Shown here in pieces: positions 1 through 25,908 of a stretch of DNA of 25,908 bases. Made by a program: the position numbers and the translations under genes. The DNA comes from a virus: positions 1 through 25,908 of the IMG/VR virus record IMGVR_UViG_3300044530_000638. One strand, 5' to 3'. How positions within the stretch are numbered: the stretch's first letter is position 1; the number at the start of each line of letters is the position of its first letter. The notes under the pieces are model-generated. The model was not told the DNA's origin and made no database searches. It worked only from the letters and a program-made list of their open reading frames with translations.

Positions 1-1
1 A

Positions 2-211
2 TTTGAACGGAACCTAGCCGACTTCGCCCGCAAGCTGGAACGCGAGCGCGACCAATGGAGGAATGAGCACGACCGAGTGGTGCGTGAGTTCCAGCACCGG
101 CTGATGGTGGTCGGGATGTCCGTGATCGAGGCAACCAGTTATCCAGAAAGCTCAATGGGTGACGGATCGCCACCGCATGCGCCGATTTGTTCGATTTCTT
201 TTGAATTATGA
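2..211 (+). CDS. C-terminal fragment of a hypothetical coiled-coil protein
   Basis: An open frame enters at the left edge and stops with TGA at 209-211, giving 69 residues of the C-terminus. The first 40 residues are rich in E, R, K, Q and D with leucines, as in a coiled coil (FERNLADFARKLERERDQ). The rest is a Ser/Pro-rich tail. The stop overlaps the ATG of the next gene (ATGA at 208-211), the same coupling used repeatedly in this window, which supports this frame as coding. The start lies outside the window. No family is recognised. Confidence 0.6.
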   Translation, partial: FERNLADFARKLERERDQWRNEHDRVVREFQHRLMVVGMSVIEATSYPESSMGDGSPPHAPICSISFEL

Positions 212-750
212 ATACCGACGACATCAAAGAATATTGGCCAAAAGCCAGCATCGCTCAAGTAAGGGCAATCCAAGTCTATCACGACTCGGGATGGCAAATT
301 AACCCGCAGGAGGAGGACGGCATGATTCCATGCCACCGTTCCGACACAATGGAAACCGTGGGCCATTCCTTGATAACATCTGACGGAAGAATGATTCCTT
401 GGTCGAACGCTAGGGCCGAGAACGCGCTGGACGAGTTAGCTGAACGACTGGATTTTCAGGAGAAACTTAACCGCGAGTGTATTGACCAGATTGCAACTAT
501 GACCGACCAGCGAGACGCTGCGATGCAGTGTCACGAATGCAGGGAAGACCGCAAACGCATCATCGAAGAACTCATCAAAGTCACCGAGCAGCGGGATAGG
601 CTGGCCGCATTGCTGCAACGAAACCGCGACGGCTACGGCGGGCAAATGGTTGACCCAGAGTGCGGATGTTGCGACTGCAAGTGGCTGCAACCCATCGACG
701 AAGCCCTAGCAGCATGGAAGGAGGCTCGCAGTGAATCCGCTCTGCCATGA
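208..750 (+). CDS. Hypothetical phage protein with central coiled coil and Cys-rich C-terminus
   Basis: This encodes 180 residues. The N-terminal third is mixed with an isolated Cys-His pair. Residues about 70-137 are highly charged and look like a coiled coil (ENALDELAERLDFQEKLN and EELIKVTEQRDRLAALLQ). Near the C-terminus is a cysteine cluster (PECGCCDCKW) that could bind metal. The ATG overlaps the stop of the upstream frame as ATGA, and the 3' end overlaps the next gene by 20 bp, so it belongs to a compact early operon. I do not recognise a family. Small coiled-coil proteins of this kind are common between regulatory and replication genes in phages, but that gives no function. Confidence 0.7.
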   Translation: MNTDDIKEYWPKASIAQVRAIQVYHDSGWQINPQEEDGMIPCHRSDTMETVGHSLITSDGRMIPWSNARAENALDELAERLDFQEKLNRECIDQIATMTDQRDAAMQCHECREDRKRIIEELIKVTEQRDRLAALLQRNRDGYGGQMVDPECGCCDCKWLQPIDEALAAWKEARSESALP

Positions 751-919
751 AACCGAGAAGAAATGTTTCCCTTCGCGACTACACGCAGAGGTCCGCATCC
801 TCGACATCGAACGAAAGAGCGACCATCCGCTTTACTCCTACCTCTGCAAACACTGCGGACGATGGCACCTGACAAAAACACCTCACATCGAAGCACTCAT
901 CGAACTCAATTTGAAATGA
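731..919 (+). CDS. Small zinc-finger-like phage protein
   Basis: This encodes 62 residues from a GTG start. It has one of the few convincing Shine-Dalgarno sequences here, AGGAGG at 719-724, 6 nt before the GTG; that decides the start. The core is basic and ends in LYSYLCKHCGRWHLTK. The pattern Y-x-C-x-x-C-G-x-W-H-L-T is seen in many small phage and actinobacterial proteins and probably folds as a small zinc ribbon. It overlaps the preceding gene by 20 bp, and its TGA overlaps the ATG at 916. Function unknown; nucleic-acid or protein binding is an inference from the Cys/His motif. Confidence 0.7.
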   Translation: MNPLCHETEKKCFPSRLHAEVRILDIERKSDHPLYSYLCKHCGRWHLTKTPHIEALIELNLK

Positions 920-1566
920 ACACCATGACTACATACACAGAAAAACTAAGAGATCCAAGATGGCAGCGCAAACGCCTTGAAATCATGCAGCGCGACAACT
1001 TCACTTGCACTCAGTGTGGAGACACATCAACCACACAAAACGTGCATCATTGGGAATATGTAAAAGAACCATGGGATGCTAAAAACGCCGATTTGGTGAC
1101 TGTTTGCGAAACTTGCCACAAAGAGATTGAGGAATGTAAGAAACTCACAAAGTCTTTTTTACGGCAAGCTGATTTTAGAGATTTGGTAAGTCACATGCAT
1201 CTGCTTCTTAATTATTACAAGGAAGGTAGAGTGGTCAAAGATGATGACTCTGTTTCTTTTTTAACGCGTAGATATTTAATGCCACCTATTCATGCTGGGG
1301 AAGGATATCGGTGGCTGGATGAATCAGATATAGTATTAAAGGGTGATGAGTTTTTTTGCCAGATAACTGGGACATGGGTAACGTATTACACCCCCATCGG
1401 AAAAAAATATATTCATAATGATTGGAACAATAGCACCCAGAAACCAGGTAGTATTGGAAGGAGAAGGATGCCAACATCAGCAGTATTCGACCATTTTATC
1501 CACTCGGCACCTGATGGGCCAATTACGACACTAGAAGCACCACCTTGGAAAAGCCCAACTCAATGA
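916..1566 (+). CDS. HNH endonuclease
   Basis: This encodes 216 residues from the ATG at 916, chosen because it forms an ATGA overlap with the upstream stop; an in-frame ATG also lies at 925, and the frame is open further upstream without homology. Residues 13-68 are a zinc-type HNH nuclease: DPRWQRKRLEIMQRD, C31-x2-C34, the H44-H45 catalytic region, N57 and C64-x2-C67-H68. Near the C-terminus is a YRWLDESDIVLKGDEF segment resembling the Y-R-x-L-x-x-x-x-x-I-x-x-G-D-E motif found in many phage proteins, so the protein may be a two-part fusion. The last two thirds are clearly richer in A and T than the flanking genes, which suggests recent acquisition as a homing or mobile HNH gene. The 3' end overlaps the next ATG. 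Confidence 0.85.
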   Translation: MNTMTTYTEKLRDPRWQRKRLEIMQRDNFTCTQCGDTSTTQNVHHWEYVKEPWDAKNADLVTVCETCHKEIEECKKLTKSFLRQADFRDLVSHMHLLLNYYKEGRVVKDDDSVSFLTRRYLMPPIHAGEGYRWLDESDIVLKGDEFFCQITGTWVTYYTPIGKKYIHNDWNNSTQKPGSIGRRRMPTSAVFDHFIHSAPDGPITTLEAPPWKSPTQ

Positions 1567-3503
1567 ACACTATGACCCCAGAATCACCCGCCATCGGCTT
1601 TTACAAGTCCGCGCTCGCTCCCGAGGAGTGCGCGACCACCACGCTTCAAGACCTGATCGACGCGATCCAGAGCGACGAGTTCGCATCCAAGATCGCAAAG
1701 CTCCGCAGCACGCTCGCCGCTGGCGACGACGACGGCTACGCTGTCGCCAAGAAGGACTTGCAGGCCGTTAGTATATCCGGCACCTGCGACGGCAAGCGGG
1801 CGAATGCGATCCAGGAGGGACGCTTTACTCACTCCGGTTTCCTCCAGCTCGATTTCGACGCGGTGGATAACATCGGATGGGAGGTCGAGGAGATCGTGGA
1901 GATCCTGCGGGCCGAGCCGCGTATCGTCGGCGCGTTCGTCTCGCCCTCCGGGCAGGGTGTGAAGGGGATCGCCCGCATCCCGGCCTGTTCGACCAAGGAG
2001 GAGCACGCGGCGTGCTTTGCCTCCGCGAGGAACCATTTCCGCTCGTCCAACCTGGTGATTGACGAGGCGTGTAAAGATCCGGTGCGGCTGATGTTCATCT
2101 CCCACGACCCGGCTGCTTGGCTCGACCTCGACCGGGCGGCGACATTCCAACCTGAAACACCAACCTCCCAAGACCTCCCATCTGGGAGTTTGCAAGCTCC
2201 CAAGTCAGGATTGGTCATCCGCGCCCCGAGGATGTCCTGCCCACCACCGCCACGCGAAGGCATCCACACCTGGCTAATGGAGGCTGCATGGTGGTGCCGG
2301 ATTCAAGGAGGAATGGATGAGCGGGAGGCAGCGGAGTTTCTCCAATCCCACGACGGCAGCCTGCGCCGCGCGCTTCAACCGACCGAGGCGGCGGACGCTG
2401 CCAAGCAGTGCTTCGCCAAGCCGCTCCAAGACCCGGCATGGAAGGCCGCGAACATGGAATCCGACAAGGAGACGCCGGACGAACTGCTCGCCCGCGCCTA
2501 TGCCCTCCAGTTCAATGAAAACGACCCGCCACCGCCGGACGAGACGTGCATGTCTATCGGTGAGATCCCCATCGCGGCGCGGGGCAACCTGACGGTGATC
2601 CAGGGGAAGTCGAAGGTAGGGAAATCGGCTGTCATTTCCGCTGTGCTCGGCGCGGCCCAACGTGGAAACCGGACGCTTTCCGGTGACACGCTGTGCATCG
2701 AGTGGAACGGTGAGTCCGCAGGCGCAATCCTCCACATCGACACCGAGCAATCGCGAGCTGACTGGCACGCGCTGGTCTGCCGAGGCGTCCATCGCGCAGG
2801 CACCGGCAAGGCATCGACCCGGCTGATTTCGCTGCCGCTGATCCCGTTCAACCGCGCCCAGCGACTCAAGATCCTGCGCCTGGCACTGGCCCACGAGCTG
2901 CCATTAAAAGGCAAGATCGATGCGGTGATCCTCGACGGCATAGCCGACCTTTGCACCAGCCCGAACGACGAGGCAGAAGCCCTTGAACTCGTCGGGACTT
3001 GCATGGCACTCGCTCAGGAATACCACTGCCCTATCTTCTGTGTGCTCCACGAGAACCCAGGCACCGAGACTGGCAAGACCCGCGGCCACCTTGGGTCCGA
3101 GTTGAACCGGAAGGCGTTTGCGAACATCAAGGTCGAGAAGGACGCGGAGACCAGTATCTCGACCATCTTCGGCTCGGACATGCGGAAGCGCGACATCCCG
3201 AAAGAACAAGGATTCTGCTTCGGATGGTCCGAAGCGGACGAGATGCACGTCTTCCTCGCCCGCGCCGGCGAGATCAAGGACACCGTGAAGGAGGAGAAGG
3301 CGCGGAAAGAGGTTCAGAAAGTCCTCCCGCAGACCGGCCGATCTTTCCGATACAGTGAGGCATTATCCATGATTCAGGACGGCCTTGGGATCTCCCAATC
3401 GACGGCAAAACGGAGGATGATCACCTACGAATCCGAGGGGTTGATCTACAAAACGACTGCCGGTGACTACATGACCAGCACTGAAAACGGGGAAAATGAC
3501 TGA
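1563..3503 (+). CDS. Replication protein: VirE N-terminal (BT4734-like) domain fused to an AAA/RepA-type ATPase
   Basis: This encodes 646 residues from the ATG at 1563, which overlaps the HNH stop (ATGA); an earlier in-frame ATG at 1545 lies inside that gene. Residues about 15-205 match the VirE N-terminal/BT4734-like domain often fused to primase or helicase modules (FTHSGFLQLDFDAVDN, FVSPSGQGVKGIARIP, DPVRLMFISHDPA). Residues about 335-545 are a RepA/DnaB-like P-loop ATPase with Walker A GKSKVGKS at 348-355, HIDTEQS, Walker B AVILDGIADL near 455, and a following CVLHENPG. The C-terminus (about 580-640) looks like a winged helix (SQSTAKRRMITYESEGLIY). This architecture is known from phage and plasmid replication initiators/helicases. 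The repeat-rich region directly downstream fits an origin. Confidence 0.85.
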   Translation: MNTMTPESPAIGFYKSALAPEECATTTLQDLIDAIQSDEFASKIAKLRSTLAAGDDDGYAVAKKDLQAVSISGTCDGKRANAIQEGRFTHSGFLQLDFDAVDNIGWEVEEIVEILRAEPRIVGAFVSPSGQGVKGIARIPACSTKEEHAACFASARNHFRSSNLVIDEACKDPVRLMFISHDPAAWLDLDRAATFQPETPTSQDLPSGSLQAPKSGLVIRAPRMSCPPPPREGIHTWLMEAAWWCRIQGGMDEREAAEFLQSHDGSLRRALQPTEAADAAKQCFAKPLQDPAWKAANMESDKETPDELLARAYALQFNENDPPPPDETCMSIGEIPIAARGNLTVIQGKSKVGKSAVISAVLGAAQRGNRTLSGDTLCIEWNGESAGAILHIDTEQSRADWHALVCRGVHRAGTGKASTRLISLPLIPFNRAQRLKILRLALAHELPLKGKIDAVILDGIADLCTSPNDEAEALELVGTCMALAQEYHCPIFCVLHENPGTETGKTRGHLGSELNRKAFANIKVEKDAETSISTIFGSDMRKRDIPKEQGFCFGWSEADEMHVFLARAGEIKDTVKEEKARKEVQKVLPQTGRSFRYSEALSMIQDGLGISQSTAKRRMITYESEGLIYKTTAGDYMTSTENGEND

Positions 3504-3511
3504 AACGTAAC

Positions 3512-3740
3512 TCGCTAATAGTCAGTGAAAACAAGGTTCACGAATCTAGCGAATAAATAACAGGAAATGAACCTCGGGAGGTTCACGGCAAGGTTCACTG
3601 GAATGAACCAAAATTTCATTTGTTTTCAGCGACTTACAAAAGCAGATGAACCCAATGAACCCAATCATGAACCCGGCGCAGGTTCATAGGTTCACCAGCT
3701 TGTATATAGACAAGCTGGTGATACCTGACCCCAATGAACC
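3512..3740 (+). repeat. Cluster of TGAACC/GGTTCA hexamers, candidate replication origin or operator field
   Basis: This non-coding stretch after the replication gene holds 11 copies of TGAACC or its complement. Forward copies start at 3568, 3604, 3647, 3656, 3668 and 3735; reverse copies at 3535, 3580, 3592, 3681 and 3689. Several form dyads: TGAACCTCGGGAGGTTCA (3568-3585) has perfect 8-bp arms, and GGTTCA-6 nt-TGAACC spans 3592-3609. Chance would give about 0.1 copy in this length. An AT-rich patch (3551-3570) is flanked by TCGCTA (3512) and its inverse TAGCGA (3547). Iterons of a phage origin bound by the upstream ATPase/initiator fit best; a multi-copy operator for the downstream HTH protein is the alternative. 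Confidence 0.6.
3692..3721. repeat. Perfect 12-bp inverted repeat
   Basis: TCACCAGCTTGT (3692-3703) and ACAAGCTGGTGA (3710-3721) are perfect inverted repeats separated by 6 nt (ATATAG). The dyad sits inside the TGAACC cluster and shares bases with the copy at 3689-3694. No T-run follows, so a rho-independent terminator is unlikely. A protein-binding dyad, or a hairpin within the origin or in the leader of the 3792 gene, is more plausible. Confidence 0.6.
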
Positions 3741-3791
3741 TGCCATTGAGCGCCTACACGATCTGCCTCGAAAATCGCATTTCACTTGCAA

Positions 3792-4292
3792 ATGCAATTT
3801 GATTGCGTTAACGGATTCAGCGTGCTTTACGAATCCACCGGGAGTTACACGCCAGACATGGCGGCTGAGATCGACAAGCCAGTCGAGATCGCAGCGGACC
3901 GCTACGGCGTGAGTCTGAAGGTGGCAGCCACCATCCTCCTCGACATCGATGCCGCCTCCCGACGGCTACAAGCGGAGACCCTGGGCGCGGTGATCGGCAC
4001 GTTGATTTCAGGCAGCAACCTGCAAGCCAAGGTCCACGCGCTGGCCATCGCTTTCGGGCTGGACTCCCTCAACGGATTCCACAGCCAGTCCGAGATCGCT
4101 CGCCAGCTCGGCTGCACCAGGGCGCTAATCTCCCACTACGTCACCGGTTGGCGCGACGTGCTGGCAGGTGGGGCGGGGGCGTTCGACTGCCTCAAGTTCC
4201 GCAAGCGCAACGCGACGCGCCAGACATTCGCAGCCAAGGCAACCAACCCGGTGCTCGAAGCGCGACGGAAACACCCCCCCCATACCCATTGA
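3792..4292 (+). CDS. Helix-turn-helix DNA-binding protein
   Basis: This encodes 166 residues from the ATG at 3792; a TTG two codons earlier is a poorer alternative. Residues about 97-124 form a clear HTH, HSQSEIARQLGCTRALIS followed by HYVTGWRDVL, similar to sigma-70-region-4-like or transposase-type HTHs. The N-terminal 90 residues are helical (EIAADRYGVSLKVAATILLD) and may be a second DNA-binding or dimer domain. It lies just downstream of the TGAACC repeats, so it is a candidate for binding them and for regulating replication or its own operon. Its last codons run through a C8 tract (4274-4281). Family not identified. Confidence 0.65.
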   Translation: MQFDCVNGFSVLYESTGSYTPDMAAEIDKPVEIAADRYGVSLKVAATILLDIDAASRRLQAETLGAVIGTLISGSNLQAKVHALAIAFGLDSLNGFHSQSEIARQLGCTRALISHYVTGWRDVLAGGAGAFDCLKFRKRNATRQTFAAKATNPVLEARRKHPPHTH

Positions 4293-4317
4293 GGGCACAG
4301 ATCCAAACACCCCCCCC
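4274..4317 (+). repeat. Two C8 homopolymer tracts in a repeated ACACCCCCCCCA context
   Basis: Runs of eight C at 4274-4281 and 4310-4317 sit in near-identical contexts 36 bp apart. The first is inside the last codons of the HTH gene, the second in the leader of the next gene. A net +1 change of frame at the first tract would read on without a stop through 4348 into the next gene. The tracts are therefore possible slippage sites, though they could also be sequencing-prone positions. Confidence 0.6.
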
Positions 4318-4347
4318 ACCTCTCTCCAAACCAAAAACAAATCAGAC

Positions 4348-4788
4348 ATGAGCAACCAAACCAACATCATCGATCCATCCACGTTTGCCCTGGATCGCGT
4401 CACAATCCCCGCTGACGCCACGCAAGATCAATGGGCAGACATCCACCGCACTGCCATGCTGTGCCGCAAAGCAAGCCGCATGTGGGTCAAGCAGAGCAGG
4501 GAGTGGGCAGCCGAGCGGTGGGGCGCGGACTACGTCGCCGAGGTCGAGATCCAGATGGAGCTCTCGCTCGGCCTGCCGCAACCGGAGCCGAAGCCTGACA
4601 TAAACCCGGCCGACAAGAGCAAAGGCATCGTGACCATCGAGGGCATCACTCAGCAGTTCGCGTTGTGGTCGCGCAAGATGGCACCGCAGATCGCAACGTG
4701 GGATGCTGCCAAACTCAAACGAGCGTTGGAACTCCTGGAACCGATGGAAAAGCAGGCGCAGGAGATCCGCGCGCGGCTCAATGCGTGA
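4348..4788 (+). CDS. Hypothetical phage protein
   Basis: This encodes 146 residues from the ATG at 4348, preceded by an A-rich leader without Shine-Dalgarno. The N-terminal part is Trp-rich and helical (MWVKQSREWAAERWGADYV), then comes a short Pro-rich linker (QPEPKPDINPADKSK) and a C-terminal helical half ending in a charged helix (LKRALELLEPMEKQAQEI). The frame is open upstream to 4168, but that part overlaps the HTH gene and looks non-coding unless a +1 slip at the C8 tract joins the two. No family is recognised. Its place after the replication genes suggests an early gene. Confidence 0.65.
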   Translation: MSNQTNIIDPSTFALDRVTIPADATQDQWADIHRTAMLCRKASRMWVKQSREWAAERWGADYVAEVEIQMELSLGLPQPEPKPDINPADKSKGIVTIEGITQQFALWSRKMAPQIATWDAAKLKRALELLEPMEKQAQEIRARLNA

Positions 4789-4789
4789 T

Positions 4790-4810
4790 TTGACAATAAC
4801 CGCTTGTTAT
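4790..4810 (+). promoter_or_regulatory. TTGACA element with short hairpin at start codon
   Basis: TTGACA (4790-4795) lies 19 nt upstream of the ATG at 4809. It is directly followed by an inverted repeat, ATAAC (4796-4800) and GTTAT (4806-4810), whose right arm contains the first bases of the start codon. This is the first of a series of similar junction elements in the window. Function unknown. Confidence 0.35.
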
Positions 4811-5822
4811 GACCTATGAACCACAAGGAGTTTTCGCAGAAGGGCGGACGTTCGACTTCGGACAAGAAGAGGGAATCTTCACGCCTCAATATGCAAAGAG
4901 CAAGAGAGGCCCGAAGCCGAAAGGCAGCAGATTCTCGAAATGCGAAGGCTGCGGAAATTCCTTCACCGTCACAAGGGGAGCCGTAGGGAAATATTGCTCT
5001 AAGCCATGCATGCACCAGAGCAAAATTGAATCATGGCCGGTTGGCTTTGATTGCTCACGGTGCCTCGCCAGTGTTGGGATTGGAATGAATGTGGCATCAA
5101 GGCTTTTGGGCGTGACCAAGGGGATCATTCAACGGTCATGGAGGAAAGAGGGGATCAGGGCGCAGTTACCAAAAGGTGTTGATTCTTGGTTTCAGCATGC
5201 AAAAAGAAATGGTGCTTTCAGAGCTGATCCTTTCGAAAAGCAATGGTGGGGTGATAATGGGAAGGAGTGGATGGATGAATATAAGCCGCGCTTCTTTGAT
5301 TGGGGTTCAATATGGAACATCGAAAGATCTAATCGGCTTTCAACAAAATACTACAATTCAGCCGAATCCATTTACGAAAGAGTCTGTTATCGGGACATTA
5401 TTTCGCGTGGTTTCAAATCCACTTATCCAGACTGGTCTTCGATATGGACTAATTCCCGAATGAGCATGAGTGCAGAAGAGAAGGCGGTGGACAACCTGAG
5501 GACAAGGTTCAAGCTATTGATTAAGACAGCAAAGTCTGGAGGGTCCTTTATTCGTAGCAATCTGATCGGATGCACAACGAGCCAATTAAAGACTCATCTT
5601 GAATCCACATTTAAGCGCGGCATGACATGGGACAACTACGGCACGCGATGGCACGTTGACCACATACTGCCTTGTGCGTCATTCGATCACACGGATGAGA
5701 ATCAACGCGCACAGTGCTGGCACTGGACGAACCTTCGCGCCCTCGACGCCAAGAAGAACATGGAGAAGAGTGACACCATCACAGAACCACAGATGAGCCT
5801 GCTTCTATGCGTAAGTCGTTGA
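4809..5822 (+). CDS. HNH endonuclease with zinc ribbon and HTH region
   Basis: This encodes 337 residues. Residues about 44-67 contain a treble-clef/zinc-ribbon pattern (CEGCGNSF, then KYCSKPC). Residues about 81-115 look like an HTH (NVASRLLGVTKGIIQRSW). The C-terminal 75 residues are a phage-type HNH domain: LKTHLESTFKRGMTWDNYG, then RWHVDHILPCASFDH and WTNLRALDAKKN. DNA-reading modules ahead of an HNH nuclease are typical of free-standing homing endonucleases. The middle of the gene is visibly AT-richer than its neighbours, which supports separate acquisition. It could instead assist packaging, as some HNH proteins do, but it is not next to the terminase genes. Confidence 0.85.
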   Translation: MTYEPQGVFAEGRTFDFGQEEGIFTPQYAKSKRGPKPKGSRFSKCEGCGNSFTVTRGAVGKYCSKPCMHQSKIESWPVGFDCSRCLASVGIGMNVASRLLGVTKGIIQRSWRKEGIRAQLPKGVDSWFQHAKRNGAFRADPFEKQWWGDNGKEWMDEYKPRFFDWGSIWNIERSNRLSTKYYNSAESIYERVCYRDIISRGFKSTYPDWSSIWTNSRMSMSAEEKAVDNLRTRFKLLIKTAKSGGSFIRSNLIGCTTSQLKTHLESTFKRGMTWDNYGTRWHVDHILPCASFDHTDENQRAQCWHWTNLRALDAKKNMEKSDTITEPQMSLLLCVSR

Positions 5823-5940
5823 ATATTAATGCCCTATTACCTACCCTCCCGGCAACTGGGCTTGATCGGGGTTCCGCCTCATCGCTTTTTTTCCCCATGA
5901 GCCATTTTCCAACGACCGTTTTACTTTCCGCCGACCAACC
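5823..5940 (+). other. Non-coding gap before the modification cassette
   Basis: This 118-bp region has no credible ORF. It has a T7 run followed by CCCC (about 5887-5897) without a convincing stem, so I do not call a terminator. Just before the ParB start is TTTTACTTTCCGCCG, a weak relative of the TTGAC element seen at other junctions, at a similar distance from the ATG. It probably carries the promoter of the 5941-8310 operon, but no sigma-70-like -10/-35 pair is clear. Confidence 0.35.
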
Positions 5941-6483
5941 ATGAAAATCGAGACCATCAAAACCACCGCGCTCATCCCGTATGCGCGAAATTCACGCAGC
6001 CATTCTGAATCTCAGGTGGCCCAGATCGCCGGGAGTATCCGAGAATTTGGATTCACCAACCCTGTCCTGATCGACGCGGACAACGGCATCATCGCGGGCC
6101 ATGGCCGGGTGATGGCGGCGGGCTTGCTCGGGCTGGCATCCGTCCCGTGCATCCGCCTGGCGCACCTGACCGACACCCAGAAGCGAGCCTACATCATCGC
6201 AGACAACAAGCTCGCGCTGAATGCCGGGTGGGATGAGGAGATGCTCGGGCTGGAACTCGCTGACCTGCGGGAGGCGGACTTCGATCTTGGCCTGCTTGGC
6301 TTCGACGCGGAGGGAATCGAGGCAGCTTTGAACCCTGACGAGTTGGAGCCCGAGGAGCCTGCCGAGGGAAACTTCGACAGCCAGTATGCCGTCACCGTCG
6401 TTTGCAAAGACGAGGGCCACCAGCAGCAAATCTTCGAGCGCCTAACCTCCGAGGGCCTAACCTGCAAAGTCGTCTGCGTATGA
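5941..6483 (+). CDS. ParB/Srx-like protein (modification cassette)
   Basis: This encodes 180 residues. Residues 8-95 are a ParB/sulfiredoxin-fold domain: LIPYARNSRSHS (11-22), SIREFGFTNPVLID, and the signature IIAGHGRVMAAG around 50-61 (GHGR at 53-56). In phages this domain often precedes a DNA methyltransferase; here the methylase is absent. The C-terminus ends in a compact segment (YAVTVVCKDEGHQQQIFE, then CKVVCV) that looks like a small alpha/beta domain. The stop overlaps the ATPase ATG (ATGA at 6480-6483). It is the first gene of a four-gene overlapping operon, so I infer a DNA-targeting or NTP-dependent role in base modification rather than partition; no ParA is present. Confidence 0.8.
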   Translation: MKIETIKTTALIPYARNSRSHSESQVAQIAGSIREFGFTNPVLIDADNGIIAGHGRVMAAGLLGLASVPCIRLAHLTDTQKRAYIIADNKLALNAGWDEEMLGLELADLREADFDLGLLGFDAEGIEAALNPDELEPEEPAEGNFDSQYAVTVVCKDEGHQQQIFERLTSEGLTCKVVCV

Positions 6484-7175
6484 AAATCGAAATACGAAAC
6501 TCCTGCCGCGACTTCAACTCCTACCGGGCCGCCCGCGTGAAGTCCCTGTTCAACCCGGAGAGAGGAGACACATTCTCGCTCGACGCCGATATTCCGGGTG
6601 CCGACGAGGACTGGCAAATCGGCGTGGTCGTCGGCCCGTCCGGCACCGGCAAGTCCAGCATCGGGCGGACGCTCGGCGGCGGCATCACAGACCTTTACGA
6701 GGGGTGGCCGGAAGACCAGCCAATCGTCGACGCCATCGCGCCGGGCGGCGACTTCAACGCCGTCACCGGGTCATTGGCTGCGGTGGGTCTTGGCGACGTT
6801 CCGGCATGGCTTCGCCCGTTCAAGGCACTAAGCAACGGCCAGCAATTCCGCGCAGGCCTCGCCCGTTGCCTATGCGACCCGCCCGACGTGCTTGTGGTGG
6901 ATGAGTTTACCTCGGTGATCGACAGGCAGATCGCTAAGATCGGCGCGCTCGCGTTTGCAAAAACGTGGCGCAGGCTACCCGGCAAGAAGGTGGTGCTACT
7001 CTCCTGCCACTACGACATCCTCGACTGGATCGAGCCGGATTGGGTTTACGATACAGGAAAGGGCCAGCTCACAAAAAAAGCGGAGCCGGGCCATGGAAAC
7101 GCCCGGCAATCGAACTGGAAATCAGGAAGGTCAACTCCAGTTATTGGCCCATGTTTGAGCCGCATTATTATCTGA
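6480..7175 (+). CDS. Soluble ABC-type ATPase (zero-frame product; N-terminal part of predicted ABC-GNAT fusion)
   Basis: The zero-frame product is 231 residues. It has Walker A GPSGTGKS (52-59), signature LSNGQ (117-121, a variant of LSGGQ), Walker B VLVVDE (137-142), D-loop SVID (145-148) and H-loop His177. There are no membrane segments and no permease nearby, so this is not a transporter. The ABC domain ends near residue 195; the 31-residue zero-frame tail after codon 200 is basic and low in information. At codons 199-200 lies an A AAA AAA heptamer in register for -1 frameshifting; slipping there gives a 385-residue ABC-GNAT protein ending at 7636. From memory, ABC-ATPase/GNAT fusions exist in other phages, which supports this reading. 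The ATPase may power DNA remodelling or base exposure for the modifying domain. Confidence 0.85.
   Translation: MKIEIRNSCRDFNSYRAARVKSLFNPERGDTFSLDADIPGADEDWQIGVVVGPSGTGKSSIGRTLGGGITDLYEGWPEDQPIVDAIAPGGDFNAVTGSLAAVGLGDVPAWLRPFKALSNGQQFRAGLARCLCDPPDVLVVDEFTSVIDRQIAKIGALAFAKTWRRLPGKKVVLLSCHYDILDWIEPDWVYDTGKGQLTKKAEPGHGNARQSNWKSGRSTPVIGPCLSRIII
7055..7107 (+). promoter_or_regulatory. Programmed -1 ribosomal frameshift signal (ABC to GNAT)
   Basis: Three elements lie in the order known from dnaX-type sites. There is an SD-like purine run AGGAAAGGG (7055-7063), ending 9 nt before the heptamer. The heptamer A AAA AAA (7073-7079) has zero-frame codons AAA AAA at 7074-7079. Then a 5-nt spacer (7080-7084) leads to a perfect hairpin, GCCGGGC (7085-7091), 9-nt loop, GCCCGGC (7101-7107). 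A -1 shift moves from the ATPase frame exactly into the GNAT frame. A simple assembly indel is the alternative, but would not explain the hairpin and in-phase heptamer. Confidence 0.7.
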
Positions 7176-7636
7176 AGCTGCCGCGCCCGGTGGCGGCTGA
7201 ATACTTCGTCGGGCTGGTCGACGGGGAGCTTGTCGCGCACCTCGCCGTCACGCCCAGGTTTGAAATCAAAGGGTTCCGCGCCACCCGGCTTGTCGTGATG
7301 CCCGAGTGGCAAGGGGCGGGTGTCGGCACCCGGTTTCTGAACTGGGTGTGCGCCTTCCACAAGGCGGGCGGCGGCCGTCGGGGTAAAGAGTTCCCCACCT
7401 ACTTTCACACGTCACACCCGCAGCTTGTCCAATTCCTCAAGCGGTCGAAAGATTGGAGGCAAGTTTCAGCCGTGATGAACGGTGGCAATAAAGCAAAGAG
7501 CGCCGCGTCCATAAAAAAAACCTACCGGGCCGGGTTGCACGGGGGGGGTATGGCAGCGCCGTCAATCGGCTACGGCGGCCACTTTCGCGCAGTCCAGGGG
7601 TTCAAGTTCATCGGCCCAGCGCTTCCGAAACCATGA
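7079..7636 (+). CDS. Mom-like GNAT acyltransferase domain (produced by -1 frameshift from the ABC ATPase)
   Basis: In the -1 frame, 185 residues follow the slip site. The GNAT fold starts at once (IELEIRKV, SSYWPMFEPHYYL), continues with FVGLVDGELVAHLAVTP, and has the acetyl-CoA-binding motif LVVMPEWQGAGVGTRFL (QGAGVG at fusion residues 278-283). It ends in RAVQGFKFIGP. A short N-terminal W-x-x-F-x-x-H-x-Y-L region and a C-terminal aromatic strand are, as I recall, features of the GNAT relatives of phage Mu Mom. The first strand has no ATG/GTG close upstream; ATG 7151 would cut it off and GTG 6965 would add about 40 residues of non-coding-like sequence. Fusion by frameshift is therefore the best start. 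Predicted role: transfer of an acyl or carbamoyl-like group to DNA bases. An A8 run (7513-7520) and a G8 run (7541-7548) lie near the 3' end. Confidence 0.75.
   Translation, partial: SGAGPWKRPAIELEIRKVNSSYWPMFEPHYYLKLPRPVAAEYFVGLVDGELVAHLAVTPRFEIKGFRATRLVVMPEWQGAGVGTRFLNWVCAFHKAGGGRRGKEFPTYFHTSHPQLVQFLKRSKDWRQVSAVMNGGNKAKSAASIKKTYRAGLHGGGMAAPSIGYGGHFRAVQGFKFIGPALPKP
7513..7548 (+). repeat. A8 and G8 homopolymer runs in the GNAT gene
   Basis: An A8 run at 7513-7520 is an in-register A AAA AAA slippery heptamer for the GNAT frame, and a G8 run follows at 7541-7548. A -1 shift at the A8 run would read stop-free through to the formyltransferase ATG at 7633 in the formyltransferase frame. Whether this is used is unknown; the normal GNAT C-terminus looks complete. 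Confidence 0.45.
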
Positions 7637-8310
7637 GCGAGAAATTGAAAATCGTTGTTGCAGGGCAGAAGCGTTTCGGTCGTGACGTGTTCGAGATGCT
7701 ACGGGAAGAAGGCCACGAGGTCGTCGCGTGCGTCTGCCCGATCACGCCGGAGAACCCGGACAAGCTCTGGATCTCCGCAGCGAACACCGACACGCCAATC
7801 ATCAAAGCGGGAACGCTGACCTGCGAAACCTGCCCAGCGTGCGACCTGATCGTCACCGCGCACAGCCACGACTTCATCGGCAAGCGCACCCGCCTCAAAG
7901 CCCGGCTCGGAGCGGTGGGCTACCACCCCAGCCTGCTGCCGCTGCACCGGGGGCGCGACGCGATCCGGTGGTCGATCCGCATGCGTGAGCGGGTGACCGG
8001 CGGCTCGGTTTACTGGCTGTCAGAAACGGTGGACGGCGGGCCTATCGCCGCGCAGCAGCACGTCTTGATTCGCCCCGATGACGACGAGCTTTCCCTCTGG
8101 GCGCGCGACCTTTCGCCGCTAGGGGTGAAGCTGCTCCGCAGGGTGGTGCGGGACATTTCCGCCGGCAGAATCATCAAACAGCAGCAGGAGGCCGCACTTG
8201 CCACATGGGAGCCGTCAATCGCCGGAAGCCCCAGCCTATTCCGCCCCGACCTCCTCCTCCTACCCGCGCCGGGCCAGAGGTTTGAACAATACATCAACTC
8301 AATCGCATGA
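7633..8310 (+). CDS. Formyltransferase-like enzyme (Fmt/GART fold) with altered active site
   Basis: This encodes 225 residues. The N-terminus is a Rossmann-like strand-loop-helix (KIVVAGQKRFGRDVFEML), as in methionyl-tRNA and GAR formyltransferases. The core motif is GYHPSLLPLHRGRDAI (96-111), followed by GGSVYWLSETVDGGPI with Asp134. In Fmt, GART and ArnA the catalytic trio is Asn-His-Asp, with Asn two residues before His in N-x-H-x-SLLP. Here His98 and Asp134 are present but the Asn position is Gly96. The Fmt C-terminal OB domain is absent. ATGA overlaps on both sides (7633-7636, 8307-8310) place it in the cassette operon. Inferred role: supplying or adding a formyl/one-carbon group during base modification. 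A housekeeping tRNA formylase is unlikely. Confidence 0.75.
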   Translation: MSEKLKIVVAGQKRFGRDVFEMLREEGHEVVACVCPITPENPDKLWISAANTDTPIIKAGTLTCETCPACDLIVTAHSHDFIGKRTRLKARLGAVGYHPSLLPLHRGRDAIRWSIRMRERVTGGSVYWLSETVDGGPIAAQQHVLIRPDDDELSLWARDLSPLGVKLLRRVVRDISAGRIIKQQQEAALATWEPSIAGSPSLFRPDLLLLPAPGQRFEQYINSIA

Positions 8311-8915
8311 GCGCCAAGAAAACACCCGCGAAGAAATCCGCCGCCCCCGCACCCAAAGTTGCGCAGGCCGACACCACCCAGCTTTGCCGCCTGTTCAATC
8401 TGACGAGCGCACGCATCGGCCAACTTGCCAAGGATGGGATCATCTTCAAGACCGAGCGCAACCAGTTCGACCTGTGGCGCAGCGTGCGCGGATACATCGA
8501 GTTCTTGCAGAAATCCAAAACCGAAGGCGCGAGCCACATGGAGCGCAGCGGCGTGACCGGCGATGCCCAGGAGCTAGCAGAGTTGGTGCGACAAGTCAAA
8601 GCCGCTAGAACCTATAACGACGCCCGAACGTTGAAGGTGCAGATCGATGCACTCCGGGCGGGCTATGCCTTGGAGGTCGAGCAGGAACGCTACTGCTCGA
8701 TGATGCAGATCGAGGACGGCATGGACGGGATCGCCGCCGTGGTCCGCAACTCGATCAAGCGGTTGGAAGCTGACCTGCCGCCGATGCTTGAGGGCCTCGA
8801 CGCGGCCGGCATGAAACGGATCATCAGTGAGAAAACCTCCATCGTGATCCAGACCATTTATGACGAAGGACAACGCATCAAAGCCCCAGCACTTGGAGAA
8901 GGTCCGCAGGATTAA
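8307..8915 (+). CDS. Terminase small subunit
   Basis: This encodes 202 residues. A Lys/Ala/Pro-rich basic N-terminus is followed by a winged-helix-like region (residues about 22-70: TTQLCRLFNLTSARIGQLAKDGIIF), as in lambda Nu1-type proteins. Then come helical, coiled-coil-like segments (LAELVRQVKAARTYNDARTLKVQ) and a C-terminal helix that would contact the large subunit. It overlaps the formyltransferase stop (ATGA) and the GpA-type large subunit by 56 bp, the expected place for TerS. Its role is recognition of phage DNA at the packaging site. Confidence 0.85.
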   Translation: MSAKKTPAKKSAAPAPKVAQADTTQLCRLFNLTSARIGQLAKDGIIFKTERNQFDLWRSVRGYIEFLQKSKTEGASHMERSGVTGDAQELAELVRQVKAARTYNDARTLKVQIDALRAGYALEVEQERYCSMMQIEDGMDGIAAVVRNSIKRLEADLPPMLEGLDAAGMKRIISEKTSIVIQTIYDEGQRIKAPALGEGPQD

Positions 8916-10611
8916 GCGGTCGTTTTTCCGCAACTTCCGGCCTCCTTCCACCCTCACCCCGAGCCAATGGGCGAGCGACCGCGTGGCTATCATGGACGGA
9001 TTGACGCCGCGCTTCCATGTGGACAACGCGCCATGGCAACGGGAGCCGTTGGAAGTCCTGGCAGATCCTGAGGTCAAGGAGGCTGTCTTCCTCGCGCCCA
9101 TCGGCACTGGCAAGACCACGTTCATGGAGGCGGGCTTGTGCTATATCATCGCCGAGGACCCCGGCCCCACCCTGCTAGTCGGCCAGACCGACGACGACCT
9201 TAAGGACTGGGCGGAGACGCGGATGGACTACGCCATCCATAACACGCCTGAGACCGCCGCGCTGCTACCGAGGGACCGGCACAAAAAGAGGAAGATGGAA
9301 ATCCTCTTTCCATCGATGAGCCTCTTCCTGACCGGCGCGAACCTCTCCGGCTTGCAGTCGAAATCCATGCGCCGCGTCTTCTGCGACGAGGCCTGGCAAT
9401 ACCGCCCAGGTATGCTCAACGAAGCACGCGGCCGGTTACATGACCGCTGGAACCGGCAGTTCTTCATCCTCTCCCAAGCCGGATCGAAGGGCGACGAGCT
9501 GGACAAAGCATGGCAGCACACCGACCGCCGCGAGTTCAGCTTTCCCTGCCCGAAGTGCGGCACCCTCCAACCTTGGAAATGGTGCAACGTCGTCTATCCC
9601 AGCGACGAGACGCTGGACACGTTAGCCCGAGCGCAGGCCGCGCACCTCAAGTGCGACAACGCTGATTGTGACTGGACCTGCGCCGACTCACCCCAACCGC
9701 GGCGCGCGCTCGCCGAGGCTGCCTGCTACGTGCCGGCCGCCGAGGGACTACCCGGCCACGTCGGATTTCACTACAACGTCCTTTGCAACTGGCGCAAGCC
9801 GCTGTGGGAGATCGTCCTGCTATGGCTCGAAGCCAAGGCGGCGCAACGTGTCGGCAACCTCGACCCGCTCCGGCAGTTCATACAGAAACGGTTAGCCGAG
9901 CCATGGGAAGAAGACCTCACCGACAACCGGACCGCGCTCATAGGCAACGGCTACCTAGTCAGCGAGTATGCCGAGAAGCAGAAGATCGAGGACGAGGCGC
10001 AGCGGTTCCTGGTGGTGGACAAACAGCGCGACCACTTCTGGGCTGGCATCCGCGCCTGGCGGGCTAACGGCGAGTCGATGCTGCTCTGGTATGGCCGCGT
10101 CGAGACCTTCGACGGCGTGCATGATCTCGCGCTGCGCTACGGCATCGCGCCCAAGCTCGTCTTCATCGACGCCCAGTATGACACCGACCAAGTCTATTCC
10201 GCCTGCGCCCGCATGGACTGGACCGCGCTTCACGGCTCCGGCCAGAAATCCTTCGCCTTCAAAAAGCAGAACGGCGACGTCGTCCACCGCGCCTTTACGC
10301 GATTCCAGGATGCTGCGGCGCCCGGCGTCGGCCGCGCCCGCTACGCGCACTGGGCGTCCGACCGGATCAAGGACATCGTGCACGCGCACCGGACCGGCCA
10401 AGCGGCGGCGTGGCACATCCCTGACGACGTTAGTCAGGACTGGCTCAAACAGATCGACAGCGAGGTCAAGCGCGAGATGGTCAATTCCAAGACCAAGCAG
10501 GCCGAGTTCCGGTGGGTGCGGATCCGCAATAACAACCACGCCTTCGACGTCGAGGCGATGCAGGTCGTCGCCGCGCTGATGCTCAAACTCATCCCCGGCT
10601 TCGATGTTTGA
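8860..10611 (+). CDS. Terminase large subunit, lambda GpA family
   Basis: This encodes 583 residues. The N-terminal packaging ATPase has Walker A PIGTGKTT with Lys85 and Walker B VFCDEAWQ near residue 175. Between ATPase and nuclease are cysteine motifs (FPCPKCGTLQPW near 230; CDNADCDWTC near 268), typical of GpA-like terminases. The C-terminal nuclease region contains LVFIDAQYDTDQVY near 434-447 and FDVEAMQVVAALML at the end. The GpA type is usual in lambda-like and Mu-like phages; many members cut at cos sites, but the strategy here cannot be read directly. It overlaps TerS by 56 bp. The length is slightly below lambda gpA (641). Confidence 0.93.
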   Translation: MTKDNASKPQHLEKVRRIKRSFFRNFRPPSTLTPSQWASDRVAIMDGLTPRFHVDNAPWQREPLEVLADPEVKEAVFLAPIGTGKTTFMEAGLCYIIAEDPGPTLLVGQTDDDLKDWAETRMDYAIHNTPETAALLPRDRHKKRKMEILFPSMSLFLTGANLSGLQSKSMRRVFCDEAWQYRPGMLNEARGRLHDRWNRQFFILSQAGSKGDELDKAWQHTDRREFSFPCPKCGTLQPWKWCNVVYPSDETLDTLARAQAAHLKCDNADCDWTCADSPQPRRALAEAACYVPAAEGLPGHVGFHYNVLCNWRKPLWEIVLLWLEAKAAQRVGNLDPLRQFIQKRLAEPWEEDLTDNRTALIGNGYLVSEYAEKQKIEDEAQRFLVVDKQRDHFWAGIRAWRANGESMLLWYGRVETFDGVHDLALRYGIAPKLVFIDAQYDTDQVYSACARMDWTALHGSGQKSFAFKKQNGDVVHRAFTRFQDAAAPGVGRARYAHWASDRIKDIVHAHRTGQAAAWHIPDDVSQDWLKQIDSEVKREMVNSKTKQAEFRWVRIRNNNHAFDVEAMQVVAALMLKLIPGFDV

Positions 10612-10635
10612 CACCCCGCCGTCCATGAATGGACG
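10608..10635 (+). promoter_or_regulatory. TTGACA element and 7-bp dyad over a start codon
   Basis: TTGACA (10608-10613) contains the TerL stop TGA and lies 21 nt before the ATG at 10629. CGTCCAT (10620-10626) and ATGGACG (10629-10635) are perfect inverted repeats around GA, and the start codon is the first three bases of the right arm. A hairpin here would bury the start. Confidence 0.4.
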
Positions 10636-10910
10636 CGAAAACATTGCAGGTGGCTCGGGAGTGGGCGAGGGCGGGACTGTGTGACCCGACGATCTCCAAC
10701 AAGCTCCGCACCAACCACCGCGCCCTGATCCTCCAGAGCATGGAGCCGGGCGGGCTGGCGACAGTCACGCAGGCTACCAAGAACGGCGTGAGCATGGGCA
10801 AGACCATGGGCCTATCCATCCCCGACACCCTCACCGCGTTCGGCCGCGCCATGGAGTGGATCGACCTCGGCTATGTCCCGATGCAGTCCCGCTCGCTGGG
10901 CAGGTTTTGA
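10629..10910 (+). CDS. Small head-joining-position protein
   Basis: This encodes 93 residues, partly helical, with a C-terminal AFGRAMEWIDLGYVPM segment. It lies between TerL and portal, the position of the lambda head-tail joining protein gpW. The sequence does not obviously match gpW, and its N-terminal DAKTLQVAREWARAGLCDP rather looks like a small HTH or repeat-type helix pair, so the assignment rests on position only. Its stop is inside the TTGACA element that precedes the portal gene. Confidence 0.65.
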   Translation: MDAKTLQVAREWARAGLCDPTISNKLRTNHRALILQSMEPGGLATVTQATKNGVSMGKTMGLSIPDTLTAFGRAMEWIDLGYVPMQSRSLGRF

Positions 10911-10936
10911 CACGCCGGGATTAGGCAATGGCCATT
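10907..10936 (+). promoter_or_regulatory. TTGACA element upstream of portal gene
   Basis: TTGACACGCCG starts at 10907, contains the stop of the preceding gene and lies 21 nt before the portal ATG at 10928. AATGGCCATT (10927-10936) is a perfect 10-bp palindrome over the start, though most of it is fixed by the codons for Met-Ala-Ile. Confidence 0.35.
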
Positions 10937-12391
10937 CTCGATCAATACGGCAAAACGATTTCCTACAAGGCCGCCCGCGCAGCGAACGACAACCGTCATC
11001 GGCCGTGGGAACCCATCGAGAAAAAGGACATCTCGCAGCTCGTCCCGGCGCGTGATCGGGTGACGCTTCAAAGCCACGCCCGCCGCATCTATCTCAATTT
11101 CGGGCCGATCAAGAACGCCGTCAACCAGCGCAGCATGTATGCCGTCGGCCGCGCATTCGTGCCGCAGTTCGCGGGCGAAGACTCCGAGTTCGGCACCGCG
11201 GCTGCCGCCTGGCTCACCGGAAATTTCTATCCCATCGGCGACACCCGCGGCGGGATGCACGACTTCAAAACCAACCTCTTCGGCTGGTCGTCCTCCATCG
11301 ACGTGGATGGCGAAATCTTCATCCTGCTGACAGAAACCAAGACCGGCTTCCCGCAATACCAAGGGATTCCAAGCCACCGCATCGGCAACCCGCAGGGACT
11401 CAGCGACGGCCCGCAGCGCGACGGCACCTTGAGCGACGGCATCATCTACTACCCGTCAGGCGAGGCGAAGGAATACGCGTTTCTCGACAAGGACGGCAAG
11501 CTCTCCGAGTGGCTGCCGGCGTCCAACGTCATCCACCTGTTCGACCCCGAGTGGCAGTATCAAGGCCGCGGGCTAACCGCCCTCACCCACTGCATCAACG
11601 ACTGCCGCGACATCATCCAGTCCACCGAGTGGGAGCGCCTCGCCATGATGCAGATGAGTTCCATTTCCCTCATCGAATACAACGAGAGCGGCGGCCCGGA
11701 TCCAGATGACAATTTCGGCCAGCTCGTCGGCAACGCCGCCGGCGACAAGGGCATGACCGTCGAGTCATTGGACGGCGGCACTGTCCGCTATTTCAAATCC
11801 AACAGCGGCGGCAAGATCGAGACGCTCGTCAACAACCGCCCCGGCAACCCGTTCTTGGAGTTCCACGACCGCCTGCTCAAGTCCGCCTATGCTGGTCTGA
11901 ATTGGCCGTATGCTTTCTACAACGGCCACGGCGTCGGCGGCGGCACTGCCCAGCGCACCGAGATCGCCATGGCGCAGCGCTCCATCGAGGACCGCCAGGA
12001 CCTGCTGTTCTACGCCGCCAAGCGCATCATTTCCTACGCCGTCGCCAAGGCCCAGAAGCGCGGCGACCTCCCGCAGTCCAACGACTGGTGGAAGTGGGAA
12101 TTCTCCACCCCGCCCAAGCTCACCATCGACGACGGTCGCGTGATGAAGGAACTGGAGAGCGCCTACAAGCTCGGCTTCAAATCCGCCTCCGACATCACCG
12201 CCGCGATGGGCAAGGAATACAAGGACGTCATCCGCCAGAAAGCGGAAGAGGCCGCCCTGCGCCAGACCATCGCCATCGAGGTCGGCGAGAAATACGGCAT
12301 CACCATCGACCAGCGCGAACTCGCCATGATGACCCCTAACGAACCCTCCACCCCCTCACCCACCGATCCGAATGAAACTCCTCCAAATTGA
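10928..12391 (+). CDS. Portal protein, lambda gpB family
   Basis: This encodes 487 residues. It shows the usual portal order: N-terminal ARDRVTLQSHARRIYLNFGPIK, then IDVDGEIFILL, IPSHRIGNP, NVIHLFDPEWQYQGRGL, and the long-helix region ending in QRTEIAMAQRSIEDRQDLL. The phrase FDPEWQYQGRG resembles the lambda family F-x-P-x-R-x-x-Q-x-R-G motif. The dodecameric portal forms the DNA channel at the head vertex and docks the terminase. The gene overlaps the protease gene by 20 bp and sits in the canonical TerL-portal-protease-capsid order. Confidence 0.93.
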   Translation: MAILDQYGKTISYKAARAANDNRHRPWEPIEKKDISQLVPARDRVTLQSHARRIYLNFGPIKNAVNQRSMYAVGRAFVPQFAGEDSEFGTAAAAWLTGNFYPIGDTRGGMHDFKTNLFGWSSSIDVDGEIFILLTETKTGFPQYQGIPSHRIGNPQGLSDGPQRDGTLSDGIIYYPSGEAKEYAFLDKDGKLSEWLPASNVIHLFDPEWQYQGRGLTALTHCINDCRDIIQSTEWERLAMMQMSSISLIEYNESGGPDPDDNFGQLVGNAAGDKGMTVESLDGGTVRYFKSNSGGKIETLVNNRPGNPFLEFHDRLLKSAYAGLNWPYAFYNGHGVGGGTAQRTEIAMAQRSIEDRQDLLFYAAKRIISYAVAKAQKRGDLPQSNDWWKWEFSTPPKLTIDDGRVMKELESAYKLGFKSASDITAAMGKEYKDVIRQKAEEAALRQTIAIEVGEKYGITIDQRELAMMTPNEPSTPSPTDPNETPPN

Positions 12392-13445
12392 AAACCGCGC
12401 CGGCAAGCTCCGGCTCAACGACGGCGTCCACAAGGACTCCGCCGACAAACTCATCGAAGAGCTCGACGCGCTCTACGGCCCGTCCGCCGTCGCCGCAAAA
12501 ATGGTGATCGGCGAGGCAGTCTGCAAAGCCGACGACGCGTTGGAAAGCGTCGAGGTGGAAATCAACTCCCCAGGCGGCAGCGTCTTCGAGGGCCAGCGGA
12601 TTTACTCCGCGCTGCGCGGCATCTCCGCCCGCGGCGTCGAGGTCACCACCACCGTCAACGGCATCGCCGCCTCGATGGGCAGCGTGATCTTGATGGCCGG
12701 CGACAAGCGGCAGATGACCCACGGCTCGCGCATCATGATCCACGAAGCCAGCACCATCGCCATGGGAGACGCCCGCGCCTTCCGAAAAACCGCCGACCTG
12801 CTGGAAGGCATCAGCTCCGAGATCGCCGGCATCTATGCCGACCGCACTGGCGGCGATGAGAAGAAGATCCGCAATCTGATGTTTGCGGAAACATGGATGA
12901 CCGCGGACCAAGCCGAGGAAAACGGATTCGTTCATGTCGTCCTCAAGGACGGGAAAGCCAAGGCCGAATTTGACACCGCCGAAAATGGCAACATGAGCAT
13001 TCTCTCAAAACTCTTCCCCGGCAACGACCAGGTCGCACAACTCGAAGCCTCGCTTGCCGAGTCCGAAACCCTCCGCGCCGACCTCGGCACCGCCCAGGCC
13101 CGCATCGAGGAACTCGCCCCCCTGGCAGAGGTCAACGCCCAGCTCCAAGCCGACCTCTCAGAAGCGCAGGCCAAGCTCGACGCCGCCCAAGCCTTCGCCG
13201 CTGAAAACGCGCAGGCCCTCAGCGAGCTGACCGCCGCCGCGGAAGTCACCGAGGAAAAAGTCGCCGCCAAGGCCTCCGAGATCCTCGCCGCCCAAGGCCA
13301 TCCCGCTCCGGTGCAACTCACCGGCGACACCGGCGAATCCGGCAAGACCCTTTACGCCCAATACAGCGAACTGAAGCAAAGCGACCCCCGCGCAGCCGCC
13401 AAGTTCTGGGACGACAACAAGGCGGCGATGCTCGCTGCCCGATAA
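12372..13445 (+). CDS. ClpP-like prohead protease with scaffold-like C-terminal region
   Basis: This encodes 357 residues. Residues about 40-200 are a ClpP/S49-type serine protease: EINSPGGSVFEG (63-74, oxyanion loop), nucleophile Ser101 in GIAASMGSV, and His124 in IMIHEAST. From about residue 220 the protein is a long Ala/Glu/Leu-rich coiled coil (LEASLAESETLRADLGTAQA and following heptads) with a charged end, as expected for a capsid scaffold. In lambda the protease (C) and scaffold (Nu3) are nested in one frame. An in-frame ATG at 12993 could start a separate scaffold here. Known role: scaffold-directed prohead assembly followed by cleavage. Confidence 0.9.
   Translation: MKLLQIENRAGKLRLNDGVHKDSADKLIEELDALYGPSAVAAKMVIGEAVCKADDALESVEVEINSPGGSVFEGQRIYSALRGISARGVEVTTTVNGIAASMGSVILMAGDKRQMTHGSRIMIHEASTIAMGDARAFRKTADLLEGISSEIAGIYADRTGGDEKKIRNLMFAETWMTADQAEENGFVHVVLKDGKAKAEFDTAENGNMSILSKLFPGNDQVAQLEASLAESETLRADLGTAQARIEELAPLAEVNAQLQADLSEAQAKLDAAQAFAAENAQALSELTAAAEVTEEKVAAKASEILAAQGHPAPVQLTGDTGESGKTLYAQYSELKQSDPRAAAKFWDDNKAAMLAAR
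12993..13445 (+). CDS. Possible internal scaffold protein nested in the protease gene
   Basis: The in-frame ATG at 12993 would give a 150-residue protein (starting MSILSKLFPGND) that is almost entirely the coiled-coil scaffold region. A TTGACACCGCCG sequence begins at 12970, 23 nt upstream, similar to the element before several other starts. The arrangement copies lambda C/Nu3. There is no Shine-Dalgarno, but most genes here lack one. This is an inference from architecture. Confidence 0.4.
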   Translation: MSILSKLFPGNDQVAQLEASLAESETLRADLGTAQARIEELAPLAEVNAQLQADLSEAQAKLDAAQAFAAENAQALSELTAAAEVTEEKVAAKASEILAAQGHPAPVQLTGDTGESGKTLYAQYSELKQSDPRAAAKFWDDNKAAMLAAR

Positions 13446-13480
13446 CTCTCCATCAACTAATCTACTAACTACCTCACATC

Positions 13481-14374
13481 ATGGCTAACTCCACCACTGG
13501 AATTCAAGACGACATCATCTCGCGTGGCGTCATCAACGGCTTTACCGCCGGCATCGCACCACTCGCCGCGTTCACCACCGATTTCTCGGACAGCGCGAAC
13601 CAAAAAGGGGACCGGGTTTCCGTTCCTCGCCTCGCCTCCACCCTCGACGCCGCTGCCGACAAGTCTGTCGGTGGTGCATACACCATCCAAGACATCGACT
13701 CCGATGCCGTGGAAATCGTGCTCAACAACCACAAATATGTGAGCATGGGTGCCGATGACATCGAGGTCGCCAACAGCTCCGCGCTCCTCCTCGAACGCTA
13801 CGGCGTCCGCAAGGGCAACCTGCTCGCCAAGACGATCTTCCAGGCGATCCTTGGAAAAATCACCGCCGCCAACTTCGGCACTGCTGGCCTTACCTCCACC
13901 GCCGCCAACTTTGACGAAGACGATGTCGCAGACCTCGCCAACGTCGCTGACGAAGCCGACTGGGCAGCAGACAACCGCTACCTGGTGCTCTCCCCGGACT
14001 ACATCGCCTCGCTCCGCAAGGTGGCGGAGATCAAGGATTCCAGCGGCTACGGCTACAACGCGATCCAAAGCGGCAACATCCCGATGCTGCACGGCTTCAA
14101 GATCATCATGTCCAACTACATCCCGGCCAACGGTGAAAACCTCACCGGCTTCATCACCGATGGATCGGGCCTCGCTGCCGCCTTCCGTTACTTGGCACCA
14201 CAAGCAGGTAACAAATACGACCGCGCCGAGCGCGTGGTCGGTGACGGTGGCATCACCCTCGGCCTCCGCGATTGGTATTCCGAAGACTTCGGCAACCGCC
14301 GCGTTGTCATGGAATCCGTCTATGGTTTCGAGACCGGCCTCGCCGCTGGACTCAAGCGCATCGTTTCCGTCTAA
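13481..14374 (+). CDS. Major capsid protein
   Basis: This encodes 297 residues, directly downstream of the protease/scaffold. It contains RYGVRKGNLLAKTIFQAILG, then LANVADEADWAADNRYLVLS, an MLHGFKIIMSNYIP strand and a C-terminal segment typical of coat proteins (TLGLRDWYSEDFGN, VVMESVYGFETGL). The fold is presumably HK97-like, with a P22 coat/N4 gp56-like feel to the C-terminal half, but the subfamily is not certain. A perfect hairpin follows 7 nt after its stop, fitting the need for high, separately controlled expression. The leader is pyrimidine-rich without Shine-Dalgarno. Confidence 0.85.
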   Translation: MANSTTGIQDDIISRGVINGFTAGIAPLAAFTTDFSDSANQKGDRVSVPRLASTLDAAADKSVGGAYTIQDIDSDAVEIVLNNHKYVSMGADDIEVANSSALLLERYGVRKGNLLAKTIFQAILGKITAANFGTAGLTSTAANFDEDDVADLANVADEADWAADNRYLVLSPDYIASLRKVAEIKDSSGYGYNAIQSGNIPMLHGFKIIMSNYIPANGENLTGFITDGSGLAAAFRYLAPQAGNKYDRAERVVGDGGITLGLRDWYSEDFGNRRVVMESVYGFETGLAAGLKRIVSV

Positions 14375-14381
14375 CCTAACC

Positions 14382-14407
14382 AGCCGGGAGGGTGAAACCT
14401 CCCGGCT
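14382..14407 (+). terminator. Hairpin after the major capsid gene
   Basis: AGCCGGGAGG (14382-14391), loop GTGAAA, CCTCCCGGCT (14398-14407): a perfect 10-bp GC-rich stem. Only TTTCC follows, so it may be a partial terminator or an mRNA-stabilising 3' structure rather than a full rho-independent terminator. Confidence 0.55.
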
Positions 14408-14422
14408 TTCCTCCTCAAAAAC

Positions 14423-14641
14423 ATGGCAGCATACGCAGTATTGATCGGCACCAAAAACGGCAAGCGCACAATGATTGCCGACGGTGGGACACTGGAAGTC
14501 CGCAAACTCTTCAAAGGCTCCGCCGGCGAAGGTTACGAACTCCTCGAAGTCCTCGAATCCACGGTCGGACGCACCCGCCGCAGAGGTTTCAAAATCAAGC
14601 CCGAGGTGAAAACCCCGGCAAAGAAAACCGCTAACGCCTAA
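14423..14641 (+). CDS. Small hypothetical virion-region protein
   Basis: This encodes 72 residues: an N-terminal beta-rich part (YAVLIGTKNGKRTMIADGG) and a very basic C-terminus (GRTRRRGFKIKPEVKTPAKK). It lies between two hairpins, after the capsid gene and before a strong terminator. The start follows an A-rich leader (CTCAAAAAC). Family not recognised; its place suggests a head accessory or connector protein, but nothing in the sequence proves it. Confidence 0.65.
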   Translation: MAAYAVLIGTKNGKRTMIADGGTLEVRKLFKGSAGEGYELLEVLESTVGRTRRRGFKIKPEVKTPAKKTANA

Positions 14642-14666
14642 CTCTCTCTGGTTGGATTCATGTCAG

Positions 14667-14701
14667 CCGCCGCTCTGGGGAACCGGGGCGGCGGTTTTTT
14701 T
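14667..14701 (+). terminator. Rho-independent terminator
   Basis: CCGCCGCTC (14667-14675) pairs with GGGCGGCGG (14686-14694), with one U-G wobble and a 10-nt loop, followed by T7 (14695-14701). This is the best terminator in the window and closes the head transcription unit. The end of the T-run is also the start of the next TTGAC element. Confidence 0.85.
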
Positions 14702-14724
14702 GACTCCCAGCTCATGGCATGAGC
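14700..14724 (+). promoter_or_regulatory. TTGACT element and dyad over start codon
   Basis: TTGACTCCC starts at 14700, directly in the terminator T-run and 19 nt before the ATG at 14719. GCTCATG (14710-14716) and CATGAGC (14718-14724) form a perfect 7-bp inverted repeat with a single spacer base, covering the start codon. Because it follows a terminator, some new initiation signal is expected here. Confidence 0.4.
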
Positions 14725-15036
14725 CTGATTGACGACTTCCTCCTAGCTGGTAACGACGAGATCGACGCCGACTTCGGCACCTCTGTCATGGTCTGCAACG
14801 GCCAGACATTCGACGTCGTGATGGACTCCGAGCGCAAGAGCTACGAGGGCGCGCTGGGCGGCATGGAAAGCGACATCAGCGCCAATGCCACCGCGCAGCC
14901 GCGCCACGTCTCCAACCCACGCGGCATGCTCCAAAAACGCTGCACCGTGGACGGGATTTCCTATCGGGTGGCCGAGGTGGTCACCGGCCCGGTCGCCATC
15001 CATTTCACACTCACCGAGTCAAGCGACAGCCGCTGA
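14719..15036 (+). CDS. Putative head-tail connector protein
   Basis: This encodes 105 residues, mostly beta-strand (MVCNGQTFDVVMDSE, RCTVDGISYRVAEVVTGPV, IHFTLTESS). Size, fold style and place between capsid genes and tail completion genes fit a head-tail joining or head completion protein such as those of the lambda FII/HK97 gp6-7 group. No signature motif is visible, so this is assigned by context. Its 3' end overlaps the convergent ligase-like gene by 18 bp. Confidence 0.65.
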   Translation: MSLIDDFLLAGNDEIDADFGTSVMVCNGQTFDVVMDSERKSYEGALGGMESDISANATAQPRHVSNPRGMLQKRCTVDGISYRVAEVVTGPVAIHFTLTESSDSR

Positions 15037-15555
15037 TTTCCGACGGTTGATCGTCGGGCACTGCGGCACCCAGCGGAGCACGTCGTGGGTTCTGCCTGCC
15101 TGATACATCGCCCGCGGATCGCGGACCACCATTCCCTCGCCGCCAGCGGCAACGATAGCGTCGGCAGCATCGATCAGGTGCTTTGTATCGCGGCACCGCT
15201 CCTGGCGCACCAGCGAGGCGTGAGCGGGCAAATTGACGTATTGCAGGAATTTGTAACGAGCCTTGAACGGCGTGACCATTTCCGGCGCGTCGAACACCTG
15301 GAATGTCAACCCGCGCCAGCCTGCCGAGATCCGGGCTTGGATCGTGTTGAACTCGCCCCGGCCGGCGAACAGCTCGCCGTCGAGCGCAACCGAGGGCATC
15401 CCTTTTTTGAACCACTCGGGAGCGGCGAAGACATTGCCCTCGCGGGAGATGAATTCGGCACCCGTCCACATCATCCTCCACCCGTCCAATTTCTCGGACA
15501 TCAGGAACCCCTCACAGGGGTGGCCTTGATAGTCGCGGAGCAGGGTCGGTTTCAT
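15019..15555 (-). CDS. ATP-dependent DNA ligase-like protein, adenylation domain only (LigE/LigB-like)
   Basis: This is the only minus-strand gene. The start is taken at the ATG complementary to 15553-15555 (MKPTLLRDYQG), where ligase similarity begins, giving 178 residues; the frame is open 40 codons further without similarity. Ligase motifs are in order: I EKLDGWR with Lys22, Ia SREGN (37-41), III LDGELFAGRG with Glu61, IIIa FQVFD, and IV GGEGMVVRDP with Glu140. The small bacterial LigE/LigB adenylation domain is the nearest type I recall. The motif V Lys-x-Lys is not conserved (VLRWVP), and there is no C-terminal OB domain. It may be a minimal, degenerate or repurposed nucleotidyltransferase. 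A moron gene inserted antisense among structural genes. Confidence 0.8.
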   Translation of the reverse strand: MKPTLLRDYQGHPCEGFLMSEKLDGWRMMWTGAEFISREGNVFAAPEWFKKGMPSVALDGELFAGRGEFNTIQARISAGWRGLTFQVFDAPEMVTPFKARYKFLQYVNLPAHASLVRQERCRDTKHLIDAADAIVAAGGEGMVVRDPRAMYQAGRTHDVLRWVPQCPTINRRKSAAVA

Positions 15556-15625
15556 GTCTGGGGAAAACCTACCCCGCGCAGGCCGTGGTCGCAATTCCAA
15601 ACTCACCCCGGGTTTCCACCCGCTT

Positions 15626-15647
15626 TTGACTCCCGGCCCAAGGTGTG
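15626..15647 (+). promoter_or_regulatory. TTGACT element upstream of tail completion gene
   Basis: TTGACTCCCGG starts at 15626, exactly 19 nt before the GTG start at 15645. It has the same core and spacing as the element at 14700, supporting the GTG as the real start. No strong dyad is seen here. The gap 15556-15644 also holds the leader of the divergent ligase-like gene. Confidence 0.35.
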
Positions 15648-16346
15648 CAAGCGAGCGTTCAAATCGACAGGGCAACTCGAAAAATCATGGAGGACACCCT
15701 TCAGGAGTTCTCCAAGCTAACGGGCAAGACCGTCGAGGACGGCATCAATGACATCGCCCGATCCGTCGCCCGCAAGCTCGCGGAACAAGTGCAACCCTAC
15801 GGCCTGAAATCCGACAAGGGGGAGAAGTTCAAAAAGTCCATTGGCCACCAGGTGGACCGCGTCTGGTTCGGCGTGAACATGGGTGCATTCCCGGCGACCA
15901 CCGACATGAAGGCCGCACACTATTCCGCGCGCAACGGCTCCCGCAAGGGCACCGTTCCACATCGGTTATTTCGCAAAGAGAAGGGCAAGCCGTGGCTCGA
16001 TCTAATTCCCGGCACTGAGCGCGACAGCTACAAGCGAAAGGCGCAGGCAAAAGCAGGCCGTGCCAAGGGTGCGTGGGTCGAGGCGGCCAATGCCATCGGC
16101 GGACCGAAACTCTCAGGCATTGCCGACTGGATCGGCCGCCACGCATCAGGCGGTTTCGGCAGCGCGAGCAAGACGGGCCAGGGGCTGGGCTATCAGGTAA
16201 CGCTTGAAAACCGCACCCCTTACATGGGCCGGATTCTCCCCGCCGCCACCGTCGCCAAGTCACTGGCGAACGGTCTGAAGAACGGCTTCAACCGCATCCA
16301 GAAGATCATCGACAAGGAAATCGAAAAGGCCAACCGGACACTATGA
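15645..16346 (+). CDS. Tail completion / minor tail protein
   Basis: This encodes 233 residues from a GTG at 15645, chosen from the TTGACT element 19 nt upstream; an in-frame ATG at 15687 is possible. The protein is basic, with a helical N-terminus (MEDTLQEFSKLTGKTVEDGI) and C-terminus (LANGLKNGFNRIQKIIDKEI) and a central region of basic and aromatic residues. These features and the place before the tail terminator match the lambda gpZ/HK97 gp10-like tail completion group. The stop overlaps the next ATG (ATGA at 16343). Confidence 0.65.
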   Translation: MQASVQIDRATRKIMEDTLQEFSKLTGKTVEDGINDIARSVARKLAEQVQPYGLKSDKGEKFKKSIGHQVDRVWFGVNMGAFPATTDMKAAHYSARNGSRKGTVPHRLFRKEKGKPWLDLIPGTERDSYKRKAQAKAGRAKGAWVEAANAIGGPKLSGIADWIGRHASGGFGSASKTGQGLGYQVTLENRTPYMGRILPAATVAKSLANGLKNGFNRIQKIIDKEIEKANRTL

Positions 16347-16753
16347 CCACCACCCAACGCATCAAGGACACCCTCGTTTCCTACCTGACAGAAAACTCAC
16401 CGGCGGACTCGATCATGGTGGCCGACGCCACCGCCCGCGAAACATTCTCCCTGCCCTGCCTGGTGGTGGACATCCAAGGCAGCACCGCCCACTCCGCCGC
16501 GCTCCACATGGTCTCCACCGCCGAGGTCACTATCACGCTGCGGGCGCACACCGGCGACGAGCCGGAGGCGGACATCGCAGCGTGGATCGACCAGATCGAA
16601 AGCCTGTTCTTCGACCAGTCCGCGATGGTCGCCGCGCTCAACCAGTCTGACGTCATTTTCTGGGAATGGACCTATAACGGCAGCTCCCAGAACTGGGACG
16701 AAGCACTGCTTGAAGTGACCTTCACCGCCGCCTGCACCTTCGGCCGGATTTGA
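16343..16753 (+). CDS. Tail terminator-like protein
   Basis: This encodes 136 residues with alternating strands and helices: an N-terminal helix (TTTQRIKDTLVSYLTE), a strand PCLVVDIQGS, a strand pair EVTITLRAHTG, a helix DIAAWIDQIESLFFD, and C-terminal VTFTAACTFGRI. This order is that of lambda gpU-like tail terminators, which cap the tail tube at the head-proximal end. Its neighbours (tail completion upstream, tail tube downstream) agree. No unique motif is visible, so the call is fold-and-context based. Confidence 0.65.
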   Translation: MTTTQRIKDTLVSYLTENSPADSIMVADATARETFSLPCLVVDIQGSTAHSAALHMVSTAEVTITLRAHTGDEPEADIAAWIDQIESLFFDQSAMVAALNQSDVIFWEWTYNGSSQNWDEALLEVTFTAACTFGRI

Positions 16754-16780
16754 CACGCCGCGACGGGTGAACACTCACCC
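16750..16780 (+). promoter_or_regulatory. TTGACA element with hairpin upstream of tail tube gene
   Basis: TTGACACGCCG starts at 16750, contains the stop of the previous gene, and is identical in its first 11 bases to the portal-gene element. GGGTGA (16765-16770) and TCACCC (16775-16780) form a perfect 6-bp hairpin with loop ACAC, ending 2 nt before the ATG at 16783. The related junction before 21952 has the same order of parts. Confidence 0.45.
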
Positions 16781-16782
16781 TC

Positions 16783-17160
16783 ATGGCAGCAACTATCTAC
16801 ACTTCCGCCGCAGCCGCAGATCTTCAATACGGCATCACTAACGAGACCGGGATCATCCTGACCTCATTCTCCCGCAACGTGCAATCCGTGAAGACTGAAG
16901 TGCGCGATGCAGTCAACGACGTGGTCGCCGTCGCGCATTCCGGCCTGACCGCCTCTATCTCGCTTGAGGGCTTCGTCAACGGAGCCGTGACCATGGACGT
17001 CGCGGCACTCCTCACGCTCACCAACGACACGACCACGGGCGGCCTCACGGGCGGCACCGTCATTGTCGATAGCTACAACGAAAGCACCGCCCAGGGCGAG
17101 TTCCGCAAGCTCTCCGTCAGTGCCACGCAGTATGCCAGCACGATGACCGAGCAGGCCTAA
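16783..17160 (+). CDS. Major tail tube protein (probable)
   Basis: This encodes 125 residues, rich in Thr, Ala, Ser and Val, and largely beta (TGIILTSFSRNVQSVKTEVR, SGLTASISLEGFV, TVIVDSYNESTAQGEFRKLS). Small beta-barrel proteins with this composition, placed between tail terminator and chaperone genes, are tail tube subunits. The phrase KTEVRDAVNDVVAV near residue 37 is like the loop seen in other short tube proteins. Shorter than lambda gpV because the Ig-like domain is missing. Confidence 0.65.
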   Translation: MAATIYTSAAAADLQYGITNETGIILTSFSRNVQSVKTEVRDAVNDVVAVAHSGLTASISLEGFVNGAVTMDVAALLTLTNDTTTGGLTGGTVIVDSYNESTAQGEFRKLSVSATQYASTMTEQA

Positions 17161-17208
17161 CCCATCACCACCCGCTGGCAGACCGGGACCGTCTGCCGCC
17201 CATAAAAA

Positions 17209-17601
17209 ATGAACCAAAAGCAAGAGCTGTATCACACGATGAATCTGTCAGTGGCGTCGATTTTGATGACCTACGGATTCAAATTCGTCACCTTCACCCA
17301 CATCATCCGCGCCGACGGCCGGGAGTCCAAGGAGTTCTGGTTCGAGGCGCAGTCTCCCGAGTGTCCGCTCAAGGCCGGAGAGGTCGCCTACTACGCCACC
17401 AAGGGCCACGAGGACATGCTGGCGAAGGACAAGGAAAGCCCCGTCCTGTGGATGCGCGGCGCGCTCATGAACCGCACCACGCTGGTCGAGATCGTCAAGA
17501 CCTCCCCACGGATGGTCGAGATCTCCAACGGCTCGCGCAAGGCACTGATCGCCGAGACCGCCAGCGAGGAAACCAAGCGGCAGGTCGCCGCGATGCTCTA
17601 A
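17209..17601 (+). CDS. Hypothetical tail-region protein
   Basis: This encodes 130 residues from the ATG at 17209, after an A6 leader without Shine-Dalgarno. It contains MTYGFKFVTFTHIIRADGRE, then EFWFEAQSP, VAYYATKGHEDMLA and a C-terminal helix SEETKRQVAAML. It lies between the tube gene and the G/GT chaperones, a place often filled by a tail accessory protein. No family is recognised. Confidence 0.65.
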   Translation: MNQKQELYHTMNLSVASILMTYGFKFVTFTHIIRADGRESKEFWFEAQSPECPLKAGEVAYYATKGHEDMLAKDKESPVLWMRGALMNRTTLVEIVKTSPRMVEISNGSRKALIAETASEETKRQVAAML

Positions 17602-17613
17602 CCACAAAAACAA

Positions 17614-18018
17614 ATGCAAGACACAGATCTAATGACAGATGATGAAGCCATGCGTGAAGCTGGCATGACCGCAGGCCCGAAGCGTAAATCAAAGTTCGTG
17701 CTGCGACCGATGACCGCGCTCTCGCTCTCCTGGCTGCAACGCAACCGGGTCTTCGAGGACGACGGCGGCGACATGATGCAGAAGACCGCTGCTTATGCAT
17801 TCCTGCACACCGAGCCGAAGGAAGAAATCCGGGCAGTGGTCAACAACCGGCAGTCCTTCCTCGATGCCGTGGACCAGTGGCTTGAAAAGCACATCACCTA
17901 TCACAACGAGCTTGAGCCCTTGTCTGCCGAGATGAGCGAAGCCATGGACCTGTATCTGGTCGCCAACACCACCGCCTCGCACAAATCCGATCCCGGAATC
18001 CCAGCCTCAAAAAACTAG
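17614..18018 (+). CDS. Tail assembly chaperone, short form (gpG-like)
   Basis: This encodes 134 residues. It is acidic, with a helical body (RPMTALSLSWLQRN, DAVDQWLEKHITYHNEL, AEMSEAMDLYLVAN) and a polar tail, ending TAG at 18016-18018. Just before the stop is the heptamer A AAA AAC (18009-18015), with the zero-frame codons AAA AAC. The gene precedes the tape measure gene, the standard place for lambda G/GT-type chaperones, which coat the tape measure protein during tail assembly. Confidence 0.8.
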   Translation: MQDTDLMTDDEAMREAGMTAGPKRKSKFVLRPMTALSLSWLQRNRVFEDDGGDMMQKTAAYAFLHTEPKEEIRAVVNNRQSFLDAVDQWLEKHITYHNELEPLSAEMSEAMDLYLVANTTASHKSDPGIPASKN

Positions 18019-18239
18019 CAACGCCCAGCTGGCTGGCTTCGTATGTCCACCATATCGCAAGCATCACCGGCTGGGCCTTCCGCGAGATTATGGAGGAGCT
18101 ACCCATCGCCGCAGGCTTGCAGGTCATCGACGCGGATTTGTTCTCGAAAGGAATCAACCGCATGTGGACCAGCGGCGGCTCATGTTTTGACTCCGCCACC
18201 GTAATTGACGAGGCATTTAAAAACCTGATAAAACGATGA
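18009..18239 (+). CDS. -1 frameshift extension of the tail chaperone (T domain of gpGT-like protein)
   Basis: After slipping at A AAA AAC (18009-18015) the ribosome would read 74 more residues in the -1 frame (LATPSWLASYVHHIASITGW, FREIMEELPIAAGL, ending FKNLIKR) to TGA at 18237-18239. That stop overlaps the tape measure ATG. The frame has no start codon of its own, so it is made only as a 208-residue fusion with the upstream chaperone. A possible stimulating stem, GCCCAGC (18023-18029) with GCTGGGC (18070-18076), begins 7 nt after the heptamer. This follows the conserved G/GT frameshift of siphoviruses. Confidence 0.85.
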   Translation, partial: KKLATPSWLASYVHHIASITGWAFREIMEELPIAAGLQVIDADLFSKGINRMWTSGGSCFDSATVIDEAFKNLIKR

Positions 18240-20200
18240 GCGGTATCAATGTAAAATTCGGCGCGACTGACGCGGGCTTCACGTCCACCGTCAACAAGGT
18301 AAAGGACAGCACCAAGAGTCTCGACACCACCGTCGCGAAAACCAGCAGCAGCGTCAACGCCAGCTTTGCCAGTATGGCAAAGGCCGGGGCCGCGCTCGCG
18401 CTGGGATTTGGCGCGATCAAGATGGCGGCGGCGGCAGTCACTGGCACCTTCGGCGCGTTCAAGGACGCGCTCGACCTCGGCGGTGAGTTGTCCGACCTCT
18501 CGGATCAAACCGGCGAGACCTCCGGTAACCTGCTAGTCCTGCAACGAGCATTCGATAACAGCGGCGTCGGCGCGGACAAGGTCGGGACATCGCTCAACAA
18601 AATGCAGAAGGCGCTTGTGGAAGCATCACAAGGGTCTGACGAGGCGCGGGACAAGTTCAGCAACCTCGGCCTGAGTTGGTCGGAGATGGCCACCAAGTCG
18701 CCGACCGAGCAACTCAAAATGATTGCTGCCGCGATCTCCGCGCTACCGACACCGGCAGAGCGTGCCGCCGCGTCCATGGAGTTTTTCGGCAAGTCCGGTG
18801 GCCGCACCCTGGCATTCCTGCAAGATTTCGACGGGGCGATTGCGAACGCGAAGGGCGAGCTTGGAACCATGCCCGACGTCATGGACAAGAGCGCCCGAGT
18901 TTTCGACACGATCAGCGACAAGATCACGGTCATCGGAGGCAAGTTCAAGGAGTTTGCCGCCGGCGTGCTGGGCGAAATGACCCCGATGCTGGAGACTATC
19001 ACCACCGGGCTGGCGGGAATCGACATGGCCGGATTCGGCAAACGACTGGCGCAAGCATTCATCGGCGGCACCGCAGCAATGGACGGCTTCACCGCAGCAC
19101 TCGGCGCGATGAAGGTCGGCGAGTTCTCACTGGCGTGGGAGATGGCATGGGCGTCGATCAAGCTCCAGGCGAAGCAGACGGCAAACGAGATTTATCAGAA
19201 CTTGGTTGCCGCGTTTTCCGCTTCCAAGGATTTCATGGTAAAGGTATTCGGTCCAGATAGCGCCATCTTTCTAGCTGCATCCTTGGGGATCGACTTGCTC
19301 GTCGGCAAGATCGAGACGGGCATCCTGAACGCCGCTCTCGGACTTGCTAGCACATTCCCCCGTTTGTTTGGCGACGCCGCAGAAAACATCAAGAGCAACA
19401 TCAAGGTCGTTGAAAACGGAATCACTCAATCGAAGGATTTGCTAGGCAAGCTTTTCAGCGACGGTTACATCCAGCGTGACCTTGAAGAAGCGGGCAAAGC
19501 CTTCCCCGAGTCATTCAAATCCGCATACGAATCGACTGCCCCGCTCATCAATGTCCAGGAGGACATGAAGGAGGTTAACCGCCTCGCCGGGGAGATCAAC
19601 AAGACCGCTGCTGGCCTGACATGGAACATGACTAGCGAGATCGAGAAGATCCCGCAGCTAACGTGGAACATGAAGGACCACATGAAGGAGGGCGCGGGCG
19701 CGATGGAGAAGGCGGCGAAGACCGTCAAGGAAACACTCAGCCTGTCCGAGGAGATCATCAAGCGCATCAAGGAAGCCGCTGGCAAGGACGCAGTGGACAA
19801 GGGCGGCAAGCTTGAAAAAGCGGCGGGTGACGCCATTGCGGGAGGTAATTTCAGAAAGGCGGAACGCATAGCCAAGAAACTTGAGGGCAAGCAACAGGAC
19901 GCAGCGATCGACGAAGCCTTCGGCGGCAAGGGTCCTTTTGCGAAGTCCGTCCGTGACATGGCGAAAGAAGCCGGAGTCGACACATTCGGCAAGAGCAACA
20001 AGGATCTCAAAAAGGAACTGCAAGACCGCATCGGCAAACGCAAGGAGGAGCTGCCAGACGGCCAGCGTGGCAAGGCCAACAAGGATGCGGACGGCGAGGT
20101 TAAACCCGCCGGGAAAACCCTGCACGATGTAGTGGAGGCGATCCGCGTCCTCGTAGAGAAGATCGAACCGAAGCTCCCCACCACCGCGCTCGGAGCCTAA
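18236..20200 (+). CDS. Tail tape measure protein
   Basis: This encodes 654 residues. The N-terminal 60 residues are a Ser/Thr/Lys-rich helix, then a hydrophobic stretch AGAALALGFGAIKMAAAAV (about residues 44-62). Residues about 80-260 follow the usual tape measure pattern (DLSDQTGETSGNLLVLQRAF, SPTEQLKMIAAAISALPTPA, FFGKSGGRTLAFLQDFDG). Helical, Lys/Glu-rich sequence fills the rest. In siphoviruses its length sets the tail length; at roughly 0.15 nm per residue this suggests a short tail of about 100 nm. It is translationally coupled to the GT frame (ATGA at 18236). Confidence 0.92.
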   Translation: MSGINVKFGATDAGFTSTVNKVKDSTKSLDTTVAKTSSSVNASFASMAKAGAALALGFGAIKMAAAAVTGTFGAFKDALDLGGELSDLSDQTGETSGNLLVLQRAFDNSGVGADKVGTSLNKMQKALVEASQGSDEARDKFSNLGLSWSEMATKSPTEQLKMIAAAISALPTPAERAAASMEFFGKSGGRTLAFLQDFDGAIANAKGELGTMPDVMDKSARVFDTISDKITVIGGKFKEFAAGVLGEMTPMLETITTGLAGIDMAGFGKRLAQAFIGGTAAMDGFTAALGAMKVGEFSLAWEMAWASIKLQAKQTANEIYQNLVAAFSASKDFMVKVFGPDSAIFLAASLGIDLLVGKIETGILNAALGLASTFPRLFGDAAENIKSNIKVVENGITQSKDLLGKLFSDGYIQRDLEEAGKAFPESFKSAYESTAPLINVQEDMKEVNRLAGEINKTAAGLTWNMTSEIEKIPQLTWNMKDHMKEGAGAMEKAAKTVKETLSLSEEIIKRIKEAAGKDAVDKGGKLEKAAGDAIAGGNFRKAERIAKKLEGKQQDAAIDEAFGGKGPFAKSVRDMAKEAGVDTFGKSNKDLKKELQDRIGKRKEELPDGQRGKANKDADGEVKPAGKTLHDVVEAIRVLVEKIEPKLPTTALGA

Positions 20201-20212
20201 CTTAACAAAACC

Positions 20213-20941
20213 ATGGCCACCATTTACGAGAAAACCGCAGGCGCGCTCATCGCCACCCCCGGCCGCACCGTCGCCACATTCCCGAGCGGGCTTTGCCGGG
20301 TCGATCAGAAATACGTCTGCACCACCGCGACCGCCGCCACCCACCGCGCCACGCTCGCAATCGGCAATGACATGCCGGACGGCAACAACGCACCGGCCAT
20401 CGACGGCCTCAAGATCTACCCGGCACCGCAGGAGATCGAGCGCGGCGACGGCTTCACCGAGTTCATGGTCTCAGCCTATGGCCGGACCACGGACCAGCTG
20501 GTTAACATCGAGCTGGTCAAGACTAACGTAACACCGAGTTTTAACCGGGCGTTTTTGTCCACCGTATCATTGTGGGAAATCAAGGGGAAGATCGCAATCC
20601 CGTATCGCACTAACCTCGAATACGATGATCTTAATCTCGACCCATCACTCCTGCTGCCGTTTGATGCTGTTTATTATGGCACCGACAGGACGGTTCTTTC
20701 TACTGTTGCCGGCATAAAAATAGACAGGTTTCGGACTCTGCAAGACGGAACTTTTGGACGTCTTATCCTCAGAGAATACATCATCACGTTTACTGTCGAC
20801 GGCGTAACACCATCAGACACCTGGAGGGTTTACATTGAAGACCCGATCTTCTCGATTGTCAGCCAACAAAACTTTGGATCATTCGTCGAGATTGACGTGC
20901 TGACCAAACGAGGCAACACGCAGGAACTAACGACGATTTAA
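20213..20941 (+). CDS. Tail tip / minor tail protein
   Basis: This encodes 242 residues of mainly beta character, with no motif I can name (IYEKTAGALIATPGRTVATF; YTLPAPQ-like turn KIYPAPQEIERGDGFTEFMV; C-terminal WRVYIEDPIFSIVSQQNFGS). It directly follows the tape measure gene, where distal tail and tip proteins lie. The second half (from about 20560) is richer in A and T than the first, a possible mosaic junction. The leader CTTAACAAAACC is A-rich without Shine-Dalgarno. Confidence 0.6.
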   Translation: MATIYEKTAGALIATPGRTVATFPSGLCRVDQKYVCTTATAATHRATLAIGNDMPDGNNAPAIDGLKIYPAPQEIERGDGFTEFMVSAYGRTTDQLVNIELVKTNVTPSFNRAFLSTVSLWEIKGKIAIPYRTNLEYDDLNLDPSLLLPFDAVYYGTDRTVLSTVAGIKIDRFRTLQDGTFGRLILREYIITFTVDGVTPSDTWRVYIEDPIFSIVSQQNFGSFVEIDVLTKRGNTQELTTI

Positions 20942-20944
20942 TCT

Positions 20945-21313
20945 ATGGCGCTGCCTGTAAATTTTGAAGAGAAGGTTAAAGTTGCGCCCGCTCCCGGGGG
21001 TGCTGGGTACCCGTATCGCATCAGCGCCCGCGACTTGATGCGTGACTTTGTTTATGCTGCTGTCGAAGTCCCATCGTTTACCGATCAAAGCATTCGCAAT
21101 GGCATCAAGGAGATTTCTGGAACAGGCGACAATGGACACACCAACCGCAGCATCTACGCTGAGCCGTTCCCTGAAAACCCTGCATCCGGCGACATCATGT
21201 ATTACGACGGCGCTGAGTGGGTATCACTGGCCGCGCCAAGCGGCAGCGGAGTCTTTGTCCTGACTCACAACGGCACTGTGCCATCATGGACAGCAACCGA
21301 GGAGTGCGTCTAG
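20945..21313 (+). CDS. Small tail-tip protein
   Basis: This encodes 122 residues, starting 3 nt after the preceding stop. The C-terminal half has GDIMYYDGAEWVSLAAPSGS followed by FVLTHNGTVPSWTATEECV, a phrase of the type found at the ends of phage fibre and tip proteins (short Y-D/G-x-x-W-V repeats). A structural tail role is inferred. The first half is AT-richer, continuing the composition shift in the previous gene. Confidence 0.6.
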   Translation: MALPVNFEEKVKVAPAPGGAGYPYRISARDLMRDFVYAAVEVPSFTDQSIRNGIKEISGTGDNGHTNRSIYAEPFPENPASGDIMYYDGAEWVSLAAPSGSGVFVLTHNGTVPSWTATEECV

Positions 21314-21314
21314 T

Positions 21315-21704
21315 ATGCCGACGATCAAACTCACAGCCGAAGGCAAGATCATCACGAAGGGCGGGCTGCCGAGCTGCACGTGCTGCGGGACGACTCTTTA
21401 CGTCGAGCACATCGAGTATTACTTGATCCATCCTAGCAGCGTCGTCTCATACTTTGAGATGACCGGGACAGTCGGCGCGGGATTTACAGGCACAGGCCCA
21501 GGCGGCACGTTCACTTTGGCTTATGATATTGGGGCCGGGGAATGGGTCATGACCGACCCCGTTTATGGAATCAGCGCAATCGGCCTTGGCGTCCGCCCCG
21601 ACGGCCGCGCCGAGCCAGCTGGCTCTTACTGGGATGCCGATGTATTCACTGTTCGACCTTATCCTGACTACGTGGCATACGTCTCACTCACCCCGCTCCC
21701 ATGA
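21315..21704 (+). CDS. Hypothetical tail-region protein with CxCC motif
   Basis: This encodes 129 residues. The start is supported by GAGGAG at 21299-21304, one of few Shine-Dalgarno-like sequences. The N-terminus has KGGLPSCTCCGTTLYVEHIE, a cysteine knuckle, followed by a Gly-rich beta region (MTGTVGAGFTGTGPGGTFTL). The stop overlaps the next ATG (21701). Family not recognised. Confidence 0.6.
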   Translation: MPTIKLTAEGKIITKGGLPSCTCCGTTLYVEHIEYYLIHPSSVVSYFEMTGTVGAGFTGTGPGGTFTLAYDIGAGEWVMTDPVYGISAIGLGVRPDGRAEPAGSYWDADVFTVRPYPDYVAYVSLTPLP

Positions 21705-21919
21705 CCCGCCCGCCCTGCGAACATTTCGAGTCTGACAGCTGCGCCATCGGGCTTTATGGCGGCAGCCCGCATACCATGAACTGCATCGCGTGCGTGTCCC
21801 AGGGCAACAACAACGCGGAGTTTGCAGAGGCGCTCTTCGCCAGCCGGGAAAAGACCCACCCGCCGGGCGTCCGCAAAGTCTCCGGCTGCTGCGACTCTGC
21901 GGAAAACCCGCCGCTTTGA
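21701..21919 (+). CDS. Small cysteine-rich protein
   Basis: This encodes 72 residues with seven cysteines or close pairs (PCEHFESDSC, MNCIACVSQ, SGCCDSAE). The pattern P-C-x-H...C...C-x-x-C resembles a family of small phage tail-region proteins that may bind zinc or an iron-sulphur cluster. Overlaps the previous gene by 4 bp (ATGA). The stop codon lies in the TTGACA element before 21952. Function unknown. Confidence 0.6.
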   Translation: MTRPPCEHFESDSCAIGLYGGSPHTMNCIACVSQGNNNAEFAEALFASREKTHPPGVRKVSGCCDSAENPPL

Positions 21920-21951
21920 CAATCCGTCAGGGGTGAACCTAGGAACTCACC
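21916..21951 (+). promoter_or_regulatory. TTGACA element with hairpin upstream of 21952 gene
   Basis: TTGACA (21916-21921) contains the stop of the preceding gene. GGTGA (21932-21936) and TCACC (21947-21951) pair across a 10-nt loop and end directly at the ATG at 21952. The order TTGACA, GGGTGAAC, ACTCACC, ATG matches the junction at 16750-16783, although the genes downstream differ. Confidence 0.4.
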
Positions 21952-22851
21952 ATGACCCTCACCAATCCCCGCGCCACCTTCGGACTCAACGCCCGAACCA
22001 CTCCGACCAAATCCGGCACCAGCGGCACCGTGCAAATCGGAGCCAGCAACGAGACCGTCAGCCTAACCAACACGAAACAGGTCAGCTTCGACGCCATCAT
22101 CGTCGGCTCGACATCGGACCTCGTCATCGACATCTCCGACCTCGACAACACCGGCAGCACCGCATGGACGGCAGGCACGGCCCAAGTCGAAACTGCTACG
22201 GCTGCCGGGACCATCGGAGGATCAGGGGCGGGTAATGCTTCCGTTGTTGTAACCTCCGCAGGCATGAGCGGGTCTCCAATTGCCCTATCAGTCGCACTTG
22301 CCAATAGCGATTTCGCCACGCTTTGGGCTGCAAAGGTCCGTACGGCGCTGAACGCAAACGCCGTGATTGCCGCACGTTTCACGGTTGGCGGATCAGCCAC
22401 CGCGATCTCCCTCACCCGGAAAGCCACCTCGACCTACACGCTCAACGGCACCAGCGTTCCGGTCTATCCAGCCACCGACGCAACCCTCAATATCTCGTTG
22501 GATAACGGCACCTGCACCGGGATCACCACCGCCAACACCTCCGCAAACACTACGGCTGGTGTCGCAACAGCGGGCGCGTATGTCCCGGATCTCGATGGCA
22601 ACGACTTCGAGGGCGAAGCCACCGGCGGTCTCCTCAGCGTCGATGCCGTCTACATCAAAAACGCATCCACCTCCGTAGCCAACGCGCTCCTCACGCAAAG
22701 CACGGTCCTGACAGACTACCCGCTCACCCGCGGCGACATCCTCCAGGTCGCTGGAACCACGGGCTTGTTACCGATTAATGACATCACCGTCGAGCCGAGC
22801 GCAACCGGCGATGAAAGCTGCTTCGTGACCATCACGCTTGCCGGAGCCTAA
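21952..22851 (+). CDS. Virion structural protein, beta-rich (decoration or fibre-type)
   Basis: This encodes 299 residues, very rich in Thr, Ser, Ala, Gly and Val and almost free of Lys. The pattern of short strands (TVQIGASNETVSLTNTKQVS, TTAGVATAGAYVPDLDGND) with no coiled coil suggests a beta-sandwich virion or fibre protein. It lies in the fibre region, ahead of a probable baseplate/Ig-like gene. No family assigned. Confidence 0.6.
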   Translation: MTLTNPRATFGLNARTTPTKSGTSGTVQIGASNETVSLTNTKQVSFDAIIVGSTSDLVIDISDLDNTGSTAWTAGTAQVETATAAGTIGGSGAGNASVVVTSAGMSGSPIALSVALANSDFATLWAAKVRTALNANAVIAARFTVGGSATAISLTRKATSTYTLNGTSVPVYPATDATLNISLDNGTCTGITTANTSANTTAGVATAGAYVPDLDGNDFEGEATGGLLSVDAVYIKNASTSVANALLTQSTVLTDYPLTRGDILQVAGTTGLLPINDITVEPSATGDESCFVTITLAGA

Positions 22852-22854
22852 GCT

Positions 22855-23214
22855 ATGGCCTGCCAACTCAAAAATATCACGCTTGAACCAGTCGCCTCGG
22901 GAGAAACCTGGGGCGGCTTAACGTTCGCGATCACCTCGTCAGACGACACCGCCTATGCGGCCGCGCTCACCAGGGTCAGGATGAGTTGGCGCAACTCAGC
23001 AGGCACGGTCGCGCAGACGCTCGACAGCGACGTCTCGGGCATCACGATTGAGGTGGCCACGGCATACGCTTGGAGCTTCACCGTCGCGCCCAGCGCGCTA
23101 TCGCTGCCCGCCGGTTACTACACCTGGGCCATCGAGACCACCGACGCAGACTCCGTCGTAGACAAAGACCTGCTATCCGGCACGCAACAAATCACCATCG
23201 ACCCGCACGCCTGA
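22855..23214 (+). CDS. Small fibre-associated protein with Ig-like/BppU-type fold
   Basis: This encodes 119 residues. Sequence and strand pattern (GLTFAITSSDDTAYAAALTR, VRMSWRNSAGTVAQTLDSD, LPAGYYTWAIETTDADSV, TQQITIDPHA) match the small Ig-like proteins found just before tail fibres in many phages, similar to BppU N-terminal domains. Probably an adapter for the fibre gene that starts 2 nt after its stop. Confidence 0.65.
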   Translation: MACQLKNITLEPVASGETWGGLTFAITSSDDTAYAAALTRVRMSWRNSAGTVAQTLDSDVSGITIEVATAYAWSFTVAPSALSLPAGYYTWAIETTDADSVVDKDLLSGTQQITIDPHA

Positions 23215-23216
23215 CC

Positions 23217-25055
23217 ATGGCCACCAGCATCACGCTCACGACGAATACAGCGTCGATCACCGAATGCTCGCTAACTACGAACGCCGCCTCGACAGAATAC
23301 ACGCTGGCCAGCGGCTGGCGCGGGCCAGCGGGAGCCGATGGAGCCACTGGCCCTGCGGGCCCCACCGGAGCCGCGGGAGCCACTGGCCCCACAGGAGCCA
23401 CGGGATCAACCGGAGCAGCCGGAGACGACGCGCTTTGGAACTATACGGGCGAGTATAGCGGCGGTGCTTCGTATGCCATTGGGGATGTCGCTACGTACGA
23501 CGGAGAAACATTCTACCGCACCGACTCTCACGGCGGCAATCTCGGAGACACGCCCGCTGACGGCAGTCCATACTGGGATCTTTTGGCCGCAAAAGGCGAA
23601 GACGGCGGCGGCAGTGCCGACAAACTGCCGCTCGCTGGCGGCGCGATTGTCGCTAACAGTTCCTCCGATGCTCTTCGTATTACGCAAACTGGAAGCGGTA
23701 ATGCACTGGTGGTTGAGGACAGCACAAATCCAGACAGCACTCCGTTTGTTATTGATGCAAACGGGAATGTCGGCATCGGGACGGCTACGCCAACCGAGAA
23801 GCTGGATGTTGCTGGCTACATTAAGGCATCCAATCTACGCATAAACAACCCATCTGGAGATAGCAGCATTGAGGTTGGTGGAGCTGGAAATGTTTACATT
23901 GACCTTAAGACCCCAAACTCCGACGATTATGATTTAAGGATAGCGGCTGGTGAAACGGGAAATGGTATTGAATCAATCAATCCATTATTTATAAATAGTA
24001 CAAGCAACCAACCAGTTTACATTGCTAGTGGTGGTGGCAATGTCGGCATCGGGACGGCTACGCCAACCGAGAAGCTGGATGTTGCTGGCGGCATTAGGGC
24101 GGCTAGTGTGCAATTAAATCAAAGTGGCAACTCTTTCCACGCTCAAGTTAATCCTCCGTCCGGCCTGACTAGCACACAGACCTTCACCCTTCCGAACGCA
24201 TCCGGCACGATCGCGCTGACGAGTGAAATCCCGACCGACTACGAGATCACCTCGGCACAGGGACGACGTTTGATCGCCTCACTGAAAACGGTATGGCCAG
24301 TCAATAGCAACCTTGCGGGGATTTTATACTTCGCGACCACGAAAGTCGTGGCGGGGACGTTCACCGTCAGGACAACTACCGGCTACGCAAGGGTTATTGA
24401 CCATCGTGGAGTCCTTCTCACCCAAGTCGGCACTGGCAGTTCCACCTCGGACATTTCCCTCGCACTCCCCCAAGCGAATGTTGGCCAGCGAGCATATGCA
24501 GTCATTTCCGTGGCTAGCGGTGGCAGCGTGCGGAGTGGGGACATAACACGCCTAACCACCAACTCCAACGAGGTGACCGTTATTGATGTGGCAAGCACCA
24601 CCGCTCTGACATACCTGCTTTGCTACGGCAACCAGCTGACCGAGTTGGATGTGAGTGCAAACACCGCTCTGACCATTCTCGACTGCAACACCAACCAGCT
24701 GACCACTCTGGACGTGAGCACGAACACTGCGCTGACCAATCTCACATGCGGAACCAACCAGCTGACAGCTTTGGGCGTGAGCGAAAACACTGCGCTGATC
24801 ACCCTGTCATGTGGCACCAACCAGCTTACAGCATTGGACGTGAGCACGAACACCGCGCTAACCACCCTCACATGCAGCAACAACCTGCTGCCCACCGCAG
24901 TGGTTGACCAGATCCTCGTCGATCTGGATGCACTGAACGTGGACGGGAATGGTGTGTATTTGGGCGGCACGGGTAACGGCGCGGCGTCCGCGACCGGAAT
25001 CGCCGCAGCAGTCGGACTGGTTGCTGAAGGATGGACCCCTGTCGTCTACAACTAA
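23217..25055 (+). CDS. Modular tail fibre: collagen-like, carbohydrate-binding-like and leucine-rich repeats
   Basis: The ATG at 23217, just after the previous stop, gives 612 residues; the frame is open further upstream but overlaps that gene. Modules in order are as follows. A short beta N-terminus leads to collagen-like Gly-x-y repeats (36-69). A CBM5/12-like segment follows (74-about 125: WNYTGEYSGGASYAIGDVAT, then GETFYRT). Two copies of NVGIGTATPTEKLDVAG lie near 184-200 and 275-291. A beta region (FTLPNASGTIALTSEIP) leads to five leucine-rich repeats of 21 residues (about 465-560; NQLTxLDVSxNTALTxLxC). The C-terminus is GWTPVVYN. The GIGT and LRR units are typical of receptor-binding and adhesin-like proteins. 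This is the likely host-range determinant. The middle part is AT-richer than the ends. Confidence 0.85.
   Translation: MATSITLTTNTASITECSLTTNAASTEYTLASGWRGPAGADGATGPAGPTGAAGATGPTGATGSTGAAGDDALWNYTGEYSGGASYAIGDVATYDGETFYRTDSHGGNLGDTPADGSPYWDLLAAKGEDGGGSADKLPLAGGAIVANSSSDALRITQTGSGNALVVEDSTNPDSTPFVIDANGNVGIGTATPTEKLDVAGYIKASNLRINNPSGDSSIEVGGAGNVYIDLKTPNSDDYDLRIAAGETGNGIESINPLFINSTSNQPVYIASGGGNVGIGTATPTEKLDVAGGIRAASVQLNQSGNSFHAQVNPPSGLTSTQTFTLPNASGTIALTSEIPTDYEITSAQGRRLIASLKTVWPVNSNLAGILYFATTKVVAGTFTVRTTTGYARVIDHRGVLLTQVGTGSSTSDISLALPQANVGQRAYAVISVASGGSVRSGDITRLTTNSNEVTVIDVASTTALTYLLCYGNQLTELDVSANTALTILDCNTNQLTTLDVSTNTALTNLTCGTNQLTALGVSENTALITLSCGTNQLTALDVSTNTALTTLTCSNNLLPTAVVDQILVDLDALNVDGNGVYLGGTGNGAASATGIAAAVGLVAEGWTPVVYN
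23766..23816 (+). repeat. 51-bp direct repeat, copy 1
   Basis: This is identical to 24039-24089. It encodes NVGIGTATPTEKLDVAG. The copies are 273 bp (91 codons) apart, so recombination between them would delete one module in frame. Confidence 0.9.
24039..24089 (+). repeat. 51-bp direct repeat, copy 2
   Basis: This is identical to 23766-23816. The identity holds at third codon positions too, which points to recent duplication or ongoing homogenisation rather than old protein-level conservation. Confidence 0.9.
24630..24890 (+). repeat. 63-bp tandem repeats encoding leucine-rich repeats
   Basis: Units start at 24630, 24693, 24756, 24819 and 24882 (last partial), each 63 bp, encoding 21 residues of the form NQLTxLDVSxNTALTxLxCxx. 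The repeats are imperfect at DNA level. Perfectly regular length allows in-frame gain or loss of units. Confidence 0.85.
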
Positions 25056-25063
25056 GAACAGCC

Positions 25064-25480
25064 ATGAAACACACATTCCAAGCCACCGACGATCACGCCA
25101 CCTATGTCCGCATCAGCGACGGGATAGAGGGCATCCTGCACGAGCATGACGACACCTCGGTCGTCCTCCCGCTGTCCGCCCTTGTGGACCTCGCCGACTT
25201 CACCGCGATCCCGCCGCCACCCGAGCCTGTCGTCATCCCTTACGAGATCGCCAACTGGCGGGCGCGCGCTGTGCTGGAGATCGCGGGCCTGCTGCCGACG
25301 GTCGATGCCGCTATCGCCGCGCTCACCGGAGACGCCGGAATCGTAGCCCGCGCAGCATGGAACTCGGGTGCTCCATTCGTCCGCAACGGTCCGACCGTCA
25401 CCGCCCTGTCCTCCGCCCTCGGCCTGACCTCCGCGCAGGTGGACGCGATGTTCCTCCAAGCCGAATCACTCGACGTCTGA
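25064..25480 (+). CDS. Fibre-associated / tail fibre assembly-like protein
   Basis: This encodes 138 residues from the ATG at 25064, 8 nt after the fibre stop. The C-terminal part (IPYEIANWRARAVLEIAGLL, then TVTALSSALGLTSAQVDAMF) is a pattern I know from small proteins next to phage fibre genes, with an N-terminal beta domain (DGIEGILHEHDD) and a Pro-rich linker (PPPPEP). Likely a fibre accessory or chaperone; inferred from context. Confidence 0.65.
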   Translation: MKHTFQATDDHATYVRISDGIEGILHEHDDTSVVLPLSALVDLADFTAIPPPPEPVVIPYEIANWRARAVLEIAGLLPTVDAAIAALTGDAGIVARAAWNSGAPFVRNGPTVTALSSALGLTSAQVDAMFLQAESLDV

Positions 25481-25500
25481 ACCACACCCACTCTCCTCCC

Positions 25501-25674
25501 ATGACCCACTATCAGACATTCACGACTGGCCTTTTCGGGGTGGTCGGCTCGACGTTCGGCGTCCTGTCAACTTTTCAAGAACAACTCGACTGGGGCGTCA
25601 GGATTACGGGCGGCTGCATTGGGTTGGCTGTCGGCATCATCTCACTCTATCGCCTCATCCACCCGCCGAAATGA
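25501..25674 (+). CDS. Small membrane protein, holin candidate
   Basis: This encodes 57 residues from the ATG at 25501. Two hydrophobic segments are visible (about 8-24, TTGLFGVVGSTFGVLS, and about 32-52, ITGGCIGLAVGIISLYRLI), with a short basic end (HPPK). Size, two segments and place after the fibre genes fit a class II holin, which would release the lysin. The frame is open upstream but only this part has a clear start. It overlaps the next gene by 4 bp (ATGA). Confidence 0.6.
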   Translation: MTHYQTFTTGLFGVVGSTFGVLSTFQEQLDWGVRITGGCIGLAVGIISLYRLIHPPK

Positions 25675-25871
25675 CACCGAAACAATCCACCGCCCGCTTG
25701 TCTCTCTACATCCTCATCGCCATGGGGACAGCCGCCAGCGCGGGCCTCGCCACGGTCAACTTCACGGACTGGCGGGAGACGACGAGCTTCGCGCTTTCCG
25801 TCGTCATGACCGGCCTCATCACCGCCCGCAGCTACATCGACCAGACCCCGACTCAGGTTTCGCCGCCATGA
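25671..25871 (+). CDS. Second small membrane protein, holin or antiholin candidate
   Basis: This encodes 66 residues with hydrophobic segments about 10-30 (LSLYILIAMGTAASAGLATV) and about 38-54 (SFALSVVMTGLITARSY), and a polar C-terminus. Paired small two-segment membrane genes next to each other often form a holin/antiholin set. The stop overlaps the next ATG. Assignment is by context. Confidence 0.6.
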   Translation: MTPKQSTARLSLYILIAMGTAASAGLATVNFTDWRETTSFALSVVMTGLITARSYIDQTPTQVSPP

Positions 25872-25908
25872 ACAAATGCTTCCCAGACGAGATCCGCGTC
25901 CGCATGTC
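25868..25908 (+). CDS. N-terminal fragment of a gene at the window edge
   Basis: The ATG at 25868 overlaps the previous stop (ATGA), and 13 complete codons remain (MNKCFPDEIRVRM). Too short for any assignment. An endolysin would be expected after holin-like genes, but nothing in these codons shows it. Confidence 0.5.
   Translation, partial: MNKCFPDEIRVRM

Follow-up and report, generated by a model that had tools for sequence, protein, structure and literature searches.

What is the function of a phage gene cassette that places a ParB-like protein, a soluble ABC ATPase, a GNAT domain and a formyltransferase-fold (FT) protein directly 5' of the terminase genes? The cassette lies at positions 5941-8310 of the window, the stretch of 25,908 bases (positions 1 to 25,908, given as one strand) of the virus record IMGVR_UViG_3300044530_000638 that was analysed here and that also contains a tailed-phage structural module. 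An earlier note on this DNA had proposed a system for hypermodifying DNA bases. We consider it probable that the locus is a DNA-modification cassette equivalent to Mom, composed of a tail protein, an ABC ATPase, a GNAT extension in the -1 frame and an enzyme of the 10-formyl-THF dehydrogenase (FDH) type, and working by the mechanism proposed below.

Organization of the locus

The features of the cassette are listed below.

5941..6483, plus strand: ParB-like N-terminal domain protein with conserved C-terminal tail, 180 aa (PF02195, E 8e-5; phrog_620, 9e-56)
6379..6480, plus strand: 36-aa tail domain (...QYAVTVVCKDEGHQQQIFERLTSEGLTCKVVCV), elsewhere a free microprotein, ending where ABC begins (190/196 loci; phrog_28816)
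6480..7175, plus strand: soluble ABC ATPase, zero-frame product, 231 aa (ABC_tran, 4e-8, all ABC motifs; phrog_11143, 1e-84 over residues 1-201)
7073..7079, plus strand: slippery heptamer A_AAA_AAA (next base G) in ABC phase, predicted -1 programmed frameshift site, kept in 92/101 -1 loci
7085..7107, plus strand: hairpin GCCGGGC-(9 nt)-GCCCGGC, likely stimulator, 5 nt 3' of the heptamer; an equivalent hairpin covaries in ten relatives
7079..7636, plus strand: GNAT domain, -1 frame, C-terminal half of ABC-GNAT (Acetyltransf_1, 6e-6; phrog_11143 positions 197-351; GNAT fold in the AlphaFold2 model)
6480..7636, plus strand: predicted frameshift product ABC-GNAT, 385 aa, a conceptual -1 join collinear with in-frame fusions
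7633..8310, plus strand: FT protein of the FDH-hydrolase type, with G96, H98, S100 and D134 (Formyl_trans_N, 2e-17; PDB FDH hydrolase domain, 3e-23)

The ParB-like, ABC ATPase and FT genes are clean ORFs, and ATGA overlaps link ParB to ABC (6480-6483), GNAT to FT (7633-7636) and FT to the small terminase gene (8307-8310). The ABC part carries Walker A (GPSGTGKSS), signature (LSNGQQ), Walker B (VLVVDEF) and H-loop (SCH) motifs. As the earlier note had stated, the unit adjoins packaging genes, the small terminase (phrog_57) being followed by the large one (GpA), and no methylase domain was found in the ParB protein. Its description of a unit of four overlapping genes stands as far as the four parts and their ATGA overlaps are concerned, but the cistrons number three, namely ParB-tail, ABC-(-1)-GNAT and FT. 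Predicted promoters and terminators showed no excess over chance.

Recurrence of the gene neighbourhood

A gene-neighbourhood search had been set beforehand as a check that could refute the proposal. Relatives were gathered from IMG/VR and GTDB genomes and reduced to 201 non-redundant viral and bacterial loci, carried by viruses and prophages of Bacteroidota, Bacillota, Verrucomicrobiota, Pseudomonadota and Actinobacteria. The families do recur together: an FT gene lies at most 400 nt downstream in 149 of the 159 testable loci (62/64 among bacterial loci), and a tail corresponding to the final 36 residues of the ParB-like protein stops where ABC begins in 190 of 196 loci. Terminase genes stand beside the cassette in the window phage and also in Gordonia and Lactococcus phages. 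FT is absent from the Streptococcus/Lactococcus phage branch of ABC-GNAT, as is the C-terminal GGHxRAxQ motif of the GNAT domain; motif and FT are both present in 133 loci, both missing in 8 and discordant in 8, a pattern that largely reflects one phylogenetic split. Formyl chemistry is hence not universal to ABC-GNAT.

Among the 190 loci that keep the tail, 76 have it on a longer N-terminal part of the ParB type, while in 114 it forms a short protein, typically of 40-55 aa, which in Porphyromonas phages is annotated as 'acr candidate'. Since the tail is mostly a free microprotein, ParB is an optional extension, and the suggestion that ParB positions or exposes DNA is weakened accordingly; what is near-universal is the 36-aa tail. 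The ParB domain of the window has strong PHROG matches, and its PF02195 match (E 8e-5) falls under the Pfam cut-off.

ABC and GNAT are joined by a predicted -1 frameshift

In a PHROG profile search the ABC part spans positions 1-195 and the GNAT part positions 197-351 of the same family, phrog_11143 (357 positions), and a single ORF encodes both in Gordonia phage NHagos (gene 2), Komp_PAO1_1 and Porphyromonas phages. The GNAT frame of the window is -1 relative to the ABC frame and overlaps it, the two meeting at A_AAA_AAA_G (7073-7079). No suitable start codon precedes the first strand of the GNAT domain, and use of the only ATG close by (7154) would cut that strand off. The two domains noted previously are thereby confirmed (ABC_tran 4e-8, Acetyltransf_1 6e-6), but as halves of one ABC-GNAT protein, covering both parts of phrog_11143, instead of separate genes.

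The 201 loci comprise 96 in-frame fusions, 103 loci with GNAT in the -1 frame and two with GNAT in +1. A GNAT start codon (ATG/GTG/TTG) is missing in 71 of the 103 -1 loci. When two of these with a broken ABC gene were set aside, an in-phase A_AAA_AAA or A_AAA_AAG was present at the junction in 92/101 -1 loci as compared to 2/96 fused loci (Fisher p about 1e-42, a value inflated by kinship, as the loci are not phylogenetically independent). The two fused loci with a heptamer (L048 and L240) are in frame because their A-run is one base longer than in sister loci. Elsewhere within the ABC genes the heptamer is scarce, with 19 occurrences in about 35,900 codons. In a tree of 144 sequences the fused and -1 states need few changes, and the window phage falls in a slip clade. 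In the streptococcal/lactococcal branch an A7 run occurs only in L222, and a conserved CAGGTTTTTC...CCCCCAC stretch takes its place. Tenacibaculum phage pT24 was considered as an additional frameshift case and rejected, as it has an in-frame TGA inside GNAT.

Downstream of the heptamer, the window contains a G+C stem of 7 bp in which 7085-7091 pairs with 7101-7107, starting 5 nt past the heptamer. In the 45 nt after the A-run, 18 distinct loci with runs of A6-A7 folded more stably than shuffles, with a mean z of -1.49 compared with -0.01 for control windows from their own ABC genes (p 1e-4), whereas the mean z of A9-A11 loci was -0.55 (p 0.015 for the difference) and the hairpin is weak or absent in most of them. 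The signal emerges only once dinucleotide content has been controlled for and the A6-A7 loci are considered apart; the global folding energy of the junction was not extreme relative to windows of its own gene. Ten loci of one group share an 8-bp hairpin that is 100% paired, with changes on both sides at three pairs (CG/GC, GC/AU, CG/UA); its covariation score was reached by none of 500 shuffles, and sliding the register nearly abolished the signal. The window hairpin is likely a frameshift stimulator.

From this sequence evidence, we read the ABC-GNAT junction as a programmed -1 ribosomal frameshift, which would yield the fusion protein. The split could instead result from poly-A phase variation, from sequencing or assembly error or from gene decay; homopolymer runs do slip, L048 and L240 are in frame through a run one base longer, and L152 and L162 look broken. 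However, the -1 state and the heptamer phase are kept in 92 loci, isolate genomes included, the independent contig L002 has a junction identical to that of the window, hardly any locus has a run length that would bring the two frames into register, and the hairpin covaries, leaving such non-programmed origins very improbable. A partial alternative, to which we give appreciable weight although we do not favour it, is that members with A9-A11 fuse through RNA-polymerase slippage and that only those with A6-A7, including the window, use ribosomal frameshifting. The run lengths (6-7 or 9-11) and the hairpin difference between the two classes agree with such a division, and transcriptional slippage could operate in A9-A11 loci, but all of them keep the heptamer in phase, although slippage during transcription would not require it. 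For the A7 run of the window, slippage on the ribosome is the simpler explanation.

The GNAT domain is not a Mom relative

The AlphaFold2 model of the GNAT domain (pLDDT 83.6) matched GNAT structures in a fold search, and the domain has an acyl-CoA loop of the (Q/R)xxGxG type, QGAGVG starting at Q73, in which the Q and the three G residues are invariant; both features place it in the GNAT superfamily. No solved structures were findable by its sequence. The earlier note had likened it to Mom of phage Mu, and as a claim of kinship this fails: the domain does not match PF25680, a model present in the searched library, hhalign against Mu Mom gave a probability of 0.1, and the acyl-CoA loop is canonical. 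Mom was not among the best matches listed for the fold search either.

The formyltransferase-fold protein is of the FDH type

In phages, FT is annotated as PurN-like. Among solved structures it comes closest to the FDH hydrolase domain (3e-23 in the PDB), and profile comparison likewise ranked FDH (8e-38) ahead of the next best, Fmt (6e-26). FT has the invariant residues H98, S100 and D134, corresponding to an HPS motif and an Asp. The His and Asp are invariant in 62/62 FT relatives, while all 62 have Gly, Ile or Val where amine formyltransferases carry their catalytic Asn. FT lacks the Asn-x-His ... Asp pattern of the PurN/Fmt amine N-formyltransferases and agrees with FDH-type domains in sequence relation, HPS motif, Asp and missing Asn. 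FDH hands its formyl group to a phosphopantetheine thiol, and members of the fold without the Asn include hydrolases. FT is an FDH-like enzyme that probably makes a thioester donor rather than acting directly on an amine. The former idea of a formyltransferase that adds or supplies a one-carbon group is plausible in this recast form. HypX, a distant FT relative, has been proposed to form formyl-CoA (PMC6802093), and the combination of an FDH-type FT, this precedent and a GNAT domain with an acyl-CoA loop makes a hand-over through formyl-CoA coherent as a proposal. Compared to FDH (ALDH1L1) and the N-domain of HypX, with FDH the best match and the His, Ser and Asp kept, the phage FT stands alone, without a dehydrogenase, carrier or enoyl-CoA hydratase domain.

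The cassette replaces Mom in related loci

The strongest argument for a role in DNA modification is replacement at the mom locus, which was observed in relatives of the cassette other than the window phage. Ten related Porphyromonas gingivalis Mu-like phages, 88-100% identical in the tail region, differ at their right ends, where five have the cassette, four have Mom (PF25680, 6e-56 in phage014a) and one has neither; none of the Porphyromonas right ends examined carried both. The flanks of the exchange are 86-91% identical. BK068095 and BK068090 match at 91% and 86% as far as the nucleotide before mom, and identity resumes in the last 93 nt (82%).

In phage Mu, Com is the translational activator of mom. 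NC_000929 annotates it in these terms. Pseudomonas phage PAN70 has com (PF10122, 6e-18) and mom (PF25680, 2e-77), and its com-mom leader has a 282-nt counterpart in Komp_PAO1_1 at 73% identity. This counterpart includes com, but the genes that come next are those of the cassette and not mom; in the regions compared the two phages are otherwise dissimilar. Com lies 5' of the cassette in Komp_PAO1_1 and in L043, L067, L157 (scoring just below the Pfam cut-off), L158, L160, L286 and L303. No Com was found in the window. Taken with the Porphyromonas exchange, the Com leader of Komp_PAO1_1 puts the cassette in Mom's place twice, once under Mom's own regulator. Cassette and Mom thus alternate at one locus and Com precedes the cassette at others, which supports the DNA-modification role proposed for the cassette.

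Proposed mechanism and alternatives

The cassette probably adds a small acyl group to the phage DNA and so evades bacterial defences, and this group is perhaps formyl. ABC dimers together with the tail protein, and with ParB where present, would load onto DNA and use ATP to expose bases or to move along them. The frameshift would fix how much ABC is made free and how much as ABC-GNAT, and dimers may as a result bear a single transferase arm or only a limited number. With 10-formyl-THF as the source, the FDH-type enzyme would load formyl onto the CoA thiol, a step already proposed for HypX, and the GNAT domain would pass the acyl group to the exocyclic amine of a base, rendering virion DNA resistant to restriction. 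In its most specific form, which we advance tentatively and regard as less likely than not, phage bases would be N-formylated with formyl-CoA by a frameshift-made ABC-GNAT motor acting during ATP-driven movement, in a system that replaces Mom and can sit under the same Com.

The same DNA-modification role might be served with another group, the GNAT domain drawing on acetyl-CoA or some other acyl-CoA of the host, while FT would either modify the base further or hydrolyse 10-formyl-THF and thereby tune folate or formate pools. The acyl-CoA loop is general, the streptococcal phage branch of ABC-GNAT does without FT, and FDH, the top match, belongs to the Asn-less proteins that include hydrolases; against this, FT adjoins GNAT in 149/159 loci and GGHxRAxQ goes with FT, if largely through one phylogenetic split. 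We regard this alternative as possible but somewhat doubtful. A reading that abandons DNA modification is that the cassette is a moron for defence or superinfection exclusion, in which GNAT would acylate proteins of the host or of an invader, or else tRNA, and the mom locus would be a shared accessory hot spot. ABC ATPases and GNAT toxins are known in defence systems, the ABC part weakly matches mad3 in PADLOC, and Mu-like phages have an accessory site at the right end that could house unrelated genes. The retention of Com, Mom's translational activator, 5' of the cassette argues otherwise, as do the position beside terminase genes in the window, Gordonia and Lactococcus phages and the lack of any toxin or nuclease partner seen, and we judge the moron reading improbable. 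Modification of phage DNA is the reading that we retain.

Relation to known systems and significance

A GNAT coupled with an ABC ATPase has been predicted to acylate a DNA base (Iyer et al., 2013, via PMC7824862), and the cassette resembles this phage-borne system, of which Tenacibaculum phage pT24 is a distant example, in its GNAT, its ABC ATPase and the predicted base acylation. Beyond that prediction as cited in PMC7824862, the phrog_11143 branch has an FDH-type FT, a tail microprotein, a -1 frameshift and the exchange at the Com/Mom locus; no paper combining these was found in a literature search that covered the 2013 work through its citation. The combination is therefore new only in part: ABC-GNAT as a DNA modifier was already predicted in 2013, and recoding, a tail microprotein, an FDH-type partner and exchange at the Com/Mom locus appear to be new. 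With Com-Mom of phage Mu the cassette shares the GNAT fold, the expected anti-restriction DNA modification and, in relatives, the genomic position and Com, whereas it differs in the GNAT family, in the ABC, tail and FT partners and in the window's having no Com. The frameshift resembles those of dnaX and of the phage tail chaperones (gpG-gpGT) in its in-phase slippery heptamer and downstream hairpin, and is of the A_AAA_AAG type as in dnaX. In contrast to these, it would join an ATPase to the transferase of a predicted DNA-modification enzyme, for which close relatives use an in-frame fusion instead.

If this reading is true, the cassette would represent a widespread DNA hypermodification system whose donor chemistry can be tested, whose compact enzyme unites motor and transferase, and which puts programmed frameshifting to an unusual use, and the natural exchange of Mom and cassette would provide close phage relatives in which their functions can be compared directly.

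The ABC/GNAT junction

In seven of the collected ABC-GNAT loci, all from Streptococcus or Lactococcus phages (L085, L086, L213, L216, L217, L220, and L224), GNAT has no start codon and lies in the -1 frame. These loci lack the A7, and their ABC/GNAT junction carries a conserved stretch resembling CAACAGGTTTTTC..TTCCCCCACGA. A_AAA_AAG is present in their sister locus L222.

Across the slip sites of 93 loci, A-runs of 6, 7, 9, 10, and 11 were observed, and none of 8. In loci L048 and L240, GNAT is naturally in frame and the A-run has been kept, exceeding that of sister loci by one base; they are either true fusions or indels. In the ABC-GNAT of Tenacibaculum phage pT24 (L325, positions 32066-33238 of the record), which serves as the published example of such a protein, a TGA stands in frame within GNAT, and the two annotated genes look like a single interrupted ORF.

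Neighboring genes and existing annotation

Two endonuclease-like genes were identified in the window, one of them immediately 5' of the cassette:
763-1566, HNH / endonuclease VII-like gene
4809-5822, HNH / endonuclease VII-like gene

The 42-aa protein annotated as "acr candidate" 5' of the cassette in Porphyromonas phages (BK068090-92, PP754929) is the conserved tail microprotein, making the anti-CRISPR label doubtful. In PQ287647, MN908693, and similar phage records, the names given to cassette genes (phosphoribosylglycinamide formyltransferase, tRNA-methyltransferase, or iron-siderophore ABC transporter) look misleading.

Follow-up and report, generated by a model that had tools for sequence, protein, structure and literature searches.

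A conserved A-run slip site between the ABC ATPase and GNAT domains of a probable phage DNA-modification enzyme

Results

Organization of the locus

The window analyzed here is the complete 25,908-nucleotide IMG/VR record IMGVR_UViG_3300044530_000638, in which an ABC-type ATPase open reading frame (6480-7175, plus strand, as for the flanking genes and junction elements below; ATG at 6480, stop at 7173-7175, 231 aa) is followed in the -1 frame by a GNAT acyltransferase domain (7079-7636, 185 aa from the slip, stop at 7634-7636). The ATPase scores 34.4 bits against Pfam ABC_tran (cut-off 25), and residues likely corresponding to the Walker A, signature, Walker B and H-loop motifs are conserved in an alignment of 19 relatives. 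The GNAT scores 26.9 bits against Acetyltransf_1 (cut-off 20.7), and its predicted structure (mean pLDDT 79.9) is a GNAT fold with many GNAT matches in the PDB, although a sequence search of the PDB returned no relatives at E 0.1. A single 357-position profile, phrog_11143, covers both domains in order, the ATPase at positions 1-195 (E 9.9e-85) and the GNAT at positions 197-351 (E 8.5e-53). The pair is flanked on the left by a ParB-like N-terminal domain protein (5941-6483; phrog_620 and phrog_15396), the stop of which overlaps the ATPase start (ATGA), and on the right by a formyltransferase-like protein of the Fmt/PurN type (7633-8310; Formyl_trans_N, 64.1 bits), the start of which overlaps the GNAT stop (ATGA), and by the terminase small subunit (8307-8915; phrog_57, E 3.2e-13).

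At the junction, an A7 run at 7073-7079 is read ACA AAA AAA GCG in the ATPase frame, placing the heptamer A_AAA_AAA in register. A slip to the -1 frame continues from 7079 (AGC GGA GCC GGG) and yields a 385-aa fusion. In the -1 frame the ATG/GTG/TTG codons nearest the junction are TTG 7040, which lies upstream, and ATG 7151, which would remove the first GNAT strand. A perfect 7-bp helix (GCCGGGC/GCCCGGC, 7085-7091 with 7101-7107) begins 5 nt after the heptamer, with a folding energy of -15.3 kcal/mol and a z-score of -2.0 (9 of 200 shuffles were as stable over 31 nt), but z is only -0.8 to -0.9 in the longer windows 7080-7160 and 7060-7130. No Rfam family matched in the window. The local statistics alone are modest, and since the record holds two other runs of A7 or longer (1401-1407 and 7513-7520), an A7 run is not rare enough to prove anything by itself; the proof comes from relatives.

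The run at 7513-7520, an A8 inside the GNAT that lies near a G8 run (7541-7548), also forms an in-register A_AAA_AAA, and its -1 frame is open to the formyltransferase ATG. However, a run there is present in only 26 of 107 frame-broken relatives, and the frame is open back to it in 3 of 23 loci tested, so we treat it as chance.

The frame relation and the slip site are conserved

Scans with the GNAT and ATPase halves of the window and of other members, together with four phage records, gave 381 loci including the window (loci are denoted by L numbers), one of them without an ATPase match (L327, omitted), and 223 distinct ABC+GNAT pairs. The window is represented among these by the contig L002, which encodes both parts at 100% identity, and L001, a copy of the window, was omitted. 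The counts are samples biased to near relatives of the queries and not frequencies in nature. In 111 pairs the GNAT is in the -1 frame relative to the ATPase, and 107 of these carry A6 (5), A7 (18), A9 (35), A10 (44) or A11 (5) at the junction. In another 111 pairs the two domains are in one frame, and only 3 of these hold a run of A6 or longer there (L147 A11, L268 A10, L260 A6), while one pair (L173, A11) is in the third frame. The four split pairs without such a run are L039, whose ATPase match breaks off early and whose likely twin L044 is in frame, and three very distant ones (L250-L252). Annotated phages such as Pseudomonas phage Komp_PAO1_1, a Porphyromonas phage and Gordonia phage Axumite encode one-frame fusions. 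A distant ABC-GNAT relative (L422, L423; 576-1651) is broken inside the ATPase (about 1049-1133) rather than at the linker, with an intact one-frame relative in L427.

In 107 of 107 frame-broken loci with a run, the run holds an in-register A_AAA_AAR and the ATPase frame stops 26-32 codons later. In 102 of 107 the -1 frame opens within 60 nt upstream of the run, which pins the shift to a narrow zone, and in 45 of 107 there is no ATG/GTG/TTG in the GNAT frame from there to 30 nt past the zero-frame stop; only 3 of 107 have a start with an SD-like motif. Runs of A9 or longer occur at the site in 84 of 107 loci but only once in 113,678 nt of the rest of these genes, although 46 of 107 loci have another run of A7 or longer elsewhere in the gene. 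In addition, 81 of 107 loci have a different canonical heptamer in the overlap zone, mostly in the conserved FFK stretch at about +66 to +78, where a slip would lose the first GNAT strand.

Past the run (7080-7175 in the window), the zero frame encodes an unconserved tail of the ATPase and the -1 frame encodes the first GNAT strand. In the clade of the window (9 loci), pN/pS in this overlap is 0.29 in the -1 frame against 1.6 in the zero frame. Across three clades the values are 0.24-0.26 for the GNAT, 0.29-0.45 for the overlap in -1 and 1.2-1.6 for the overlap in the zero frame, so the message is read in -1 from the run onward. Despite at least 17 changes of run length on the tree and several spacer lengths, 104 of 104 measurable spacers leave remainder 2 on division by three, against remainder 0 in 111 of 111 fused pairs; five frame-broken loci gave a spacer of 20 and three gave none, which we take for an anchoring fault.

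A phylogenetic tree was built from 207 of the 223 pairs (L039, L173, L250-L252 and short or stop-bearing rows were left out) and thinned at 90% to 147 rows. The distribution of split and fused states needs 5 changes, two of them the single rows L147 and L268, leaving three large split groups: the clade of the window (8 rows), a second of 24 rows (clade ii) and a third of 36 rows including those two. Of frame-broken loci in named genomes, 21 of 21 with a phylum are Bacteroidota, while 50 fused ones span Bacteroidota (24) and other phyla (26). Frame-broken loci are found in isolates, and the closed chromosome of Chryseobacterium sp. ZHDP1 carries two copies.

Elements around the slip site

A strong hairpin follows the run in many A6/A7 relatives. 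In clade ii an 8-bp stem pairs in 80 of 80 cells over 10 sequences, with double changes in two pairs, while slid controls reach at most 49%. In contrast, in the clade of the window a 4-bp consensus was found without covariation. Downstream structure is weaker in energy at A9-A11 sites (mean -7.4 against -13.5 kcal/mol), with 14 of 15 short-run and 6 of 51 long-run rows at or below -10.5 kcal/mol, but this difference is confounded with G+C content, and the 4 independent pairs were uninformative. The z-scores of A6/A7 and A9-A11 loci do not differ significantly (p 0.12), and both classes are below the fused set (p 0.009 and 0.008). The hairpin of the window may be a stimulator.

The SD-like stretch AGGAAAGGG at 7055-7063, noted in the preliminary description as preceding the heptamer, is probably not a stimulator. 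It is missing in several close relatives (L007, L009, L012, L014 and L015), and SD-like motifs precede 3 of 27 start codons in the window against a background of 10.6%, which suggests a host with little SD usage.

Genomic context supports a DNA-modification role

A formyltransferase lies directly downstream in 99 of 105 frame-broken and 96 of 101 fused loci with room. Phages with terminases up to 99% identical to that of the window keep ParB and the terminase small subunit (28 relatives) but hold other genes between them. We scanned 26 slot ORFs from 25 of the 28 loci, two of them from L415 and omitting L422, L455 and L456 as copies. All 26 match a DNA-modification or ABC-GNAT family: 14 match N6/N4 DNA methylase, 7 Mom, 3 C5 methylase and 2 GNAT acetyltransferase, and 13 of the 26 also match ParB profiles, the ParB-like domain being fused to DNA methyltransferases in relatives. 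One Mom-like ORF (L454, L455 and L456; 526-1246) is split into two frames around 872-894, identically in three contigs and with no long A run at the break, whereas an intact Mom-like ORF lies in the same slot of L463. The slot (5941-8310 in the window) is a swap site for DNA-modification genes among close phages, which supports a DNA-modification role for the ABC-GNAT pair.

The preliminary description called the GNAT Mom-like, which is not supported by sequence. The window GNAT has no match at E 0.1 to Pfam Mom PF25680 or phrog_1384, although both profiles are in the libraries searched, and hhalign gave a probability of 0.2% against Mu Mom. A predicted model of a one-frame homologue (L028, mean pLDDT 75.0) shows an ABC domain and a GNAT domain joined by a low-confidence stretch at 202-205, about where the slip falls in split members.

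Discussion

The central claim of the preliminary description, a programmed -1 shift joining an ABC ATPase to a GNAT domain that lacks a suitable start of its own, is supported by comparison: homologues are fused in one frame elsewhere, and the heptamer is kept in those that are not. We propose, with a probability of roughly 0.87 and without RNA or protein data, that the locus is a conserved recoding site in a phage DNA-modification cassette (ParB-like, ABC ATPase, GNAT, formyltransferase), in which ribosomes translating the ATPase reach A_AAA_AAA, pause at the hairpin 5 nt downstream, and a fraction slip back one base and read on into the GNAT, giving an ABC-GNAT fusion beside an excess of ATPase with a short meaningless tail. 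That the shift is ribosomal at A6/A7 sites such as this one, that A9-A11 relatives shift partly or wholly by RNA-polymerase slippage, that the purpose is to make the GNAT sub-stoichiometric to the ATPase (for mixed ABC dimers, or as a limit on a harmful enzyme) and that the substrate is phage DNA are inferences. A fixed excess of free ATPase is not universally needed, since one-frame fusions do without recoding in 111 pairs.

Transcriptional slippage, in which RNA polymerase adds one A in the run so that part of the mRNA encodes the fusion in one frame, is the strongest alternative, but we consider it unlikely for the window. In its favor, 84 of 107 relatives have A9-A11 runs, which are otherwise almost absent from these genes, downstream structure is weaker at long runs, and many IS elements use transcriptional slippage as an alternative, as does dnaX of T. 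thermophilus (PMC5009743). In those long runs it is at least as likely as ribosomal slippage. However, the A7 run of the window is shorter than the runs, probably of about nine or more, usually linked to slippage, 23 of 107 loci have only A6 or A7, and heptamers stay in register in 107 of 107, which slippage alone would not require, although coding of Lys would favor it.

Separate expression of the GNAT, by coupling to ATPase termination, is very unlikely. Overlapping stops and starts (ATGA) are used by the neighboring genes, and ATG 7151 lies 22 nt before the ATPase stop, but besides the 45 of 107 loci with no start codon in the whole zone, 74 of 107 have none that keeps the first GNAT strand, the -1 frame is under selection directly after the run, and one-frame fusions exist. 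Phase variation is also very unlikely: run lengths vary from 6 to 11 and the rare relatives L268 (A10) and L147 (A11) are in frame, but of 110 junction-run loci 107 share the -1 relation, 2 are in frame and 1 is in the third, whereas a switch should give a mix, and A6/A7 runs appear short for replication slippage. Sequencing or assembly error or gene decay, suggested by the error-prone nature of homopolymers and by L147 and L268 (one base away from the common state) and L173, which may be errors or natural variants, is refuted by the conservation and selection described above.

A further, tentative possibility is that recoding sets the subunit make-up of an ATP-driven DNA-modifying enzyme, free ABC subunits pairing with ABC-GNAT subunits to give asymmetric dimers, with A-run length plus hairpin tuning the ratio and lineages moving between ribosomal slippage (A6/A7 with a stem) and RNA-polymerase slippage (A9-A11, no stem needed) while keeping the same two products. 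The loci offer a natural series of sites with A6 to A11, with and without a stem. Gene callers will split or miss these enzymes in Bacteroidota prophages.

The locus would be a widespread, evolutionarily conserved case of recoding that controls a probable DNA-modification enzyme, and we found none described in the open-access literature searched. GeneTack (PMC3711429) does not mention acetyltransferases or GNAT in the main text consulted, the recoding review PMC5009743 does not mention Mom or DNA modification in the part examined, and PMC7761591 notes a DNA-modification gene near the right end of Flavobacterium transposable prophages with, in the text consulted, no mention of frameshift.

A GNAT coupled with an ABC ATPase was predicted earlier to make an uncharacterized acyl modification of a base in phages such as Tenacibaculum phage pT24 (Iyer et al. 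2013 NAR 41:7635, as cited in PMC7824862, which mentions no frameshift in the text consulted), and the window GNAT finds pT24 by tblastn at 30.6% over 65% of its length, but the members described here form a much closer family with a formyltransferase partner. The site shares with the -1 recoding of dnaX and IS elements at A_AAA_AAG/A_AAA_AAA a Lys-Lys heptamer, a downstream hairpin, two products (inferred here) from one start and long-A variants that may use transcriptional slippage (PMC4066793, PMC5009743), but the gene and role are different, the shifted product is the shorter one in E. coli dnaX and the longer one here, and no SD-type stimulator is expected here. The tail assembly chaperone frameshift of phages (lambda G/GT) is likewise conserved recoding that makes a C-terminal extension (PMC5009743, PMC10885494), but concerns a structural assembly factor and unrelated proteins. 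Mom of phage Mu (PF25680, phrog_1384) is a GNAT-superfamily DNA-modification enzyme of phages (PMC7824862) and occupies the same genomic slot in relatives of the window phage, but has no detectable sequence relation to this GNAT and no ABC partner in the stretch examined (phage Mu 35000-36717), where mom overlaps com in a different frame and Com, rather than recoding, is annotated as its translational regulator, another case in which a phage modification gene is under translational control.
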